A stretch of DNA of 64,000 nucleotides from the NCBI GenBank assembly GCA_028287285.1, contig JAQBPY010000246.1:1-64000 (forward strand). Reading direction: 5' to 3'. Of this stretch, positions 1-64,000 are shown in pieces. Each line of letters starts with the position of its first letter. Position 1 is the first letter of the stretch. Under the pieces are notes generated by a model. That model saw only the letters and a list, made by a program, of their open reading frames with translations. It made no database searches and was not told the origin of the DNA. The translations under genes were made by a program, and so were the position numbers. This DNA is from Gemmatimonadota bacterium. GTDB lineage: Bacteria; Gemmatimonadota; Gemmatimonadetes; Gemmatimonadales; Gemmatimonadaceae.

Positions 1-185
1 TGCAGACCGTCTTCGAGCCGTTCGTGCAGCTTGACCGTGCAAAGTGGATCGGTGTCACGGGCACCGGACTCGGCCTCTCCATCAGCCGAGATCTCGCGCG
101 GGCGATGAATGGTGAGCTGACTGTGCAGAGCGAAGTGGGCGTGGGATCGACCTTCGTGTTGCGAGTGCCGCGCAAGGCCGCCTGA
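1..185 (+). CDS. Sensor histidine kinase, C-terminal fragment (5' truncated)
   Basis: The window opens inside this gene; the readable frame begins at base 3 and gives the last 60 residues. They contain the G-box of a HATPase_c domain (TGTGLGLSI, about residues 20-28 of the fragment) and the closing [11 protein letters not shown] strand typical of histidine kinases. The family autophosphorylates on histidine using ATP and passes the phosphate to a response regulator. The sensor domain and the H-box lie outside the window, so the signal is unknown. No partner regulator follows directly. The receiver-EAL gene ending at 3665 is on the opposite strand and is not an obvious operon partner. Confidence 0.85.
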
Positions 186-239
186 GCGTGGCCAACGCAC
201 TGACTGGCAAGCGCGTGGCCCGCAGCCCAGCGAGCCCAG

Positions 240-1652
240 ATGGGCCACGCCGACCATGTGCTGCACTCGACGCGAGTGATAGCGGTGATACGAACGCCGC
301 CATCAGACGCATCCATGAAGCGGCCCATTCCATGCACTTTGTCAGCTGGACGTCAGCATCACCACCCGTTCGGCGGCACAATCGTGAACGTACAATCGCT
401 GCACCCGTACTCCGATATCATCACCGGCGCCCGGCACGTGCTGGACGCGAATTGGCGAGAGGGCCGCAACGACTGCGGCGTGGAATTCGGGTACACGTGC
501 CCCGACACCCGGAAGTATCCCGATCAGTTCTTCTGGGACTCCTGCTTCCACGCGCTCGCCTGGAGCCGCTTCGAGCCCGTACGCGCCATGCGCGAGCTTC
601 GCTCCCTGGCGGCGGCACAGCTCCCGAGTGGCATGATCGGGCACACCGTGTTCTGGCATGGCCCGTGTCGTCTCTCGCGTGCGCTCACGTACAACATGCA
701 GGACACCCAGGCCCGGCAGACGTCCACCATCCAGCCCCCGCTCCTCGCGTGGGTCTGGGCCGAGGTCGCGGAGCGGGCCGGTGATGCGCGCTTTGCGGAG
801 GAGGGGCGTGATGTCCTCGCGCGCTTTCACTCGTATCTCGACCGCACGCGCGGAGCCGCCGACGGCCTGATCGGCATTTTACAGCCCGACGAAACCGGAC
901 TCGACGCCACGCCGGCCTACGATCTCCCTCTTGGCTGGCGCAGCCACCCCAAGGTCGGGTTCCTCGCGCTCCAGCACTTCAACCGCAGCCGCCAATTCGA
1001 CTATCGGCGCGTCGTCGCCGACGACGGCTTCCACGCGACGGACGTCCTCGTGAATACCGCGTGGATCCTCGGATGGGAGGGCCTCGCACGACTCGGCGTC
1101 GCCGGCGCGCATCGGCGGGCCGAGGAGTTGACCGGCGCGCTGGTCACCCGCCTGTTTGATGCGAAAAAGGGATTCTTCTTTGCCGAGGGGCCGCGTGGCG
1201 AGCGGCTCGACGTGAGCACCTGGGCCGGACTCGCGCCGCTCGCCCTTCCGCACCTTCCCGTCGACGTCTGCCGCCGGCTCGTCGACGAGCACCTGCTCAG
1301 TCCCGAGCATTTCTGGCTTCCCTTTCCCATCCCGAGCACCTCGGCGTCGGAGGCGAGCTTCGTTCCTGGCGAAGACCGCTACCTGTGGATCGAGCGGTAT
1401 TGGCGCGGGCCGACGTGGCCATTCACCACCTGGTTCATTCTTCGGGGGTTGCTGCGGCTCGAGTGCGACGAAGAAGCCGCGCATCTCGTGGACCGCACCG
1501 CCGCGCTCCTGCGGCGGTCGGGATTTCGGGAGTACTTCAATCCCATCACGGGGCAGGGGTTCGGGGCGCGGAAGTTCGGTGTGTCGAGCATCGTGGTCGA
1601 GTGCGCGGAGATGGCGCGCGAAGTATTTGCCGGTCGTCGCGCTATCGCGTGA
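240..1652 (+). CDS. MGH1/GH63-like (alpha/alpha)6-barrel glycoside hydrolase
   Basis: A 470-residue protein resembling the mannosylglycerate hydrolase-like, GH63/trehalase-related barrel family. Supporting motifs are QFFWDSCFHALAWS near residue 95, where the WDS aspartate region forms part of the active site in this superfamily, and YWRGPTWPFTTWF near residue 388, the usual late motif lining the sugar pocket. No signal peptide is visible, so it probably acts in the cytoplasm on a small glycoside such as a glucosyl- or mannosyl-glycerate or an oligosaccharide. The start is uncertain: ATG at 240, ATG at 315 and GTG at 384 are all in frame without a good ribosome site. Family alignment would favour 384, because recognisable sequence begins soon after it. 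The exact substrate cannot be read from sequence. Confidence 0.8.
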   Translation: MGHADHVLHSTRVIAVIRTPPSDASMKRPIPCTLSAGRQHHHPFGGTIVNVQSLHPYSDIITGARHVLDANWREGRNDCGVEFGYTCPDTRKYPDQFFWDSCFHALAWSRFEPVRAMRELRSLAAAQLPSGMIGHTVFWHGPCRLSRALTYNMQDTQARQTSTIQPPLLAWVWAEVAERAGDARFAEEGRDVLARFHSYLDRTRGAADGLIGILQPDETGLDATPAYDLPLGWRSHPKVGFLALQHFNRSRQFDYRRVVADDGFHATDVLVNTAWILGWEGLARLGVAGAHRRAEELTGALVTRLFDAKKGFFFAEGPRGERLDVSTWAGLAPLALPHLPVDVCRRLVDEHLLSPEHFWLPFPIPSTSASEASFVPGEDRYLWIERYWRGPTWPFTTWFILRGLLRLECDEEAAHLVDRTAALLRRSGFREYFNPITGQGFGARKFGVSSIVVECAEMAREVFAGRRAIA

Positions 1653-1740
1653 CGGGATATCTCGAGAACCAATCTCCCGACATGCGCTCCGCTCATGCGG
1701 GATGACAGGCATAACAGTTGTCATCCCGCAGGATGACAAG
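1653..1740. repeat. Copy of dispersed TCATCCCGCA palindromic repeat
   Basis: The arms TGCGGGATGACA (1696-1707) and TGTCATCCCGCA (1719-1730) form a perfect 12-bp inverted repeat with an 11-base spacer. The words GGGATAT, CTCCCGACA and GCTCCGCTCATGCGGGATGACA recur at about 20.5, 29.1, 32.8 and 54.7 kb. It follows the stop of the hydrolase gene at once and could act as a 3'-end hairpin, but it lacks a T-tract. Confidence 0.7.
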
Positions 1741-1808
1741 CCTGCTATCCGTAATTCGGAAACGGCACATCCAGCAGCGTCGTCGTCGGCTAGTGGGTGC
1801 CGGGACTT

Positions 1809-2402
1809 CTACGAACCCTGCGTATCACAGTCCATTACCGTGCGGCTGCGGCGCTCGTTGTACAGGTGAACTTCCTTCGGCTTGACGGTTCCCGCCTGCT
1901 TGTCGAGCGGTCCACCAACGAAGTCCAGGACACCGGTCGCCGAGTCGTAGCGGATCGTACCGCCGCCGCCGTTGTCGTGGGTGTAGGAGCTGCCCTTGAT
2001 CGCGAAGCCCGGGAGTGTCTGCAACCCACTACCCTGGCTATAAAACACGCAGTGATACCGGCCAGGGGTTGGAGCACCAGGCGCTCCCGCAACGGCCGGC
2101 GCTGCCGGGCGCGTGGCTGGTGTGCCTGCACGGCCGGCAGCAAATGCGCGCCGGCTGCCGCGCGCGCCGGCGCGATCCGCGCCTACGCGCTCATCCCAGC
2201 GTGCCCCATACCCGTCGTAACCCACGAGGCAGCCCGTTGGCGTATTCGCCTTTGCCGTGGCCGCGTACCACCCGCTGTTCCAGTACACGTCGAGCCTGGC
2301 GCCCGGGGTACACCAGGTATTCTGCGCATCGTGCGCCGCAGCTCCAGTGTTCCAATCAAGGGACATGACGGCCGCAAACACGAGCGTGGCAGTGGTATGC
2401 AT
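1809..2402 (-). CDS. Secreted Tudor/agenet-like protein, function unknown
   Basis: A 197-residue protein with a probable signal peptide (about residues 1-24, AAVMSLDW to AAAHDA). The start at 2402 has GGAGATGTC just upstream on the minus strand; longer starts add an unlikely Cys-rich leader. Residues about 30-70 read V-x-WNSGWY-A...CLVGYDGYG-RWDERV, which looks like a small Tudor/agenet beta-barrel. Residues 75-115 are a low-complexity Ala/Gly/Pro/Arg linker. The last 85 residues (HCVFYSQG...LYNERR) form a second globular part with paired cysteines. I do not recognise a named family and infer an extracytoplasmic location from the leader. No operon partner: the neighbour upstream is the receiver-EAL gene, 99 bases away. 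Confidence 0.7.
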   Translation of the reverse strand: MHTTATLVFAAVMSLDWNTGAAAHDAQNTWCTPGARLDVYWNSGWYAATAKANTPTGCLVGYDGYGARWDERVGADRAGARGSRRAFAAGRAGTPATRPAAPAVAGAPGAPTPGRYHCVFYSQGSGLQTLPGFAIKGSSYTHDNGGGGTIRYDSATGVLDFVGGPLDKQAGTVKPKEVHLYNERRSRTVMDCDTQGS

Positions 2403-2501
2403 GACATCTCCATACTGGGTGGCGCAGACAGGCGCGAACGCACATCTGCATACGCAATACGCAGGAAATGTCACCGGCGCGGATCACACCATCCCGCTCG
2501 G

Positions 2502-3665
2502 TTATCCACGCCACACGGGCTGGGCGAATCCTCGTTGCGGCCGTGCGAACAAATAGCCCTGAAAAAGATCACATCCCAATCCTACCAGTGTGTCACGCTC
2601 GGCGACCGTTTCCACCCCTTCGGCGACGACGTCCATGCCAAGCTCGTCGCACAGCTTCCGCATCGAGCCCACGATCGCCTGCTTGGTAGTTTGCAGGTCG
2701 ATGCCGCGCACGAGGCTGATGTCGAGCTTCACGATTTCGGGCTCGAGCTGCGTGAAGCTCGAGAGCCCCGCGTAGCCGGAGCCGAGATCGTCCACGGCGA
2801 TGTGGTATCCCAGCCCCTTGAGGGTGCTGATCTGCACGGCCAGGTCCTTGATTCCCTCGAGCGACGCCCGCTCCGTCACCTCGAGCACCACGCGGCCCGC
2901 CAGCGCGGCCAGGGGTGAATCGGCGCTCAGCAGATTGGGGTCGGCCAGGTCCGATGGATGCAGATTCACGAACAGCTTCACGTCGGCCGGCAGATCGCGC
3001 GCCGACACGGCAACGGTCGCGCGAATGGTGCGGCCCAGATCATCCAGCCGTCCGAGCCGCTCCGCCGCCTCGATGAACTGCACCGGGTTGCCAAGTGCGC
3101 GCTCGTCGCTCCTGAGGAGTGCTTCGTAGGCATACACGCGCTGGTCGCGCCACGAGACGATGGGCTGGAACGCCATCCACAACAGCTTCTTCGCGCTCTC
3201 GAAGTGGTTCTCCAGCGCGGCGCGGTCGTCGAGCCACTTGCCACCCGTGCCCGCGATCTCCAGTGCCGAACGCTTGAGCCGGGCCAGCTTGTGCAGCCGC
3301 GCCGCGCGGCTCACGACTTCCACCAACTCCGCGTTCGTGATGGGCTTGATGAGATAGCGAAACACTCCATGCTCGATGGCGTTCACCGAGGAGTCCACGG
3401 TGGGTGCTCCCGTGGCGAGGATCACCGGGACGTCCAGGTCGAGCGCGCGAACCTCGCGAAGAAAGGCCACCCCGTCGCTGCCGGGCATGTTGATGTCGCT
3501 GAGGATCACGTCGAACGTGTGCTTCTGGATCTGCGCGCGCGCTTCGAGCCCGTCGCGTGCCGTCTCGACCGTCCACCCATGCGGTGCGAGCACGCGTTGA
3601 TACAGGCGGAGCACCGCCTGGTCATCGTCCACGAGCAGGATTCGCCCCTGTTCTTGCTGCGACAT
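2502..3665 (-). CDS. Response regulator: receiver domain fused to EAL phosphodiesterase domain
   Basis: 387 residues. The receiver domain (about 8-125) has the acidic pocket LLVDDDQ, phospho-acceptor Asp in ILSDINMPGSDG (about 57) and the conserved Lys in YLIKPIT. The EAL domain (about 150-385) keeps YEALLR, FVNLHP, EVTERA, VDDLGSGYAG, IVKLDIS, AEGVET and QGYLFARP. The residues binding metal and cyclic-di-GMP therefore appear present, and the enzyme is predicted to hydrolyse c-di-GMP to pGpG under phosphorylation control. It is cytoplasmic. No kinase is adjacent on this strand, so its partner is unknown. The start ATG at 3665 directly precedes the receiver fold. Confidence 0.93.
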   Translation of the reverse strand: MSQQEQGRILLVDDDQAVLRLYQRVLAPHGWTVETARDGLEARAQIQKHTFDVILSDINMPGSDGVAFLREVRALDLDVPVILATGAPTVDSSVNAIEHGVFRYLIKPITNAELVEVVSRAARLHKLARLKRSALEIAGTGGKWLDDRAALENHFESAKKLLWMAFQPIVSWRDQRVYAYEALLRSDERALGNPVQFIEAAERLGRLDDLGRTIRATVAVSARDLPADVKLFVNLHPSDLADPNLLSADSPLAALAGRVVLEVTERASLEGIKDLAVQISTLKGLGYHIAVDDLGSGYAGLSSFTQLEPEIVKLDISLVRGIDLQTTKQAIVGSMRKLCDELGMDVVAEGVETVAERDTLVGLGCDLFQGYLFARPQRGFAQPVWRG

Positions 3666-3897
3666 CGATTCTCCGCGTTGCGTCTCAGTCGTCCAGCCCC
3701 ACGCGGGATATGTATGTCGTCTTCACCAGCGAAGCGCAACGCGTCCGGGACGAACACCTCACACGAAATAGAAAGGTGAGACTGCTATCACCAACACGAG
3801 CGCGAAACGCGCATCAGGTGAATGATATTGAGACGCTGCTCGTCCCATCGAGAAGCACATCGGTCATTCTGCGCACATGAAACAGCGGCTGCTGATG

Positions 3898-4263
3898 CTA
3901 GCGCGATGACAGCACGAACTGGTTGCCTTCGGAGTCCTTGAAGATTGCGGATGACCCCCAAGGCTCTTTCTTTGGCTGCTGCACGAGCTCCACGCCGCGT
4001 GCCTCCAGCTCTGCGGCCGTGGCAAATACATCGTCCGTCCAGAACGAGATGTTGAGGAAGTTGCCGATCCACGCGTCCTGACCCGGGGCGGTGAAGAGGA
4101 CGATTCCCGTTTCTGCCCGCGGGAAGGCGAGCTCGATCCAGCGCTGCCCCGGTCCCATTGGCGCATCGGTCACGACGCGGCAGCCGAGCCGCTCGGTGTA
4201 GAACGACAGTGCCCGATCCTGATCGTGCACCGGGATGTTCACGAATTTCACGCCCTTGATCAT
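3898..4263 (-). CDS. VOC (glyoxalase/bleomycin-resistance) family protein
   Basis: A 121-residue single VOC module. The start at 4263 gives MIKGVKFVNIPVHDQDRAL, the classic first beta-strand and helix, with GCGGAG about 10 bases upstream. Other family features are FYTERLGCRVVTD, RWIELAFP, FWTDDVFATAAELEARGVEL and IFKDSEGNQFVLS. Proteins of this type bind a divalent metal and act as lyases, dioxygenases or drug-binding proteins; this subtype (PhnB/YaeR-like) usually has no assigned substrate. It is divergent from the wHTH gene at 4344 with an 80-base gap. Confidence 0.9.
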   Translation of the reverse strand: MIKGVKFVNIPVHDQDRALSFYTERLGCRVVTDAPMGPGQRWIELAFPRAETGIVLFTAPGQDAWIGNFLNISFWTDDVFATAAELEARGVELVQQPKKEPWGSSAIFKDSEGNQFVLSSR

Positions 4264-4343
4264 TGTCCAGGTCTCCGCGGTAAAGTCATGTCCGCACATG
4301 GTGTGCACACGGCAGATGGCGGGCAAGGCGCGCAACTGCTACT

Positions 4344-4667
4344 ATGGCAATGGTTGCCACCCGCCTCGCGAGACTGCGCATGGTCGTTGATCCGTACATG
4401 CTGGAAACGCTGATGCGCGACCTGGTCGGACACGATCGCGCGCCGTCAGCGTATCTCGTCTACCTCCAGCTGTTTCGGCGTACGCACGGTGCGAATGCAC
4501 AGACGGTGTCGATTGCGCTGCTGGACATTGCCGAAGCAACGGGTTTGTCCAAACGGACCGTGCAGAGTGCGGTGGCGCATCTGGTCCATCGGCGGCTCAT
4601 CACCGTGGCTCGCGAACGCATGACGAGTGTACCCGAGTATACCGTGCTCCGGCCGTGGCGGCGGTAG
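4344..4667 (+). CDS. Small winged helix-turn-helix DNA-binding protein
   Basis: 107 residues with one wHTH unit. LLDIAEATGLSKRTVQSAVAHLVHRRLI (about 59-86) is a clear helix-turn-helix followed by a wing (ITVARERMTSVPEYTVLRPW). No effector or dimerisation domain is visible, so it resembles MarR/replication-initiator-like helix modules. It probably binds DNA as a local transcription regulator. It is divergent from the VOC protein gene and convergent with the serine hydrolase gene. The target is unknown. Confidence 0.8.
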   Translation: MAMVATRLARLRMVVDPYMLETLMRDLVGHDRAPSAYLVYLQLFRRTHGANAQTVSIALLDIAEATGLSKRTVQSAVAHLVHRRLITVARERMTSVPEYTVLRPWRR

Positions 4668-4685
4668 TCGCCGCTCTGACGAGCG

Positions 4686-5909
4686 TCAGTGGCTGCATGC
4701 CGTGGAGCCGCTCCCCGGTATGAGCATCAGCTTGGCGATACGCTCCTGCACGATCACCGCGGACGTGCTGCTGTTGGCGAGCACCACGATCTCGAGGTCG
4801 TCGTCCACATATCGGCGGGCGTCGGCGCTGAAGCCCGTGGTGGCGCCGCTGTGGCCAATGGCGCGGTGCGCCTGGCATGATTGAATCTCCATGCCCAGCC
4901 CATAGGACCCCCACGAGCCACCGGTCAGCCGGCCGTCGTTGAGGCGGGCAGACGTGGTCATTTCCTTGAAGCTCGCCGGACTCACGACTTTTCCGCCAAA
5001 GAGCGCAATGAGCCAGTGCGCCATCTCGAGCGCCGTGGAGCGAATACCGCTGGCGCCCAGCCCAAAGCTGGGGTCCTGGAACGAGCCATTCACGAACGTG
5101 CCTGCCGTCGAGGTACGCCAGTACCCCGACACGCGGCCCGGCACGATGTCCATTGGTGCATCGAAGTCTGTCTGCTGCAGATCCGCGCGCGCGATGACAC
5201 TGTCACGCACGTACGTGCGATACGGCATGCCGCTGGTGAGCTCCACGATTTTTGCGAGCAGCGCAAAGTTGGAATTGCTGTAGCGATACGCGGCGCCAGG
5301 GTCGAAATCGTACAGCGGCGTCTGCGCCTGGATGATCTCGAGAATCCGGTCAAAGGTGAACTTTGTCTTTTCGTCTGGCCGCGAACGGTCCATGTAGTCG
5401 TGGATGCCCGACGTATGACTCAGGAGCTGCCGAAGGCTCACCTGGTCACCGCGCGGAAAGGCCGGAAGAAACTTTGCGAGCTTGTCATCCAGCGAGAGCC
5501 GGCCGGCATCGCGCAGCTGCATGATCGCCGAGGCGGTAAACGTCTTGCTGATGGAGTAGATGGGGAACACCGTGGCCGGCGTCACCGGTGAATCGGTCTC
5601 GATGTTCGCCTTTCCATAGCCCTGGCTCAGGATGAGCTGCGACCCGCGCATGATCGCGATGGAGAGCCCGGGGGTGTATCCGCTCAGCACCGCCTGCCTC
5701 GCCATGGCGTCCACGGCTGCGAGCGTGCCGCAATCAAACCTGACCTGCGTAGGGGCAACGTTCACCGCACTGGTGTCGGAGCCACTGCAGTCGGGCGGAA
5801 CAGGCGCACGCTGGCACTCGGCCAGCCCGGCGGTGACTGTCAGAAGAGCGCAGAGGGCAGGGATGGTGCGAAGCCGGAGCATCTGCTGCGGCGGGAGGGA
5901 GAAGATCAT
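4686..5909 (-). CDS. Secreted serine hydrolase, beta-lactamase/class C PBP-like
   Basis: About 407 residues with an N-terminal hydrophobic leader ending near LAECQ. It may be a lipoprotein or a cleaved signal; the lipobox is imperfect. Serine-hydrolase signatures are in order: IYSISKTF with S-x-x-K (about 119), RYSNSNF as the Y-x-N motif (about 208) and GHSGATTG as the H-x-G triad (about 352). These enzymes acylate on the serine and act as D,D-peptidases, esterases or amidases in the periplasm. The frame is open far upstream, but that extension runs antisense through the LysR gene. The start was therefore placed at 5909, with 5882 as an alternative nearer the signal core. It is divergent from the LysR gene, which may control it. 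Confidence 0.88.
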   Translation of the reverse strand: MIFSLPPQQMLRLRTIPALCALLTVTAGLAECQRAPVPPDCSGSDTSAVNVAPTQVRFDCGTLAAVDAMARQAVLSGYTPGLSIAIMRGSQLILSQGYGKANIETDSPVTPATVFPIYSISKTFTASAIMQLRDAGRLSLDDKLAKFLPAFPRGDQVSLRQLLSHTSGIHDYMDRSRPDEKTKFTFDRILEIIQAQTPLYDFDPGAAYRYSNSNFALLAKIVELTSGMPYRTYVRDSVIARADLQQTDFDAPMDIVPGRVSGYWRTSTAGTFVNGSFQDPSFGLGASGIRSTALEMAHWLIALFGGKVVSPASFKEMTTSARLNDGRLTGGSWGSYGLGMEIQSCQAHRAIGHSGATTGFSADARRYVDDDLEIVVLANSSTSAVIVQERIAKLMLIPGSGSTACSH

Positions 5910-5998
5910 ATGCTGAAAATTCACCGGCAGTTGGCGCCAGCGCCAATATCGGTCACGTGCCTGATGAGACGATTTGCATATCGAAAGGGTTACCATTG

Positions 5999-6011
5999 TA
6001 TGAAATTCATA
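5999..6011. promoter_or_regulatory. Candidate LysR box (T-N11-A)
   Basis: TATGAAATTCATA is an exact dyad about a central A and fits the T-N11-A rule for LysR-type regulators. It lies between the divergent serine hydrolase (start 5909) and LysR (start 6051) genes. Outer words GCATAT (about 5976) and ATATGC (about 6009) add further symmetry. Binding is inferred, not shown. Confidence 0.5.
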
Positions 6012-6050
6012 TGCGACTGAGTGCGTCACATCTCTCCAGGCAACCGTATC

Positions 6051-6974
6051 ATGCCCACGAAAAACAACGCCCTGCTGCACCGGCTGGACATCCGGCACCT
6101 GCGCTACTTCGTGGCGGTCGCCGAGGAACTGCATTTCGGGCATGCCGCCGCACGCCTCAACATGGCACAACCCCCGTTGAGCCAGCAGATCCAGCAGCTC
6201 GAGGGGCTGCTTGGCGCTCGTCTCCTGGAACGACGGCCGCAGGTCCTCCTTACACCCGCAGGCCGCGAGATGCTCGACGTCGCCCGCCGGATCCTCGGCC
6301 AGCTCGACGTCGGCGTCGGCTCGGTGCTGGAGGTGGCGAGTGGCGGTGCCGGCATGGTGACCATCGGATTCGCCGCATCCACGCTGCTTACGCCACTCAC
6401 GCACGCCATCAGGAAATTTCGCCAGGTATATCCCGGCGTGACGGTGCATCTGCGCGAGCTCTCCACCGCCGAGCAGGAGGACGCGCTCCGTGCACGGACC
6501 ATCGACGTCGGCGTTCTGCGGCAGCTGCCGGCCATGCTCCCCGACTTCGACTGCGAGGCATTGCTCCAGGAGCGGTTCGTGGTGGCGCTGCCTCCGGGAC
6601 ATCGCCTCGGCACACGCAAGTCCATTCGTGTTGCAGCGCTTGCCGGTGAGCCATTCGTCCATTTCCCCCCTGACGTGGCGCCGGGTCTGCACGCCGAAGT
6701 ACAGCGGATTTTCGAGAGCGCCGGCGTGCGGCCGCCCATCGTGCAGTCGGCGCGCGAGTGGATCACGATCGTCGGGCTCGTCGAGGCGGGGCTCGGTGTC
6801 TCCATCGTGCCCGAATCCTTTACGCGGTTGCGATGGGGGCGGGTGACGTACCGGCCTCTTGCCGGCGCGCATCAGCGCACGACCATCGCGCTATGCTGGG
6901 ATGCCGGCCGTGCCGCGCCCACGGCGGCGGCGTTCGTTCGAGTGGTAAAGGAGGCGTTCCGCGCCGCGACGTAG
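6051..6974 (+). CDS. LysR family transcriptional regulator
   Basis: 307 residues. The N-terminal HTH reads LRYFVAVAEELHFGHAAARLNMAQPPLSQQIQQLEGLLGARLLERR (key residues only: F-G-AA-L-QP-LS-QI-LE). The substrate-binding domain follows, with GMVTIGFAAS (about 95), a hinge, and GLGVSIVPESF (about 255). This N-terminus is like the CatR/BenM/TfdR subgroup controlling aromatic or organic acid genes. The start ATG at 6051 has AGG upstream and matches the family; a GTG at 6021 is less likely. Its position divergent from the serine hydrolase suggests it regulates that gene and itself through the T-N11-A dyad at 5999. Confidence 0.93.
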   Translation: MPTKNNALLHRLDIRHLRYFVAVAEELHFGHAAARLNMAQPPLSQQIQQLEGLLGARLLERRPQVLLTPAGREMLDVARRILGQLDVGVGSVLEVASGGAGMVTIGFAASTLLTPLTHAIRKFRQVYPGVTVHLRELSTAEQEDALRARTIDVGVLRQLPAMLPDFDCEALLQERFVVALPPGHRLGTRKSIRVAALAGEPFVHFPPDVAPGLHAEVQRIFESAGVRPPIVQSAREWITIVGLVEAGLGVSIVPESFTRLRWGRVTYRPLAGAHQRTTIALCWDAGRAAPTAAAFVRVVKEAFRAAT

Positions 6975-7066
6975 TGTGCTGCGCTGCCGTCCCTTCCATT
7001 TACGCTTCTCCAGGTCTGGTACTGGCGGGGTAGCGTTCCCGGACGTCGGACACAAAGCGCAAATCA

Positions 7067-7122
7067 GTACGGTAGCGTACAAAATCGCGACAGTATGTCA
7101 GTTGTGTACGGTAATCGTGTAC
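7067..7122. promoter_or_regulatory. Paired GTAC palindromes upstream of Crp-like gene
   Basis: GTACG-GTAG-CGTAC (7067-7080) is a perfect 5-4-5 palindrome. A second, looser element, GTACGGTAATCGTGTAC, spans 7106-7122. They lie 100-155 bases upstream of the Crp/Fnr-like start at 7223. The same 5-4-5 palindrome with a different spacer precedes the paralogous regulator locus at 29233. I infer an operator for this regulator family. Confidence 0.5.
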
Positions 7123-7222
7123 TTTCCGTCCTGAGATGGCCAGTTGGCCGTCCTCTTCAGGCGACTCGGGATCGCAGTCCCTCTGCCGTTTGCCGGATGT
7201 CATCATCGCGGAGGCAGAAACC

Positions 7223-7948
7223 ATGTCGCACACCCATGTTCGCGGAACCGGCCAGGAGAACTGGCTGCTGGCCATGTTGCCGGACGACGCCTACGCGCGC
7301 GTACTCGCCCTGTGCGAGACCATTCCCATGGCTACGAAGACGATCGTCATCGAGCCCGATGTACTAATAGAATACGCCCACTTTCCAATTACCGGTTGCC
7401 TGTCCGTCGTCGCACTCATGAAGGACCGCGGCCGCGTGGAAGTCGGCACCGTGGGATGGGAAGGAATGTCCGGCCTCTCGTTCCTTCATGGCGTCGAGAC
7501 TACGCGCACCCAGTGCATTACGCAGGTTGCGGGCACCATGCGCCGCATCACTCGGCAAGACATGATGACCGAGTTGGGCAGTCATGGCGAGCTGGTGGGT
7601 CTGCTCAACCTGTATGCCGACGTATGGATCAGCCAGATCGGTCAGGGCGTGGCATGCAATGGAGTGCACTCCATCGACAAGCGCCTGGCCCGTTGGCTGC
7701 TCATCACGCACGACCGCGTCATTGGTGACGTCCTGCCGCTCACCCATGAATTCCTGGCGGTGATGCTCGCCGTGCGCCGCGCGAGCGTTACCGTGGCCGC
7801 AACCGCTCTCCAGAATCGCCGCATCATCGACTACACCCACGGCAAGATTACCGTGCTCGATCGGGAGCAGCTCGAGAAAGCGACGTGTGAATGCTACGAG
7901 ATGCAGCGTGCCTCGTACGAGAAGCTGCTCCCGGTCACGCCAGACTGA
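7223..7948 (+). CDS. Crp/Fnr-like transcriptional regulator (paralogue 1)
   Basis: 241 residues, starting at 7223 with GGAGG seven bases upstream. The N-terminal half is a cNMP-binding-like beta-roll (YAHFPITGCLSVVALM, EVGTVGWEGMSG). The C-terminal half is a Crp-type wHTH with KRLARWLLITHDRV and LAVRRASVTVAATALQN as recognition helix region. The canonical cAMP-binding Arg-Ser pair is not visible, so the effector is unknown. The paralogue at 29759 shares the blocks ENWLLA, YAHFP-TGCLS, EVGT-GWEGM, KRLARWLL-THDRV and HGKITV. The two are clearly duplicates with diverged N-termini. Palindromes at 7067-7122 suggest autoregulation. Confidence 0.92.
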   Translation: MSHTHVRGTGQENWLLAMLPDDAYARVLALCETIPMATKTIVIEPDVLIEYAHFPITGCLSVVALMKDRGRVEVGTVGWEGMSGLSFLHGVETTRTQCITQVAGTMRRITRQDMMTELGSHGELVGLLNLYADVWISQIGQGVACNGVHSIDKRLARWLLITHDRVIGDVLPLTHEFLAVMLAVRRASVTVAATALQNRRIIDYTHGKITVLDREQLEKATCECYEMQRASYEKLLPVTPD

Positions 7949-7967
7949 GTTCCTTTATCCTCGAGCG

Positions 7968-8369
7968 TCAGTCTGCGCGTGGCGGATACGCGCTCGAGGC
8001 ATCCGCAACCTGTCGCGCGGCGTCCGTTCCGGCGATTGACGATACGACGCTCTTTACCACTTCGTCGATGCGTCCCTGAAACGCCGCCGCGAGGCCGGCC
8101 ACGGTAGTCGCAAGCACGTCGTCGAGTGCGTTGCCCAGCTTGCTCGCTGTTTTTTGTGTTGTGTCCGCCGTTACTCCGCTTACACGACGGTCTGCGCCGG
8201 ATGCGCTGAGCGCCAGGCCGGCACCAAAGGCAATGGCTAACGCCGGCCACGGATTGTCCCTGATTTTCTGCGCCACATCCACCTTCTTCTCGAGCTCGGC
8301 AATGGTGGTGGACATCCGTGCGCGCGTGGCCTCGATGTCCGCACGGACGGTTTCCGTCGACTCATGCAT
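7968..8369 (-). CDS. DUF3618-like membrane-associated stress protein
   Basis: 133 residues opening with TVRADIEATRARMSTTIAELEKKV, the hallmark charged helix of DUF3618. A short hydrophobic stretch follows (PWPALAIAFGAGLALSAS, about 42-58), then a helical tail with predicted amphipathic repeats. It is probably anchored at the inner membrane. It overlaps the preceding holin-like gene (8362-8745) by eight bases. With the YqjD-like gene it forms a three-gene set comparable to E. coli yqjD-yqjE. The molecular role in this family is not established. Confidence 0.82.
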   Translation of the reverse strand: MHESTETVRADIEATRARMSTTIAELEKKVDVAQKIRDNPWPALAIAFGAGLALSASGADRRVSGVTADTTQKTASKLGNALDDVLATTVAGLAAAFQGRIDEVVKSVVSSIAGTDAARQVADASSAYPPRAD

Positions 8370-8745
8370 CGGTCTCTCCGCGTAACGTGGCGATCGTCTG
8401 GTCGGGTATCATGTTCCTCGGCGAGAGCAGCGCCCTGGCGCGGGCAAGAAATACGAACGCCGCTACGCCCAGCGCCCCGGTGAGCACGAGCGCGGCAATC
8501 CACCATCGTCCGTTGAACAGCTCGGCGCCCATGAGCAGGACCACGGCGAACATCAACATCTGCACCGTGAGCAGGCCGAGCAGCGCAGCCGCCACCGCGA
8601 AGCCTGTTCCATGGCCCACGTTCCGCGCGCTTTCGGCAAACTCGATGCGCGCGAGTGAAACCTCCTGGCGCGCGAGGTGAGCGCCATCCTCCGCCACCTG
8701 GCGGAGGAGAGCACTCATGCTTCGCTCTTCGGTCGTGAAGGGCAT
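8362..8745 (-). CDS. Phage holin family / YqjE-like inner membrane protein (DUF1469)
   Basis: About 128 residues. An N-terminal helix (ALLRQVAEDGAHLARQEVSLARIEFAES, key pattern charged and helical) precedes two membrane spans: GTGFAVAAALLGLLTVQMLMFAVVLLM and WWIAALVLTGALGVAAFVFLA (each cited by ends only in terms of role). This is the layout of the Actinobacterial holin E/YqjE superfamily. ATG at 8745 has AGGAG five bases upstream; an in-frame GTG at 8751 is the only longer alternative. It lies between the YqjD-like and DUF3618 genes with minimal spacing, so the three are probably co-transcribed. Confidence 0.83.
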   Translation of the reverse strand: MPFTTEERSMSALLRQVAEDGAHLARQEVSLARIEFAESARNVGHGTGFAVAAALLGLLTVQMLMFAVVLLMGAELFNGRWWIAALVLTGALGVAAFVFLARARALLSPRNMIPDQTIATLRGETDA

Positions 8746-8753
8746 CGTCACTC

Positions 8754-9197
8754 CTAACGACGCACAGCCTTGCCCAGCATGTAGCCTACGCCGAGCGCGA
8801 GGAGGAGCGACTGTGCGGGCTTTTCCCTGACCTGTTGCTCGATGCCGTCGCGCAGCTTGTTGAGATCCGCATTACGCAGCCAGTCGGCACCGGCCTGCAT
8901 GCCGTTGGCAAGCTTGTCCGTTGCCTGTGCCACAGGCGTGTGGCTGGTTAGTGTTCCAGCGCCACCGGCCGTTGCGGGCTGATGCTCCGGGCGAATCGAA
9001 TCGGCGCCTGCCTCGAGCTTGTCGGCGAGCATCGACGGGATTTCCGCCGCCCTGTCCCGGGCGGCAACGAGGGCATCGTGCCCTTTGCCGGCCACGGTCG
9101 ATGCCGCGTTCCGTACCGTATCCACGACGCCGGCGTCCGTTGCCGTGGGCTGGGCTCCGTAATTGTCGAACGTGCCGGTCTGTGCATTTCCTTCCAT
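8754..9197 (-). CDS. YqjD/ElaB-like (DUF883-type) tail-anchored protein
   Basis: 147 residues, mostly amphipathic helix with repeated small residues. It ends in EKPAQSLLLALGVGYMLGKAVRR (last ~20 residues: a Gly-rich tail-anchor helix plus basic end), the hallmark of the ElaB/YqjD/DUF883 group. Members of that group attach ribosomes or other partners to the membrane in stationary phase. The start at 9197 (MEGNAQ) avoids an unlikely 27-residue leader. It is the first gene of the trio ending at 7968. Confidence 0.75.
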   Translation of the reverse strand: MEGNAQTGTFDNYGAQPTATDAGVVDTVRNAASTVAGKGHDALVAARDRAAEIPSMLADKLEAGADSIRPEHQPATAGGAGTLTSHTPVAQATDKLANGMQAGADWLRNADLNKLRDGIEQQVREKPAQSLLLALGVGYMLGKAVRR

Positions 9198-9298
9198 GGG
9201 AATCACCGTCTGTCGATATGTTGACGTGCCGACTTGCGTGAGTGATGCCGCAGTGCCTTGCAGAAACCACGCCTGCATGCACCGCGACTAGCAGGATG

Positions 9299-9880
9299 TC
9301 AGGCCTGTGCGCGCGAGCCGGCCCGTCCGGACTTGGCCATCGCACGGGAGCGCGGCTTGTCCACCGGCGCGGGCTCTTCCTCATCGTCGCCTTCTTCGGC
9401 GTCGATGTTCAGTGCCGTCGTGGCGATCTTCGTGAGCAGCTCGTCGGCCATCTTCTCTTCGTCGAGCGTCTGCTGCAGCAGGATGACATGCTCGTCATGG
9501 CCCAGTTGCTCGGCCCACGTGCGCACGCTGCCGTAGCCGGCAATCTCGTAGTGCTCCACATGCTGCGCCGCGGACGCGAGGCCGGCGTCGAGAACGGCGT
9601 CGTCCGCATCCTCGCTCATCAAGTCGCTCCCCTCTTCGAGAATGCCTTCCATGCCGCTGCACTTCTTTCCCTTGGGGCTCGCACCAAGGTCCTCGCAGAT
9701 GCGCACCAGGCGGGCAACCTGCTCTTTGGTCTGCTCCAGGTGATCCGCGAACGCCTGCTGCAGCTCCGGGTTCGTGGCAGCCTTGATCATCTTGGGAAGC
9801 GCCTTGATGATCTGATTCTCCGCGCTGTAAAGGTCCTTGAGCTCTTCGAGGTAGAGATCGTCGAGTGAGTCGAGTGACAT
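9299..9880 (-). CDS. YciF-like ferritin-fold protein (DUF892)
   Basis: 193 residues. The four-helix DUF892 domain fills residues 1-160: LDDLYLEELKDLYSAENQI at the start, QQAFADHLEQTKEQVARL, then AAQHVEHYEIAGYGSVRTWA and ILLQQTLDEEKMADELLT. Glu and His residues in E-x-x-H-like pattern match the di-iron site of YciF. A charged acidic then basic tail follows (EEGDDEEEPAP, KPRSR). The family is induced by osmotic and general stress in enterobacteria. It is divergent from glgX (10010) and upstream of the stress trio. Confidence 0.92.
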   Translation of the reverse strand: MSLDSLDDLYLEELKDLYSAENQIIKALPKMIKAATNPELQQAFADHLEQTKEQVARLVRICEDLGASPKGKKCSGMEGILEEGSDLMSEDADDAVLDAGLASAAQHVEHYEIAGYGSVRTWAEQLGHDEHVILLQQTLDEEKMADELLTKIATTALNIDAEEGDDEEEPAPVDKPRSRAMAKSGRAGSRAQA

Positions 9881-10009
9881 GGCCTGCGTCCTGAGTGAAT
9901 GTGATTCGATGGAGGAGAAGATTCAGCTTTCGCCAAGCGCAAAACGCAGACCTGCGTCACCCTGGATCTCCTTGATGCACCGGCATCAAAACACGACGGG
10001 GTCGATGGC

Positions 10010-12169
10010 ATGGTTAATGAGCTTGGGGCGGCATTTCACCACTGTCCTTTTGGGCTCACCACCACGCAACACATGCCCCACCAGCCAGACCGCCTCGAGC
10101 CAGGATCTCCCTACCCACTAGGCGCCACATGGGACGGACTCGGCATCAATTTCGCGGTGTTTTCGGCTAACGCGTCAGCGATCGAGCTCTGTCTCTTTGA
10201 GGCAACGCATCGTAAGGAGACGTCGCGCTTCTTTCTCCCGGAGCGTACCGACGAGGTCTGGCACGGCTACCTTCCCAATGCCGTGCCTGGCCTGATGTAC
10301 GGATACCGTGCGCATGGGCCATATGAGCCCGAGAACGGGCACCGCTTCAATCCCAACAAGCTGCTGCTCGATCCATACGCCCGCGCACTCGCCGGCCAGG
10401 TCAAGTGGAGCGACACGCTGTTCGGCTACCGGCTCGAGTCGCCGCAGGCGGACCTGAGCTTCGATCGGCGCAACAGTGCCGCGGCCATGGTGAAGGGCGT
10501 CGTGACGACGGACACCTTTGCCTGGGGCGACGACCGACATCCACGCACGCCCTTGTGGGATACGGTGATCTATGAAGCGCACGTGAAGGGAATGACGGCG
10601 CTGCTCGACGCGGCAGGAGAACAGGATCGCGGCACCTACGGCGCACTGGGGCATCCGTCCGTCATCTCGCACCTGCAACGTCTTGGCGTTACCGCTGTCG
10701 AGCTCCTTCCCGTGCACGCCTTTTTGCAGGACCGTGAGCTCCAGCAGCGCCAGCTGCGAAACTACTGGGGTTACAACACGCTTTCATACTTTACAGCTGA
10801 GCCCGCGTACGCGCGCACGGACCCGGCAACCGAGCTAAGACTGGCGGTGCGGCAGCTCCACGCCGCGGGCATCGAAGTCATACTCGACGTGGTCTACAAC
10901 CATACCTGCGAAGGCAGCGAGCTTGGTCCCACTCTGTCGTGGCGCGGACTCGACAACGCGACCTACTATCGTCTGGTGGAGGGAGCGCAGCGGTACTGCG
11001 TCAACGATACGGGTACCGGAAATACTGTCGACCTGAGCCACCCGCGCACGATGCAGATGGTCATGGACTCACTGCGCCATTTCGTACAGTCCTATCACAT
11101 CGATGGATTTCGCTTCGACCTGGGCGCAACGTTGGGACGTGAACGACATGGCTTTGATCCCGGAAGCGGCTTCTTCGATGCGTTACGCCAGGACCCGGTG
11201 CTCACGCAGGTGAAGCTGATCTCCGAACCCTGGGACGTCGGGCCAGGCGGATACCAGCTTGGCAAACATCCCGCCGGCTTTCTGGAATGGAACGATCGCT
11301 ATCGTGATACGGTGCGCCGCTACTGGCGTGGCGACGCTGCGCAGCGCCCCGAGCTGGCACGCCGGCTCTCCGGCTCCGAAGACATTTTCACCGCGCGCCG
11401 AGCACCAACTGCGTCCGTGAACTACCTGTCGAGTCATGATGGTGCGCCGCTTGCCGATCTCGTGCGGTATCAAGGCAAGTACAACGAAGCGAACGGCGAA
11501 GGCAATCGCGACGGCACGTCCGACAACCTCTCGTGCAACTGGGGTGTTGAAGGGCCCACGGACGACCCGCAGATCAATGCGCTGCGCGCACGCGTGCAGC
11601 GCTCCATGCTCATGTCGCTGTTTGCCGCCATGGGCACTCCCATGCTCCTTGCCGGCGACGAGTTCGGCCGCACGCAGAAGGGCAACAACAACGCCTACTG
11701 CCAGGACTCGGACATCTCATGGGTAGATTGGTCACTTGCCGCAGCGGATGACGGCGTTGCACTGACCGAGTTCACGGCACGACTCATCGAGCTGCGCCGC
11801 AGGGAGCCGCTCCTGCGAAGCAACAGGTTTCTGTTTGGTGCGCAGGTTGCCGGTGACATGCAGGATCTGCAATGGCTGGATGAGCGCGGCATGTGTCTGT
11901 CGGAAGCGGACTGGGCGAATGGGGAGGGACGTGCGCTCGTGATGCGGCGCGCCCGCGTGTGCGGCGATGGAAAGGTCGAAGCCATTGCCCTGCTGATGAA
12001 TGCGTCGGCAATTCCACTCGAATTTCTACTGGTGCCACAGGGCAAATGGGAAATCCTCACGGATAGCGCCCAGCCCGATCTCGCCGGCAGCATGCACGAG
12101 TGCGCGCGATACACGGTGCTCGATCGTGGATGCGCGCTGCTCAAGGCAGTCTACAGGCCCGACACATGA
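10010..12169 (+). CDS. glgX: Glycogen debranching enzyme GlgX/TreX (isoamylase type, GH13)
   Basis: 719 residues. The N-terminal CBM48-like part includes YPLGATWDGLGINFAVFSANA. The GH13 barrel has VILDVVYNHT (region I), GFRFDLGATLG with nucleophile Asp (about residue 370), ISEPWDVG with acid/base Glu (about 408) and YLSSHDGAPL (region IV). It cuts alpha-1,6 branches in glycogen, providing linear glucan. It starts the glgX-treZ-treY operon; its TGA overlaps the treZ ATG, so here it serves as TreX of trehalose synthesis. An in-frame ATG at 10073 is the main alternative start. Confidence 0.95.
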   Translation: MVNELGAAFHHCPFGLTTTQHMPHQPDRLEPGSPYPLGATWDGLGINFAVFSANASAIELCLFEATHRKETSRFFLPERTDEVWHGYLPNAVPGLMYGYRAHGPYEPENGHRFNPNKLLLDPYARALAGQVKWSDTLFGYRLESPQADLSFDRRNSAAAMVKGVVTTDTFAWGDDRHPRTPLWDTVIYEAHVKGMTALLDAAGEQDRGTYGALGHPSVISHLQRLGVTAVELLPVHAFLQDRELQQRQLRNYWGYNTLSYFTAEPAYARTDPATELRLAVRQLHAAGIEVILDVVYNHTCEGSELGPTLSWRGLDNATYYRLVEGAQRYCVNDTGTGNTVDLSHPRTMQMVMDSLRHFVQSYHIDGFRFDLGATLGRERHGFDPGSGFFDALRQDPVLTQVKLISEPWDVGPGGYQLGKHPAGFLEWNDRYRDTVRRYWRGDAAQRPELARRLSGSEDIFTARRAPTASVNYLSSHDGAPLADLVRYQGKYNEANGEGNRDGTSDNLSCNWGVEGPTDDPQINALRARVQRSMLMSLFAAMGTPMLLAGDEFGRTQKGNNNAYCQDSDISWVDWSLAAADDGVALTEFTARLIELRRREPLLRSNRFLFGAQVAGDMQDLQWLDERGMCLSEADWANGEGRALVMRRARVCGDGKVEAIALLMNASAIPLEFLLVPQGKWEILTDSAQPDLAGSMHECARYTVLDRGCALLKAVYRPDT

Positions 12170-13887
12170 CCCAGACGGCCGGCTACTGTTGGGGACCGCA
12201 AGTAGAAGCGCAGGGTACACGCTTTCGCCTCTGGGCGCCGGCGCAACCGCGCGTCGTGCTCGAGCTGGGCGACGGCACTTGCATGGACATGCGCGCGGGC
12301 AATCACGGCTGGCATGAAGTGGCCACGCACGCACCGCCAGGCACGACGTATCGCTTTCGTATTGGAGATACGTCTTTTCCGGATCCCGCATCCCGCGCCC
12401 AAAGCGGTGACGTGCACGGATGGAGTGTGGTGACAGTACCCACGCATGAACCGATGGAGTGGCGCGGACGACCGTGGCAAGAAGCCGTGATCTACGAGAT
12501 GCATGTGGGCCTCGCCGGCGGATTTCGTGCAGCTGCCGAACAGCTCGGTTCACTGGCTGAGCTCGGTGTAACCGCTATCGAGCTCATGCCTATCGCGGAT
12601 TTTCCCGGTGCGCGCAACTGGGGTTATGATGGCGTGCTCCCCTTTGCTCCGGACGAAGCCTACGGTTCACCACCGGACCTCGCCTTTCTCATACACTCGG
12701 CGCACACGCACGGCATCATGGTGCTGCTCGACGTCGTGTACAACCACTTCGGGCCCGACGGAAACTATCTCTCGCTCCATGCGCCGCAGTTCTTCCGCGG
12801 CGATTGTCCGACACCGTGGGGCGATGCGATCGACTTCCGGCAGCTGCCGGTGCGGCGCTTCTTCATCGAGAACGCACTGTACTGGATCAACGATGTGGGC
12901 TTCGACGGGCTGCGCCTGGACGCCGTACACGCCATTCAGGATCGCGAGTTTCTCGGAGAGCTTGCCGCCGCGGTTCGAGACAGCGTTGCCGCTGATCGCC
13001 ACGTGCACCTGGTACTGGAAAACGAAAACAACGATGCGTCCCTGCTTGGACAATTCGACGCACAGTGGAACGACGACATCCACCACGCGCTGCACGTGAT
13101 GCTCACTGGCGAGCGCGACGGCTACTATGAGGACTTTGCAGCATCGCCGGCCAACGACCTCGCACGCGCGCTGCGCGAAGGCTTCGTGTATCAGGGCCAG
13201 CACTCGAAACATCGTGGCGCGCCACGCGGGAGTCCGAGCGCACAACTGGCCACGACATCGTTCATCAACTGTCTCCAGAATCACGATCAGGTGGGCAATC
13301 GTGCATTCGGTGAGCGCCTCACGAGCCTGGCGGACGCGTGGGCGGTAAAGGCCGCGGCAGAGCTGCTCATGCTCTGTCCGCACATCCCCATGGTGTTCAT
13401 GGGTGAGGAGGTGGGTGCGTCGCAGCCGTTCCTCTACTTTACCGACCATCGCAACACGCAGCTCGCCAACGCCGTGCGTGAAGGACGGCGGACGGAGTTC
13501 GCAAAATTCCCGGCCTTTGCCAATGCACGGACACGCGAACGCATTCCGGATCCGAACGCGGCCTCGACCTTCGAGATGTCGAAGCCGCAGGCTGACAATG
13601 CATACGCCTGCCAATGGCGTGCGCTTTACAGGAACCTCATCGCGGCGCGCCGCACACACATCGTTCCACATCTGGCTAACGCGCACGGCGATGTGAGCCA
13701 CGTCATCTCACCCAGTGCCGTGATGGCGCGATGGACCCTCAACGACGGATCGAGGCTCACGCTCGCGGCGAACCTCGGCGCTGATCCCGTTCAGGCGTCG
13801 CTCCTCCCGAAAACGGTCCCATTCTGGGGAACGTGCAATGGGAGCCTGCTCGCACCGTTCACCACGCTCGCGTGGATCGAACGATGA
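12166..13887 (+). CDS. treZ: Malto-oligosyltrehalose trehalohydrolase
   Basis: 573 residues. CBM48-like N-terminus (FRLWAPAQPRVVLELGDG), then a GH13 barrel with VLLDVVYNHFGPDGNYL, GFDGLRLDAVHAI with the catalytic Asp (about 256), LVLENENND with the acid/base Glu (about 287) and CLQNHDQVGNRAFGERL. TreZ releases free trehalose from maltooligosyl-trehalose made by TreY. The start at 12166 overlaps the glgX stop in ATGA, and the stop overlaps the treY ATG in the same way. This implies translational coupling of all three genes. Confidence 0.96.
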   Translation: MTQTAGYCWGPQVEAQGTRFRLWAPAQPRVVLELGDGTCMDMRAGNHGWHEVATHAPPGTTYRFRIGDTSFPDPASRAQSGDVHGWSVVTVPTHEPMEWRGRPWQEAVIYEMHVGLAGGFRAAAEQLGSLAELGVTAIELMPIADFPGARNWGYDGVLPFAPDEAYGSPPDLAFLIHSAHTHGIMVLLDVVYNHFGPDGNYLSLHAPQFFRGDCPTPWGDAIDFRQLPVRRFFIENALYWINDVGFDGLRLDAVHAIQDREFLGELAAAVRDSVAADRHVHLVLENENNDASLLGQFDAQWNDDIHHALHVMLTGERDGYYEDFAASPANDLARALREGFVYQGQHSKHRGAPRGSPSAQLATTSFINCLQNHDQVGNRAFGERLTSLADAWAVKAAAELLMLCPHIPMVFMGEEVGASQPFLYFTDHRNTQLANAVREGRRTEFAKFPAFANARTRERIPDPNAASTFEMSKPQADNAYACQWRALYRNLIAARRTHIVPHLANAHGDVSHVISPSAVMARWTLNDGSRLTLAANLGADPVQASLLPKTVPFWGTCNGSLLAPFTTLAWIER

Positions 13888-16472
13888 CACTCCGCGCCAC
13901 GTACCGGTTGCAGTTCCACAGCCAATTCACCTTCGCCCACGCCGAAGCGCTGGCTCCATATTTCGCCGACCTGGGAATCAGCCACATCTACTCGTCGCCG
14001 GTGCTCACGGCGCGCGCCGGCTCGACCCACGGGTATGATGTCGTGGACCATGCGCGCATCAACGCCGAGCTGGGTGGTGAGCCGGCGTTTCGCGCGCTGG
14101 TGGCTGCACTGCGCGCACGTGGCATCGGCATCATTCTCGATATCGTGCCAAACCACATGGCGGTTGGAGGCGCCGACAATCCCTACTGGCTGGATGTGCT
14201 CGAGAAAGGGTCCGAGAGTGTCTTCTCCAACATGTTCGACATCGACTGGGACGTGGAACAGCCGGGATCCGCCGCCAACAAGGTCGTGGTGCCGCTGCTC
14301 GGCAAATCACTGGCCGAATGCATTTCTTCCGGCGAGATCCAGCTCATCCGCGACGCACGGCTGGGCAAGCTTGCCTTCGCGTATCACGATCATCGGTTCC
14401 CGCTGAGGCTCGATGACTATCCATCCGTCATGGGGGGTACTGAAACCGCGACCGAGGCAGACCTCTCCCGCTACTCCGCTCCTGATGCACTCACCGAGCT
14501 TCTTCGCCGGCAGCATTTCCGGTTGGCGTTCTGGCGCGATGCGGGCAACCGGATCAACTGGCGCCGCTTCTTCGACATCACCAGTCTGGCCGCGGTACGT
14601 GTTGAAGACGACGCGGTATTCGAGCAGACGCACGCCACCATCTTCCGGCTCTTCGGCGAAGGGTTGATCGATGGTGTTCGTGTGGATCACGTGGACGGGC
14701 TCGCCGACCCGGCAGCCTATTGTCGCCGGCTGCGTGCGCGCCTCGAGGCGCTCACACCGCAACGTCCCGAAACGCTGCCGCGCGAGCCGGCGATCATTCT
14801 CGTGGAGAAGATATTGGCCGAGGGCGAATTGCTGCCCAGCGATTGGGGAGTAGATGGGACGACGGGGTACGACTTCATGAATGCAGTGTCCGCATTCCAA
14901 CATGATCCGGCCGCGGAATCCTTGTTCACACGGGTGTGGACGACCACGAGCGGCCGAGCGGCGGACTTCGAGCGTGAGGAGCGCGAGGCACGTCGCGAGA
15001 TGCTCGGCAACGCGTTCGCGAATGCGCTTCGCACCACCGCCTCGGCGTTTGGTGTACTGCCGGGAGCTGTAGGAATCCAGGGCGACGCACTCGAGCGTGC
15101 CGTGGCGCTGCTCATCGAGCACTTTCGCGCGTATCGCACGTATGCGCTGGGCGACTCTGCTGAACCACCGCCTGGTCCGGTCTTTGATGCGGCGCTTCGT
15201 GCGGCGTGCGGTGCGGCGGACACTCCCGATGCACCGGCACTTAACTTTGTGGCGGCTGTCATGCGCGGCGAGCAGGCTGGAGACGCGAGGGCTGCGAGTG
15301 CTGCGCGGGATGCGGTGCGCCGCTTCAACCAGCTGGCGGCGCCGGTGGCGGCCAAGGCGGTGGAAGACACGGCCTTTTACCGATATGGGCGCCTGCTGTC
15401 GCGTAACGACGTGGGGTTTTCTCCCGCCCGGTTTGCGTTGTCGGTATTGGAGATGCATGCGCACAACGCCAACCGGAGCGCGAATTTTCCGTCGTCACTC
15501 CTGGCCACGGCAACGCACGATCACAAGCGGGGCGAGGATGGCCGTGCGCGGCTTGCCGCACTGAGCGAGGTGGCAGCCGAGTGGGAGCAGGCGCAGTGCG
15601 AGTGGTTCAAGCTCAATGCCCCATTGCGGCCAGCTGCCGTTGCACCGGGCGATGAATATCAGCTCTACCAGACGCTCGTGAGCGCATGGCCCCAGGATCT
15701 CTCGCCCACGAATGCGGAGCACATGGGAGCATTGGTGGATCGCATTCTCGCGTGGCGCGAAAAATCGTTGCGCGAAGCCAAGCTGCAGACGTCATGGGCA
15801 AATCCGGACATGGCGTTCGAGAAGGCCCACGCCGAGTTTGTTCGCGCCATACTCGATTCCGGGCACACGTTCGTGGATCAGCTGTCGCGATTTGTTGGCT
15901 GGCTCGCTCCGGCGGGAGCGCTCAACAGCCTAACGTCGTGCGTGCTGCGGTGTACGAGTCCCGGCGTTCCCGATCTGTATCAGGGCACCGAGCTGTGGGA
16001 TCCGAGTCTCGTGGATCCGGACAACCGGCGGCCCGTAGATTACGCGAGGCGCATCGAGATGCTCCAGGTAGAAACGGATTCGCCACCGCAGCTCGACGAT
16101 TGGCGAAGTGGGGCCATGAAGCTGTCTGTCATTCGGCGCCTCCTGGCGTTGCGGGCCCGTTTGCCGGAGGTGTTCGCGAGCGGGGAATACCGGCCCATTG
16201 CATCGAACAGCACGCGCGGGTTCGCGTTCGCTCGCGTGTGTGGACGTCGGATGGTGCTCGTTGCCGTTGCGCGGCACAGCGCGCGCGATGCCATTGCGCG
16301 TGGTCTCCCGTTGCCGGACTCCACCCTCGGCGCGGACTTGCGCCTGGATATTCCCGGTGCATGGCGCAAGCAGGAATGGCGCAACGGACTCCTGCCGGAG
16401 GTACCGGTTACGCCACTCTCGGACAGCAGGCTGTTCGACCAGCTTCCTGCTGCGGTGCTCTTCAGCGAGTAA
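13884..16472 (+). CDS. treY: Malto-oligosyltrehalose synthase
   Basis: 862 residues, the usual size for TreY. It opens with TLRATYRLQFHSQFTF and DLGISHIYSSPVLTARAGSTHGYD, both diagnostic for the family. Catalytic regions are IILDIVPNHMAVG, GVRVDHVDGLADP (nucleophile Asp, about 271) and ILVEKILAEGE (acid/base Glu). LLATATHDHKRGEDGRARL marks region IV, and PGVPDLYQGTELWD lies near the end. The enzyme turns the reducing-end alpha-1,4 bond of malto-oligosaccharides into the alpha,alpha-1,1 bond of trehalose. Last gene of the operon; a small convergent gene ends 16 bases beyond it. Confidence 0.96.
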   Translation: MTLRATYRLQFHSQFTFAHAEALAPYFADLGISHIYSSPVLTARAGSTHGYDVVDHARINAELGGEPAFRALVAALRARGIGIILDIVPNHMAVGGADNPYWLDVLEKGSESVFSNMFDIDWDVEQPGSAANKVVVPLLGKSLAECISSGEIQLIRDARLGKLAFAYHDHRFPLRLDDYPSVMGGTETATEADLSRYSAPDALTELLRRQHFRLAFWRDAGNRINWRRFFDITSLAAVRVEDDAVFEQTHATIFRLFGEGLIDGVRVDHVDGLADPAAYCRRLRARLEALTPQRPETLPREPAIILVEKILAEGELLPSDWGVDGTTGYDFMNAVSAFQHDPAAESLFTRVWTTTSGRAADFEREEREARREMLGNAFANALRTTASAFGVLPGAVGIQGDALERAVALLIEHFRAYRTYALGDSAEPPPGPVFDAALRAACGAADTPDAPALNFVAAVMRGEQAGDARAASAARDAVRRFNQLAAPVAAKAVEDTAFYRYGRLLSRNDVGFSPARFALSVLEMHAHNANRSANFPSSLLATATHDHKRGEDGRARLAALSEVAAEWEQAQCEWFKLNAPLRPAAVAPGDEYQLYQTLVSAWPQDLSPTNAEHMGALVDRILAWREKSLREAKLQTSWANPDMAFEKAHAEFVRAILDSGHTFVDQLSRFVGWLAPAGALNSLTSCVLRCTSPGVPDLYQGTELWDPSLVDPDNRRPVDYARRIEMLQVETDSPPQLDDWRSGAMKLSVIRRLLALRARLPEVFASGEYRPIASNSTRGFAFARVCGRRMVLVAVARHSARDAIARGLPLPDSTLGADLRLDIPGAWRKQEWRNGLLPEVPVTPLSDSRLFDQLPAAVLFSE

Positions 16473-16487
16473 TCCGTTAATGGACTT

Positions 16488-16709
16488 CTAATAGACTTCG
16501 CCGTAATGTTCGTCGCGGCGGGCGCGGATGCTATCGTCGAGCTCGTCCACGTTTGACGAGCCTCGGTTGGCCAATCCGTCGTCGTTGCGGGCGCCTGCGC
16601 TGCGGTCGGATGACGAATCACGGGTGCTGGAGCCGCGGTCGCTCATGCCACTGCTTCCGTCCCTCTCATCCATTGGCGTATCCGTTGAGCTGCGTTCATC
16701 GCGTGCCAT
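16488..16709 (-). CDS. Small hydrophilic Ser/Asp/Arg-rich protein
   Basis: 73 residues with almost no hydrophobic content, starting MARDERSSTDTPMDERDGSSG and rich in Ser, Asp, Arg and Gly. It ends DSIRARRDEHYGEVY. Start chosen at 16709, with GGGAG about ten bases upstream; the upstream frame to 16790 looks non-coding. Probably intrinsically disordered. Similar short hydrophilic genes occur at 21619, 32031 and 32401. A desiccation or osmotic role is only a guess from composition and from the adjacent trehalose operon. Confidence 0.6.
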   Translation of the reverse strand: MARDERSSTDTPMDERDGSSGMSDRGSSTRDSSSDRSAGARNDDGLANRGSSNVDELDDSIRARRDEHYGEVY

Positions 16710-16781
16710 AAAAAACGTCTCCCAGTGAGGGTGTGATTGCGCGGGCGTGCGGCGCAAAATGCATACCTCTGATAAAGCGTG

Positions 16782-16818
16782 ATCGCACAAACATTACTGA
16801 AGTGTGCGATTCCCGACA
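16782..16818. promoter_or_regulatory. Inverted repeat plus AAGTGTGCGATTCCCGACA motif
   Basis: ATCGCACA (16782-16789) and TGTGCGAT (16803-16810) are exact inverted copies 13 bases apart. The sequence 16800-16818 recurs with a single mismatch at 30977-30995, upstream of an SDR gene. It sits in the divergent promoter region of the small acidic protein (16709) and the MBL hydrolase (16888). I infer a shared regulatory or promoter element. Confidence 0.4.
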
Positions 16819-16887
16819 CTTTTCGATACCGTTGCGGGTACGCTGATTGCACGCCCGCTCCTGGGCTTTACATCACCAGGAGGACGC

Positions 16888-17754
16888 ATGGGCAAACAGG
16901 TTCCCGTTGACGATGCGGCCGTGGTGCACGGCGTCGATGAAGACGGCGTCCATCAGATTACGCCGGACATCGCATACAAGCGGCTGGGCATGGTGAACAT
17001 CGTGTATTACGGCGAGCCCGGTTCCGCCAGCTGGGTGTTAATCGACGCCGGGCTGCCTGCGACCGCTGGCGTCATCGCCAACGCCGCACACGAACACTTT
17101 GGCAAAAATGTTCCGCCTTCAGCCATTGTACTCACACACGGGCACATCGATCACGTTGGTGCCCTGGAAGAATTAGCGGAACAGTGGAACGTGCCTATCT
17201 ACGCACATGAGCTCGAACATCCGTATCTCGACGGTACGGAAAAGTATCCGCCGCCGGATCCGTTCGTGGGAGGCGGGCTCATGTCGCTCACATCGCCGTT
17301 GTTCTCGCGCGGACCCATTGACGTGAGCCGGTGGCTGCGCGTATTGCCCGCAGACGACGCCGTTCCCTCCATGCCGGGCTGGCGCTGGATTCATACGCCG
17401 GGACATACGACGGGGCATGTTTCACTGTGGCGTCCGCTGGACATGAGCCTCATTGTAGGGGACGCCTTCATCACCACGAAGCAAGAATCCGCCTATGCAG
17501 TGGCAACGCAGCGTCCTGAGCTGCACGGGCCGCCCATGTACTTCACGCCCGACTGGGACTCTGCGCGCGAATCAGTGCGGCGGCTCGAGACGCTGCAGCC
17601 AGAGCTCGTCGTTACCGGACATGGACGCCCGCTGCATGGCCAATCCATGCGTGACAGTCTCGCGGTGCTCGCCCGCGACTTCGACCAGATCGCGCGTCCC
17701 AGGCATGGACGTTACGTGGACGGCGATCTGTCACCGCTCGCCGGACTCGCATGA
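16888..17754 (+). CDS. MBL-fold metallo-hydrolase
   Basis: 288 residues, starting at 16888 behind a strong AGGAGG. The metallo-beta-lactamase zinc motif is LTHGHIDHVGALEELA (H-x-H-x-D-H, about 78). Later ligands are WIHTPGHTTGHVSLW (His, about 172), LIVGDAFITTK (Asp) and VTGHGRPLHG (His, about 252). This subgroup includes glyoxalase II-like thioesterases, lactonases and quorum-quenching enzymes; no substrate can be named. Cytoplasmic, no signal peptide. It has its own promoter region with the inverted repeat at 16782. Confidence 0.9.
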   Translation: MGKQVPVDDAAVVHGVDEDGVHQITPDIAYKRLGMVNIVYYGEPGSASWVLIDAGLPATAGVIANAAHEHFGKNVPPSAIVLTHGHIDHVGALEELAEQWNVPIYAHELEHPYLDGTEKYPPPDPFVGGGLMSLTSPLFSRGPIDVSRWLRVLPADDAVPSMPGWRWIHTPGHTTGHVSLWRPLDMSLIVGDAFITTKQESAYAVATQRPELHGPPMYFTPDWDSARESVRRLETLQPELVVTGHGRPLHGQSMRDSLAVLARDFDQIARPRHGRYVDGDLSPLAGLA

Positions 17755-17765
17755 GGCTGGTGCAT

Positions 17766-17795
17766 TGTTGTCGTCCTGAGCGCAGAGAAGGACCT
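17766..17795. repeat. Degenerate copy of CCTGAGCGAAGCGAAGGACC repeat
   Basis: GTCGTCCTGAGCGCAGAGAAGGACCTG resembles one arm of the inverted repeat at 20703. It sits between the convergent MBL hydrolase and GH15 genes. Other partial copies are near 38640, 40226, 44942 and 51500. Confidence 0.5.
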
Positions 17796-17818
17796 GCGTG
17801 TCTTGTAATGAGGGATGT

Positions 17819-19645
17819 TCAATACGCCTGATCCCACGACAGTGACAGCCGCGCCGCCGAATCAATGATCCCGACCATGCTGTAGGTCTGCACAAAATTT
17901 CCCCACTGCTCTCCGGTGACCGTGTCGATGTCCTCGGAGAGCAGCCCATGGCGCCCTCGCGACGCAAGAATGTTCTCGAACAGCACGCGGGCCTCGTCGC
18001 GCCGGCCCAGCGCGGCCAGCGCATTGATGTACCAGAACGTGCACGCAAGAAACGCATTCTCCGGGAATCCGAAATCATCGCGCTCGGAGTAGCGATAGAT
18101 AAAGTTCCCATGACGCAGCTCCGCCTCTATCGCCCCCACCGTGCTAATGAAGCGCGGATCATCGGCGGCAAGAAACCCCACTTCGTGCAGGCGCAGCAGG
18201 CTCGCGTCGAGTGTGTCGCCATCCATTGCCGCCACGAAGCTCTGGCGCTCTGCATTCCACGACCGCTCGCAGATCACGTCGTGCAAACGACTCGCTTCGG
18301 CGGCCCAGTGCTGCGACTCCCCCGCGAGCTCGAGATGCGCGGCGATGCGCGCGAGCCTGTCGCATGCTGCCCAGCACATCACGCTCGAGAACGTGTGCAC
18401 GCGCGTCGTTCCACGCAGCTCCCAGATACCCGCGTCGGGTTGATCGAACAGCCGGGCCGCCCGAACGCCGAGTGCCTCGAGACTGCGAAAGAGGGCGAGG
18501 TCGCCCCGCTCCACGAGCCGCTCGTCGAAGAACGCATGCGGCGCCGCGAGCACCACGGCACCATAAACGTCGTGCTGGATCTGCTCCTGCGCCTCGTTGC
18601 CGATGCGCACCGGACCCATGCCACGATACCCGGTGAGACCGGGCATGCTCGCTTCCTTTGGCGCCGGCCGGCCACTGATGCCGTACAGCGGCTTGATGCG
18701 TCCGTCGCCCACACTCGACACGATATCGAGGATGTAATGGAGATACCGCTCCATCGTGTGCGTCGCACCAAGCCGGTTGAGTGCGTTCACCACGAAATAC
18801 GCGTCGCGCAGCCAGCAGTAGCGATAGTCCCATGTGCGCGGCGTGTCGGGCGCCTCCGGCACCGACGTCGTCATGGCCGCGATGATCGCGCCCGTGTCCT
18901 CATAGACGTTCAGCTTGAGCGTGATGGCCGCACGAATTACCGCCGCCTGCCACTCAAAGGGAATGGCCAGCGACCGAACCCACGTCCGCCAGTACGCAAT
19001 AGTCTCACTCTCGAGATGCCGCCCCATCTCGGCCACATTCGTCGGCACCGTCTCGTCCGCACCAATCAGCATGGTGATGGAATCGTCCAGCGAAAAGGTA
19101 TTGCCCTCGAGGATCGCGGTGATCGACGCGTCCGTGGTAAGACGGAGCACAGTGGGCGATCCGTGAAAGCGGATGTGATTGCTGCCGCTGGTAGCGGGCG
19201 CGCCGCTCGCGCCGTAGTCACGTGCGGGATGCAGGCAGACATTGAGACGGGGCTTGCCCGCGATGCGCCTTACCTGCCGTACCAGCATCATGGGGCAGAA
19301 CACGCGGCCAAACTGCCGGAAGCGCGGTGCAAAGTCCCTGATCTCGATGGCGCCGCCATCGCTGTCGAACATTCTCGTGACGAGCACTGGTGTGTTGACG
19401 AGATATTCCTGTTCTACACGCGTACTGTTCAGGAGGGTGATCCGGAACTCGCCGGCGTTGTCGTCACGCGGACGATCACGCAATAGCGTGCAGAACATTG
19501 GGTCGCCGTCAAAGCGCGGAAAGCACGACCACACGACGCTGCCGTGCTCATCGATCAGTGCGCCAATGGTTCCGTTGCCAATGAGCGCGAGGTCGAGTGA
19601 GGTCATGCCCATTGCGTTAGCAAGTTGTTTACCGTCGTCTCGCAT
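17819..19645 (-). CDS. GH15 family glucoamylase/trehalase-like protein
   Basis: 608 residues. The N-terminal trehalase-like beta-domain begins LDLALIGNGTIGALIDEHGSVVW, typical of bacterial GH15. The (alpha/alpha)6 catalytic domain has WDYRYCWLRDAYFVVNAL (about 268), GNEAQEQIQHDVYG (general acid Glu region, about 350) and FPENAFLACTFWYINALAALGR (second catalytic Glu, about 555). Such proteins hydrolyse alpha-glucosidic bonds of malto-oligosaccharides or trehalose in the cytoplasm. Nearness to glgX-treZ-treY suggests glycogen/trehalose turnover. Divergent from the FNT channel gene with a 23-base gap. Confidence 0.92.
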   Translation of the reverse strand: MRDDGKQLANAMGMTSLDLALIGNGTIGALIDEHGSVVWSCFPRFDGDPMFCTLLRDRPRDDNAGEFRITLLNSTRVEQEYLVNTPVLVTRMFDSDGGAIEIRDFAPRFRQFGRVFCPMMLVRQVRRIAGKPRLNVCLHPARDYGASGAPATSGSNHIRFHGSPTVLRLTTDASITAILEGNTFSLDDSITMLIGADETVPTNVAEMGRHLESETIAYWRTWVRSLAIPFEWQAAVIRAAITLKLNVYEDTGAIIAAMTTSVPEAPDTPRTWDYRYCWLRDAYFVVNALNRLGATHTMERYLHYILDIVSSVGDGRIKPLYGISGRPAPKEASMPGLTGYRGMGPVRIGNEAQEQIQHDVYGAVVLAAPHAFFDERLVERGDLALFRSLEALGVRAARLFDQPDAGIWELRGTTRVHTFSSVMCWAACDRLARIAAHLELAGESQHWAAEASRLHDVICERSWNAERQSFVAAMDGDTLDASLLRLHEVGFLAADDPRFISTVGAIEAELRHGNFIYRYSERDDFGFPENAFLACTFWYINALAALGRRDEARVLFENILASRGRHGLLSEDIDTVTGEQWGNFVQTYSMVGIIDSAARLSLSWDQAY

Positions 19646-19668
19646 GATGGTTGCCTCGTACCGAGAAC

Positions 19669-20469
19669 ATGAGTCCCAGCGCGGAGTCCAGCGAAAAGGC
19701 CAGGGAAGCCGAGTCCCTCGATGCCGAGACCACCTATGAGGTCATTCGTCGGGAGGGGCTGCACGAGCTGGACCGTGCGTCGAGCGCGCTCTTCTGGTCT
19801 GGGCTCGCGGGCGGTTTGTCCATGGGCTTTTCGTTCCTGGCCGAAGGACTGCTCCGCGCCCATCTGCCGGATGCGGATTGGCGTCCGCTCGTCACGAGGC
19901 TTGGCTACAGCGTCGGGTTCCTCATCGTGATCCTGGGCAGCCAGCAACTCTTTACGGAAAACACGCTCACCCCGATCGTTCCCCTCCTGCACCAGTGGTC
20001 TGCGCGCCGTCTGCGCAATGTGGGCCGCCTCTGGGGCGTGGTGCTCATGGCCAACATCCTGGGCGCACTTCTGTTCGCGACTGCGCTCGCGCGCTTCGAT
20101 ATCGTCGAGCCAGTCACCATGCATGCGCTTGACGATCTCGCGCGAGAGGCGCTCGCGCCCGGTGCGCCGGCCACCGGGCTTCACGCCATCTATGCGGGTT
20201 GGCTCATTGCGCTGATGGTGTGGATGCTTCCGGGTGCGGAATCGGGTAAGATCACCGTCGTCATCATCATGACGTACCTCGTGGGACTGGGCGGCTTTGC
20301 CCATGTCATTGCGGGCTCGACGGAGGTGCTGTACGCCGTCATGCGCGGCGACATCGGTGCCGGCCGTGCGGTGTTCGGTTACATATTTCCCACACTCATC
20401 GGGAACGTACTGGGCGGGTTGACGATGGTGGCCGCGCTGAATCACGCGCAGGCCACGAGCGGAGACTAG
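19669..20469 (+). CDS. Formate/nitrite transporter (FNT) family channel
   Basis: 266 residues. After a polar N-terminus come six predicted spans with FNT hallmarks: LFWSGLAGGLSMGFSFLAEG, GFLIVILGSQQLFTENTLTP, GRLWGVVLMANILGALLF, MVWMLPGAESGKITVVIIMTYLVGLGGFAHVIAGS and IFPTLIGNVLGGLTMVA (cited as landmarks). The Q-L-F-T-E-N segment is characteristic of a non-FocA subgroup. It probably passes small monovalent anions across the inner membrane. ATG at 19669 is chosen; TTG at 19651 is also in frame. The stop lies inside the 9-bp repeat flanking the palindromic insertion. Confidence 0.9.
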   Translation: MSPSAESSEKAREAESLDAETTYEVIRREGLHELDRASSALFWSGLAGGLSMGFSFLAEGLLRAHLPDADWRPLVTRLGYSVGFLIVILGSQQLFTENTLTPIVPLLHQWSARRLRNVGRLWGVVLMANILGALLFATALARFDIVEPVTMHALDDLAREALAPGAPATGLHAIYAGWLIALMVWMLPGAESGKITVVIIMTYLVGLGGFAHVIAGSTEVLYAVMRGDIGAGRAVFGYIFPTLIGNVLGGLTMVAALNHAQATSGD

Positions 20470-20675
20470 TGGCATGCTGTTCAGTTAGCTGTCATCCCGC
20501 AAGAATACTTTAGACTGTCATCCCGCAGGAGCGAAGCGACTGTCGGGAGCCGCTGTCCCGTCCTGGGAAGTTCGGGATGCGGAAAGTATATCCCGACACT
20601 CGTTCGCTTCGTGCGGGATGACAGTCTACAACGCGCCTGCGACGACAGCTAACTGAACAGCATTGCGACTAGTGG
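20464..20675. mobile_element. MITE-like palindromic element with 20-bp inverted ends and 9-bp flanking duplication
   Basis: Outer arms 20474-20493 and 20644-20663 are perfect 20-bp inverted repeats (ATGCTGTTCAGTTAGCTGTC and its complement). Inside are nested TGTCATCCCGCA/TGCGGGATGACA arms of the dispersed repeat. GACTAGTGG occurs just outside on both sides (20464-20472 and 20667-20675), with one extra base on the left and three on the right. This resembles a target-site duplication. No protein is encoded. It follows the FNT stop codon directly. Confidence 0.6.
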
Positions 20676-20702
20676 ACTGTTTCTGAATTACAGAGAGCGG
20701 AC

Positions 20703-20781
20703 GTCGTCGTCCTGAGCGAAGCGAAGGACCTGTTTGTGCTGGCAAAGGAGCAGGTCCTTCGCTTTTGCTCAAGGACGAAGG
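20703..20781. repeat. Inverted CCTGAGCGAAGCGAAGGACCTG repeat
   Basis: The left arm CGTCCTGAGCGAAGCGAAGG plus ACCTG pairs imperfectly with the right arm GCAGGTCCTTCGCTTTTGCT plus CAAGGACG across about 17 bases. Partial copies are seen elsewhere in this window. It lies immediately upstream of the MscS gene and may give its transcript a stem-loop. With the preceding palindrome it fills the 355-base gap between FNT and MscS genes, which has no gene. Confidence 0.6.
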
Positions 20782-20824
20782 CAGTCCTCGCACGCGGCAC
20801 AGTGGATGCGCTATCAGCCGCATC

Positions 20825-21619
20825 ATGTTCTCCTATGAATCCCTTCGGGCATCGAGCGCGGCCATCTTTGCCGCGCTGCCCCGTGTCCTTGCCGCCCTCG
20901 CCTTTGTACTCGTCGCAATTTTCATAGCGCGATCCGCACGCTGGGCAGCAGAGCGCACACTGCGCTCCAAGGCCACCCACGCGAACCTTCGCGCGGCACT
21001 GGGCCGTCTGGTGTTCACCGTCGTGATTGCGGTGGGCATTCTCATTGCCGCGACCATCGCCTTTCCCACCTTCACGGTGGGCAGCCTCATTCAGCTCCTG
21101 GGCGTGAGTGGTGTGGTGATTGGTTTCGCCTTCAAGGACATCTTCCAGAATTTCCTTGCCGGCATTCTCCTGCTCGTCACGGATCCGTTCGAGGTGGGCG
21201 ACGAGATCGTCATCGACAAGTTCGAGGGAACCGTAAAGGACGTGCAGGGCCGCGCAACGGTGATAGAGACGTACGACCGGCGAATCATCATCGTACCAAA
21301 CGCGGATCTGTTCACGAAGGTGGTGACGGTGAACACCGCTCATCACCGGCGCGAAGGCCAGTGCGACGTGATCGTCAAAGGCACAACGGACATTACGCGG
21401 GTTCAACAGCTGCTCGAGCGTACTGTGCGCGGCAAGATTGAAGGAGTTGACGACGATCCGCTCGCCGCAGCGCTGCTCGTGTCCATTGGCGGCGGCGCGC
21501 TCACCTTCCGCCTGCTCTGGTGGAGCGGCTCGGAGCGCAGCGTATACCTGGCCGTGCAGGATCGCGTGCTCACCAGGGTGTTCGAGGCACTTCGCGCCGA
21601 GCAGCTCGAGATAGGCTGA
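20825..21619 (+). CDS. Small-conductance mechanosensitive channel, MscS family
   Basis: 264 residues. It has N-terminal spans around residues 12-32 and 55-80. The pore helix and beta-domain core follow: LIQLLGVSGVVIGFAFKDIFQNFLAGILLL (landmarks GVSG, FAFKD, NFLAG), DPFEVGDEIVIDKFEGTV and RIIIVPNADLF. Matches compact MscS. It opens under membrane tension to release osmolytes. ATG at 20825 (MFSYES) is preferred over the TTG 60 bases upstream. The stop overlaps the next small ORF in TGATG, implying coupled translation. Confidence 0.92.
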   Translation: MFSYESLRASSAAIFAALPRVLAALAFVLVAIFIARSARWAAERTLRSKATHANLRAALGRLVFTVVIAVGILIAATIAFPTFTVGSLIQLLGVSGVVIGFAFKDIFQNFLAGILLLVTDPFEVGDEIVIDKFEGTVKDVQGRATVIETYDRRIIIVPNADLFTKVVTVNTAHHRREGQCDVIVKGTTDITRVQQLLERTVRGKIEGVDDDPLAAALLVSIGGGALTFRLLWWSGSERSVYLAVQDRVLTRVFEALRAEQLEIG

Positions 21620-21828
21620 TGAAACACCGTAACCCACCAACCAAGGCACGCATGACAGGGCCATACGACTCCGCAGGCAGCGAAGAGCGTCCAACGGAGA
21701 AAGAGGACGAAGTCGACGAGAGCTCCGACGAAAGCTTTCCCGCGAGTGATCCACCGTCATGGACACCGGCGCATTCCGGAGCACCTGCACCAGTACAAGC
21801 CGACGACACAGGGCGCAGTCCGTCGTGA
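21619..21828 (+). CDS. Small acidic SDESFPASDPPSW protein
   Basis: 69 residues. The centre reads VDESSDESFPASDPPSWTPA, a signature seen in many short uncharacterised bacterial proteins (commonly ESFPASDPPS). Flanks are polar and probably disordered. Translation is coupled to MscS through TGATG, and a strong terminator follows nine bases after the stop. The function of this family is not known to me. The association with MscS suggests osmotic stress. Confidence 0.75.
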   Translation: MKHRNPPTKARMTGPYDSAGSEERPTEKEDEVDESSDESFPASDPPSWTPAHSGAPAPVQADDTGRSPS

Positions 21829-21836
21829 CGCACGAG

Positions 21837-21872
21837 ATGAAGGGTGCCTCGCCACAGCGAGGCACCCTTCAT
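21837..21872. terminator. Strong bidirectional hairpin terminator
   Basis: A perfect 16-bp stem (ATGAAGGGTGCCTCGC and its complement) with the loop CACA. It lies between the MscS operon end (21828) and the convergent DUF4142 gene end (21883), so it can serve both strands. There is no long T-tract on either side. Confidence 0.75.
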
Positions 21873-21882
21873 GTCCAGGGCG

Positions 21883-22590
21883 TTACGATGTTGGAGGAAG
21901 CTGGCGCAGAACCGCCTGTGCATCGCCCAGATGGCGCCTCACGGTGGTGATGGTCTGATCCACCAGGGCCTGCGTGTCACCGCTGGCCTGCCCGCGCAGG
22001 AGTCCGAGCTCGTGCAGCATGTGCTGGTGCATCATGACCTCCGTCTGCATCAGACGCTGGTCGAACATCGGCCCCGCCGGAGTGGCCGCGAGCCGGCGCA
22101 TTGCGTGTCCCGCCATCGCCGCATCGGCTGTATCCGTAGGCACCGGCGCGAGCAGAACGCCGCTCTGGACACCGGTCTGGTTTGCGGCCTGCAGATGTGC
22201 GGAGTGCGCAGTGACCATGCGCTTCGCAAAATCCCGGACCGCGGCGTTCTGCGCCCGGTCCGCCCCGAGCTTTGACAGGTTGATCTCGAGCGAGTCTCCT
22301 TCACCCATGTGCGCCAGGATGTTCGCGTTGGTGAAGGTCGCGATGCTCGCAGGCATCAGCCCCATCACCATGCCGCTGCGTCCCCCCATGTGCAGGGCCC
22401 CCGATGCGTCCATCCACATTCCACCTGCGGAGTCCGCCCACATCCCGCTCGTGTCAGGAAAAAGTGCGACGTCTCCACCGGAGCTGCTCATCGTGGGCGC
22501 CGGTGTCGTCGTCACGGGTGTCGTGGAGCACGCTGCGCCGAGCGCAGCAGCGGCGGCGATCATCAAATGTCGTGGCATTCGTGTTGGCAT
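21883..22590 (-). CDS. DUF4142 lipoprotein, ferritin-like
   Basis: 235 residues, starting at 22590 with GGAGGG four bases upstream. The leader MIAAAAALGAACST carries a lipobox-like GAAC, so an envelope lipoprotein is likely. After a Thr/Pro/Ser linker, residues about 95-235 are all-helical with DFAKRMVTAHSAHLQ and LMQTEVMMHQHMLHEL, the DUF4142 pattern. DUF4142 is a ferritin-like predicted outer-surface domain of unknown role. It is unusually Met/His-rich (GMWMD, MVMGLM, MMHQHM), which might mean metal contact. No operon partner. Confidence 0.85.
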   Translation of the reverse strand: MPTRMPRHLMIAAAAALGAACSTTPVTTTPAPTMSSSGGDVALFPDTSGMWADSAGGMWMDASGALHMGGRSGMVMGLMPASIATFTNANILAHMGEGDSLEINLSKLGADRAQNAAVRDFAKRMVTAHSAHLQAANQTGVQSGVLLAPVPTDTADAAMAGHAMRRLAATPAGPMFDQRLMQTEVMMHQHMLHELGLLRGQASGDTQALVDQTITTVRRHLGDAQAVLRQLPPTS

Positions 22591-22698
22591 ACGACCCTCC
22601 ATGGAAGCTATCCCGAGTGTTCGAGCGACTTTACCCATTGTCGCGCAAATGCCGGGCCTTCATGACGTACATGAAGAAGAAGGGACCTGCTTCGTCTG

Positions 22699-24105
22699 CT
22701 AACAGCCCCGCTTGGCCAGATACGTGAGCTCGTTGGCCACGTCATCCTGCAACACACGGTTCACCCACTCCACACCCTGCGCCACCGAGTGGTCCATGTT
22801 GCCCACCTCGTATCGCCACGCACCGAACCGCCCACGCGAATAGATGTCCCTGCTCTCGAGCCACGGATGCAGCACACCCAACGCCGCATCGCGCTCCACG
22901 GACGGCGTGGGATACGTATGCTCGCGCTCGATCACGTGCGTGTCCACGATATCCGCCCGATCACGCTCACTGAGAAGCCGAGTGTTCACCATGCCCTGGA
23001 TGGTGTCTTCAATTACCCGCCCACGATCCACGGGCTTGAACTCCGAATGCGACACCTCGGCGAGCAGCGAATAGTGCGTTGTCGCATCGGGCACAACTTC
23101 GGGCGAATAGTTGGACAGATACGTTACCCGGTAAAAGGGCGCATTGTCCTCCGGGAAGTACATCCAACACTTATTGGATGGTGTGGGCTGCCTGAGCCCC
23201 ACTCCGATGATGTAACTCCCCGAATGACGCAACCGGCTAGCCTGGCAACGCACTTCGTCGGGCACGGTGCCCTTCATCGAAGACACGAGCAAGTCCAGCG
23301 GCATCGTGCTGAGCAGCATGTCGTACGGCTCACGCGTGCCATCCTCGAGCACGACCTCCTTTGCATCCGCATCCACTCCCACAACGGAAGCCCCGAGCCG
23401 CAACTGGTCGTTCACGTAAGGCCGCATGCGCTCGAACAAACCGCCCGTGCCGCCATGACGCGGATACTTGAACGTGGAGTTGGGACCCCAGCCGGCATCG
23501 TCACGGTCCAGCACCACGTTGCCGAGCACCCGCGCGATGTCCACCACCGACACACGCTCGCCAATCCACTCCTTGTTCATCAGGCTGGCCGGATGCGCCC
23601 ACACCTTGAAGTTGTACGGCGTCATGAAATGCTTCGCGATACCCTTGCCGAACACACCAAGGATGAGCTCCTCGAAGTTCCTGAACTTCGACATGTCGAG
23701 CGGCTGCTTCTGCGCTTCGATCACGCCCATCAGGCACTCGTAAACAACCTCCTTTGGCAGGTACTTGATGTTGTTCTGGAAGGGATACGGCAGGAACCGA
23801 TCACACATCCACACCCAGCTCTCACGCAGCAGCAGCTGATACTCATCGCCAAGCAGCGTGTCGAAGAGCTTGTCGAAGTACTCGTAGTGCGAAAAGAGAA
23901 CGTGCCCGCCAATGTCGTAGATGAAACCATTCGCGCTCGTCTCGCTCGCCGCCAAGCCACCAACCTTGTTGCGTGACTCGAGCATCACGAAGTTCGTGTA
24001 CCCCAGCTCCCGAAGACGATACGCGGCACCGAGTCCCGTGGGCCCCGCGCCAATGACCACGATGCGCGGCTGTTCCGCACCTGGACCTGCATTCATGCGT
24101 TGCAT
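22699..24105 (-). CDS. UDP-galactopyranose mutase-like / amine-oxidase-fold flavoprotein
   Basis: 468 residues. The FAD-binding Rossmann motif VVIGAGPTGLGAAYRL (about 17-32) is followed by E-S-R-N-K-V-GGLA and DIGGHVLFSH. A later WRYEVGNMDHSVAQG closes the FAD site. The order GGHxxFSH, PYPFQNNI, TPYNFKVWAHP is like UDP-galactopyranose mutase and its relatives. It may interconvert pyranose and furanose forms of a nucleotide sugar or oxidise a glycan intermediate. Its start overlaps the end of the GH1-RmlD fusion gene by 13 bases, so the two are surely co-transcribed. The substrate is unproven. Confidence 0.82.
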   Translation of the reverse strand: MQRMNAGPGAEQPRIVVIGAGPTGLGAAYRLRELGYTNFVMLESRNKVGGLAASETSANGFIYDIGGHVLFSHYEYFDKLFDTLLGDEYQLLLRESWVWMCDRFLPYPFQNNIKYLPKEVVYECLMGVIEAQKQPLDMSKFRNFEELILGVFGKGIAKHFMTPYNFKVWAHPASLMNKEWIGERVSVVDIARVLGNVVLDRDDAGWGPNSTFKYPRHGGTGGLFERMRPYVNDQLRLGASVVGVDADAKEVVLEDGTREPYDMLLSTMPLDLLVSSMKGTVPDEVRCQASRLRHSGSYIIGVGLRQPTPSNKCWMYFPEDNAPFYRVTYLSNYSPEVVPDATTHYSLLAEVSHSEFKPVDRGRVIEDTIQGMVNTRLLSERDRADIVDTHVIEREHTYPTPSVERDAALGVLHPWLESRDIYSRGRFGAWRYEVGNMDHSVAQGVEWVNRVLQDDVANELTYLAKRGC

Positions 24106-26285
24106 GTTTCGAGTGAATGTGTGAAAGTGGATCGTTGGGCGAGGAACCGCCCGATCGCATCGTCAAGGGAGGGCATCACCGATGCGCGCTCACTGCCCAG
24201 CACCGAGTAGGACGGCCGTGCCGCGAGGTAGCCCAGGGTCTGGTGGGACCGTTCACAGACCAGCGATGCATCGAGATGCGATCGATCTGCCACGCGCCTC
24301 GCGAGCTCCGCCCAGCTCACCGCGCCGTCGTTGGCGAGATGCCAGATACCGCGCTCGCCATCGATCAGGAGATCGAGTGCGGCGTTGACGAGGTCCGGCA
24401 CATACGTAGGCGATATCACGAGGTCGCCCGCCGCCTGCACGGGAATGCCATCTTGCAGCGAGCGAAGCGTCTGGGTCAAAAAATTGTATTCGTCCCACGG
24501 GCCAAAGAACGCCGACGTCCGAATCACGAGCGCAGAGGGCAGCAGTGCCATCACCCGCGACTCCGCGCGCGCCTTGCTCGCGCCGTAGGTGCCAAGGGGC
24601 GACACATGATCCGTCTCCACGTATGGCGTCCGCTTCCGCCCGTCGAACACGAGGTCCGACGAGAACGTCATCAGTGGGATGCCTACGTCGGCACACGCCG
24701 CCGCCAGCGTCGCCGCACCCAGCGCATTGGCCCTCCGGCAATCCCTGGGCTGCACCTCCGCGTCATCCACGCGCACGAAACCCGCAGTGTTGACCACGGC
24801 CCATGCCGCGCAGGTCTCCAGGGCGTGCGATACCGCCGCGCGGTCGGTGATGTCGAGATCGCGGTGCGAGCGAGCGCAGCACGCAAGGCCACGGTCGGCA
24901 CAGGTGCGCGCGAACGCCACACCGAGTGTTCCCGACGCGCCCACCACGAGCAGGGGCCGCGCATCATGTTCGGCGGCTGGAACCGCGACTTCATCCGACC
25001 GATACGACAGCCGAGGCGCACATCGCCACCAGCCCGGCGTATCGAGCACCGGGTGCTCGAACGTGCCGTTCGCTGCCAGCGAGTGCACCATGGAGGACAG
25101 CGCTGTTGCACGAGGAGCGGGAGCACGAATGTCGAACAGCCCCGGCTCGTAGTGACCGTCCATGCGGGTAACGAGCGAGCTCCAGTCATGCGCACCCAAC
25201 GCCGCCCACGCGGTAACGGCGCGGACGTCGGCACCCTCGGTCCGCGCACTCGCCGCGCCATTCCATACTTCATGAAACCACCTGAGCTGCTGCTCTCGGG
25301 TGCAGCCCAGGTGGACTTCAGAGACCACCAGCGGCAGGCCGTATCGCGACCACGCCTCACGCAGCAGCGACGCGGGTCCTGCAGCGCCCTCCGGCATGGC
25401 GCGCACCGCTTCCACGTCGGCATATCGGTGCCGTCCGTTGCCCCCATGCGTGTGCGGCGGATAGTGCTCGAGGCGCTCGTCGATCCAGCGCTCGCTGGTC
25501 ACATAGTGATTGATGCCAAGGAGATCCGGTGGGCATCCGTCGCCCGTGGCATGGGCGATGTCACTGTCGGAGATGCCCAGCCATTGCACGTACTCGTGCA
25601 TGGCATGGCCGTGTGCGACCCGGTTCGTGAGCAGATCGAAGGTGAGCCACCGCCGCTCGTTCTCGAAGTCTGCCTGGTACTGGAGCGCCGGTGTCGCGTG
25701 GGTCCGGCCAAGGTCCTCCGTCTGGAGCAGCTTCGCGCCGGGCGTGATGGTTCGAATGGCCTCCATCGCAAGGCGAACGGCGCGCACCTGGTTGAGCGTG
25801 GCGCGAACGAAGCGCGCATCGTCCCGCACATGCGGATACCACAACCCGTACAGCGCGCTGAATCGCGCCGTCGTCAGCGGCTCATTGACCGGCGTGAAGC
25901 GCGTGATCCACGGGTACCGGATGCAGACCTTGCGTGCAAACGCCGCCAGCCCTTCCGCGAAGCCCTCATGGAGGAGGTTGGTGTTGAAGGGACCGCTGCC
26001 ATGGTGGACGAGCCCCACGATGGGCTCCACGCCCAGGGCAAGCATCCGGAACATTCGCTCATCGAGTGCACGCCACCGTTCGGAGGTGGGCGCTTCGTGC
26101 GCGAAGCGTTCCCACAGGACCGGGTATCGCACCGCACTGACACCGAGCGCCGCAATGCGCTCAATGTCCTCCAGGCGATCATAGTGGCCGGACAGCGCAA
26201 GCTGATCATGTTGGGCATCGCCAACACGATTCAGGGTGCACTCGAGACCTGCCCATACTTCCATGGGCTCTCGATGGGACGGCAT
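24093..26285 (-). CDS. GH1-like domain fused to RmlD-like sugar-nucleotide reductase
   Basis: 730 residues in two domains. Residues 1-430 form a GH1/clan A barrel with TPVNEP (acid/base Glu, about 132), GINHY and SEVHLG (nucleophile Glu, about 323). Residues 440-720 form an extended SDR fold with VVGASGTLG (about 450), MTFSSDLVFDG and YGASKARAE (Y-x-x-x-K, about 568). This part resembles dTDP-4-dehydrorhamnose reductase. The combination suggests one protein that both handles a glycoside and reduces a keto sugar, or a GH1 fold used as binding module. It sits upstream of the UGM-like gene and downstream of the glycosyltransferase (24-base gap), forming a three-gene operon. No signal peptide. 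Confidence 0.85.
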   Translation of the reverse strand: MPSHREPMEVWAGLECTLNRVGDAQHDQLALSGHYDRLEDIERIAALGVSAVRYPVLWERFAHEAPTSERWRALDERMFRMLALGVEPIVGLVHHGSGPFNTNLLHEGFAEGLAAFARKVCIRYPWITRFTPVNEPLTTARFSALYGLWYPHVRDDARFVRATLNQVRAVRLAMEAIRTITPGAKLLQTEDLGRTHATPALQYQADFENERRWLTFDLLTNRVAHGHAMHEYVQWLGISDSDIAHATGDGCPPDLLGINHYVTSERWIDERLEHYPPHTHGGNGRHRYADVEAVRAMPEGAAGPASLLREAWSRYGLPLVVSEVHLGCTREQQLRWFHEVWNGAASARTEGADVRAVTAWAALGAHDWSSLVTRMDGHYEPGLFDIRAPAPRATALSSMVHSLAANGTFEHPVLDTPGWWRCAPRLSYRSDEVAVPAAEHDARPLLVVGASGTLGVAFARTCADRGLACCARSHRDLDITDRAAVSHALETCAAWAVVNTAGFVRVDDAEVQPRDCRRANALGAATLAAACADVGIPLMTFSSDLVFDGRKRTPYVETDHVSPLGTYGASKARAESRVMALLPSALVIRTSAFFGPWDEYNFLTQTLRSLQDGIPVQAAGDLVISPTYVPDLVNAALDLLIDGERGIWHLANDGAVSWAELARRVADRSHLDASLVCERSHQTLGYLAARPSYSVLGSERASVMPSLDDAIGRFLAQRSTFTHSLETCNA

Positions 26286-26309
26286 GTCGTCACGGTGCGT
26301 GTTGGCCCT

Positions 26310-27545
26310 TCAGCCAATGTCCTCACGTGACGACGCGAAGGCCGCACGGGGCGGCATGGCGCGCTCGATGAGCGTGGCTGCGGCCGCGCGCGACTTTTGC
26401 CGCTCGCTGCGCCCGCGGGCACGCACTGCGTCCTGGAGAATTCGCTCCATCTGACCCACGATGCTTTCCCACGAATTGTTTCGCGCCTGCTCCACACCGC
26501 GTGCGATGAGTGCATGATCGGGGTCGTCGAGCGCCCGCTGCACGCAGGTGCAGAAATCGGCTGGTGAATAGGCGACGCTCACCACGGGGGTAAAGTTGCG
26601 CACCACATCGGACACCGCCGTGGAGACGATGGGTTTGGCCGCCGCCATGTACTCCAGGGTCTTCGTCGGGTTGATGTATTCCGTGGCCTCGTTGAGCGCG
26701 AAGGGCATGAGGCAGACGTCGAAGGCCTTCACGATGGCGGGCAGCTCCGTGTAATCCTTCTGACCCAACCAATGAATGTTGGGCGCCTGCGGCAGCTCCT
26801 CGGCAGCAACCTTTACTACCGGCCCCACCATCACGACCGAGATGTCGGGCAGTGCCTGGGCGAGATGCGCCAGCAGCGGGTAGTCGATGCGCTCGTCGAT
26901 GACGCCGTAATATCCGGCAATGCGGCCGCCAACGGCCGCGAGTCCCTCAGGAACCTCCGTGTCGTGCAACCGTGCCTTGCCAAAGTGCGCCACATCCACG
27001 CCACAGCCAAAGAAGTGCACGTTGGTGTGATGTCTGGCTTTCGATTGCGACAGCTTGTAACCGCCCGTGAAGACGACGTCTGCCTCGGACATCAGGAGCA
27101 TCTCGCGGTCGATCAGCTCGCGGGGCGCGAACCGGAACTTCGAGAGCTCATCCATGCAGTCGTACACGATGGCCTTTTCGCCGAACGCACCGATCATCGC
27201 GGGCGCCGCCATTGGCGTGTAGAACCACTGCACCGGCTTGTCGAAGAGTCCGCCCAGCACGCCATCGTCACTCGTGTGGCGGCGGATCAGCTCGCGCGTA
27301 ATCTCTATGGATGTATCGTACCTGTCACGAAGTGCCGACGGAAACATGGGTACGGCGCGATACACATTCGTCATCGGCTGCGTGATGTCGAGCCTGGGCA
27401 TGCTGTGCCCGTCCAGGAAGATCGGCTCTTCCACGAAGAGCACCACATTGTGCCGGCTCATTCGGGACAGGAGTTGTTGCGGGCGCTGCCAGACAAAGTC
27501 CCAGCGCAGGTGGCTGTGAACGATGATTGGGGTATCCAGTTGCAT
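26310..27545 (-). CDS. GT-B glycosyltransferase (GT1/GT4-like)
   Basis: 411 residues. N-terminal half: IIVHSHLRWDFVWQRPQQL, a known start for polysaccharide glycosyltransferases of this type, then YDCMDELSKF. C-terminal half: RIAGYYGVIDERIDY and the donor-site region EYINPTKTLEYMAAAKPIVST (about 290-310). It transfers a sugar from a nucleotide donor onto a glycan or lipid acceptor. The start ATG at 27545 is chosen because upstream frame sequence lacks similarity; no clear ribosome site is visible. First gene of the operon with the GH1-RmlD fusion and UGM-like genes. A GTACG-type palindrome lies about 105 bases upstream. Confidence 0.88.
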   Translation of the reverse strand: MQLDTPIIVHSHLRWDFVWQRPQQLLSRMSRHNVVLFVEEPIFLDGHSMPRLDITQPMTNVYRAVPMFPSALRDRYDTSIEITRELIRRHTSDDGVLGGLFDKPVQWFYTPMAAPAMIGAFGEKAIVYDCMDELSKFRFAPRELIDREMLLMSEADVVFTGGYKLSQSKARHHTNVHFFGCGVDVAHFGKARLHDTEVPEGLAAVGGRIAGYYGVIDERIDYPLLAHLAQALPDISVVMVGPVVKVAAEELPQAPNIHWLGQKDYTELPAIVKAFDVCLMPFALNEATEYINPTKTLEYMAAAKPIVSTAVSDVVRNFTPVVSVAYSPADFCTCVQRALDDPDHALIARGVEQARNNSWESIVGQMERILQDAVRARGRSERQKSRAAAATLIERAMPPRAAFASSREDIG

Positions 27546-27649
27546 TGCGTCGGACAGGGAAAAAGGCAGTGGCACGAATCGTCTCGGTAAGGGGCATCTG
27601 TAGACCCCCGAGGAGGCAAACCGTGTGCCCTCGAACCGACTATGCATTT

Positions 27650-27663
27650 GTACGAAAACGCAC
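27650..27663. promoter_or_regulatory. One-mismatch GTACG-N4-CGTAC site upstream of glycosyltransferase
   Basis: GTACGAAAACGCAC differs in one base from the perfect palindrome at 29233, including the same AAAA spacer. It lies 105-118 bases before the glycosyltransferase start on the minus strand. I infer control of the glycan operon by the Crp/Fnr-like regulator family. Confidence 0.4.
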
Positions 27664-27672
27664 GAAGCACAC

Positions 27673-27705
27673 AACAAAAACGCACCGGCCTGCAAGCCGG
27701 TGCGT
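27673..27705 (-). terminator. Rho-independent terminator of the second GH1-like gene
   Basis: A 10-bp GC-rich stem, ACGCACCGGC (27680-27689) with its complement (27696-27705), and loop CTGCAA. Read on the minus strand it is followed by TTTTTG. It lies 24 bases after the stop of the gene at 27729. Confidence 0.85.
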
Positions 27706-27728
27706 CATGGAGAACAGCCGTGACGTAG

Positions 27729-28925
27729 TCAGCCGATACGTTGTATCGGCATCTCGTCCACGACGCCCGCGCGCCATGCCTGAATGATTTCCTTGTAGCG
27801 CACTCCCACCGGGCGAATGCGACGCTTGAGGTCGTAGAGTCCCACCGGATGCAGCTCATTGCGCTCGACGCGCAACGCATGCTGCCAGTCGATCTGGTCG
27901 GTGAGTGAGTACCAGGTGAAGCCCGTTATAGGAATACCGGTGCGGCGCATGGCGGCCACGTCGGCAAACTGCTCGTCCAGCCACTGCACCGCGTGGGTGT
28001 TCACGCGATTCGTCTCACAATGAAAGATGGGTACCTGGTATCGCTGGTAGTACTGCGTGGCCAGCTGCCGAAAGCCCATGGCCGAGGCATGATTGCTCGT
28101 GCACCGCCCCGTCGACATGACCCGATGCTCGCAGGACGGATAGTAGTCCACGCCCAGCCAGCGCTGCCCCACCGCGCGCTTTTCGCGGAAAAAGCTGAGG
28201 TCGTTGGAGGTGACGCCATAGTCATGAAGAAAGCGAGCCATGCCGGGCGCGAGCTCGTGGCCCATGGTGAGATCTACGGACAGGTGCTTCAGCCCGTTCA
28301 GCCGGTCGGCCTGGTGCGTGGCATAGCGCCCCACCGCATGGAAATGCTCGATGGATTCACCTTGCACGATGGTGGCGTCCGGTCGCTCGGAGAGAATGGC
28401 CTCGACCGCCAGTTCGTGCGCCATGCACAGGTTGCGCATCGCGCGCACAAAGGCTGCGTCGCTCGTCTCGCACTCGTTCCACCAGCCACGGAGCGCGGAA
28501 AATGACGCGCACACGAAGATCTCGTTCACCGGCGTGAAGTACCGGATCCAGGGGTAGCGGTGGGCAAAGGCGCGTGCGTATTCCGCGAAGAGCACGGGGA
28601 ACGCGGGATCCTGGAATCCGCCAAGCCAGGAGGGTACGCCAAAGTGACACAGGTCCGCGATGACCGTGATGCCAAGGTCCCGCAAGCGGTACATCTGCGC
28701 GTCCGCGACGTCCCAGTCGTAGACGTGCGGCGCCGTGTGCACCCGATAGTACGGCGGTCCGTAGCGCAGCGCATCGAGGCCCATCTCACGCACCAGGGCA
28801 AAGTCTTCCTCCCACCGGGCGTAGTGGCCGCATTTGTCCATCTGATCAATGCGCGCGCCACCGGCGATCGTGGGATAGCTGTTCTCTATTCCGGTGGCGA
28901 AAAGGAACGGGAGGGATGACGACAT
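27729..28925 (-). CDS. GH1-like (clan A barrel) protein
   Basis: 398 residues from MSSSLPFLFATGIENSYP, which matches the family start better than the open frame to 29021. A (beta/alpha)8 barrel with YGPPYYRVH, RYFTPVNEIF (Glu, about 132), GVDYYPS and IFHCETNRV (Glu, about 302). It is related in layout to the N-terminal half of the fusion protein at 24093 (compare YPWI-RFTPVNE). The second Glu context is unlike the usual ENG, so specificity is uncertain; glycosidase activity on a cell-surface or imported glycan is possible. It has its own terminator and is separated from the glycosyltransferase operon. Confidence 0.82.
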   Translation of the reverse strand: MSSSLPFLFATGIENSYPTIAGGARIDQMDKCGHYARWEEDFALVREMGLDALRYGPPYYRVHTAPHVYDWDVADAQMYRLRDLGITVIADLCHFGVPSWLGGFQDPAFPVLFAEYARAFAHRYPWIRYFTPVNEIFVCASFSALRGWWNECETSDAAFVRAMRNLCMAHELAVEAILSERPDATIVQGESIEHFHAVGRYATHQADRLNGLKHLSVDLTMGHELAPGMARFLHDYGVTSNDLSFFREKRAVGQRWLGVDYYPSCEHRVMSTGRCTSNHASAMGFRQLATQYYQRYQVPIFHCETNRVNTHAVQWLDEQFADVAAMRRTGIPITGFTWYSLTDQIDWQHALRVERNELHPVGLYDLKRRIRPVGVRYKEIIQAWRAGVVDEMPIQRIG

Positions 28926-29092
28926 GGCCAGCAGGGCAGGAAGAGGAGGAGTTGCCGGTTGAGGAGGACACACGGGCTCGCCAGAAAGACGATTCGCGCG
29001 CCCACGCGGCACATCTCTCATACCCCAGGAACGTGAAGCGTTTCACGGCCAGGCCGGGTATATCGTCCGCAAGAGCGTTGCGGCTGTCGGGG

Positions 29093-29166
29093 CGCTGTCC
29101 CTTGTCATCCCGGGAAGCTGTCCTTGTCATCCCGCAGGAGCGCAGCGACTGTCGGGAGATACTCGC
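29093..29166. repeat. Copy of dispersed TCATCCCGCAGGAGCG repeat
   Basis: TTGTCATCCCGCAGGAGCGC then AGCGACTGTCGGGAGATACT matches the copies near 20.5 and 32.8 kb. A shorter TTGTCATCCCGGGAAGCTGTCC precedes it in the same orientation. The opposite arm seen elsewhere is missing, so this copy is partial. Confidence 0.7.
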
Positions 29167-29232
29167 CTCACCGTTTCGCCATTCCGACCCGACTCCGAGC
29201 CGGAGTCCATTGATCTCGTGAAAAAAAAGATC

Positions 29233-29246
29233 GTACGAAAACGTAC
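29233..29246. promoter_or_regulatory. Perfect GTACG-AAAA-CGTAC palindrome
   Basis: Same 5-4-5 architecture as 7067-7080. It lies 158-171 bases before the small gene at 29404, which is followed by the Crp/Fnr paralogue. The flanking CGAAAACG and CGTTTTGCG words add a second overlapping dyad. Likely operator, inferred from its recurrence beside paralogous regulators. Confidence 0.5.
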
Positions 29247-29403
29247 CGTTTTGCGAGACGAATACAGGCAGGAGTTTGCCTCGTACGACATCATGAAAAG
29301 ACGGGTAACGCACACTTCTCACGGGTAGGGTAAAACACCTTGCATTCGGAACAGGGAATCACTTGTTTGTGATCTTGTGCAGCGTGCGACGCGATGGAGT
29401 ACC

Positions 29404-29751
29404 ATGCCAGTCAACGGTCATCAGCAGTTTTACACGATCGATCACGGCCTGATCGATTCTCTCCGTGTTAGGATGATCAATGCACTGCGTTCCGATTCCG
29501 TCGAATGGACGTCGGAGGCAGGTGATGGAGAGCACGGACTGTCGCTGCCAGAGCTGGAGCGTGTCTTCGCGCAGGCGCAGGATCAGGAGATTCGCATCGA
29601 GCAGGCGCTCGTTCTGCTCAAGGAAATCTGGGCAACGTCGCCGCAACGCATTCAACTCAGGTTCGATATTCGCGCGCGCACGTTCGATCACCTCATCACC
29701 GCGTGCATCAAAGCCTACTTTCATCAATTACCCCGTGCGGACCTGGAATGA
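29404..29751 (+). CDS. Conserved-looking helical protein of unknown function
   Basis: 115 residues starting at 29404 with GGAG five bases upstream. It is mostly helical, with VRMINALRSD, LSLPELERVFAQAQDQEIRIEQALVLLKEIW (landmark LPELER), and RARTFDHLITACIKAYFHQLPR. No domain recognised; no membrane segment. It ends eight bases before the Crp/Fnr-like gene, so it is probably in its operon and may modulate or be controlled with that regulator. Confidence 0.65.
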   Translation: MPVNGHQQFYTIDHGLIDSLRVRMINALRSDSVEWTSEAGDGEHGLSLPELERVFAQAQDQEIRIEQALVLLKEIWATSPQRIQLRFDIRARTFDHLITACIKAYFHQLPRADLE

Positions 29752-29758
29752 GCTCACG

Positions 29759-30517
29759 ATGACACAGTCCGACATCCGGACTGATGGACGCGAAAACTGG
29801 CTCCTTGCCTCTCTCCCCGATGCGGCATACCAGCGCGTCTTGAGTCTCTGCGAGACGCTACCCTTACCGATGAAGACGGTGGTGATCGAGGAGAATGTGC
29901 CCATCGAGTACGCGCACTTTCCCATGACGGGCTGTCTCTCCATGTTGGCGCTCATGAAGGACGGTGCGCTGGTGGAGGTAGGCACGATCGGTTGGGAAGG
30001 CATGGCGAGCGTGGCTTTCATTCACGGCACCGAGTCCGTTCCACAACGGTGTCTCGTGCAGGTCCCAGGAGTCATGCGGCGCATTCCACGCGAGCTGCTC
30101 ATGGCGGAGTTGCGGAACCATCACGAGCTGCGAGACGTGCTGCAGCGGTATGCCGACGTCTGGATCAACCAGATCAGCCAGGCCGTAGCCTGCAATGGCA
30201 CCCATACCATCGAGAAGCGGCTCGCCCGCTGGCTGCTCCTCACGCACGATCGCGTGGTCGGGGACCTGCTTCCACTCACGCAGGAGCTCCTGGCCATCAT
30301 GCTCGCGGTCCGACGATCGAGTGTCACCATCGCGGCTACGACGCTCCAGAATGAGCGCCTCATCGGGTACAGCCATGGCAAGATCACGGTCGTCGATCGA
30401 GCCGGCCTGGAGGCGGCGTCATGCGAATGCTACGAGGTCATGCGGGGGATGTACGCCACGCTGCTGCCCGATCCGCCTGAGCGAGACGCCTCACGTCAAT
30501 CGGTCCTTTCCTCGTAG
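29759..30517 (+). CDS. Crp/Fnr-like transcriptional regulator (paralogue 2)
   Basis: 252 residues. Sensory beta-roll with YAHFPMTGCLSMLALM and EVGTIGWEGMASVAF; wHTH with KRLARWLLLTHDRVVGD and LAVRRSSVTIAATTLQN. These blocks match paralogue 1 at 7223. The C-terminus adds a short Asp/Ser-rich tail. No canonical cAMP-binding residues seen. It is probably translated with the small gene at 29404. The 3' end overlaps the convergent TPR-like gene by 27 bases, so antisense interference is possible. Confidence 0.92.
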   Translation: MTQSDIRTDGRENWLLASLPDAAYQRVLSLCETLPLPMKTVVIEENVPIEYAHFPMTGCLSMLALMKDGALVEVGTIGWEGMASVAFIHGTESVPQRCLVQVPGVMRRIPRELLMAELRNHHELRDVLQRYADVWINQISQAVACNGTHTIEKRLARWLLLTHDRVVGDLLPLTQELLAIMLAVRRSSVTIAATTLQNERLIGYSHGKITVVDRAGLEAASCECYEVMRGMYATLLPDPPERDASRQSVLSS

Positions 30518-30898
30518 CTTCCGGGCCTTCCCGAATGCGCGGATGGACGACAGCGCGCCGCATTCTTCCGCGCGCGAGGCCCGCTCCATCAATGCCTTCG
30601 CCTTGGACAGGCGCGCATCGAAACGAATGCGCTCGCGCTCCGTGCGAAGACTCGCCTGATAGCGCTCGAGCAGCGCCACCTCCTCGGCATGATGTCCGAG
30701 CCGGCGATAGTGCAGCGCAAGCCGTCCGCAGAGATACGCCGGCATGCTATCGGCATCCGCGGCCGCGGTGCACAGCGCACGTTCATAGATGAGGCCGGCT
30801 TGGGCATGTTCGCCCTCGGTTTCGAGCATGGCTGCTTCGCGCGTTAGATCAGCGACGATCCCTGATACGGATTCCGGCAGCGTGCGGTAACCAGGCAT
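30491..30898 (-). CDS. Small helical, TPR-like protein
   Basis: 135 residues starting at 30898 (MPGYRTL) with GGAGAGATG upstream. Helix pairs such as EGEHAQAGLIYERALCTAAA and YLCGRLALHYRRLGHHAEEVALLERY resemble degenerate TPR units, followed by a basic helical tail (SKAKALMERASRAEEC). A protein-binding adaptor is plausible but not provable. Its last codons overlap the end of the Crp/Fnr gene on the other strand. Confidence 0.65.
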   Translation of the reverse strand: MPGYRTLPESVSGIVADLTREAAMLETEGEHAQAGLIYERALCTAAADADSMPAYLCGRLALHYRRLGHHAEEVALLERYQASLRTERERIRFDARLSKAKALMERASRAEECGALSSIRAFGKARKLRGKDRLT

Positions 30899-30976
30899 TG
30901 CATCTCTCCAGACGGATGAACCTTCCTTCTGGAGCAAACGCGTGCACGTGAAATGCCACCGACGCACTTCTGCGAA

Positions 30977-30995
30977 AAGTGTGCGATTGCCGACA
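30977..30995. promoter_or_regulatory. AAGTGTGCGATTGCCGACA motif
   Basis: Identical at 18 of 19 bases to 16800-16818. Here too it lies in a divergent promoter region, between the TPR-like gene (start 30898) and the SDR (start 31170). GCACTT upstream at about 30964 gives partial dyad symmetry. Confidence 0.4.
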
Positions 30996-31169
30996 ATCGT
31001 CTTAGCACATCAAGAGTCATGGAAGCCGAGTTTGGCGTGGCGCCGTGGCCCGTGTGTTGCCGGGGGAGCCGTCATGAAGCGCGAGGACGCGATGCTCGTG
31101 TCATCCGCACACACATCGTCCGAATCCGTGACAATTTTCAGTATCCATCATCAGTTGGGGGATCATGCC

Positions 31170-31970
31170 ATGCAGGAAGACCACAGCGGCCAGTTCGCCG
31201 TGATCACGGGCGCGTCGAGTGGTATCGGACTCGAGCTCGCCAAACAATTCGCGCAGCACGGATTCGACGTGCTCATCACGTCGGAAGATGACCGGCTCGG
31301 GCGAGCGGCAGATGAGTTGCGCACCTTTGGCGTCACGGTGGATACGATTCGCGCCGATCTCGCGCAATTCGAGGGCGTGGAATCGCTGTATCGAGGCATC
31401 AATGCTCTGGGCCGTCAGGTCGATGCCATCGCCATCAATGCCGGCGTCGGCGTGGGCGGACCATTCATCGAGAATGACCTGGATGACGAGTTGAACCTCA
31501 TTGCGCTGAATGTGACGTCCACCGTGCACCTCGCAAAGCGCGTCGTGCGCGACATGGTTGCACGCAATGAAGGCCGCATTCTCTTCACGGCGTCCATCGC
31601 CGGCGAAATGCCGGGCCCGTTCGAAGCGGTGTACGCTGCGTCCAAGGCGTTCGTGCTCTCCTTCTCGGAAGCGCTCCGCAACGAATTGAAGGACACCAAC
31701 GTCACGGTGACGGCCTTGCAGCCTGGTGCCACGGAAACGAACTTCTTCCACCGCGCGAGCATGGACGACACCAAGGTCGCCGTGAGCCGGAAGAGCGATC
31801 CCGCTGATGTCGCGCGCGAAGGATATGAAGCGCTCATGGCAGGCAAGGATCACGTGGTGGCGGCCATGTTCAAGGAGAAGGTGCAGGTGGTTCTCGGGCA
31901 GGTCGCGCCAGAATCCATGAAGGCCGAACAGCATCGCAAGATCGCGGAGCCCGGCTCGGCCAACGCCTGA
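31170..31970 (+). CDS. Short-chain dehydrogenase/reductase (SDR)
   Basis: 266 residues, classical SDR: cofactor motif VITGASSGIGLELAK (about 11-25), NAGVG, active-site TASIAGEMPGPFEAVYAASKAF with Tyr and Lys (Y-x-x-x-K, about 157-161) and the AxQPGATET loop. NAD(P)H preference cannot be fixed. ATG at 31170 is chosen, with GGGGGA upstream; the open frame to 30942 runs through the promoter motif. Related proteins are often stress-linked SDRs next to small hydrophilic proteins, as here. A 13-bp hairpin follows. Confidence 0.9.
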   Translation: MQEDHSGQFAVITGASSGIGLELAKQFAQHGFDVLITSEDDRLGRAADELRTFGVTVDTIRADLAQFEGVESLYRGINALGRQVDAIAINAGVGVGGPFIENDLDDELNLIALNVTSTVHLAKRVVRDMVARNEGRILFTASIAGEMPGPFEAVYAASKAFVLSFSEALRNELKDTNVTVTALQPGATETNFFHRASMDDTKVAVSRKSDPADVAREGYEALMAGKDHVVAAMFKEKVQVVLGQVAPESMKAEQHRKIAEPGSANA

Positions 31971-31983
31971 GTCGAGTCCGTAT

Positions 31984-32016
31984 ACTCGAGGCGCATCTCG
32001 TACATGCGCCTCGAGT
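31984..32016. terminator. Hairpin between convergent genes
   Basis: A perfect 13-bp stem (ACTCGAGGCGCAT and complement) with a seven-base loop, 13 bases after the SDR stop and 14 bases beyond the end of the convergent small gene. A bidirectional terminator is likely. Confidence 0.65.
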
Positions 32017-32030
32017 GGGTACGCCGCGAG

Positions 32031-32240
32031 TCAGGACGTCTCTGAACCTGCGTTATCCGCGGTGTCTTTGTCGCTCCCGCCCGTCTGCGTCTCCATGTCC
32101 GCATTCGAGTCGTTGCGCGCGCTGTTGTTGCGGTCACCATTTCCAGCGGTCATGCTCGTGCTGTGCTGCGCGCTGGGGCGCGAGCGGTCATCGCCCGTGT
32201 GTCGCGATGTGTCGCGCGGGCTGGCGTGCTTGTCGGCCAT
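32031..32240 (-). CDS. Small hydrophilic Asp/Asn/Ser-rich protein
   Basis: 69 residues from MADKHASPRDTSRH, with GGAG six bases upstream. Composition is Asp, Asn, Ser, Thr and Gly with very few hydrophobics (NGDRNNSARNDSNADMETQ), so probably disordered. It is divergent from the similar small gene at 32401. Role unknown; composition resembles stress-protective hydrophilins. Confidence 0.55.
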   Translation of the reverse strand: MADKHASPRDTSRHTGDDRSRPSAQHSTSMTAGNGDRNNSARNDSNADMETQTGGSDKDTADNAGSETS

Positions 32241-32400
32241 TGGTTTCTCCATTGGTCTCTCCATCCACAATGTCTAACAGGCCCGACGACAACCATCGCA
32301 CGAGCCACTCGGCCAACATTCGTTGCGCAAGACAAATGCCCGTCAGGGTGGCCCGCCGCTTGCGAGAATCCGTGACACTGCCACACTAACGGAGTGATCA

Positions 32401-32637
32401 ATGACGAAGCCAAAGGACGACCGGGGCCGCGTGCAAGGTGCGCAGGAACATGCCGAAGGCCAGCATGGTGACAAGACGCGCTCGCGCATCATGGAGCAGC
32501 TGAATCAATCGGCGCCTGATGAATCCGACAACATCATCGCGTCGCACCGGGATGGGCAGCACCGGCTCAGCGAGAACCGCGAACAGCACGATGAAGCGGA
32601 GCAAAACAGCGAGCGGAACAGGCAGGACCGCTCATAG
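32401..32637 (+). CDS. Small hydrophilic Gln/Glu/Arg-rich protein
   Basis: 78 residues from MTKPKDDRGRVQGAQEH, with GGAGTGATCA before the ATG. Highly charged and Gln/Asn-rich (HRLSENREQHDEAEQNSERNRQ), likely disordered. The middle IMEQLNQSAPDESDNI is the only candidate helix. No named family recognised. Second of two divergent small genes. Confidence 0.6.
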   Translation: MTKPKDDRGRVQGAQEHAEGQHGDKTRSRIMEQLNQSAPDESDNIIASHRDGQHRLSENREQHDEAEQNSERNRQDRS

Positions 32638-32751
32638 GGAGATGATGAAGAGATCGTTCTCCGACACACCCGCGGCAAGTGCCGCTTCGATCCATGCCGT
32701 GCGGTGCTTGCTCGGCAGCTAGTCCGGGCTCTCATACTGAATCAGTAAGCC

Positions 32752-32868
32752 GTCATCCCGCAGGAGCGAGCGAAGCGAACGGATGTCGGGATATACTCTC
32801 CGTCCCCCGAACTCTCCCCCGCGATGGGACAGTATGTCCCGACAGTCGCTTCGCTCCTGCGGGATGAC
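32752..32868. repeat. Full palindromic copy of dispersed TCATCCCGCA repeat
   Basis: The left arm GTCATCCCGCAGGAGCGAGC and right arm CGCTTCGCTCCTGCGGGATG plus AC are inverted, enclosing GTCGGGATATACT and AGTATGTCCCGAC as inner arms. Upstream ACTGAATCAGTAAGC resembles the outer arm of the element at 20474. Further degraded pieces (GGGATGACAG) run to about 32950. The whole 333-base gap to the next gene is repeat-derived, with no gene. Confidence 0.75.
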
Positions 32869-32970
32869 AGTGCTTCGCTTCTGCGAGAGGACAGTCGGAA
32901 CGACTTTACGTTGCGTCGGGATGACAGGAAGGTGCCGGCACGATGACAGTCGAAGTGAACAGCCCTGCCG

Positions 32971-33432
32971 CTACTCCACTTTTCGGCGCGGGCGCTGTTT
33001 GGCCGACACGGAGCGGATGACCAGCGTACTACGCCCAGTGTCGGGCATGGGCACATCCGACTCCGCGGCCGCTGCACTGAGCAACGCCTGCACGCCGGGC
33101 AGGTCGAGCGTGGCGGCCGATTCCAGCCGCAGGAAGCGCGTTTGCTTGCCGCCACCCGACAGAAGTTTTTTCGGATCGGCAAGGCGCGCGCCCTGAATGA
33201 AGCAGATACTGACACCGTTCGCGCTCGCGGCAATGGACACGATGGCATCCGACGGCCGTTCATTTGGCGAGTAGCCGATGACGAAAAAGTTGTAGTTGTC
33301 GTACACCAGCTCCACGGCCGCCGGAAAGCGCTTTTGCAGTGCCTTGCGGGTGGCACGAATGAGACGGCCATTCGCGGGATCAAATTTGTCAATGAATCCC
33401 GTGAGTTCGGCTTCGGCGTCCTTCCCCTTCAT
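32971..33432 (-). CDS. DUF1801 (YdhG-like) domain protein
   Basis: 153 residues from MKGKDAEAEL, with GGAGGTGAT directly before the ATG. DUF1801 features: GFIDKFDPANGRLIRATRKALQKRFPAAVELVYDNYNFFVIGYSP (landmarks DKFDP, RKALQKRFP, ELVYDNYNFF), SICFIQGARLADPKKLLSGGGKQTRFLRLES. Family function is unproven; a frataxin/YdhG-like fold has been proposed. It ends near the repeat cluster and follows the alpha/beta hydrolase gene by 26 bases. Confidence 0.85.
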   Translation of the reverse strand: MKGKDAEAELTGFIDKFDPANGRLIRATRKALQKRFPAAVELVYDNYNFFVIGYSPNERPSDAIVSIAASANGVSICFIQGARLADPKKLLSGGGKQTRFLRLESAATLDLPGVQALLSAAAAESDVPMPDTGRSTLVIRSVSAKQRPRRKVE

Positions 33433-33458
33433 ATCACCTCCACGTGTGGGAGTCAGTG

Positions 33459-34442
33459 TCATTGCGACAGGAACAGGCGCATGGCGCGCAGCACACGCTC
33501 CTGCTCCACGACGAAGATGTAGTGATGGCCGGCAAGCTCCAGCATGTTCGCCCGCGGCACAGTCCGTTGAAAGCGTACGCACTCACGATGCTGGAACGGA
33601 CGGCGCTCCGTTGCCACGAATGTGCGTGCGGCCGCGTAGCCTGAATCGCGAGTGGACAGCCATGGAAACTCCGACGATACAGTGGCCAGTGCGCAGATCG
33701 CAAGCACGGGCTGCTGGATGCGGCTCCATTCTTCCGGGCCATGTTCGGCGTCTGCGGTGAGGCCCTTGAGCAACGCGGCACGCTGCTCCTCGTCTGCGCT
33801 ACGGCCGCGATATTCTCCCTCGAGTGCTGGCGTCCATGTGCCAAAGAAGTTCCGGCGCAGCCATGCAATGACGTCTGCCTGCGACGTGATGCCCACCATT
33901 GGGGGCCGCTGCACCGGCCGGCGCTTCACGATGCTGTCCGAGCCGCGAAGATCGAACGCCGCATCCAGGTAGACCATGCGATCGACACGCGTAGGATGGC
34001 GCGTTGCGAGCCGGCTCAGGATCCAACCCGCAAAGGAATGTCCGGCAAACGACGCGTGCGCGATGTGCAGGCTGTCGAGCGCTTCCACCACCGCATCGGC
34101 CGCCGTGTTCAGGACGTATCCGGCGCCGGGCGCATCGGACTCGCCAAAGCCGGGCAACGAGACCGCAACCACGTGGAAGCGATCCGTGAGCTTTGGCGCG
34201 ATGTCATCAAACACGTGCGCATTCGAATTCCATCCATGCAGCAGCACGAGCGTTGGGCCACGTCCGCCCCAATCGAGATACTGAATGCGGCGTCCGGGAC
34301 GACCCACGAATCCGGCGCGATGTGGCGAGGTATCCCGCCACGCGACGGGCTGCACCACGATGAGCGCGGCGAGGGCCAGGGCGAACAGCGTTCCGGACTT
34401 CACATGGACACTGCGGTCTGCATCACCGGAGATGAAGTACAC
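33459..34442 (-). CDS. Alpha/beta hydrolase with N-terminal membrane/signal segment
   Basis: 327 residues. A hydrophobic leader (LFALALAALIVVQPVAW, about 18-34) suggests export or anchoring. The fold shows LVLLHGWNSNAHVFDDIAPKL (oxyanion His-Gly), VSLPGFGESDAP, nucleophile elbow FAGHSFAGWILS (Ser, about 134), an acidic residue late and the catalytic His in ELAGHHYIFV (about 309). Probably an esterase or lactonase. GTG at 34442 is the first codon and ribosome site is weak, so the true start may be nearby. Confidence 0.85.
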   Translation of the reverse strand: MYFISGDADRSVHVKSGTLFALALAALIVVQPVAWRDTSPHRAGFVGRPGRRIQYLDWGGRGPTLVLLHGWNSNAHVFDDIAPKLTDRFHVVAVSLPGFGESDAPGAGYVLNTAADAVVEALDSLHIAHASFAGHSFAGWILSRLATRHPTRVDRMVYLDAAFDLRGSDSIVKRRPVQRPPMVGITSQADVIAWLRRNFFGTWTPALEGEYRGRSADEEQRAALLKGLTADAEHGPEEWSRIQQPVLAICALATVSSEFPWLSTRDSGYAAARTFVATERRPFQHRECVRFQRTVPRANMLELAGHHYIFVVEQERVLRAMRLFLSQ

Positions 34443-34469
34443 GCGCCAGGTCGCATGACCAGCCAGGCA

Positions 34470-35027
34470 TCAGACACCGCCGCCCAGTACCGAGAGGTAT
34501 GCCTTCCACGGTCCAACAGCGTCACCATATTGTTTTGCCATCACACGCGCGACCTGCACGATGTGACCAAGGTCGTGCGCCACCCATGTCGCAAGCAATT
34601 GACGCAGGCTGACTGCGCCAAACGCAGGATGCACACCTTCCAGCCCAAGCTGCATATCACTCAACTGCCATTCGGAGAGCAGCGCGAGATTGTCGCCGCG
34701 GAGCCGCTCGAATTCGTCGAGCAGCTCACCAAGCGATTTGCCCTCGCTCTCGCGAAACTGCGCAAAGCGGTCATACGGCGTGAAGCGCTTGTCGTCACCC
34801 TGGGCAAGAACGATCTGCGCACGTGGAATCCAATCGGCTCGCTCGCCATGGATGAGATGTCCAACGACGTCGTAGGGACTCCATGTGTCCGGGCCTTCCG
34901 TCGCACTCGTCCAGGCCACAGGCAGCCCGGACAACATCGTGCGCAACGTGTGCGGCGTTCGGGCGAGCATGGCGATGGCCTCGTCGATCCGGAAATCCAT
35001 GTGATGCCTGAGTGAGTAGGGTGTCAT
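34470..35027 (-). CDS. DinB family protein
   Basis: 185 residues forming a four-helix bundle. Metal-binding His triad candidates lie in DVVGHLIHGERADW (about 54-67) and ATWVAHDLGHIVQVARVM (about 145-160). DinB/YfiT-like proteins bind a divalent metal and include thiol-dependent S-transferases; this one is unassigned. Start at 35027 or MDFRIDE at 35000. The gap to ThuA is 18 bases and to the hydrolase 27, so these may be one transcript. Confidence 0.87.
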   Translation of the reverse strand: MTPYSLRHHMDFRIDEAIAMLARTPHTLRTMLSGLPVAWTSATEGPDTWSPYDVVGHLIHGERADWIPRAQIVLAQGDDKRFTPYDRFAQFRESEGKSLGELLDEFERLRGDNLALLSEWQLSDMQLGLEGVHPAFGAVSLRQLLATWVAHDLGHIVQVARVMAKQYGDAVGPWKAYLSVLGGGV

Positions 35028-35044
35028 GGCGCCCGCAATTGCAG

Positions 35045-35827
35045 TTACAGCCGGGCCATTGCCCAGAGAATTCCATTCTGGATGAGAGTGTACAACGTCG
35101 GCTTCGCATACTCATCCTTATTGTGCCCTAGCGCGATGTAGATCTCGCGCCCGCCGTCGAACGTCTGCCACCACGCCAGCGGCGTCGGATTCGGAAACGC
35201 ATCCACGCCACCCTTGACCGCATCGAGAAACTGCAGCTTTGTCCGGTCCGACACGAGAATGGGATGCAATCCCGGATTCAGGTGGTCCGTGAAGTAGAAC
35301 TCGTCCGTCCACTCGAATTCGGCCGGCAGGCCATTGGCCGCCACGTGCGACGAGTCCACGTTGCGGACGGTGAACGCCTGCTGTTTGGGATGCACGTTGA
35401 ACTTGCCGCCGAGTACCGACCAGAAGTACGGCCAGTCACGCTGTGAGCCGGAGGCGGAGTGGATGCCCACGAAGCCGCCGCCGCCCTGGATGTACTTCCT
35501 GAACGCATCCTTTTGCGGCTCGGTCGAAAACGCCTCGTTGTTGCTGTTCGAGAACACGAGCGCCGAGTACTGCTTGAGGTTCGCACCGGTGAAGACGGCA
35601 GGGTCGTCGGAAACGTCGACGCCGAATCCCTTCTCCGCACCCATCTTCCGGATCGCCGCAACGCTTGCAGCGATGTTGTCGTGAACGTAGCCCTTGCCGT
35701 CCGGCGTGAAATTGCGGGTGTAGACGAGCACCTTGCGCTGCGCGCCCGCGCGTTCGCCCGCCAATATCAGAACACATAGCGCATATGTGAACAGATGTGC
35801 ACAAACGATCCGGAATGACTTCGTCAT
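35045..35827 (-). CDS. Secreted ThuA domain protein (trehalose-utilisation family)
   Basis: 260 residues with a signal peptide (FRIVCAHLFTYALCVLILAGERAGAQ, cleavage near AGA-Q) and a ThuA class-I-amidotransferase-like fold. Landmarks: VLVYTRNF, KQYSALVFSNSN, FRKYIQGGGGFVGIHSAS, DWPYFWSVLGG, EWTDEFYF and AWWQTFDGGREIYIALGHNKDEY. Start 35827 has GAGGAG upstream. ThuA is linked to disaccharide oxidation and keto-sugar metabolism; the enzymatic role of secreted members is unproven. Divergent from the cytochrome-type gene at 35924. An operator-like sequence falls inside its signal-peptide codons. Confidence 0.9.
   Translation of the reverse strand: MTKSFRIVCAHLFTYALCVLILAGERAGAQRKVLVYTRNFTPDGKGYVHDNIAASVAAIRKMGAEKGFGVDVSDDPAVFTGANLKQYSALVFSNSNNEAFSTEPQKDAFRKYIQGGGGFVGIHSASGSQRDWPYFWSVLGGKFNVHPKQQAFTVRNVDSSHVAANGLPAEFEWTDEFYFTDHLNPGLHPILVSDRTKLQFLDAVKGGVDAFPNPTPLAWWQTFDGGREIYIALGHNKDEYAKPTLYTLIQNGILWAMARL
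35784..35805. promoter_or_regulatory. Regulon operator site 1 (thuA / cytochrome)
   Basis: TATGTGAACAGATGTGCACAAA fits the shared pattern G-n-ACA-nn-TGT-n-CA and is the closest match to site 2. It lies 22-43 bases inside the thuA reading frame and about 120 bases before the divergent cytochrome gene. Roadblock or dual control is possible. Confidence 0.55.
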
Positions 35828-35923
35828 GAATGCAGCTCCTCGGTGTGGGCCCTTCGCCGTACCACGACCAACATACCGCATCCTCCAATGGCCAGCGAGC
35901 GCCAAAGTGCGTATGCTAGGGGC

Positions 35924-38632
35924 GTGAAAACCCTCTCCTCGGCCACACTGTTCGCCACCGCTGCGCTCGTCATGGCAACGGGTATCGGTGCATCGCGCTT
36001 CGAGAATCCATTTGCCGACTTCGTCGAACCGGGATTCCCCTTCATCGTCTCCACCGTGGATGCCGGGAAGCTCGGCGCCGCATTTCCCCAGCGAAACCTC
36101 GCGGTGCGGTGCGTGATCCTGATGCTCGGCAACGACAGCTACGCGTGCTTCGACACCGATCTGCTGCGCGTCGCCGTCGCGTGGAAAGGTGACTTCGTGT
36201 CGCTCACGACAATGGCGCAGATCTCGTATCAGCAGGCCGGCAACAAGAACAACGCCATTCCACGCGTGCTCGGCAGCCCGATTGTCGCAACCGGCATCTA
36301 TCCCGGCTGGACGACAGCGGAGCCGGACTTTCGCGACCCGCGCCCGGCAGGTCCGAATCCCGCCGCCGTTGGACGCGGGCCCATCGCACCGGAGCAGGGG
36401 CGATGGAATGGCCTCACCGTGGCCGGAAAGGAAGCGGTGCTCGCATACACGGTCGCGGGCGTCGACATCCACGAGCAGGTGGGAAGTGTGACGTCTGCCG
36501 ACCAGGTGGGAATCACGCGTAGCTTCCAGACGAGTGCCCTTACGAAGCCGCTCACGCTGGTCGTCGCCGAGGTTACTGCCGGAGGCACCGTCCAAGCAGG
36601 CGGAAATACCGTGATGATCTCGTGGCATGATACGACGACTGCTGTTGGTGTCGCGGGCGCACCCACCGGCGCGCGTCTGCAGGTGGACTCCGGCCGCTTC
36701 ATCACGCTGCGCATTCCCGCGGGAGCGCCGGCGTCAGCGTTCCGTGTGGTGGCATGGCGCGGTGTGTCGAGCAGTCGTGGTGTAATGAATGCGATGCTCG
36801 CGGAGCCCCTGCACGTCGCCGACTTCGGGAAGCCCGGTGCGCCGCATTGGCCGGAAAGCGTGACCACGAAAGGGCAGACGTCGCCCGATTCCGCCGACTA
36901 TGTGTTGGATCGCCTCACGTTGCCGCTCGCGAATCCATGGCGACGCAACGTGCGTGTGGCCGACATCGATTTCTTTCGCGATGGACGTGCTGCTGTCGTC
37001 ACCTTTGAAGGCGACGTCTGGATCGTGTCGGGGATCGACCGCACGCTCCAGAAGATCGAATGGAAGCGCTTTGCGTCGGGACTCTATGAGCCGCTGAGCC
37101 TCAAAGTCGTGCGTGATACCATCCATGTATACGACCGGCAGGGAATCGTGAAGCTGCTCGACGTCAACGGCGACGGAGAAGCGGACGTCTACGAGAACTT
37201 CAGCAACCTGAGTCACCAGTCGGGCGAGTCACGCGAATTTCCGCTTGGCATGTCGGCAAAGCCCGGCGGCGGATTCTACCTGGCCATTGGCAGCGCGCTC
37301 GACCTCGGCCCGAAGACATCGCCCGCCGTGATGCAGGGCTTTCGCGCAGGCTCGAGCCAGAGCGGCACCATCCAGGAAATCTCGGCGGATGGTCGATCCA
37401 TTCGCACCTTTGCCACAGGTCTTCGCGAGCCGATCATCGGCACGGACCAGCGCACCGGCACCATCGCTGCGTCCGATCAACAGGGCAACTTCGTTCCGTC
37501 CACGCCAATCTTCCTCGTGCGTGACGGCGGCTACTATGGCGTTCCCGCCTCGGCGCACACGTCCACTCCGCCCGCGCCGGAGTTGCCGCTCGTCTGGATT
37601 CCGCACGAGGTCGATCAATCCGGAGCGGGCGAAGTCTGGGTACCAGGCGAGAAAATGGGTTTCGGCGGTGATGCGCTCGTGCATCTCTCGTATGGACGGC
37701 CCGGTCCCTTTCGTGTCTATATCGACAGCACCCCAAGTGCGGTGCAGGGCGCGCTCATCGCACTGCCAGGCGGCTATCGTGCACCCACGTTGAAAGGTCG
37801 CGTTGGTGTTACGGACGGGCAGCTCTATCTGGCAGGCTTCAGCGTGTGGGGATCAAAGGCGACGGAAGTCTCGAGCCTTGTGCGGCTTCGGTATACAGGT
37901 CGTCCGAGCACACTGCCACTAGCGGTGCATTCAGGGCTGCAGGGCATTCTCGTGCGCTTCGCCACGCCGCTCGATGCGGCCGCGGCGGCAGATCCGGCGC
38001 ACTATGATCTCCAGCGCTGGAATTATGTGCGGAGCGCTGAATATGGATCGGGCCACTTCAAGCTCGATGGCAAGCCTGGGCAGGAGACGTTGCCGTTGCA
38101 GGCGCACCTCTCGCAGGATGGCCGCACGGTGCTGCTCGTCGTTTCCGAGATGAAGCCGGTGATGCAGATGCAGCTTGGCTACACCCTCAAGAGCCGAGCT
38201 GGGGCCGTGCTGCGCGATACGCTGTATCTCACCGTGCACGCGATTGACTCGCTCAACCTTGCCCGTGCGGGCTTTGGTGCGCTCGACTGGCGCGCGGACC
38301 TGCGCAGTGCAACGTCAAAACCAATGGTCGTGGCGAAGGCGGCGTCCGGTGCCACACTCTACAGGGAAAAGGGGTGCGTCGGGTGCCACTCCCTTGACGG
38401 GACGCTGGCCGGCAAGACGGGGCCGTCCTTCAAGGGAGTGTACGGATCAGTTGTAACGCTCACCACCGGCGCTGTGCGTAAGGCAGACGAGGCGTATCTG
38501 CGCCGGTCGATGCTCGACCCGGCGCGCGAGATCGTGCGGGGGTTCGAGCCAGGTATGCCCTCGTATCGTGGCGTGCTCACCGATGCGGAGATCGAATCGT
38601 TGGTACGATACATCAAGACGCTGGGCCGATAA
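35924..38632 (+). CDS. Secreted DUF6797-type protein with C-terminal cytochrome c domain
   Basis: 902 residues from GTG at 35924, placed there because VKTLSSATLFATAALVMATGIGA is a good signal peptide; ATG at 35888 is an alternative. Residues about 20-320 resemble the DUF6797 module. Residues 320-640 look like a beta-propeller (LLDVNGDGEADVYENF, RDGGYYGVPA, TPIFLV). Then come an Ig-like part and a cytochrome c fold with CVGCHS (about 816) and a distal Met in EPGMPSYRG (about 866). Likely a periplasmic sugar dehydrogenase or electron-transfer protein. Its pairing with ThuA recurs in Planctomycetes and relatives. Confidence 0.85.
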   Translation: MKTLSSATLFATAALVMATGIGASRFENPFADFVEPGFPFIVSTVDAGKLGAAFPQRNLAVRCVILMLGNDSYACFDTDLLRVAVAWKGDFVSLTTMAQISYQQAGNKNNAIPRVLGSPIVATGIYPGWTTAEPDFRDPRPAGPNPAAVGRGPIAPEQGRWNGLTVAGKEAVLAYTVAGVDIHEQVGSVTSADQVGITRSFQTSALTKPLTLVVAEVTAGGTVQAGGNTVMISWHDTTTAVGVAGAPTGARLQVDSGRFITLRIPAGAPASAFRVVAWRGVSSSRGVMNAMLAEPLHVADFGKPGAPHWPESVTTKGQTSPDSADYVLDRLTLPLANPWRRNVRVADIDFFRDGRAAVVTFEGDVWIVSGIDRTLQKIEWKRFASGLYEPLSLKVVRDTIHVYDRQGIVKLLDVNGDGEADVYENFSNLSHQSGESREFPLGMSAKPGGGFYLAIGSALDLGPKTSPAVMQGFRAGSSQSGTIQEISADGRSIRTFATGLREPIIGTDQRTGTIAASDQQGNFVPSTPIFLVRDGGYYGVPASAHTSTPPAPELPLVWIPHEVDQSGAGEVWVPGEKMGFGGDALVHLSYGRPGPFRVYIDSTPSAVQGALIALPGGYRAPTLKGRVGVTDGQLYLAGFSVWGSKATEVSSLVRLRYTGRPSTLPLAVHSGLQGILVRFATPLDAAAAADPAHYDLQRWNYVRSAEYGSGHFKLDGKPGQETLPLQAHLSQDGRTVLLVVSEMKPVMQMQLGYTLKSRAGAVLRDTLYLTVHAIDSLNLARAGFGALDWRADLRSATSKPMVVAKAASGATLYREKGCVGCHSLDGTLAGKTGPSFKGVYGSVVTLTTGAVRKADEAYLRRSMLDPAREIVRGFEPGMPSYRGVLTDAEIESLVRYIKTLGR

Positions 38633-38658
38633 CAACACAAGCAAGGACCTGCTTCTCT

Positions 38659-40185
38659 CTACCGCAGCTCCAACACCACGACAGACTTGGGCGGCAGCGT
38701 GATGCTCAACGCGTTGCCGGTAAGCTTTGCACCGCTGAATGCAACAGGATGAATGGCATTCGGCGCCTCGAAGGAATTGAATGTCGTCATCCTGTCCGAC
38801 GTCAGCACCCGCCCCGTGACCGACGATACCGCATGCCCGCGCACGGATGCATTGATCGTGCGCGGCTGGTTCGGGTCGAGATTGGTGAGCGTGATGTGGA
38901 TCTTGCCGGATGCATCGCGCGAGGCACTTCCACTCACCGCCGGCATCGTGCGATCACCAAACGTATACCTGCCCGCATCGAGTGTCATGGGCAGCATCAC
39001 GGCATCGTGATGCACGGTGTACATCTCGTACACATGGTAGGTGGGGGTCATGAGCAGCTTGTCGCCTTGGGTGAGAATCATTGCCTGAAGCACGTTCACC
39101 GTCTGCGCGATATTCGCCATTTTCACACGATCGGCGTGCTGGTTGAACGTGTTGAGCGACACCGCAGCGACGAGCGCATCGCGCAGTGAATTCTGCTGGT
39201 AAAGAAAGCTCGGATTGCTGCCAGGCTCGCCCTGATGCCAGGTACCCCATTCGCCAACAACGAGCCACACCCGCTTCTGCGGATCGTACCGGTCCATGAT
39301 CGTCGAATGGCGCGCGATGAGTGCGTCGAACTGGGTGGCCTTCTGCAACAGCTCCGCCCATTCTGCTTCGCCGAACTGCGTGGCATTGCCCTTTTGTGCC
39401 CACGTGCCGGTGAGCATGTAGTGATGCAGGTCAAGTCCATCGATCATGCGGCCTGCATCGCGCATCATCACTTCGGTCCAGTTGTAATTATCGTCGCTGG
39501 GCCCGGTGGCAATACGAAATGGACGAACACGCCCATAGCCGGGAAGAAAGCCGGCGTAGCGCTTGAACTCGTCTGCGTAATACTCGGGGCGCATGTTACC
39601 GCCGCAGCCCCAACTCTCGTTGCCGACGCCCCAGAAGCGAACGTTCCAGGGCTCGGGATGCCCATTCGCGGCGCGCTGTTTCGCCATGGGACTGCCGCCG
39701 GGCTGGTTGATGTATTCCCACCACTCGGACATTTCCTGCACGGTGCCGCTGCCAAGATTTCCCACGACGAACGGCTCGGTGCCGAGCTTCTGAGTGAGGT
39801 CGAGGAACTCGTGCGTGCCTACGGCGTTGTCCTCGGTGACACCGCCCCAGTTGTTGTTCACGAGCGTGGGCCGCCTGGCTTTGTCACCGATGCCGTCTTT
39901 CCAGTGGTAGTAGTCGGCGAAACACCCACCGGGCCAGCGCACATTGGGAATCTTGATGGCACGCAGTGCCTGCACCACGTCGTCGCGAATCTGCCACGAC
40001 CCATCGCTCTTCTTCATCCAGATCCCATCATAGATCCCTCGGCCAAGATGCTCGGCGAAGTGTCCATAAATGTGGCGGCTGATCGTATCTCGGCCCTGGT
40101 CCGCGTTGATGATGAGCGTCTGTGTCGCCTGCGCAGAGGCCGCGGTGGAAAACACCAGGAGTGCAATGAGAAACCGTACGCGCAT
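38659..40185 (-). CDS. Secreted alpha-L-arabinofuranosidase, GH51
   Basis: 508 residues with signal peptide FLIALLVFSTAASAQ. GH51 landmarks: NVRWPGGCFADYYHWKDGIG, FWGVGNESWGCGGNM (acid/base Glu, about 188), DLHHYMLTGTW and WLVVGEWGTWHQGE (nucleophile Glu, about 310). It removes terminal L-arabinofuranose from arabinan, arabinoxylan or pectin side chains. Start at 40185 is chosen; the longer frame reads through a 15-bp tandem repeat. It is in the same direction as, and 61 bases downstream of, the furanose ABC importer operon. Confidence 0.93.
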   Translation of the reverse strand: MRVRFLIALLVFSTAASAQATQTLIINADQGRDTISRHIYGHFAEHLGRGIYDGIWMKKSDGSWQIRDDVVQALRAIKIPNVRWPGGCFADYYHWKDGIGDKARRPTLVNNNWGGVTEDNAVGTHEFLDLTQKLGTEPFVVGNLGSGTVQEMSEWWEYINQPGGSPMAKQRAANGHPEPWNVRFWGVGNESWGCGGNMRPEYYADEFKRYAGFLPGYGRVRPFRIATGPSDDNYNWTEVMMRDAGRMIDGLDLHHYMLTGTWAQKGNATQFGEAEWAELLQKATQFDALIARHSTIMDRYDPQKRVWLVVGEWGTWHQGEPGSNPSFLYQQNSLRDALVAAVSLNTFNQHADRVKMANIAQTVNVLQAMILTQGDKLLMTPTYHVYEMYTVHHDAVMLPMTLDAGRYTFGDRTMPAVSGSASRDASGKIHITLTNLDPNQPRTINASVRGHAVSSVTGRVLTSDRMTTFNSFEAPNAIHPVAFSGAKLTGNALSITLPPKSVVVLELR

Positions 40186-40193
40186 GGCGAGCC

Positions 40194-40223
40194 TTGTGGT
40201 GTTGATGTTTGTGGTGTTGATGT
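40194..40223. repeat. 15-bp tandem duplication (TTGTGGTGTTGATGT)
   Basis: Two exact copies plus a partial third, directly upstream of the GH51 start at 40185. It would encode TNINTTNINTT if the longer start were used, so it is probably leader sequence. A degraded TCGTCCTTCGC-type repeat follows at 40226-40252. Confidence 0.7.
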
Positions 40224-40245
40224 TTGTTGTCGTCCTTCGCATTGC

Positions 40246-41160
40246 TCAGGACGGCAGGGTAGCGGGACGAATATGACTCTGTACTACAACCACGACGAGA
40301 AGAAATGAGCCGCGCAACACCCACTGCCACCACGGACTGATGGTGCCGTCAAGGTTGAAGAGATTGAAGATGACGCCAAGCAGCAGGACGCCAACGAGAG
40401 TCCGCCAAACACCGCCCTCGCCGCCGGTAAGCAGCGTGCCTCCCACCACCACCGACGCAATCGCATCGAGCTCCCAGCCTGTGGCGGCAACCGGCAGGCC
40501 GGCACCGAGACGCGCGGCAAGCATCACACCGGCAACTCCGGCGAGCCCGCCGCTCAACGCATACGTCCCGATCACGATGCGATCCGTACGCAACCCCATC
40601 AGCCGGGCGACGTCCTCGTCATTGCCAACCGCATAAACGTACCGGCCGAACCTGGTATGGCGAAGCACGGTCCATCCGCCAGCGTATAGAATCAGCAGCA
40701 GGACGACGGGCGCAATTCCTCGGCCCAGCCAGCCCAATCCGTCACCACTGATGTTCACGCTCTGCTCGTGCGTAACAGCAAGCGCCGCGGCACGCGCGGC
40801 GATGAGCATGGCAAGCGTAGTGATGAACGGTTGAATGCGCGCCTTGGTGATCAGCAAGCCGTTGATCACGCCAAGCAGGCTCGCCACAAGAATGCCACCC
40901 AGTACCCCGAGCAGTGCGTTGTGCGGCGCAAGCATCGCCGCCGCAACACCCGCTACCGCAACGAGCGCGCCCACTGACAGATCGATTCCCCCACCCAGTA
41001 TGACAAAAGTCATCCCGAGCGCGACGACGCCCAGCATGCTGTTCTGCCGCAGGATGTTCGACAGGTTTTCGACCGTGAGAAACGACTCGTAGCGCGCGAC
41101 ACCGACAATGCACACGACCACGAGCGCGACGAATGCGCCGTTGTGTCTCAGGAACTTCAT
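40246..41160 (-). CDS. yjfF: Sugar ABC transporter permease (YjfF-like)
   Basis: 304 residues, eight or more spans, ribose/galactofuranose permease family (RbsC type): LGMTFVILGGGIDLSVGALVAV near residue 50, GVINGLLITKARIQPFITTLAML, YAVGNDEDVARLMG and a GGTLLTGGEGGVW motif. Start at 41160 overlaps the previous permease stop in ATGA; the longer start is antisense noise. It is the last gene of SBP-ATPase-permease-permease, the ytfQRT-yjfF order, and probably forms a heterodimeric pore with the YtfT-like protein. Confidence 0.85.
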   Translation of the reverse strand: MKFLRHNGAFVALVVVCIVGVARYESFLTVENLSNILRQNSMLGVVALGMTFVILGGGIDLSVGALVAVAGVAAAMLAPHNALLGVLGGILVASLLGVINGLLITKARIQPFITTLAMLIAARAAALAVTHEQSVNISGDGLGWLGRGIAPVVLLLILYAGGWTVLRHTRFGRYVYAVGNDEDVARLMGLRTDRIVIGTYALSGGLAGVAGVMLAARLGAGLPVAATGWELDAIASVVVGGTLLTGGEGGVWRTLVGVLLLGVIFNLFNLDGTISPWWQWVLRGSFLLVVVVVQSHIRPATLPS

Positions 41161-42089
41161 GCCCGTGCCGGCCGCTGGAGAAAAACCGCCACCAGAATGA
41201 TGACGGCCTTGATCGCCAGTGACCACGCATACGGCACGAGCAGCATATTCAGGCTCGTGGCGATGACCTGCATGAGCAACGCACCAACCACCGTGCCCGC
41301 TACCGTCGCACGACCGCCGGAAAGTGCCGTACCTCCAACCACCACCGCCGCAATGGCGTCGAGCTCCATGTTCTGGCCAATCTTGGCCGCGTCACTCGCG
41401 CCAAGCCGTGCAGCCATGATGAGCCCAGCCACGGCGGCAAGAAATGCGCTTGCCGCATACACCGTCACGAGCGTACGCCGCACAGGAACACCCGACAGTC
41501 GCGCTGCCCGCGCATTCCCTCCTGCTGCCAGCACATATCGCCCAATGGTCATGGCGCGCAGCGCGAACATGGCGAGGGCTGTAGCTACGAGCGCGAGGAG
41601 CACCGGTACCGGAACTGCGGCAAAAGACCCTCGCCCAATCTCGAGAAACGCCGCATTCGACACGGTCATCAGCTCACCATTGTTGCTGATGATCTGCGCC
41701 AACCCTCGTCCACCAATGAGCGTGGCAAGGGTAACGACGATGGGCTGGACACGCAGCGACGCGATCATGCTGCCGTTCAGCACACCAATCAGCGCAGCAC
41801 CAACAAGTGCCGCGCCGACGGCAATCACGACGCCGCGCTCCATCAGCACCGCTGCGATCGCGGCGCCGATGGCCATCACCGACCCGACCGATAGATCGAC
41901 CCCGCCGGTCGCAATGACGAATGTCATCCCGAGTGCGACGATCAACACAGGCGCCAACTGGAGCAAAATATTCCAGAGGTTGCTCACCGTCGCGAAGTGC
42001 GGCGTAAAGAGCGAATTCAGCAGCACCAACACAACGAGCACGGCAAGCGCCGCATACTCGCGACTGAGCGCCACACGTCGCAGATTCAC
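41157..42089 (-). CDS. ytfT: Sugar ABC transporter permease (YtfT-like)
   Basis: 310 residues, integral membrane, RbsC type: LGMTFVIATGGVDLSVGSVMAIGA, GVLNGSMIASLRVQPIVVTLATL, GRYVLAAGGNARAARLSGV and VVGGTALSGGRATV. Start ATG 42089 overlaps the ATPase stop by four bases. Its partner permease follows with another ATGA overlap. Substrate is inferred from the binding protein as a furanose sugar. Confidence 0.86.
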   Translation of the reverse strand: MNLRRVALSREYAALAVLVVLVLLNSLFTPHFATVSNLWNILLQLAPVLIVALGMTFVIATGGVDLSVGSVMAIGAAIAAVLMERGVVIAVGAALVGAALIGVLNGSMIASLRVQPIVVTLATLIGGRGLAQIISNNGELMTVSNAAFLEIGRGSFAAVPVPVLLALVATALAMFALRAMTIGRYVLAAGGNARAARLSGVPVRRTLVTVYAASAFLAAVAGLIMAARLGASDAAKIGQNMELDAIAAVVVGGTALSGGRATVAGTVVGALLMQVIATSLNMLLVPYAWSLAIKAVIILVAVFLQRPARA

Positions 42090-43612
42090 AATGCAGTCTC
42101 CGCCATCGCGTGAACGATTGCGTGCTCCGATACTCCATCGCCTTGCAGCTCCGCGACAGTCCGCCCGTCACGCAGCACGACCACCCGCGAGCATCCTTCA
42201 ACCAACTCCTCGAGCTCCGACGAGATCATCAGCACGCCAAGCCCCGACTCGGCAAGCTCGTTCACGAGCCGCTGGATCTCGCCTCGCGCACCAATGTCGA
42301 TGCCACGTGTGGGCTCGTCGAGAATGAGAAGCTCCGGATCGGTGCAGAGCCAGCGTGCAAGCAACACCTTCTGCTGGTTGCCACCGGAGAGCTCCCGGAT
42401 ATTCTGGTCCGCGCTCGATGCCCTGATTCCCAGGCGACTCATGTAGCGATCGACGATTGCCATCTGCCGTACACGCGAGACGATTCCGAACTTCGTGAAC
42501 AGCGGAAGCGCCGCGAGTGTAAGATTCTCGCGAACGGAAAGCTCCGGGATGATGCCGTCGGCCTTACGGTCTTCGCTCACGAATCCAATGCCCGCGCGCA
42601 TGGCATCACGTGGTGAGCCGGGAGCATAAGGAGCCCCATTCATGAACATGCTGCCCGCCGTGCTCTTCGCCGTACCAAAAAGCACTTGTGCCGTTTCACT
42701 GCGGCCGGAGCCGAGCAAGCCGGCAACACCGACAATCTCGCCCTTTTGTACGTCCAGCGATACGTCTCTTAGCCGTGGCGCGAAGGCAATGGAACGGGCG
42801 CGCAGCAAGGGCTCCACGTTCGCAGCGGCAGCATGCCGCCCACCAAACGCCGTCGCACCAAGCCGCAGCGCCTCGCGCGACTTGCCGAGCATGAGGCAGA
42901 TGAGATCGATGCGCTCGAGACCGTCGAGCGAACGTGTGGCCACGAGCTTTCCGTCGCGCAACACGGTGACCCGATCGCACACCGTGTAGATCTCGTCGAG
43001 CCGGTGGCTGATGTAGACGATCGATGTTCCACGCGCCCTGAGCCGCGCAATCAGGTCAAAGAGAATCACCACCTCACGCTCGGCCAGTGAGCTCGTGGGC
43101 TCATCGAGCACCAGAAGGCTGGCGCCGAGCGATACACCGCGCGCAATGGCGACCATCTGCTGTCTGGCGACACTGATATGGGAGAGCGTCGCGGCAGGAT
43201 CGATGTCGAGACCAAGGTCATCGAGCAGGACGCGCGCATCGTGCATCATCGTCCGCCAATCGACCAGCCCCCATCGGAGCGGCTCCCGCCCGAGAAAGAG
43301 ATTCTCGGCAACGGTCCGCATGCCAAGCAGGTGGACCTCCTGGTGGACCGCACAGATGCCCGCGGCCTGCGCCTCGGCGGGCGTCTGAAAATTCACCGCG
43401 GCACCATCGAGAAACATCTCGCCATCATCCCGGCGATATGCACCCGTCATGATCTTCACGAGCGTCGATTTGCCCGCGCCGTTCTCGCCTACCAGTGCAT
43501 GCACTTCGCCGCGCCGGAAGCTGACGTCGACACGGTCGAGCGCGGTGACCGCGCCGAACCGCCTCGTGATTCCCTCCAGCCGAAGCAGCGAAGGAGGGGC
43601 GACGTCCGCCAC
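42086..43612 (-). CDS. ytfR: Sugar ABC transporter ATPase, two-domain (YtfR-like)
   Basis: 508 residues with two nucleotide-binding domains as in RbsA/MglA. NBD1: GENGAGKST (about 35), VARQQMVAIARG (about 140), LLVLDEPTSS. NBD2: degenerate Walker A GLLGSGRSE (about 287), LSGGNQQKVLLAR (about 400), LLILDEPTRGID. Start GTG at 43612 comes one base after the binding-protein stop; upstream frame has no similarity. It drives import of the sugar through the YtfT/YjfF pore. Confidence 0.92.
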   Translation of the reverse strand: MADVAPPSLLRLEGITRRFGAVTALDRVDVSFRRGEVHALVGENGAGKSTLVKIMTGAYRRDDGEMFLDGAAVNFQTPAEAQAAGICAVHQEVHLLGMRTVAENLFLGREPLRWGLVDWRTMMHDARVLLDDLGLDIDPAATLSHISVARQQMVAIARGVSLGASLLVLDEPTSSLAEREVVILFDLIARLRARGTSIVYISHRLDEIYTVCDRVTVLRDGKLVATRSLDGLERIDLICLMLGKSREALRLGATAFGGRHAAAANVEPLLRARSIAFAPRLRDVSLDVQKGEIVGVAGLLGSGRSETAQVLFGTAKSTAGSMFMNGAPYAPGSPRDAMRAGIGFVSEDRKADGIIPELSVRENLTLAALPLFTKFGIVSRVRQMAIVDRYMSRLGIRASSADQNIRELSGGNQQKVLLARWLCTDPELLILDEPTRGIDIGARGEIQRLVNELAESGLGVLMISSELEELVEGCSRVVVLRDGRTVAELQGDGVSEHAIVHAMAETAL

Positions 43613-43613
43613 G

Positions 43614-44567
43614 TCAGTACGCGTCGGCGATGGACTGCTTCGCGTTCGTCTTGTCGAAGAAACGATCCGGCACGATGATCTTTGGCGGAATCGCTTCGCC
43701 TTTGCGAAACTTCTCGATCGTGTCGAAGGCGAGTGGACCATACTTCGGGTTGCACTCCACCGTCGCACCAATTTCGCCGCGATCGATTGCCTCGAGCGCC
43801 GCACGCTCTCCGTCCACGGAGACGACGAGGACATCAGTACCTGGCTTGAGTCCGGCGGCGATCATCGCCTGGATGCCACCCACCGCCATCTCGTCGTTGT
43901 GCGCAAAAACAGCAGTGATCTTCTTGCCGAGCGACTGCGCAATGTTCTGCATCACGCTCTGCCCTGTGGCGCGTGAAAAGTTGCCCGTCTGCGACGCGAT
44001 GATCTTCATGTCGGGAAACTGTGCGAGCCCTTCACGAAAGCCCGCTGCACGGTCGTCCGCGGCCGATGATCCCGGCGTGCCGGAAAGCTCCACGATACTC
44101 GCCTTTCCCCTGGTCTGTGCGGCCAGCCAATCGGCAGCGCGGCGTCCCTCGGATTTCTGGTCCGATACGAGCACGGTGAGGTAATCGACACCCGGCGTTC
44201 CTGCCGCCATGCGATCGAGAAGAATCACGGGAATCTTCGCCGCCTTCGCTGCCGCCAGCGCGGGCGCGAGTCCGTCAAACGTGCGCGGTGCCAGAAGAAT
44301 CACGTTCACCTTGCGGGCGATGAGGTCTTCGACGTCGGACACTTGTTTGGCGGTCTGGCCCTGAGCATCGGTGACGACGAGTGTCATCCCGCGTTTCGCT
44401 GCTTCATCCTTCAGGCTCTTCGTTTCGGCCAGCCGCCAGGGATTGTCGCTCTCCATCTGCGAGAACCCTACGACGAAGGCATTGGATTTTTCGCGTGCAC
44501 ACGCCGCGGCGGCGAGCAGGGAGACCAGGAAAAACGCCGCGCGTGCGCGGGTCAGAAAGCAACGCAT
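43614..44567 (-). CDS. ytfQ: Periplasmic sugar-binding lipoprotein (YtfQ-like)
   Basis: 317 residues with lipoprotein leader ending LLAAAACA. It is a type I periplasmic binding protein: VVGFSQMESDNPWRLAETKSLKDEAAKRG (landmarks GFSQ, WR-AET, EAAKRG), NVILLAPRTFDGL, KIPVILLDR, IVELSGTPGSSAADDRAAGF and AVFAHNDEMAVGGIQAM. This pattern is closest, by memory, to E. coli YtfQ (galactofuranose/arabinofuranose) rather than RbsB. First gene of ytfQRT-yjfF. It is divergent from the cupin-lut operon with operator site 2 between them. Confidence 0.87.
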   Translation of the reverse strand: MRCFLTRARAAFFLVSLLAAAACAREKSNAFVVGFSQMESDNPWRLAETKSLKDEAAKRGMTLVVTDAQGQTAKQVSDVEDLIARKVNVILLAPRTFDGLAPALAAAKAAKIPVILLDRMAAGTPGVDYLTVLVSDQKSEGRRAADWLAAQTRGKASIVELSGTPGSSAADDRAAGFREGLAQFPDMKIIASQTGNFSRATGQSVMQNIAQSLGKKITAVFAHNDEMAVGGIQAMIAAGLKPGTDVLVVSVDGERAALEAIDRGEIGATVECNPKYGPLAFDTIEKFRKGEAIPPKIIVPDRFFDKTNAKQSIADAY

Positions 44568-44673
44568 TGGATCAGGAGTCGGAATGGTGAGCCGGCGCAG
44601 GCGCGAAGGCGGAAAGGCCGAACATGTGCGATGAACACCGGCATCGTCCAGCCCCGTGGCAGCGCACACGGAC

Positions 44674-44913
44674 TCAGAGAACCGACCAACCAACCCAGGT
44701 GGACCGGCCTTCGCGTGCCGGCCGGTCGAACGTAACGAAGTAGCGGCGGCGGCGATTGGCCACGACCAGCCAGCCGTCGTTCCATTTGCCAAGGCATTCG
44801 TCGATCTCGTAGACGCGGGACCCCCCGGCCATGCCGAGGATGACTATCAGCCGTTCACCCGCCATGGGGCTGCGTGCGGTGGCCGTCTCGAACGGTGCAT
44901 CCAGCAACTCCAC
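44674..44913 (-). CDS. Possible small protein, unrecognised
   Basis: 79 residues from GTG, with GGAAGG about 11 bases upstream. The reading RLIVILGMAGGSRVYEIDECLGKWNDGWLV (landmarks GGSRVYEID, KWNDGWLV) looks protein-like with a hydrophobic core, but I know no family. It lies in the leader of the ytfQ operon, so it may instead be untranslated. Low confidence. Confidence 0.35.
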   Translation of the reverse strand: MELLDAPFETATARSPMAGERLIVILGMAGGSRVYEIDECLGKWNDGWLVVANRRRRYFVTFDRPAREGRSTWVGWSVL

Positions 44914-44970
44914 GCTCCGGCCTTCCAGTCAGGATGATGGAACCAGGTCCTTCGCCGCATTCAGGAACAG

Positions 44971-44992
44971 TTTGTGAACATATGTACACAAA
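44971..44992. promoter_or_regulatory. Regulon operator site 2 (ytfQ / cupin-lut)
   Basis: TTTGTGAACATATGTACACAAA is a 22-bp dyad broken only at one symmetric base pair. It is the best of five sites and lies in the divergent region between the ytfQ operon and the cupin-lutA gene, 118 bases before the cupin start at 45111. TGTGCATTGTTCAC continues beside it. Confidence 0.7.
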
Positions 44993-45110
44993 CTGTGCAT
45001 TGTTCACTATCCTCTCCAGGATACAGCGAGTCATGGACGGCGACAAGGCACCCGTCGCGCACCGGGTGAGAAACGCTTACCTTCGCCCGTCCTCCACACC
45101 GGGCCGGTCC

Positions 45111-46313
45111 ATGCTTCGCGTTCTTGTTCTTTGTACCGTGAGTCTCGCCAGCGCATTGCCTTGCGCGCGAGCCCAGGCCCCGCTCCGTTCCGCGGTGTTT
45201 CCGCCGGATAGTGCCCGCTCGCGCAAGAGCACGCCCGCCAACTCCCAGCGCTCCATCGTGGACTCGCTCACGGCAACGCTCTCCAAGCTCGAGATGCACG
45301 AAACGACGGTGCCGCCAGGCGGCTCACCGCATGCGCCGCACCGGCACACGCACGAAGAGCTGATGTTCATCCAGAAAGGCACCATGGAAGTGTTGCAAGG
45401 CACCACGACGCGCACGGCGGTCACGGGAAGCGTGGTCTTCATGGCGTCCAACGAATGGCATGGACTCAGGAATTCCGGTACCGTTCCCGCCACGTACCTC
45501 GTGATTCGCGTCGACCCACACGACATCCCCCAGAACGAAGCGTCCATCATGACCCCGCCAGCAAGGCCCGTGAAAGTCGCGCTGTTCGCACCGTGTTATG
45601 TCGACCAGCTGTATCCACAGGCGGCGATCGCTGCGTTGCGGGTACTCGAGCGACTTGGTGTTGACGTGGACGTTCCCATGGGTGCCACCTGCTGCGGACA
45701 ACCGCCGGCCAATGCAGGATTCGAGCGGAAGGGCGAGCCAGCGCTCGAGGGGTTCGTCCGCGCCTTCGCCGCATATGACCACACGGTGGTGCTCTCGGGC
45801 AGCTGCACGCTGCACGTCCGTTTGCATGCCGCACATGCCGGCCCCAACGGCACACACGTGGCCGGGCACACCATTGAATTCTGCGCCTTTCTGCATGACG
45901 TCATTGGCGTGGATCGCGTGGCATCACTGAATGTGTCATCACCGAGAAAAGTCGCTGTCCACATCGGATGCCATGGCCTTCGCGGCCTTGGCCTCGCGTC
46001 GCCGAGCGAGCTGCAGATACCGCGAGTGGACAAGGTGCGCGCACTGTTGAACACAGTGAACGGGCTGACGTACGCCTCGTCCGCACGCCCCGACGAATGC
46101 TGCGGCTTTGGTGGCTCGTTCGCCGTCAGCGAGCTTGCCGTCTCCACGAAGATGGGGCGCGACCGCCTCGTCGATTTCACCAACGGCGGCGCGGACGCGG
46201 TGGTCTCCACCGACATGTCCTGCGTCATGCATCTCCAGGGCCTTGCTCGCCGCAACAACATCCCGCTGCCAATGATGCATGTGGCCGAAGTACTGGCGGG
46301 TAACGTCGCATGA
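45111..46313 (+). CDS. lutA: In-frame fusion: secreted cupin plus LutA/YkgE-type (Fe-S)-binding protein
   Basis: 400 residues. Residues 1-24 are a signal peptide (LRVLVLCTVSLASALPCARAQ). Residues 55-140 form a cupin with metal-site HAPHRHTHEE and NEWHGLRN. From about 147 follows a LutA-type CCG protein with VALFAPCYVDQLYPQ, ATCCGQPPAN (about 193), IGCHGLRG, DECCGFGG (about 328) and TDMSCVMH. LutA is cytoplasmic, so the leader is contradictory. Either translation also starts at ATG 45549, giving a normal 254-residue LutA, or the cupin stop was lost. Upstream starts at 45033 or 44874 are less likely. LutA works with LutB and LutC in L-lactate oxidation. Confidence 0.83.
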   Translation: MLRVLVLCTVSLASALPCARAQAPLRSAVFPPDSARSRKSTPANSQRSIVDSLTATLSKLEMHETTVPPGGSPHAPHRHTHEELMFIQKGTMEVLQGTTTRTAVTGSVVFMASNEWHGLRNSGTVPATYLVIRVDPHDIPQNEASIMTPPARPVKVALFAPCYVDQLYPQAAIAALRVLERLGVDVDVPMGATCCGQPPANAGFERKGEPALEGFVRAFAAYDHTVVLSGSCTLHVRLHAAHAGPNGTHVAGHTIEFCAFLHDVIGVDRVASLNVSSPRKVAVHIGCHGLRGLGLASPSELQIPRVDKVRALLNTVNGLTYASSARPDECCGFGGSFAVSELAVSTKMGRDRLVDFTNGGADAVVSTDMSCVMHLQGLARRNNIPLPMMHVAEVLAGNVA

Positions 46314-47722
46314 GCCGGACGTTGACCGTGCTCGACTCGGCGCCGGTGGATCACGCGGCAAATGCAGCCGCGTTCAACGAGAATGAAGCGCGTGTCGATT
46401 GGCACAATGAATCGCTGGGACTCATGCGGGCCAAGCGCGACCGCGCGGTGGAGCAGGTTCCGGAGTGGGAGGCGCTACGCGCAGTGGCGTCGAGCATCAA
46501 GGAGCACACGCTCTCGCACCTGGACGAGTACCTCACGATGTTCGAGGCGGCAGCCATTGCGAACGGAGCAAAGGTACACTGGGCGCGCGATGCCGAAGAG
46601 CACAATCGCATCGTACACCACATCCTCGTGGAGGGCCGCGTACAGTATCTGGTGAAGAGCAAGTCGATGCTCACCGAGGAATGCCACCTCAATGCATATC
46701 TCGAAGAGCGGGGCATCGACGTCGTGGATACGGACCTTGGCGAGCGCATCGTTCAGCTGCGCAAGGAACCGCCAAGTCACATCGTGATGCCCGCGAGCCA
46801 TCTCACGAAGGAAGAGATCGGCGAGACGTTCGCGGAGCATCTGGGAACGGCGGTAGGGTTGAGTGATCCCACGGAGCTCACGGCGGCCGCGCGCATACAT
46901 CTTCGCGAGCGTTTCCTGCGTGCGCATGCCGCGATGACGGGGGTGAACTTTGCCATCGCCGAGACGGGCGGCGTCGTGGTCTGCACGAATGAAGGCAACG
47001 CGGACCTCGGTATGGCACTCGCGCCCATTCACATTGCCAGCATGGGCATCGAGAAGCTCGTGCCCGGACCCGCCGAGCTGGCCGTGTTTCTCCGGGTACT
47101 CGCGCGAAGTGCGACGGGCCAGCGGGTAACTGTGTATACCTCACACGTCCATCGGCCCGAGGTGGGGCAGGCGCTGCACATCATCATCGTGGACAACGGG
47201 CGCACCGAGCAACTGGGCCGTCCGGATTTCTGGCGGTCGCTCAAGTGCATCCGGTGCGGGGCGTGCATGAACACGTGCCCGGTGTATCGCCGGTCAGGCG
47301 GCTACAGTTACGGTGCGACAGTGCCGGGCCCCATCGGTTCCATTCTTTCACCGGGCATCGATCTCAGGAAATACGCCGCGCTGCCCTTTGCGTCCACGCT
47401 ATGTGGCTCGTGTACCGCGGTATGTCCGGTAAAGATCGACCTGGACGCGCAGCTCTACCGGTGGCGGCAGATCGTGGTGGATGCCGGTCTGGCTGACGGA
47501 TTCAAGACGGTGGCGGCAAATGTTGGAGCGCGAGTGTTGTCGAATCGGCGCTGGCTGCACGGTGGAGGTGCGATAATTCGTATCATAATGAAACTAATAC
47601 CGATGAACGTCATGCGACGGCTGTCGGGGTCGTGGGGAAAAACGCGTGATCTCCCGGTGCCGCCCGGGGAAAGTTTCAGCTCGTGGTACAGAGCCAATCG
47701 TCCGGCAAAAGGGCCGCCATGA
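46310..47722 (+). CDS. lutB: L-lactate utilisation iron-sulfur protein LutB
   Basis: 470 residues. The LUD domain occupies residues 50-300 (VQYLVKSKSMLTEECHLN, ETGGVVVCTNEGNADLG). Two 4Fe-4S motifs follow: CIRCGACMNTCP (about 312) and CGSCTAVCPVK (about 364). The C-terminal tail ends in a basic helix. LutABC oxidises L-lactate to pyruvate with electrons passed to the respiratory chain. The start overlaps the lutA stop in ATGA and the stop overlaps lutC the same way. Confidence 0.95.
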   Translation: MSRTLTVLDSAPVDHAANAAAFNENEARVDWHNESLGLMRAKRDRAVEQVPEWEALRAVASSIKEHTLSHLDEYLTMFEAAAIANGAKVHWARDAEEHNRIVHHILVEGRVQYLVKSKSMLTEECHLNAYLEERGIDVVDTDLGERIVQLRKEPPSHIVMPASHLTKEEIGETFAEHLGTAVGLSDPTELTAAARIHLRERFLRAHAAMTGVNFAIAETGGVVVCTNEGNADLGMALAPIHIASMGIEKLVPGPAELAVFLRVLARSATGQRVTVYTSHVHRPEVGQALHIIIVDNGRTEQLGRPDFWRSLKCIRCGACMNTCPVYRRSGGYSYGATVPGPIGSILSPGIDLRKYAALPFASTLCGSCTAVCPVKIDLDAQLYRWRQIVVDAGLADGFKTVAANVGARVLSNRRWLHGGGAIIRIIMKLIPMNVMRRLSGSWGKTRDLPVPPGESFSSWYRANRPAKGPP

Positions 47723-48285
47723 GCTCGCGCGATGTGATACTGGCCGCGGTTCGTGCGGCGCGGCCGCCGGCCGTCGCACGCCCGGATGTCAGCATGCTGC
47801 GTGGAGCCACTGTGGACCTCGCTGCGAATTTTACCGCCGCTTGTGTCGTTGCCGCCGCAGAGGTTGTGACCAGCGTGCGCGCCGACCTGGACTCGCTCAT
47901 TGCCGCGGCGTACGCGGCAAACGGCCGGCAGGTGTCGGCAATGAGCACGACGTCTGAAGGAGTAACGCGCCCGCATTCGTTTTCGGACACGGACGTCTTT
48001 GTCTGTGAGGCGGTGATTGGAGTCGCCGAGAATGGTGCGGTGTGGTTACCGCTTTCCAGGCTCAGGTATCGTGCGGCGTTGTTTCTCGCGACGAACGTGA
48101 TCGTGGTGCTGGATCGTGCACGGATCGTGAACGACATGCACGAGGCGTATCGGGTCGTAAATGTTGCGGAGGAAGAGTTCGGCGTGTTCGTGTCGGGTCC
48201 GTCAAAGACGGCCGACATCGAGCAGGCGCTCGTGATCGGCGCACACGGCGCAAAAAGCCTGACAATCCTGCTCCTGGATGAATAG
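47719..48285 (+). CDS. lutC: L-lactate utilisation protein LutC (LUD domain)
   Basis: 188 residues from MSSRDVILAAVRAARPP. LUD-domain landmarks: DTDVFVCEAVIGVAENGAVWLP, IVVLDRARIVNDMHEAYRVV and FVSGPSKTADIEQALVIGAHGAKSLTILLLDE (key motif GPSKTADIE). Completes the lutABC operon. In this window its job is probably to consume L-lactate formed from rhamnose by RhaEW and from the FAH-type pathway. The convergent TIM-barrel gene ends 20 bases beyond. Confidence 0.94.
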   Translation: MSSRDVILAAVRAARPPAVARPDVSMLRGATVDLAANFTAACVVAAAEVVTSVRADLDSLIAAAYAANGRQVSAMSTTSEGVTRPHSFSDTDVFVCEAVIGVAENGAVWLPLSRLRYRAALFLATNVIVVLDRARIVNDMHEAYRVVNVAEEEFGVFVSGPSKTADIEQALVIGAHGAKSLTILLLDE

Positions 48286-48304
48286 GCGGAACTTGTTTCG
48301 CTAA

Positions 48305-49135
48305 TCAGGCGTACTGGACGAATCGCTCCTTCGCCAGCACCATCAGCTCATCAAGGGGCAGGTCCCAGATTTTCTCGTTGAAGATCTCCACCTCGATCAA
48401 TCCGGCATACCCCGTGCGCTCCACCACGCCGCGAATTGCCCGCAGCTCGATCACGCCATCGCCCATCATGCCGCGGCCCAGGAGCACATCGCGGGCAGGC
48501 ACGAGCCAGTCATTCACGTGGTAGCCCGCAATCCGGTTCCCTAACAGCGCAATCTCCGCATCGCGCTCGGGGTCCCACCACACGTGATACACGTCCACGA
48601 TCACGCCCACCGTGGCCGCATCAAACCGCTCGGCGAGTAACCGTGCCTCGCGCGTGGTCGTGATGCACGACCGGTCGCCAGCGAACGCCGGGTGCAGCGG
48701 CTCGATGCCCAAACGAATCCCTGCCGCCGCCGCATGCGGAACGATGGCCGCGATGCCATCGGCAACCATCGCCCGCGCCGCGGCAATATCCCGGTCGGCA
48801 GCGGCACCGCAGACAAGAACGAGCACCTCGGCGCCCACCGCCGCCGCCTCGTCGATCGCGCGGCGGGTGTCGTCGATACGAAGCGCACGCTCCGCAGCCG
48901 TCAATGCGGGAAACATCCCGCCTCGACACACGCTCGACACCCGCACGCCTGCATCGCGCACGAGCCTTGCCGCGGCCTCGACACCAATCTCCTGCAGCTT
49001 GTGCCGCCACATCGCCACGCTCGGCACACCGTTCCGGGCACAGCTCTCAACGACCTCGTGCAGGCTCGATCGCTCCGACGTGGCCTGGTTGAAGCTCAGT
49101 CGCGAAACATCAGCGAGCGGCGCAGCATCACTCAT
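48305..49135 (-). CDS. Sugar phosphate isomerase/epimerase-like TIM barrel (AP endonuclease family 2)
   Basis: 276 residues, xylose-isomerase-like fold. Landmarks: LSFNQATS, WRHKLQEIG, RGGMFP, LGIEPLHPAF (metal Glu), VGVIVDVYHVWWDP (metal Asp/His) and EVEIFNEKIW (metal Glu). These proteins isomerise, epimerise or eliminate on keto sugars. The start overlaps the DUF993 stop in ATGA. It is the last gene of MFS-Gfo/Idh-DUF993-TIM barrel. The likely substrate is the product of its operon partners; the sugar is unknown. Confidence 0.88.
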   Translation of the reverse strand: MSDAAPLADVSRLSFNQATSERSSLHEVVESCARNGVPSVAMWRHKLQEIGVEAAARLVRDAGVRVSSVCRGGMFPALTAAERALRIDDTRRAIDEAAAVGAEVLVLVCGAAADRDIAAARAMVADGIAAIVPHAAAAGIRLGIEPLHPAFAGDRSCITTTREARLLAERFDAATVGVIVDVYHVWWDPERDAEIALLGNRIAGYHVNDWLVPARDVLLGRGMMGDGVIELRAIRGVVERTGYAGLIEVEIFNEKIWDLPLDELMVLAKERFVQYA

Positions 49136-50295
49136 GCAATACCGGCCACGGCAAAGACGCCACGCGCTCGTGCGACGGCCAACTCCGGATCACGCAACAG
49201 GCCGGCGGCATCAGCCAGCCTGATCAACTCCCCAAGGTGGGGAATGGAACGCGCACTCTCCGCCCCACCCAGCATGCGGAAATGGTCCTGATGGCCATTC
49301 AGGTATGCGAGGAAGACGATACCAGTCTTGTACGCGACCGTGGGCGCACGAAAGATGTGGCGCGACAGCGGCACCGTCGGCGCGAGGATCGCGTGGTAGC
49401 GCACGAGGTCGCCCGCATCGAGAGCCTGCAATGCCGCCGATGCCGCCGGAGCAATACCGTCGAAGATACCGAGCAATGCGTCGCTGTGATGGGTGTCGTC
49501 GCCGGCGATGAGCTGCGCGTAGTTGAAATCGTCGCCGGTATACATGCGCACACCGGCCGGCAGACGGCGGCGCATGTCGATTTCCTTTTGCGCATCGAGC
49601 AGCGAGATCTTGATGCCGTCCACCTTGTCGCTGTGCGCGGCAATGACGTCGAGGCAGACGTCCATCGCAGCATCGAGATCACGCGTGCCCCAGTATCCCG
49701 CCAGCGCGGGGTCGAACATGTCGCCCAGCCAGTGGAGAATGACGGGCTCGCGCGCCTGGCGGAGAATGTTGCCATACACCCGCCGGTAATCGTCGGCACT
49801 GACTGCAGCGCGCGCGAGGGCACGGCTCGCCATGAGGATGATCCGTCCTCCGTGCCGCTCCACGAACGCGACCTGTTCGGCATACGCCCGTTCGACGTCG
49901 TCAATGGTGACGCCAGGCCCCGGGATCAGATGGTCCGTGCCCGCCCCGCATGCCATCGCGCCGCCGTCCGCGCGGCTGTCGGCAAGCGCGCGCGCCATCA
50001 GCTCCTGCGCGGCAGGCCACGTGAGGCCGCCGCCGCGCTGTGCGGTGTCCATCGCCTCTGCAATCGCGAAGCCGTGTGTCCGGAGGTGACGACGGTATAC
50101 CAAAGTGGAATCCCAGTCGATGGGCGCATTGCCGGCCGCGTCGAACTCCCCAAGGGGATCACACACCACGTGCGCCGCAGCGAACGCAACGCGGCTGCGA
50201 AATGGCTCGGATGGCAGTGGCCACGCAGGTGGTTGCCGAAGCGTGAAGGGCGACAGCGTTCCATCCGCCAACGGGAGCGTCACGGTGAGCGACAT
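49132..50295 (-). CDS. DUF993, dihydrodipicolinate synthase/aldolase-like protein
   Basis: 387 residues. TIM-barrel aldolase-like with SRVAFAAAHVVCDPLGEF, HLRTHGFAIAEAMDTAQRG, HWLGDMFDPALAGYWG, SDKVDGIKISLLDAQKE (Lys, about 224, in Schiff-base position) and RMYTGDDFNY. The family is related to DHDPS-type class I aldolases but is unassigned. It is always found by me beside Gfo/Idh and isomerase genes in remembered genomes, as here. Predicted to cleave or rearrange a keto-deoxy sugar acid. Seven bases separate it from the Gfo/Idh gene. Confidence 0.86.
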   Translation of the reverse strand: MSLTVTLPLADGTLSPFTLRQPPAWPLPSEPFRSRVAFAAAHVVCDPLGEFDAAGNAPIDWDSTLVYRRHLRTHGFAIAEAMDTAQRGGGLTWPAAQELMARALADSRADGGAMACGAGTDHLIPGPGVTIDDVERAYAEQVAFVERHGGRIILMASRALARAAVSADDYRRVYGNILRQAREPVILHWLGDMFDPALAGYWGTRDLDAAMDVCLDVIAAHSDKVDGIKISLLDAQKEIDMRRRLPAGVRMYTGDDFNYAQLIAGDDTHHSDALLGIFDGIAPAASAALQALDAGDLVRYHAILAPTVPLSRHIFRAPTVAYKTGIVFLAYLNGHQDHFRMLGGAESARSIPHLGELIRLADAAGLLRDPELAVARARGVFAVAGIA

Positions 50296-50301
50296 GAACG
50301 C

Positions 50302-51471
50302 TCAACCACGCGGCAGCGTGGGCACATCGAGCCAGCGACGCTCCCTCCACGACTGCATGCCGAGCTCCGAGAGCTGCACACCCTTTGCACCCTCGTGGAA
50401 GTCGTGGATGAACGGCGTATCCGCGGCAACATGACTCAGGAATTTCTCCCACTGGATCTTGAACGCGTTGTCGAACGTTGCATTGTCGGGCACCTCCTGC
50501 CAATCCGCATGAAAATCCAGCGGGTTGGGAATGTCCGGATTCCACACCGCTTTCGGCGTGTTCACGCGATGCTGGATCTTGCAGCCGCGCAGGCCGGCCA
50601 CGGCGCTGCCGTGAGTTCCGTCGACGTGAAGTTCCAGCAGCTCGTCACGGTTGACGCGCACCGCCCACGACGAGTTGAATTGTGCGATGATCCGGTCCTC
50701 GCCACGTCTGATCTCGAACGTTCCGTAGGCGGCGTCGTCGGCAGTGGCCTTGTACGTCCGGCCGCTTTCATCCACACGCTCGTGCACGTGTGTGGCGCCC
50801 ATGCATTGCACCGCAGTGACGTCGCCGAAGGTATGATCCAGCACGTAGCGCCAGTGCGCGAACATGTCGGAGATCATTCCTCCGCCATCGTCGGCGCGAT
50901 AATTCCACGACGGCCGCTGGGCCGGTTGATTGCCCCAGTCGCCCTCGAACACCCAGTAGCCGAACTCGCCGCGCACGCTGAGAATGCGGCCAAAAAAGCC
51001 CGAGTCCACCAGGCGGCGCAGCTTGCGGATGCCGGGCAGGAACAGTTTGTCCTGCACGACACCGTGTTTCACTCCGGCCGCCTGTGCGAGCCGATACAGC
51101 TCCATGGCTTCGTCGGTGCTGATCGCAAGTGGCTTCTCGCAGTACACGTGTTTTCCGCTCGCGATGGCCCGCTTCACGTTGGCCGCGCGCAGGTTGGTCA
51201 GCGTCGCATCAAAGTAGATGGAGTCATTCGGATTCTCGAGCGCCTCCCCGAGATCCGTGCTCACGCGATCAATGTCGTACTGCTCGGCGAGCGCCCGAAG
51301 CTTGTTCTCGTTGCGACCAATGAGAATGGGGTCCGGGATGGCAACGTCGCCGTTAGGCAAGGGCACGCCACCTTGCGCACGAATGGCAACAATGGAGCGA
51401 ATGAGGTGCTGGTTCATGCCCATGCGCCCCGTGACGCCGTTCATGATCACACCGAGAGTTTTCACGGTCAT
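50302..51471 (-). CDS. Gfo/Idh/MocA family oxidoreductase
   Basis: 389 residues. NAD(P)-binding Rossmann part: VIMNGVTGRMG and the family signature GKHVYCEKPLA (Lys, about 112). Substrate domain with HGVVQDKLFLPGIRKLRR, DDGGGMISDMFAHWRY and W-AVRVNRDELLE. These enzymes oxidise a sugar hydroxyl, often to a 3-keto sugar. Start ATG 51471 overlaps the MFS stop by four bases. Second gene in the operon; with the next two it appears to form a full degradation route. Confidence 0.93.
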   Translation of the reverse strand: MTVKTLGVIMNGVTGRMGMNQHLIRSIVAIRAQGGVPLPNGDVAIPDPILIGRNENKLRALAEQYDIDRVSTDLGEALENPNDSIYFDATLTNLRAANVKRAIASGKHVYCEKPLAISTDEAMELYRLAQAAGVKHGVVQDKLFLPGIRKLRRLVDSGFFGRILSVRGEFGYWVFEGDWGNQPAQRPSWNYRADDGGGMISDMFAHWRYVLDHTFGDVTAVQCMGATHVHERVDESGRTYKATADDAAYGTFEIRRGEDRIIAQFNSSWAVRVNRDELLELHVDGTHGSAVAGLRGCKIQHRVNTPKAVWNPDIPNPLDFHADWQEVPDNATFDNAFKIQWEKFLSHVAADTPFIHDFHEGAKGVQLSELGMQSWRERRWLDVPTLPRG

Positions 51472-52796
51472 GCAAATTCCTCTGCGCGTCCGTCGTCCCT
51501 TGTTCCGTTCAGGACGACAGGACGTGAGGGTAGTAGTGAAATGGCAATGGCGCCCGCCACTGCAAAGCCGATGAGTGCGGAGAAGCCGCTCACATAGTTG
51601 CCCGACATGTCGTGCAACTTGCCCACCATTACCGGCGAAAGTGCTTCGGCCACGCCATCCGCGGCAAGCACCAGCCCCATCGCGCGGCCAAGTACGCGCA
51701 CCCCGAACAACTCGGCGGCCATGAGCGGGATGACCATGTATTCACCACCCAGCCCCAGGCCAAAGATGATGGCGTACACGGTAATGGCGCCGGGCGTGGC
51801 GACAAGCAGCGGAATGGGCAGGGCCACTGCGACAAGCACGTAGATGAGCAGCATCACGTGCTTCTTTGCCCACCGATCGGCGAGCCAGCCCATGAGCAGC
51901 CGGCCGGCCAAGCTCGCCGCCAGCGTGAGCGAGGCGATGCCCGCGGCCGCGGCCTGTGAGTACCCGTGATCGATGCTCAGATACAGCTTGAGGTGCTGGT
52001 TCGCTCCGCCTACCGCCGCAATGGAGCACATGCTTCCGAGCGCAAGCAGGTAGAACGACGGTTGGCGAATCACGTCGCGCACCGGAACCGTGGACTCGAC
52101 CGGTGCCGTAACGGCCCGCGTCACGACCACGTCCGGCGACTCCTTCACGAACAGTGCAAACGGCAGCGCGATGACTACGACTGCGACGCCAAGAATACGC
52201 AGGGTGTCATGCCAGCCCACGGCCTGGACGAGCCGCACCGCCACCAGCGGAACGAGCGTGCCGCCCAACCCGATACCGAGGTACGCAAACCCCATCGCGC
52301 GGCCGCGGGCCGCCGTGAACCAGCGGGAGAGGAGCACCTGGATGGGAAGTGGTCCACCAAACAGGTATCCCACCGCATTGAACAGATAGAAGAAGTAAAA
52401 GCCGCTCAGCGTGCTGATCGATCCCAAGCCGATCAGCGCCGTGCCCACCATGAGGATACCGGCGATCATCAGGCGGCGCGGGCCGAAGCGATCCACGAAC
52501 CAGCCCGCCGCGAAGCCCAGCAGCGGACCAACGATCAACTTGCTGAGTGCATTCCCCGAGGTGACCTGCGCGCGCGACCATCCAAAGTCGCGCACCATGA
52601 AGTCGTAGAAGAACGGAAGCCCGTACAGTGCGATGCCCACGATCGAGAAGAGCGTCAGGAACGACGTGGCGGCGACGCGAGCCTGGTTCGATCGAAGTGA
52701 GCGTGGTGCGGACACGTGGACGGAATTCACGATCTCGCGGGCGGTGGGCGAGTGAGGCTGTATTGACGGACGCAGGTTAGACGATATAGTCCACAT
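51468..52796 (-). CDS. MFS transporter (oxalate/formate antiporter-like fold)
   Basis: 442 residues, twelve predicted spans. Landmarks: FGWSRAQVTSGNALSKLIVGPLLGFAAGWFVDRFGPRRLMIAG (key WFVDRFGPR-L), YLFGGPLPIQVLLSRWFTAARGRAMG, GYSQAAAAGIASL, MGWLADRW and FGLGLGGEYMVIPL. First gene of the operon with Gfo/Idh, DUF993 and TIM-barrel genes, so it likely imports their substrate. The ATG at 52796 lies in the operator (52794-52815). A GTG at 52730 just before the transmembrane region is the more believable start if the site is bound. Confidence 0.92.
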   Translation of the reverse strand: MWTISSNLRPSIQPHSPTAREIVNSVHVSAPRSLRSNQARVAATSFLTLFSIVGIALYGLPFFYDFMVRDFGWSRAQVTSGNALSKLIVGPLLGFAAGWFVDRFGPRRLMIAGILMVGTALIGLGSISTLSGFYFFYLFNAVGYLFGGPLPIQVLLSRWFTAARGRAMGFAYLGIGLGGTLVPLVAVRLVQAVGWHDTLRILGVAVVVIALPFALFVKESPDVVVTRAVTAPVESTVPVRDVIRQPSFYLLALGSMCSIAAVGGANQHLKLYLSIDHGYSQAAAAGIASLTLAASLAGRLLMGWLADRWAKKHVMLLIYVLVAVALPIPLLVATPGAITVYAIIFGLGLGGEYMVIPLMAAELFGVRVLGRAMGLVLAADGVAEALSPVMVGKLHDMSGNYVSGFSALIGFAVAGAIAISLLPSRPVVLNGTRDDGRAEEFA

Positions 52797-52815
52797 GTGT
52801 ACAAATGTCCATGAC
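52794..52815. promoter_or_regulatory. Regulon operator site 3 (MFS operon / lactonase)
   Basis: CATGTGTACAAATGTCCATGAC keeps the invariant G-n-ACA-nn-TGT-n-CA core. A second half-site, TGAACAAATGTCG, follows at 52815-52827. It lies between the divergent MFS and amidohydrolase genes and overlaps their possible start codons. Confidence 0.6.
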
Positions 52816-53707
52816 TGAACAAATGTCGAATATCCACCTGCGTGCGCCCGGTGATCCGGTGCGTGTCATGGACGCGCATGTGCACTTCAGGGACCCGTCG
52901 CGACTGCAGTATCCGTCGCGCATGGATGTTCCGGCACATCAGCGAGAGTGTCTTCCGGGAGATCTCTCGTCGTTTGCCGATGGCACTGTGGACGGCGTGA
53001 TCGTGATGGAGGGTGGCTGCCGGCCGGCCGACAACATTGGGGAGCTCGATTTTCTCGAGAGCGTCGCCGACGAGGAGCCTCGCGTCTGCGGCGTGGTCGC
53101 ATTCGTCGATCTGTGCGATGCCGCGGACCGCAAGCGAAATCTCGCACGGATCGGGAGCCGCGACCGCGTTGTCGGCGTCCGCCACGCCATTCGCGGACAT
53201 GACCGCGGGTTCAGCCTCCAGGCGGAGTTCGTTCGCGGTGTCCAGGAGGTGGGGGCCATTGGCCGCACCTTCGCGCTGAGCATCACGCCGGATCAGCTGC
53301 TCGAGGCGCGTGCGCTCGTGCAGCTGTGTCCCGGCACGCAATTCGTGCTCGACCACTGCGCTCGCCCGGCAATACGGTCCGACGGCTTCGAGCCCTGGGC
53401 AACCGATATCGCCCGCCTTGCCGAATGCGGCAACGTCGCGTGCAAGTTGTCGGGGCTGGCACTCGAAGCGCGCGCGGACGCGTTGTTCCGTTACGTTCGC
53501 CATGTGATGCTCCACTTTGGCGCCACGCGATTGCTCTACGGAAGTGACTGGCCGCACGTCTCCGCGGGTGGCGAGGGAGCGTGGCGAAATGTCGTGGAGC
53601 GCCTGATCTCCGACTGGACGCCCGCCGCACGGCAGGCGTTCTTCCTTGACAATGCCGTTCGGCTCTATGGTCTGCGCCAGCCCGCAACGGCCAGCGCGTC
53701 GTCATAG
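52805..53707 (+). CDS. Amidohydrolase family lactonase (fucono-/rhamnono-lactonase-like)
   Basis: 300 residues; ATGs at 52805, 52811 and 52823 are all in frame. COG3618-type metal TIM barrel: VMDAHVHFRDP (H-x-H, about 22), GVRHAIRGHD, FVLDHCARP (His), NVACKLSGL (conserved Lys) and LLYGSDWPH (Asp, about 245). It hydrolyses a sugar-acid lactone, such as L-rhamnono- or L-fucono-1,4-lactone, after aldose oxidation. The next gene, an FAH-fold hydrolase, fits the same non-phosphorylated pathway, 42 bases downstream. Confidence 0.88.
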   Translation: MSMTEQMSNIHLRAPGDPVRVMDAHVHFRDPSRLQYPSRMDVPAHQRECLPGDLSSFADGTVDGVIVMEGGCRPADNIGELDFLESVADEEPRVCGVVAFVDLCDAADRKRNLARIGSRDRVVGVRHAIRGHDRGFSLQAEFVRGVQEVGAIGRTFALSITPDQLLEARALVQLCPGTQFVLDHCARPAIRSDGFEPWATDIARLAECGNVACKLSGLALEARADALFRYVRHVMLHFGATRLLYGSDWPHVSAGGEGAWRNVVERLISDWTPAARQAFFLDNAVRLYGLRQPATASASS

Positions 53708-53748
53708 GCAGTGCGCGGTTCTGCATGCTCTCACCCTGAACTCGACAC

Positions 53749-54600
53749 ATGAAGCTGATTCGCTTTGGCACACTCGGCGCAGAGTGCCCCGGACTCATTC
53801 TCTCCAGCGGCAGGCGCATTGACGCGTCGGGTTTTGGCAGCGACTACGACGAAACTTTTTTTGGCGGCGATGGACTCGTGCGTCTGGCCGAATGGGCAGA
53901 AAAAAACGGAGAGCGTGCTCCTGCCGTGGGCGACGACGTCCGCCTTGGAGCGCCACTCTGCCGTCCGAGCAAGATCGTCTGCATGGGGCTCAACTATCGC
54001 GATCATGCGGCGGAAACAGGCGCCGAGGTGCCCACGGAGCCCGTGGTGTTCATGAAGGCGACGTCTGCCATGTGCGGGCCGAATGACGACGTCATCATCC
54101 CGCGTGGCAGCACGAAGACGGACTGGGAAGTCGAGCTCGCGGTGGTCATCGGCAGGAAGGCGACGTATGTGGATGAGAGGGACGCCATGGATCACGTTGC
54201 CGGATACGTGCTGCACAACGACTACTCCGAGCGTGCGTTCCAGCTCGAGCACGGAACCCAGTGGTCCAAGGGCAAGAGCTGCGATACCTACGCACCGCTG
54301 GGGCCATTCCTCGCCACGAAAGATGAAGTCGATGTGAGCAATTTGGACCTCTGGCTCGATGTGAACGGCGTGCGTAAGCAGACCGGAAACACAAAGACGT
54401 TCGTGTTCTCCGTTCCGGTGGCGGTGAGCTACATCAGCCAGTTCATGTCGCTGTTGCCGGGCGACATCATCAGCACGGGTACGCCGGCCGGGGTAGGGAT
54501 GGGACAGAAGCCGCCGCAGTATCTGAAAAACGGTGACGTGGTCTCGCTGGGTATCTCAGGATTGGGCGAAGCGCGGCAGCATCTTCGCGCCTATCCCTGA
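53749..54600 (+). CDS. Fumarylacetoacetate-hydrolase-family protein (2,4-diketo-3-deoxy-sugar-acid hydrolase-like)
   Basis: 283 residues. FAH landmarks: CMGLNYRDHAAETGA, KATSAMCGPNDDVIIPRG, TDWEVELAVVIGRKA (metal Glu pair, about 125), NDYSERAFQ, KSCDTYAPLGPFL and TPAGVGMGQKPP. Members close to this split 2,4-diketo-3-deoxy-L-rhamnonate or -fuconate to pyruvate and L-lactate. The adjacent lactonase and the nearby lutABC support such a role. Alternatives include 2-keto-3-deoxy acid dehydratase. Metal-dependent, cytoplasmic. Confidence 0.87.
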   Translation: MKLIRFGTLGAECPGLILSSGRRIDASGFGSDYDETFFGGDGLVRLAEWAEKNGERAPAVGDDVRLGAPLCRPSKIVCMGLNYRDHAAETGAEVPTEPVVFMKATSAMCGPNDDVIIPRGSTKTDWEVELAVVIGRKATYVDERDAMDHVAGYVLHNDYSERAFQLEHGTQWSKGKSCDTYAPLGPFLATKDEVDVSNLDLWLDVNGVRKQTGNTKTFVFSVPVAVSYISQFMSLLPGDIISTGTPAGVGMGQKPPQYLKNGDVVSLGISGLGEARQHLRAYP

Positions 54601-54620
54601 GACCGGGATGAGCCGCTGAA

Positions 54621-54825
54621 ATAGTTGTCATCCTGTCGTGAGATGGGTGGCGGATCGTGTGGCTGAACGTGTTATGGGGACCAGTACAGTATCTCCCCGA
54701 CACTCGCTTCGCTCGTGCGGGATGACAGAATTTTGATAGTTGTCATCCCTGTCGGGAGATAGGCCGCGGACCCGTATGGCCAAACTCGCCACGACACTCG
54801 CGTCACTCATGCAGGCCCAGAACGA
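54621..54825. repeat. Tandem pair of dispersed TCATCC repeat units
   Basis: ATAGTTGTCATCCTGTCGTG begins a unit at 54621, and ATAGTTGTCATCCCTGTCGG begins a second at about 54737. Both continue into a GCGGA-C-GT-TGGC stretch and end near GACACTCGC. The left copy has the full GCTCGTGCGGGATGACA arm; the right copy is degraded. This fills most of the gene-free 299 bases between the FAH gene and the GH2 gene. Confidence 0.65.
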
Positions 54826-54844
54826 CTGCTGAACACAATACACA

Positions 54845-54866
54845 TATACGCACATCTGTTCACATA
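54845..54866. promoter_or_regulatory. Regulon operator site 4 (GH2)
   Basis: TATACGCACATCTGTTCACATA keeps G-n-ACA-nn-TGT-n-CA. It ends 33 bases before the GH2 start chosen at 54900. Confidence 0.55.
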
Positions 54867-54899
54867 TTGACACCTACGGCCCGACCGCCATGTTCGCGC

Positions 54900-57713
54900 A
54901 TGAGATTCGCCATCCAGCCAGCGATCGCCGTCGGCCTCGCCCTGACACTCCTTTCGCCGCCGAATATCGCGGCGCAGGCCGCCCCGATTCCGCTCCCAGA
55001 ACACCCACGCCCCGACTTTCAACGCCCCGACTGGATCAACCTCAACGGGCCGTGGCAATTCAAGTTCGACGCGGCGAACACCGGGGAGCGGGCGCAGTGG
55101 TTCTCGCATGACCTCGCGACCACGCAGCACATCCTCGTCCCGTTCTCATGGGGCGCACCACTGTCCGGCGTCACCGACAGCGCCGACATCGGCTGGTACC
55201 AGCGCACCATCACCATTCCAGACACGTGGCGCGGCAAACGAATCTATCTCGTCGTTGGCGCATCGGATTGGCGCACCTCTGTATGGCTGGACGGTGTAAA
55301 GCTCGGCGAACATCAGGGCGGCTACACGCCCTTCTCGGTTGAGCTCAAGCCGCCCCTCGAACTCGGCGCGCCCCGACGTCTCACGCTACGGGTGGACGAT
55401 TCTCCCCACGCATTCAAGCTCGAGGGCAAACAAGGCTACGGTAAGGCGCGCGGCCTGTGGCAAACGGTGTACCTCGAGGCGCGCGGTGCCGCACCGCTGC
55501 AGTACGTGCACTTCACGCCCAGCATCAGCACGGGACGTGTCTCCGTCGACGCGCAGCTCAGCGAACCAGCGCCCGCCGACGTCACGCTCCGCGTTACGGG
55601 CGCCGCCGCAAGCACCCAGCACATCGCGCGTGGTGCCCGCCAGGTTCATTTCGACGTCAGCATTCCCAACGCCAGACTCTGGTCGCCCGACGATCCGTTT
55701 CTCTACGAGGTGGCCGTCAGCACGAGCGCACCAGGCATCGCCACCGACAGCGTCAACACATACTTCGGCATGCGGGAAATTTCCGTCGTCAATCTTCCGG
55801 GCACATCGATTCCCTATGTCGCCCTGAATGGAAAACCGCTTTACCTGCAGCTCTCGCTCGACCAGGCCTATCACCCCACCGGCTTCTACACATTTCCCAC
55901 CGACTCCGCCCTGCGCCACGAAATTCTCCAGGCGAGACTGATCGGCCTCACGGGGCTGCGCGAACACATCAAGATCGAAGCACCGCGCAAGCTCTACTGG
56001 GCCGACAAGCTTGGCGTGCTCATGATGGCCGACGTCCCCAACTGGTGGGGACCACCGGATTCGGTTGCATTCGCCGAACATGACTACGCCATGCGCGAGA
56101 TGATCGAGCGCGACTACAATCATCCGTCCATCTTTTCGTGGATCGCCTACAACGAATCGTGGGGGCTGCTGAGCAAGGTCAACGGAAAGGACGCCTATCT
56201 CCCCGCCACCCAGCAACGTGTCACCGAGAGTGTGAAGCTCGCCAAGTCGCTCGACGCCACCAGGCTCGTGGAAGACAACTCTCCCTGCTGCGGACGCGGG
56301 CACACGGTGACCGACCTCAACTCCTGGCACGACTACCTGCCCGGCTGGAAATGGGAACAGCATCTGGACACGATCAGCGACAGCACGCGTACGGGCTCGC
56401 CATGGAACTTCGAGCGCGGCTACACCCAGTCCCGCCAACCGATGTTCAACTCGGAGTTCGGCAACGTGTGGGGCTACACGGGCTCGAGCGGCGACGTGGA
56501 CTGGAGCTGGGACTATCACCTCGCGGTCAACGCCTTTCGTCGTCACCCGAAGCTGTCAGGCTGGCTCTACACGGAGCTCGACGACGTCATCAACGAATGG
56601 AACGGCTACTGGCGCGCCGACCGCACGGAAAAGGAAACGGGACTTGGCGCCCTCGCCGAGGGAATGACGCTGCGCGACCTGCATGCACCCATGTATATCG
56701 CCGTCGGCACATCGATGGGTGAATCCGCGACTCCGGGCCAGGTAAAGCAGGTGCCCGTGTTCGCGTCATTCCTCACCGATACACGCGCATACGGTGATTC
56801 ACTCGTGCTGCGCTATGAGCTGTCTGGGTGGAACTCCATCGGCACCCGCACGACCTACCTCTCGTCAGCACGCAGCATCGCCTATCGCCCATGGATGTCC
56901 GAGGCGCTGGCGCCGCTCTCGGTGACGATGCCGAGCGAGCCCGCTACGGTCGTGCTGTCCACCCGCCTCGAGGACGCGGCAGGCGCCGTCCTGCAGCGGA
57001 ACTTCACCACATTCGTGGTCGAAGGTGTCCCACCCACCGAGATGCGCCTCGCCGACGGACGCCGAGCACACGTCGTCCGCGTAACGCCTGCGGCATATTC
57101 GGCGGAGCAGTGGTCGGCCAAGACGTGGTCCGTGCTGGATGGCCTCAAGATGAACGGCGCCGGATCAGGCTTCTTCGAGTATCACATCCCCTGGCCACGC
57201 AACCTCCGGCGCACGGACGTCGCTGAAGCGGTCTTCATTGTCCAGGCGTCCGCCAAGCGGCTCCTGGGCAAGGATCGCGACACGACCGCGCGCGACAACG
57301 GCGACTACATGCGCGGCGGAGGACTCCAGGATCCGGGCAAGAACAGGAACGCCTATCCCATGACGGGCACGGTGAAATTCCCGAGCGCGGTGGTCGTCCG
57401 CATCAATGGCGAGCTCGCCGGCCGCTATGATCTCGCGGACGACCCTGCGGACCATCGTGGTATACTGTCCTGGTACTCACAGAAGCGGGATGGATTCCTC
57501 CGTGAGGCCGGCTCCCATGGCGAGCTACTGAAAATTCCGCTTCCCGCGGCCGCGCTGGCGCGTGCCGCACAATTGGGTGAGGTGGTGATCCGGCTCGAGG
57601 TCGGTGACGCGCAGCCCGGCGGACTCGCGATCTACGGTGCGCACTTCGGGCAATACCCCGTGGACCCGAGCGTGGTCTATGTGTTGAACAAGTCGCCCAG
57701 TAACCGGAGATGA
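54900..57713 (+). CDS. Secreted GH2 family glycoside hydrolase
   Basis: 937 residues with a signal peptide (AIQPAIAVGLALTLLSPPNIAAQA). N-terminal jelly-roll: RPDFQRPDWINLNGPWQFKFD and GWYQRTITIP; immunoglobulin-like part; TIM barrel with GLREHIKIEAP, PNWWGPPD, WIAYNESWG (acid/base Glu, about 416) and NSEFGNVWG (nucleophile Glu, about 516). The last 250 residues are extra beta-domains. It may act as beta-galactosidase, glucuronidase or similar on plant polysaccharide in the periplasm. ATG at 54900 is used because 54867 (TTG) overlaps the operator. The stop overlaps the lipoprotein ATG in ATGA. Confidence 0.92.
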   Translation: MRFAIQPAIAVGLALTLLSPPNIAAQAAPIPLPEHPRPDFQRPDWINLNGPWQFKFDAANTGERAQWFSHDLATTQHILVPFSWGAPLSGVTDSADIGWYQRTITIPDTWRGKRIYLVVGASDWRTSVWLDGVKLGEHQGGYTPFSVELKPPLELGAPRRLTLRVDDSPHAFKLEGKQGYGKARGLWQTVYLEARGAAPLQYVHFTPSISTGRVSVDAQLSEPAPADVTLRVTGAAASTQHIARGARQVHFDVSIPNARLWSPDDPFLYEVAVSTSAPGIATDSVNTYFGMREISVVNLPGTSIPYVALNGKPLYLQLSLDQAYHPTGFYTFPTDSALRHEILQARLIGLTGLREHIKIEAPRKLYWADKLGVLMMADVPNWWGPPDSVAFAEHDYAMREMIERDYNHPSIFSWIAYNESWGLLSKVNGKDAYLPATQQRVTESVKLAKSLDATRLVEDNSPCCGRGHTVTDLNSWHDYLPGWKWEQHLDTISDSTRTGSPWNFERGYTQSRQPMFNSEFGNVWGYTGSSGDVDWSWDYHLAVNAFRRHPKLSGWLYTELDDVINEWNGYWRADRTEKETGLGALAEGMTLRDLHAPMYIAVGTSMGESATPGQVKQVPVFASFLTDTRAYGDSLVLRYELSGWNSIGTRTTYLSSARSIAYRPWMSEALAPLSVTMPSEPATVVLSTRLEDAAGAVLQRNFTTFVVEGVPPTEMRLADGRRAHVVRVTPAAYSAEQWSAKTWSVLDGLKMNGAGSGFFEYHIPWPRNLRRTDVAEAVFIVQASAKRLLGKDRDTTARDNGDYMRGGGLQDPGKNRNAYPMTGTVKFPSAVVVRINGELAGRYDLADDPADHRGILSWYSQKRDGFLREAGSHGELLKIPLPAAALARAAQLGEVVIRLEVGDAQPGGLAIYGAHFGQYPVDPSVVYVLNKSPSNRR

Positions 57714-58135
57714 GACGCCGCGGCATTCGTTCATGCACCACCATGCTTGCGCTACTCATCATCGCGTGCGGCGGCGCGGAGGTGGCCACGGAGCCTGTCG
57801 TTACCTCGGTGGCGGGCACATGGAATCTCACGAGCGTAAACGGGAAGAGCCTTCCATTCACGTTTCAGGCGGCAGATCCCAGGGAAGAGCTGCTGGCGAA
57901 GAAATACGTCATCACGGCCGCCGGAACGTATTCATACTCCTACAGCGTGCGCGCGACGGATGACGACGGACAGGTGACACTGAGCAACGGGTCGGATTCG
58001 GGAACGGAGTCGCTGAGCAACACCATCGTGACGTTTCGGAGCGGCAGCGACGGCTCCACGCTCACCGCCGTGGTGAGTGGCACCACCATGACCATTGTGT
58101 CCGGCGATTACTCACAGCTCTTCACGAAGCAGTAG
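57710..58135 (+). CDS. Small lipoprotein, lipocalin-like beta-sandwich
   Basis: 141 residues. Leader MLALLIIACGGAE carries a lipobox (I-I-A-C). The mature part reads VAGTWNLTSVNGKSLPF, YVITAAGTYSYSYSVRATDDDG and TLTAVVSGTTMTIVSG, a beta-rich lipocalin-like pattern seen in short Gemmatimonadota-type lipoproteins. It is translationally coupled to the GH2 gene and may aid its localisation or substrate handling. Function unknown. Confidence 0.8.
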   Translation: MRRRGIRSCTTMLALLIIACGGAEVATEPVVTSVAGTWNLTSVNGKSLPFTFQAADPREELLAKKYVITAAGTYSYSYSVRATDDDGQVTLSNGSDSGTESLSNTIVTFRSGSDGSTLTAVVSGTTMTIVSGDYSQLFTKQ

Positions 58136-58216
58136 TGGTGTCCGCAAATGACCTTACGACTTGTCACCTCACGGAACGCCCTGTACTCTTTTGGACGATT
58201 GTGAACAGAGTGTCAA

Positions 58217-58238
58217 CATCTGCACATTTGTGCAGAAA
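58217..58238. promoter_or_regulatory. Regulon operator site 5 (rhaI)
   Basis: CATCTGCACATTTGTGCAGAAA, with perfect inner dyad CTGCACA/TGTGCAG, keeps G-n-ACA-nn-TGT-n-CA. TTGTGAACAGAGTGTCAACA just upstream (58199-58218) is a looser second copy with a 9-base core. It ends 15 bases before the rhaI start. Confidence 0.65.
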
Positions 58239-58252
58239 CGAGCTCCCTCCCT

Positions 58253-59503
58253 ATGGCTGGCAGCACCGCCTCTCCGTCCAACGCACGGTACGAGCATCAT
58301 CACCGCGACTTCTCGGAGCTCGCGGCGCGGCTGGAGCGCGACGGATGCACCGCTGACGCACTCGTGGAGGCGGTGCTGGAGTTTCAGGTGGCCCTGCCAA
58401 CCTGGGCGTTCAACACCGGCGGCACGCGCTTTGGCCGTTTTCCCATCGCAGGCGAGCCGCGCACGCTCCACGAAAAAATGGAGGACGCGGCACAGGTCAA
58501 CACACTCACTGCCGCTGCACCGCGCATCTCGCTGCACATCCCCTGGGACGAAACGGACGACGTTGCCGCCGTGCGTGCAGACGCCGCGCGACTGGGACTC
58601 GGCTTTGATGCAGTCAATTCCAACACCTTCCAGGACCAGGCCGGACAACCGCTGAGCTACAAGCTCGGGTCATTCAGCAACCCCAGCGCCGCGGTGCGAC
58701 GCCAGGCCATTGCGCACCACCGCCATGTGATCGAGGCAGGCAACGCGCTGGGCGCCGATGCCATCACGGTATGGCTCGCGGACGGCTCGAACTATCCGGG
58801 ACAGATGTCGTTGCGCGGCAGCTTCGAGCGCGTGCGCGAGTGTCTGCAGGACGTGTATGCCGCCATGCCGCCGCACTGGCGCCTGTTCACGGAGCACAAG
58901 CCATACGAGCCCGCGTTCTACGCGACGGTTGTGCAGGACTGGGGCTCCTCTCTGCTCCTCGCCCAGTCACTCGGCGACCGCGCCCAGTGCCTCGTGGACC
59001 TCGGCCACCATCTGCCAAATACCAACATCGAGCTCGTTGTTGCCCGGCTGATCGGAGCCGGACGTCTCGGTGGCTTTCACTTCAACGACTCGAAGTACGG
59101 CGACGACGATCTCACGGCAGGCTCCATCAAGCCATATGCATTGTTCCTGATCTTTCACGAGTTGGTCCTCGCGCAGCGTGAGGGGGCAGCAGGGTTCAAC
59201 CCTGCCTACATGATCGACCAGAGCCACAACCTGAAGGATCCCATCGAGGCCATGCTGCAAACGGTGGATCAACTGCAGCAGGCGTATGCCAAGGCGTGCC
59301 TGGTGCAGCACGCCGTGCTGTCCGGCTTCCAGGACTCGGGCGACGTGATCATGGCGGAGAGGACGCTCAAGCGCGCGTTCGAAGCAGACGTCCGCCCGCT
59401 CGTTGCCGAAGCACGCCGGCGTCGTGGCGGCGCCATTGACCCCGTCGGTGCATTCCGTGAGTCCGGCTACCGCGCACGCGTCGCTGCCGAGCGAGCGGGC
59501 TGA
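58253..59503 (+). CDS. rhaI: L-rhamnose isomerase, RhaI type
   Basis: 416 residues, the Pseudomonas/Actinobacteria-type RhaI (TIM barrel), not the RhaA fold. Landmarks: PTWAFNTGGTRFGRFPI, ISLHIPWDETDD, GFDAVNSNTFQDQ, LFTEHKPYEPAFY (metal Glu, about 218), CLVDLGHHLPNTN (Asp/His) and GFHFNDSKYGDDDL (His/Asp, about 282). It converts L-rhamnose to L-rhamnulose. First of rhaI-rhaB-rhaEW, with the rhaB start one base after its stop. Confidence 0.93.
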   Translation: MAGSTASPSNARYEHHHRDFSELAARLERDGCTADALVEAVLEFQVALPTWAFNTGGTRFGRFPIAGEPRTLHEKMEDAAQVNTLTAAAPRISLHIPWDETDDVAAVRADAARLGLGFDAVNSNTFQDQAGQPLSYKLGSFSNPSAAVRRQAIAHHRHVIEAGNALGADAITVWLADGSNYPGQMSLRGSFERVRECLQDVYAAMPPHWRLFTEHKPYEPAFYATVVQDWGSSLLLAQSLGDRAQCLVDLGHHLPNTNIELVVARLIGAGRLGGFHFNDSKYGDDDLTAGSIKPYALFLIFHELVLAQREGAAGFNPAYMIDQSHNLKDPIEAMLQTVDQLQQAYAKACLVQHAVLSGFQDSGDVIMAERTLKRAFEADVRPLVAEARRRRGGAIDPVGAFRESGYRARVAAERAG

Positions 59504-59504
59504 C

Positions 59505-60962
59505 GTGCGACACAACTATCTCGCGATCGACCTGGGCGCCTCGAGCGGGCGCGCCGTCGTCGGCACGCTGGATGACGCAACGATGCAGATGCAGGAGGTG
59601 CACCGTTTCTCGACGCCGGTCGTGGAAGCGCACGGTCACATCTCGTGGGACATCGAAGCGCTGTGGGCGGAAATTCGTGAATCGGTGCGCCGCGCATTCA
59701 GCGTGGAGGGCGGGTTGCGCTCGGTGTCCGTCGATTCATGGGCGGTGGACTACGTTCCGGTTGGCGGCGACGGCAACGCCCTCCGCAATCCGTTCTGCTA
59801 TCGTGACCCACGCATACATGGCTGCTTCGATACGGCCATTCACGTGGCCGGTGGTGCCGACAGCCTCTACGACCTCACGGGCACGCAGTTTCTTCCATTC
59901 AATACCCTGCCGCAGGTCATCGCCGACCTTCGCGATGAGGCAGACGTCGTCCGTGCGACAGCGACCCGGCTGTTCATCGCCGAGTATTTCCTGTACCGGC
60001 TCTCCGGGAGCATGATCGCCGAAGCGACGATGGCGAGCACCTCGCAACTGGTGGATGCGCGCACAGGCCAGTGGTCGTCGGCGCTCATTGCGGCTATTGG
60101 TGACGAGGCCCGCCGGTGGCCGCGCATCGTGCAGTGCGGAGCCGTGCTCGGCCCAATGCTTCCTGACCTGATGCCCGAGCCGTCGCGAGAGGCTCCCGTC
60201 GTCATCGCCTGCTGCACGCACGACACGGCCGCCGCGGTGGCCGCTGTTCCTGCAGTTCCCGTGTCGTCGACGCGCCCCTGGGCGTTCATCAGCTCGGGAA
60301 CATGGTCACTCGTTGGTACGGAAATGCGGAAGCCCATGCTCAGCCACGCCGCGAGGGCGGCGGGGTTCACCAACGAAGCAGGGCTCGATGGCACGACACG
60401 TTTTCTCGTGAACCGGGCAGGCATGTTCGTGCTCGAGGAATGCCGGCGTGAATGGGGGTCGGGCGGTGCGTCGCTCGAATCGATGATTTCGGCGGCCGCT
60501 GCTGCCGAGTCCGTTGGTACGATCGATCTCAACGAGGCGAGGTTCGCGGCGCGTAGTGACATGGTGCAGAAGATTCGCACCGCGTGTTTCGACGCTGGAA
60601 TACGTGCACCGGAAACAACGGGAGAGATCATCCGGCTCATCCTCGACAGCCTCGCGGAGAGCCACGCCGTTGCGCTCGATCGCCTGGACGCCCTGACGGG
60701 CAGGCGCACCGAGGACGTCCACATCGTGGGCGGCGGCTCGCAGAACGATCTGCTCAACCAGCTCACTGCCGATCGCAGCGGACGACGCGTGCTCGCAGGA
60801 CCGGCCGAGGCAACGATACTCGGCAACCTGCTGTCTCAAGCTCGCTCTCTTGGTGATCTGCCTGCAGGCGTTTCCATCCGTGACGCGGCTCGACGTTCTT
60901 CACGCATCACCGCATTCATCTCGCGACGCGGCGTCCACGTGCCCGCGACGCTGGCACGCTGA
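59505..60962 (+). CDS. rhaB: L-rhamnulokinase
   Basis: 485 residues, FGGY kinase. Start GTG at 59505 (VRHNYLAIDLGASSGR), immediately after the rhaI stop; the longer frame is the end of rhaI read out of phase. Landmarks: DLGASSGR (phosphate 1), SVDSWAVDYVP, FCYRDPR, ISSGTWSLVG, VNRAGMFVLEECRREWG and HIVGGGSQNDLLNQLTAD (adenosine). It phosphorylates L-rhamnulose at C1 using ATP. Coupled with the isomerase and aldolase genes. Confidence 0.94.
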   Translation: MRHNYLAIDLGASSGRAVVGTLDDATMQMQEVHRFSTPVVEAHGHISWDIEALWAEIRESVRRAFSVEGGLRSVSVDSWAVDYVPVGGDGNALRNPFCYRDPRIHGCFDTAIHVAGGADSLYDLTGTQFLPFNTLPQVIADLRDEADVVRATATRLFIAEYFLYRLSGSMIAEATMASTSQLVDARTGQWSSALIAAIGDEARRWPRIVQCGAVLGPMLPDLMPEPSREAPVVIACCTHDTAAAVAAVPAVPVSSTRPWAFISSGTWSLVGTEMRKPMLSHAARAAGFTNEAGLDGTTRFLVNRAGMFVLEECRREWGSGGASLESMISAAAAAESVGTIDLNEARFAARSDMVQKIRTACFDAGIRAPETTGEIIRLILDSLAESHAVALDRLDALTGRRTEDVHIVGGGSQNDLLNQLTADRSGRRVLAGPAEATILGNLLSQARSLGDLPAGVSIRDAARRSSRITAFISRRGVHVPATLAR

Positions 60963-60978
60963 CTCCTGCTCCAGAGCC

Positions 60979-63189
60979 ATGACGACCATCGCACCAGAGA
61001 ACACCACGATACGCACCGGCGACGATTATCTCCGCAGCCGCTGGGACGACGTTGTCGCCGCGAAGATGGACGTAGTTCAGCGCCTCATCTACCGCTCCAA
61101 CCTGCTCGGTGCCGACGCCCGCATCACCAACACGGGCGGCGGCAATACGTCATCCAAGATCGACGCCATCAATCCGGTCACCGGCGAACGGACACGCGTG
61201 CTCTGGGTGAAGGGATCGGGCGGTGACCTGCGCACGGCGACAAAGGCAAATTTCGCGTCGCTGTATCTCGACCAGGTGCTGGCCCTTCGCGCGCTGTACG
61301 AAAAGAATGACGTTCGCGGCCCCAAGACGCCTGCCGAAGATGCGATGGTCGGCATGTATCTGCACACGACGTTCGATCGCAATCCCACCGCGGCGAGCAT
61401 CGATACTCCGTTGCATGCATTCATTCCGTTCGCGCACGTGGATCACATGCATCCCGTGGCCGTCATCGCGCTCGCGACGGCCAAGGACGGCCCTGCACTC
61501 ACGCACGAGGTCTACGGCGACGATGTGATCTGGACCGATTGGCAGCGTCCGGGCTTCGATCTGGGGCTGGAGCTGGAGCGTGTATGCCGCGAGCACCCCA
61601 CTGCCAAGGGCGCCATCATGGGCCAGCATGGGCTGATCAACTGGGCGAACGACGACAGGGAATGTTACGAGCTCACCCTGGAGCTCATTCGGCGCGCGCA
61701 GGACTTTCTCGACGCCCATACCCACGAGGAGGATTTTGGTGGCGCGCGCGTGTCCTCGCTTCCCGAAGACGAGCGGAAACGCGTGCTCGTCGAGCTGCTT
61801 CCATGGCTGCGCGGCCAGGTCAGTAGCGAGGTGCGGCAAATTGCCACCGTCGAGATGCGCGACGAGGTCCTGGAGTTCGTCAACTCGCACGACGCACCGC
61901 GGCTCGCGGACCTCGGTACGAGCTGCCCCGATCATTTCCTTCGCACGAAGATCAAGCCGCTCTACGCGAGCTGGAATCCCGAAGGGGCCGATGTGGTGAC
62001 ACTCAAGGGCGAGCTCGCCGCTGGACTGGCGCAGTACCGCATCGACTATGCGGAGTACTACAACCAGTGCAAGCATGACGACTCGCCGGCGCTGCGCGTG
62101 TCGTCGCCGAGTGTCATTCTGGTACCAGGCGTTGGGATGATCGCGTGGGGCAAGTCCAAGTCGGAGAGCCGCGTCACGGCGGAGTTCTACAACGCCGCCA
62201 TTGGAGTGATGCGCTGCGCCGAACGTGTGAGCCGCTACATCGCACTCGACCGGCAGGAAGCGTTCGACATCGAGTACTGGCTGCTCGAAGAAGCAAAGTT
62301 GCGCCGCATGCCCGCCGAAAAATCACTTGACCGCCAGATCGTCGTGGTGGTGGGTGCCGGCAGCGGCATCGGCCGTGGGCTGATTGCAAGGCTCGTGGAG
62401 AACGGCGCGAGCGTTGTCGCCGTCGATCGCGACGTGGCGTCCGCGAAATCGGCCGCCGACGAAATCGGCAAGAAGGTGGGAATGGGAATCGGGGTTGCCG
62501 GTACCGGCATCTCCGGCGCCGGCCAGACCATTGGACTCGGCGCAGACATGACCGACCGCGCGTCCATCCGTCGCGCATTCGACGACGTCATCCTCGCGTA
62601 CGGTGGTGTCGATCAGGTGGTCGTGACGGCGGGCTACTATCCCAACCCCGACGAAAATGGCGACGTCGCCGACAAGGAATGGGCTACGGCGTTCGCGATC
62701 AATGTGACAGGCCCTTATGTCGTCGCGGACGAGGCGTATCGTGTGTGGAAGGAACAGGATCTCGACGCGGGACTCGTGATCACCACGAGCGTGAACGCCG
62801 TGGTGCCCAAGGCTGGCTCCTTTGCCTACGATACGAGCAAAGCCGCGGCCAATCACCTCGTTCGCGAGCTCGCGGTTGCGTACGCACCAATGGTTCGCGT
62901 GAACGGCGTTGCACCGGCAACAGTGCTCGAGGGGTCGTCGATGTTTCCGCGCGAGCGTGTGCTCGCATCGCTGTCACGGTACGAGATTGCGCACGAGACG
63001 AGCGAAGATACCGGCGCGTTGCGCGACAAGCTGGCCACGTTCTACGCAGGCCGCACCCTGACACGCCAGCCGGTGACGCTCGACAGCCAGATTCGCGCGA
63101 TCACCGCGTTTCTCGACGGGGGCTTCAGCAGGACCACGGGACAGATCGTGAACGTGGATGGCGGACAGGCGGCAGCCTTCCTCCGCTAG
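60979..63189 (+). CDS. rhaE: Bifunctional rhamnulose-1-phosphate aldolase / lactaldehyde dehydrogenase (RhaEW type)
   Basis: 736 residues. The N-terminal class II aldolase has NTGGGNTSSK (about 53), HVDHMHPVAVIALATAKDG (zinc His cluster, about 152) and MGQHGLINWAND (about 214). The C-terminal SDR starts near 450 with VVVGAGSGIGRG and has YDTSKAAANH (Y-x-x-x-K, about 616). The fusion splits L-rhamnulose-1-phosphate to dihydroxyacetone phosphate and L-lactaldehyde and oxidises the latter to L-lactate, as for RhaEW. Lactate then feeds LutABC. Start at 60979 follows rhaB by 16 bases. Confidence 0.95.
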   Translation: MTTIAPENTTIRTGDDYLRSRWDDVVAAKMDVVQRLIYRSNLLGADARITNTGGGNTSSKIDAINPVTGERTRVLWVKGSGGDLRTATKANFASLYLDQVLALRALYEKNDVRGPKTPAEDAMVGMYLHTTFDRNPTAASIDTPLHAFIPFAHVDHMHPVAVIALATAKDGPALTHEVYGDDVIWTDWQRPGFDLGLELERVCREHPTAKGAIMGQHGLINWANDDRECYELTLELIRRAQDFLDAHTHEEDFGGARVSSLPEDERKRVLVELLPWLRGQVSSEVRQIATVEMRDEVLEFVNSHDAPRLADLGTSCPDHFLRTKIKPLYASWNPEGADVVTLKGELAAGLAQYRIDYAEYYNQCKHDDSPALRVSSPSVILVPGVGMIAWGKSKSESRVTAEFYNAAIGVMRCAERVSRYIALDRQEAFDIEYWLLEEAKLRRMPAEKSLDRQIVVVVGAGSGIGRGLIARLVENGASVVAVDRDVASAKSAADEIGKKVGMGIGVAGTGISGAGQTIGLGADMTDRASIRRAFDDVILAYGGVDQVVVTAGYYPNPDENGDVADKEWATAFAINVTGPYVVADEAYRVWKEQDLDAGLVITTSVNAVVPKAGSFAYDTSKAAANHLVRELAVAYAPMVRVNGVAPATVLEGSSMFPRERVLASLSRYEIAHETSEDTGALRDKLATFYAGRTLTRQPVTLDSQIRAITAFLDGGFSRTTGQIVNVDGGQAAAFLR

Positions 63190-63228
63190 CATGCATCGTC
63201 ATTACACGCAGCACATGCCGCTGGCCGA

Positions 63229-64000
63229 GTGAACATCGCCGAGGAGCCGGTGGTGCTGCGTGTGACGAACGTGACGAAGTCGTATGCGGGGGTAACCGCC
63301 CTCGCCAACGCATCGTTCGATCTTCGCGCCGGCGAGGTGCACGCGCTCGTCGGCGAGAATGGCGCCGGCAAGAGCACGCTGATCAAGATTCTCACCGCCG
63401 CCGTGGAGTATGACGGTGGCGAGATAGCATTGAACGGAGCAGCGCTGCCACGCCTCACACCGCGGCAAGCGCGCACCCTTGGCATCGCGGCCATCTACCA
63501 GCAGCCTGCGCTGTTCGACCAGCTCACCGTGGCGGAAAACATCGCGCTCGGCACCGAGAATGCCGGCCCGCTGAGCCGAATCAACTGGCGCCAGCGCCGC
63601 GAGCGCGCCGTTGAGTTGCTGGCGCGGGTCGGCGCGCACATCGATCCGGACAGCGACGTCTGCGACCTTGGCATGGCGCAGCAACAGCTCGTGGAAATCG
63701 CGCGCGCGCTGGGCGCCAATGCACGCATTCTCATTCTCGACGAGCCCACGGCGTCGCTGTCCAAGGACGATGCGGACAACCTGCTGCGTGTGGTGCGGGA
63801 GCTTCGGGCCGACGGTGTGGCGATGATCTACATCTCTCACCGCCTCGAGGAGCTCTTCCACATTGCCAATCGCGTGACCGTGCTGCGTGATGGATGCACA
63901 ATCGCGACATTGGACATGTGCGACGTGAGCAGGAATCAGCTCATTCGACTCATGGTGGGACGCGAGTTGACCTCTGTGTTTCCCAAACGTGTCGTTCCGT
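63229..64000 (+). CDS. Sugar ABC transporter ATPase, N-terminal domain (3' truncated by window)
   Basis: 257 residues visible from GTG at 63229. NBD1 landmarks: VTKSYAGVTALANASFDLRAGE, GENGAGKST (about 42), AIYQQPALFDQLTV, LGMAQQQLVEIARAL (about 147), ILILDEPTASL (about 167) and ISHRLEEL. This is RbsA/MglA-type, as in the RhaT ATPase of RhaSTPQ. Position 39 bases after rhaEW implies a rhamnose importer. The second domain and permeases lie beyond base 64000. Confidence 0.9.
   Translation, partial: MNIAEEPVVLRVTNVTKSYAGVTALANASFDLRAGEVHALVGENGAGKSTLIKILTAAVEYDGGEIALNGAALPRLTPRQARTLGIAAIYQQPALFDQLTVAENIALGTENAGPLSRINWRQRRERAVELLARVGAHIDPDSDVCDLGMAQQQLVEIARALGANARILILDEPTASLSKDDADNLLRVVRELRADGVAMIYISHRLEELFHIANRVTVLRDGCTIATLDMCDVSRNQLIRLMVGRELTSVFPKRVVP

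Follow-up and report, generated by a model that had tools for sequence, protein, structure and literature searches.

Galactofuranose has been studied mostly as a sugar of pathogen cell walls, and UDP-galactofuranose is the product of UDP-galactopyranose mutase (UGM). UGMs fall into a bacterial class, as in D. radiodurans (3hdq) and E. coli (1i8t), and a eukaryotic class, as in T. cruzi (4dsg), and the two classes share only 14–18% identity (PMC3624792). The protein family described here is already known from annotation, where its members stand beside glf under the name 'family 1 glycosylhydrolase'; examples are Gloeothece WP_013334485.1 and Deinococcus aetherius WP_264778046.1. The papers that we found attach no function, module or domain loss to these entries, and our literature searches returned no description of the fusion, of the module that surrounds it, or of a UGM with EcfG. 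We analysed one such locus in a window of 64,000 nucleotides (the whole stretch of DNA under study) from a Gemmatimonadota bacterium.

A GH1-like half fused to an RmlD-like half

The protein at the core of this work, 730 aa in length, is encoded by an intact frame without interruption at positions 24093–26285 (minus strand, as are all the features given below). Its GH1-like half (residues 8–425; 25011–26264) matched Glyco_hydro_1 (PF00232) weakly, yet above threshold, over residues 28–370 (27.8 bits, cut-off 22.6), and its RmlD-like SDR half (residues 442–717; 24135–24962) matched RmlD_sub_bind strongly over residues 445–701 (197.6 bits, cut-off 27). An AlphaFold2 model built with 54 natural homologues as input had a mean pLDDT of 93 and a pTM of 0.93. 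In Foldseek searches, the C-terminal half of this model matched RmlD (1vl0; TMt 0.91, rmsd 1.7) and the N-terminal half matched GH1 β-glucosidases (TMt about 0.7). A preliminary description of this DNA had read the protein as a GH1 and an RmlD-like half and had named domain search and structure prediction as the means to check it; the frame, both Pfam domains and both predicted folds agree with that reading.

The motifs on which that reading was based are all present and conserved among the homologues. In the GH1 half, these are TPVNEP (N134-E135; E135 codon 25881–25883) and SEVHLG (E323; codon 25317–25319), and in the SDR half GASGTLG (449–455) and YGASK (Y567, codon 24585–24587; K571, codon 24573–24575). 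The putative acid/base E135 and nucleophile E323 were invariant in an alignment of diverse homologues (54/54), and Tyr567 and Lys571 were each kept in 52 of the 54. The SDR cofactor residues, whose lack would have spoken against the description, are thus in place. As GH1 proteins with such a Glu pair are retaining β-glycosidases or transglycosidases, the N-terminal half, a divergent GH1 barrel, is likely to have one of these activities. The N-terminus of the fusion is not hydrophobic and is therefore not expected to act as a signal peptide.

The GH1 half has the TIM-barrel of the GH1 β-glycosidases UnBGl1 (9j41) and T. maritima BglA (1od0), with the acid/base Glu in NEP and the nucleophile Glu on the expected strand (after strand 7). 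However, it is only about 15–24% identical to enzymes of this type and has VTEVHLG, HHGSG and G-x-E where they have the TENG type, HWD-P and Q-x-E, respectively. It also differs from them in being fused to an SDR, in its predicted cytoplasmic location and in being tied to a UGM and a glycosyltransferase (GT). The fusion scored 47.5 bits against the β-glucosidase equivalog TIGR03356, far below the cut-off of 478.5. By this score, the half is a GH1 relative and a standard β-glucosidase is excluded. The residues of its −1 subsite deviate from those of classic β-glucosidases, which leaves the bound sugar uncertain.

The SDR half shares with RmlD (1vl0, 3sc6) the fold, the GxxGxxG motif and the Ser/Tyr/Lys residues. 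In contrast to RmlD, it carries RTSAFFGPWDEYNF where RmlD has the RTAWVYG type, falls below the cut-off of the RmlD equivalog TIGR01214 (193.8 bits against 224.05) and has been lost from several lineages. In a tree, the fusion SDRs formed one clade, which excluded 20 RmlD-like proteins that the same genomes encode as stand-alone genes; the two sets are only about 25–33% identical. As judged from these comparisons, the SDR half differs from the housekeeping RmlD. A few fusion homologues just reached the TIGR01214 cut-off. We also considered a bifunctional rhamnose enzyme and ruled it out, because other RmlD-like genes were found in all the 20 fusion genomes tested (in 14 of them above the curated cut-off) and RmlC in 19 of them, and because the fused SDRs form a clade of their own and were lost in several lineages.

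The UGM and the conserved neighbours

The flavoprotein gene next to the fusion gene occupies 22699–24105, with its start at either 24105 or 24096. The 13-base gene overlap given in the preliminary description holds if translation begins at M1; from M4, the overlap would be the common 4-base ATGA. The encoded protein aligned over its whole length with the T. cruzi UGM (4dsg; 422.7 bits over 12–464) and scored only 24.1 bits against the bacterial-class UGM of E. coli (1i8t). The Gly-Gly-His loop (IGGHV) and the residue corresponding to the uracil-binding Gln107 of AfUGM (YPFQNNI) were both aligned; the roles of these elements have been described (PMC3624792). This homology places the flavoprotein, which the preliminary description had called UGM-like without naming a class, among the eukaryotic-class UGMs, although its operon is bacterial.

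On the other side of the fusion gene, a GT with a Glyco_trans_1_4 domain is encoded at 26310–27545. It is related to, but not a member of, the TuaH teichuronic acid glycosyltransferases (NF047676; 70 bits, cut-off 550), and a PDB search with it gave no match. We counted neighbours within 6.5 kb of the fusion in 61 loci having enough flanking sequence. Of these, 50 had a UGM and 50 a TuaH-like GT; the 48 loci that had the two together mostly showed the gene order GT-UGM-fusion. The placing of the fusion beside a GT and a UGM-like flavoprotein thus stands, and the co-occurrence in other genomes that had been left to be checked was observed. The UGM was absent within this distance in 11/61 loci, for example from the Microvirga copies, so that the link is conserved but not absolute. 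In some cyanobacteria and sphingomonads, the GT and UGM are one long protein.

A stand-alone GH1-like gene (27729–28925), 28% identical to the fused GH1 half, adjoins the module, as was first described. Between it and the GT gene lies a terminator-like hairpin of 12 pairs with a T tract (27679–27706). The hairpin scan as a whole was at chance (4 sites, 4.1 expected), and this stem was the best by far. Because of this hairpin and T tract ahead of the GT gene, the stand-alone GH1 gene is probably transcribed separately. Most of the loci at which it adjoins the module belong to Gemmatimonadota; elsewhere, it was seen at two single loci. Of the four genes originally grouped together, UGM, GT and fusion are therefore conserved as a set of three. 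An operon of all four was ruled out, as the second GH1 gene lies behind the hairpin and is a rare neighbour outside Gemmatimonadota.

The kind of UGM found in the module varies. Most other modules carry a bacterial-class enzyme like that of D. radiodurans (44 loci), four loci have a divergent bacterial kind and two have one that is distantly related to the window UGM (31% identity). In the Gemmatimonadota relatives, a eukaryotic-class UGM adjoins the fusion. Among 246 genomes of the window's class, 10 have the fusion, eight have a eukaryotic-class UGM and seven have both (Fisher p about 1e-10). Since the UGM has been exchanged for other kinds while its neighbours stayed, supply of UDP-galactofuranose appears, with good support, to be the reaction that the module needs. 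This repeated replacement provides a clean genomic argument for that step. GalK, GalT or GalE genes were near the fusion in 27/61 loci, and GH2 genes in 16/61.

Distribution of the fusion and loss of the reductase half

A scan with one genome per species gave 105 loci encoding the fusion. The 80 that were kept are nearly all full length, about 45–61% identical, and come from Cyanobacteria, Bacteroidota, Acidobacteria, Chloroflexi, Actinobacteria, Proteobacteria, Bacteriovoracaceae and Gemmatimonadota. Plasmid records added copies, mostly annotated as 'family 1 glycosylhydrolase', from Deinococcus, Sphingobium, Sphingomonas, Caballeronia, Azospirillum, Runella and rhizobia. With full-length relatives in dozens of genomes from many phyla, a chance fusion is excluded. 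Among the hosts are many bacteria of soil and desert.

The two halves are not retained equally. The GT-glf operon of Ensifer has, as its third gene, one for a 456-aa protein that consists of the GH1 half only, and on two Mesorhizobium plasmids the SDR is reduced to a short remnant within an intact GT-glf operon. Two Thermomicrobiales proteins, which are the two exceptions to SDR Tyr/Lys conservation among the 54 homologues, have Leu and either Ala or Gln in place of these residues. The SDR Lys has been lost from one sphingomonad copy and the SDR is decayed in three further copies, all of which have intact GH1 glutamates. Invariant columns made up 13% of the GH1 half and 7% of the SDR half (p 0.004). 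Two Hymenobacter and a Solirubrum encode the halves in two genes, one following the other. As the SDR half was repeatedly lost or decayed while the GH1 Glu pair stayed intact, the alignments identify the GH1 half as the core and the SDR half as an accessory, optional part of the module. These losses also point to the GH1 half as the first one to assay.

Possible functions and regulation of the module

We tentatively propose that the UGM, the TuaH-like GT and the GH1-SDR protein form a cytoplasmic module that makes and remodels a galactofuranose-containing glycoside and is stress-induced in some lineages; we would give this reading somewhat less than an even chance. The UGM would first convert UDP-galactopyranose into UDP-galactofuranose, a step for which homology and the replacement of the gene by other kinds give good support, and the galactose may often come by way of the neighbouring GH2, GalK, GalT and GalE genes. 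A small glycoside or a glycolipid could be formed next by the single GT, which would transfer galactofuranose or make the acceptor for it. We favour such a product over a polymer because there is a single GT and because no conserved flippase, polymerase, initiating transferase or exporter was seen in the inspected clusters and annotated regions. The GH1 half may then hydrolyse or transglycosylate this glycoside, or a precursor of it, inside the cytoplasm. The weakest step is the last one, in which the SDR half might serve as an accessory NAD(P)H-dependent reductase of the RmlD type on a related keto-sugar.

An extended form of this proposal is rather doubtful. It supposes a stress-induced pathway, crossing phyla, to a new small galactofuranosyl compound (a protectant glycoside or glycolipid), which the GH1 half would remodel or transglycosylate and of which the optional reductase would make a variant. 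Apart from this extension, a conserved galactofuranose module as proposed above would itself give the sugar a role in environmental stress survival, in hosts such as crust cyanobacteria, Hymenobacter, Deinococcus, sphingomonads and rhizobia, some of which show a tie to the general stress response. A setting would also be assigned to a large group of proteins that so far are named only 'family 1 glycosylhydrolase'.

The GH2, GalK, GalT and GalE genes that adjoin the module could also mean that the GH1 half, together with GH2, hydrolyses imported or membrane-derived β-galactosides upstream of the UGM, and β-galactosidases do exist in both the GH1 and GH2 families. A surface glycan would then take up the galactose after its passage through GalK, GalT, GalE and UGM, and the fusion would not act on the product. 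However, many copies keep the GT and UGM with no GalK, GalT or GH2 adjoining, and a supply enzyme would have no need to be bound so tightly to these two genes. We consider this explanation, taken as a whole from the hydrolysis to the surface glycan, unlikely.

Assembly of an exopolysaccharide, with the GH1 half trimming a secreted polymer to which the module adds galactofuranose, is less probable still. UGM and GT genes are common in exopolysaccharide loci and many hosts are soil or crust organisms rich in exopolysaccharide, but the inspected clusters have only one GT and show none of the transport and polymerisation genes mentioned above as a conserved element, and the module is often found on plasmids.

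The preliminary description had suggested a route to an unusual glycan or furanose sugar. In one form of this route, the SDR half and the UGM would make an unusual furanose nucleotide, possibly a deoxyfuranose, in the manner of the dTDP-fucofuranose pair Fcf1/Fcf2. The intact SDR motifs in most copies, the RmlD fold and the adjacent UGM fit such a route. On the other hand, the SDR is absent or decayed where GT, UGM and GH1 remain, none of rmlA, rmlB and rmlC was seen among the recurrent neighbours, and the module UGM is closest to true UDP-Galp mutases. The furanose part of this suggestion survives, since the UGM and GT context points to galactofuranose, whereas the dispensability of the SDR half to the module makes an SDR-made key nucleotide sugar unlikely and the joint SDR–UGM route improbable.

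A guarding role, in which the SDR half would remove 4-keto-6-deoxy nucleotide sugars that inhibit the UGM and leave the metabolic role to the GH1 half, agrees with the published inhibition of a fungal UGM by UDP-4-keto-6-deoxyglucose (Ki 222 µM; PMC5698552) and would account for an RmlD-like domain that is tied to UGM yet dispensable, but is highly improbable, as most fusion genomes have other RmlDs able to do the guarding.

The stress-induced part of the galactofuranosyl glycoside proposal is based on promoter-like motifs in alphaproteobacteria. EcfG, the general stress sigma factor of S. melonis Fr1, recognises the motif GGAAC-N17-20-GTT (PMC6599016). Of 13 sphingomonad loci with a divergent GT gene, 10 have GGAAC-N17/18-GTT upstream of it, where 3% would be expected; the significance is overstated by the mutual relatedness of these loci. 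The motif also precedes the fusion in 8/30. Controls with the motif reversed or with either of two incorrect spacings gave 0–1. Similar boxes lie upstream of the rhizobial, Microvirga and Azospirillum copies, and the GT of the window has no EcfG-type motif upstream. These motifs are suggestive of control of the module by the general stress response in some alphaproteobacteria.

In annotations, the label 'Glycosidases' usually denotes the amylase group. The EcfG study of S. melonis Fr1 listed the transcripts 1750 'Glycosyltransferase' and 1751 'Glycosidases' (PMC6599016). We dropped this pair as proof of EcfG control, as the motif of 1751 was not found in 399 genomes around a sphingomonad bin and the label usually has this other meaning.

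Further genes near the module are no more than suggestive of a stress role. The surroundings of the window copy include genes for a mechanosensitive channel, a GH15 enzyme, a Crp-type regulator and a DUF4142 protein. Near other copies of the fusion, genes for DUF4142, ferritin-like, PRC-barrel and PAS proteins were seen repeatedly.

Eukaryotic-class UGM genes and the surroundings of the module

The bacterial operon in the window houses a UDP-galactopyranose mutase (UGM) of the eukaryotic class (22699-24105). We also observed a second eukaryotic-class UGM in the same genome, away from the module (G000:C347:5475-6797), which shares 48% identity with the window's copy.

The genes adjoining the module at 17819-22638 encode a GH15/trehalase-like enzyme, a formate/nitrite transporter, a mechanosensitive channel and a DUF4142 protein, and possibly constitute a stress gene cluster. 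Around the cyanobacterial modules, those of Nostoc and its relatives (fusion loci L012-L037), genes that we named GH43-like, phytanoyl-CoA dioxygenase-like and M24 peptidase-like by reading their sequences, not by domain search, recur within 8 kb.

Copy number and integrity of the fusion gene

In some genomes the GH1-SDR fusion is present in two or three copies, as in those of Microvirga (G072 and G073), Leptolyngbya (G075) and Azospirillum (locus L131). One copy, L092 (G024:C2:4947032-4949199), is broken, its GH1 half being divided over two frames near residue 160.
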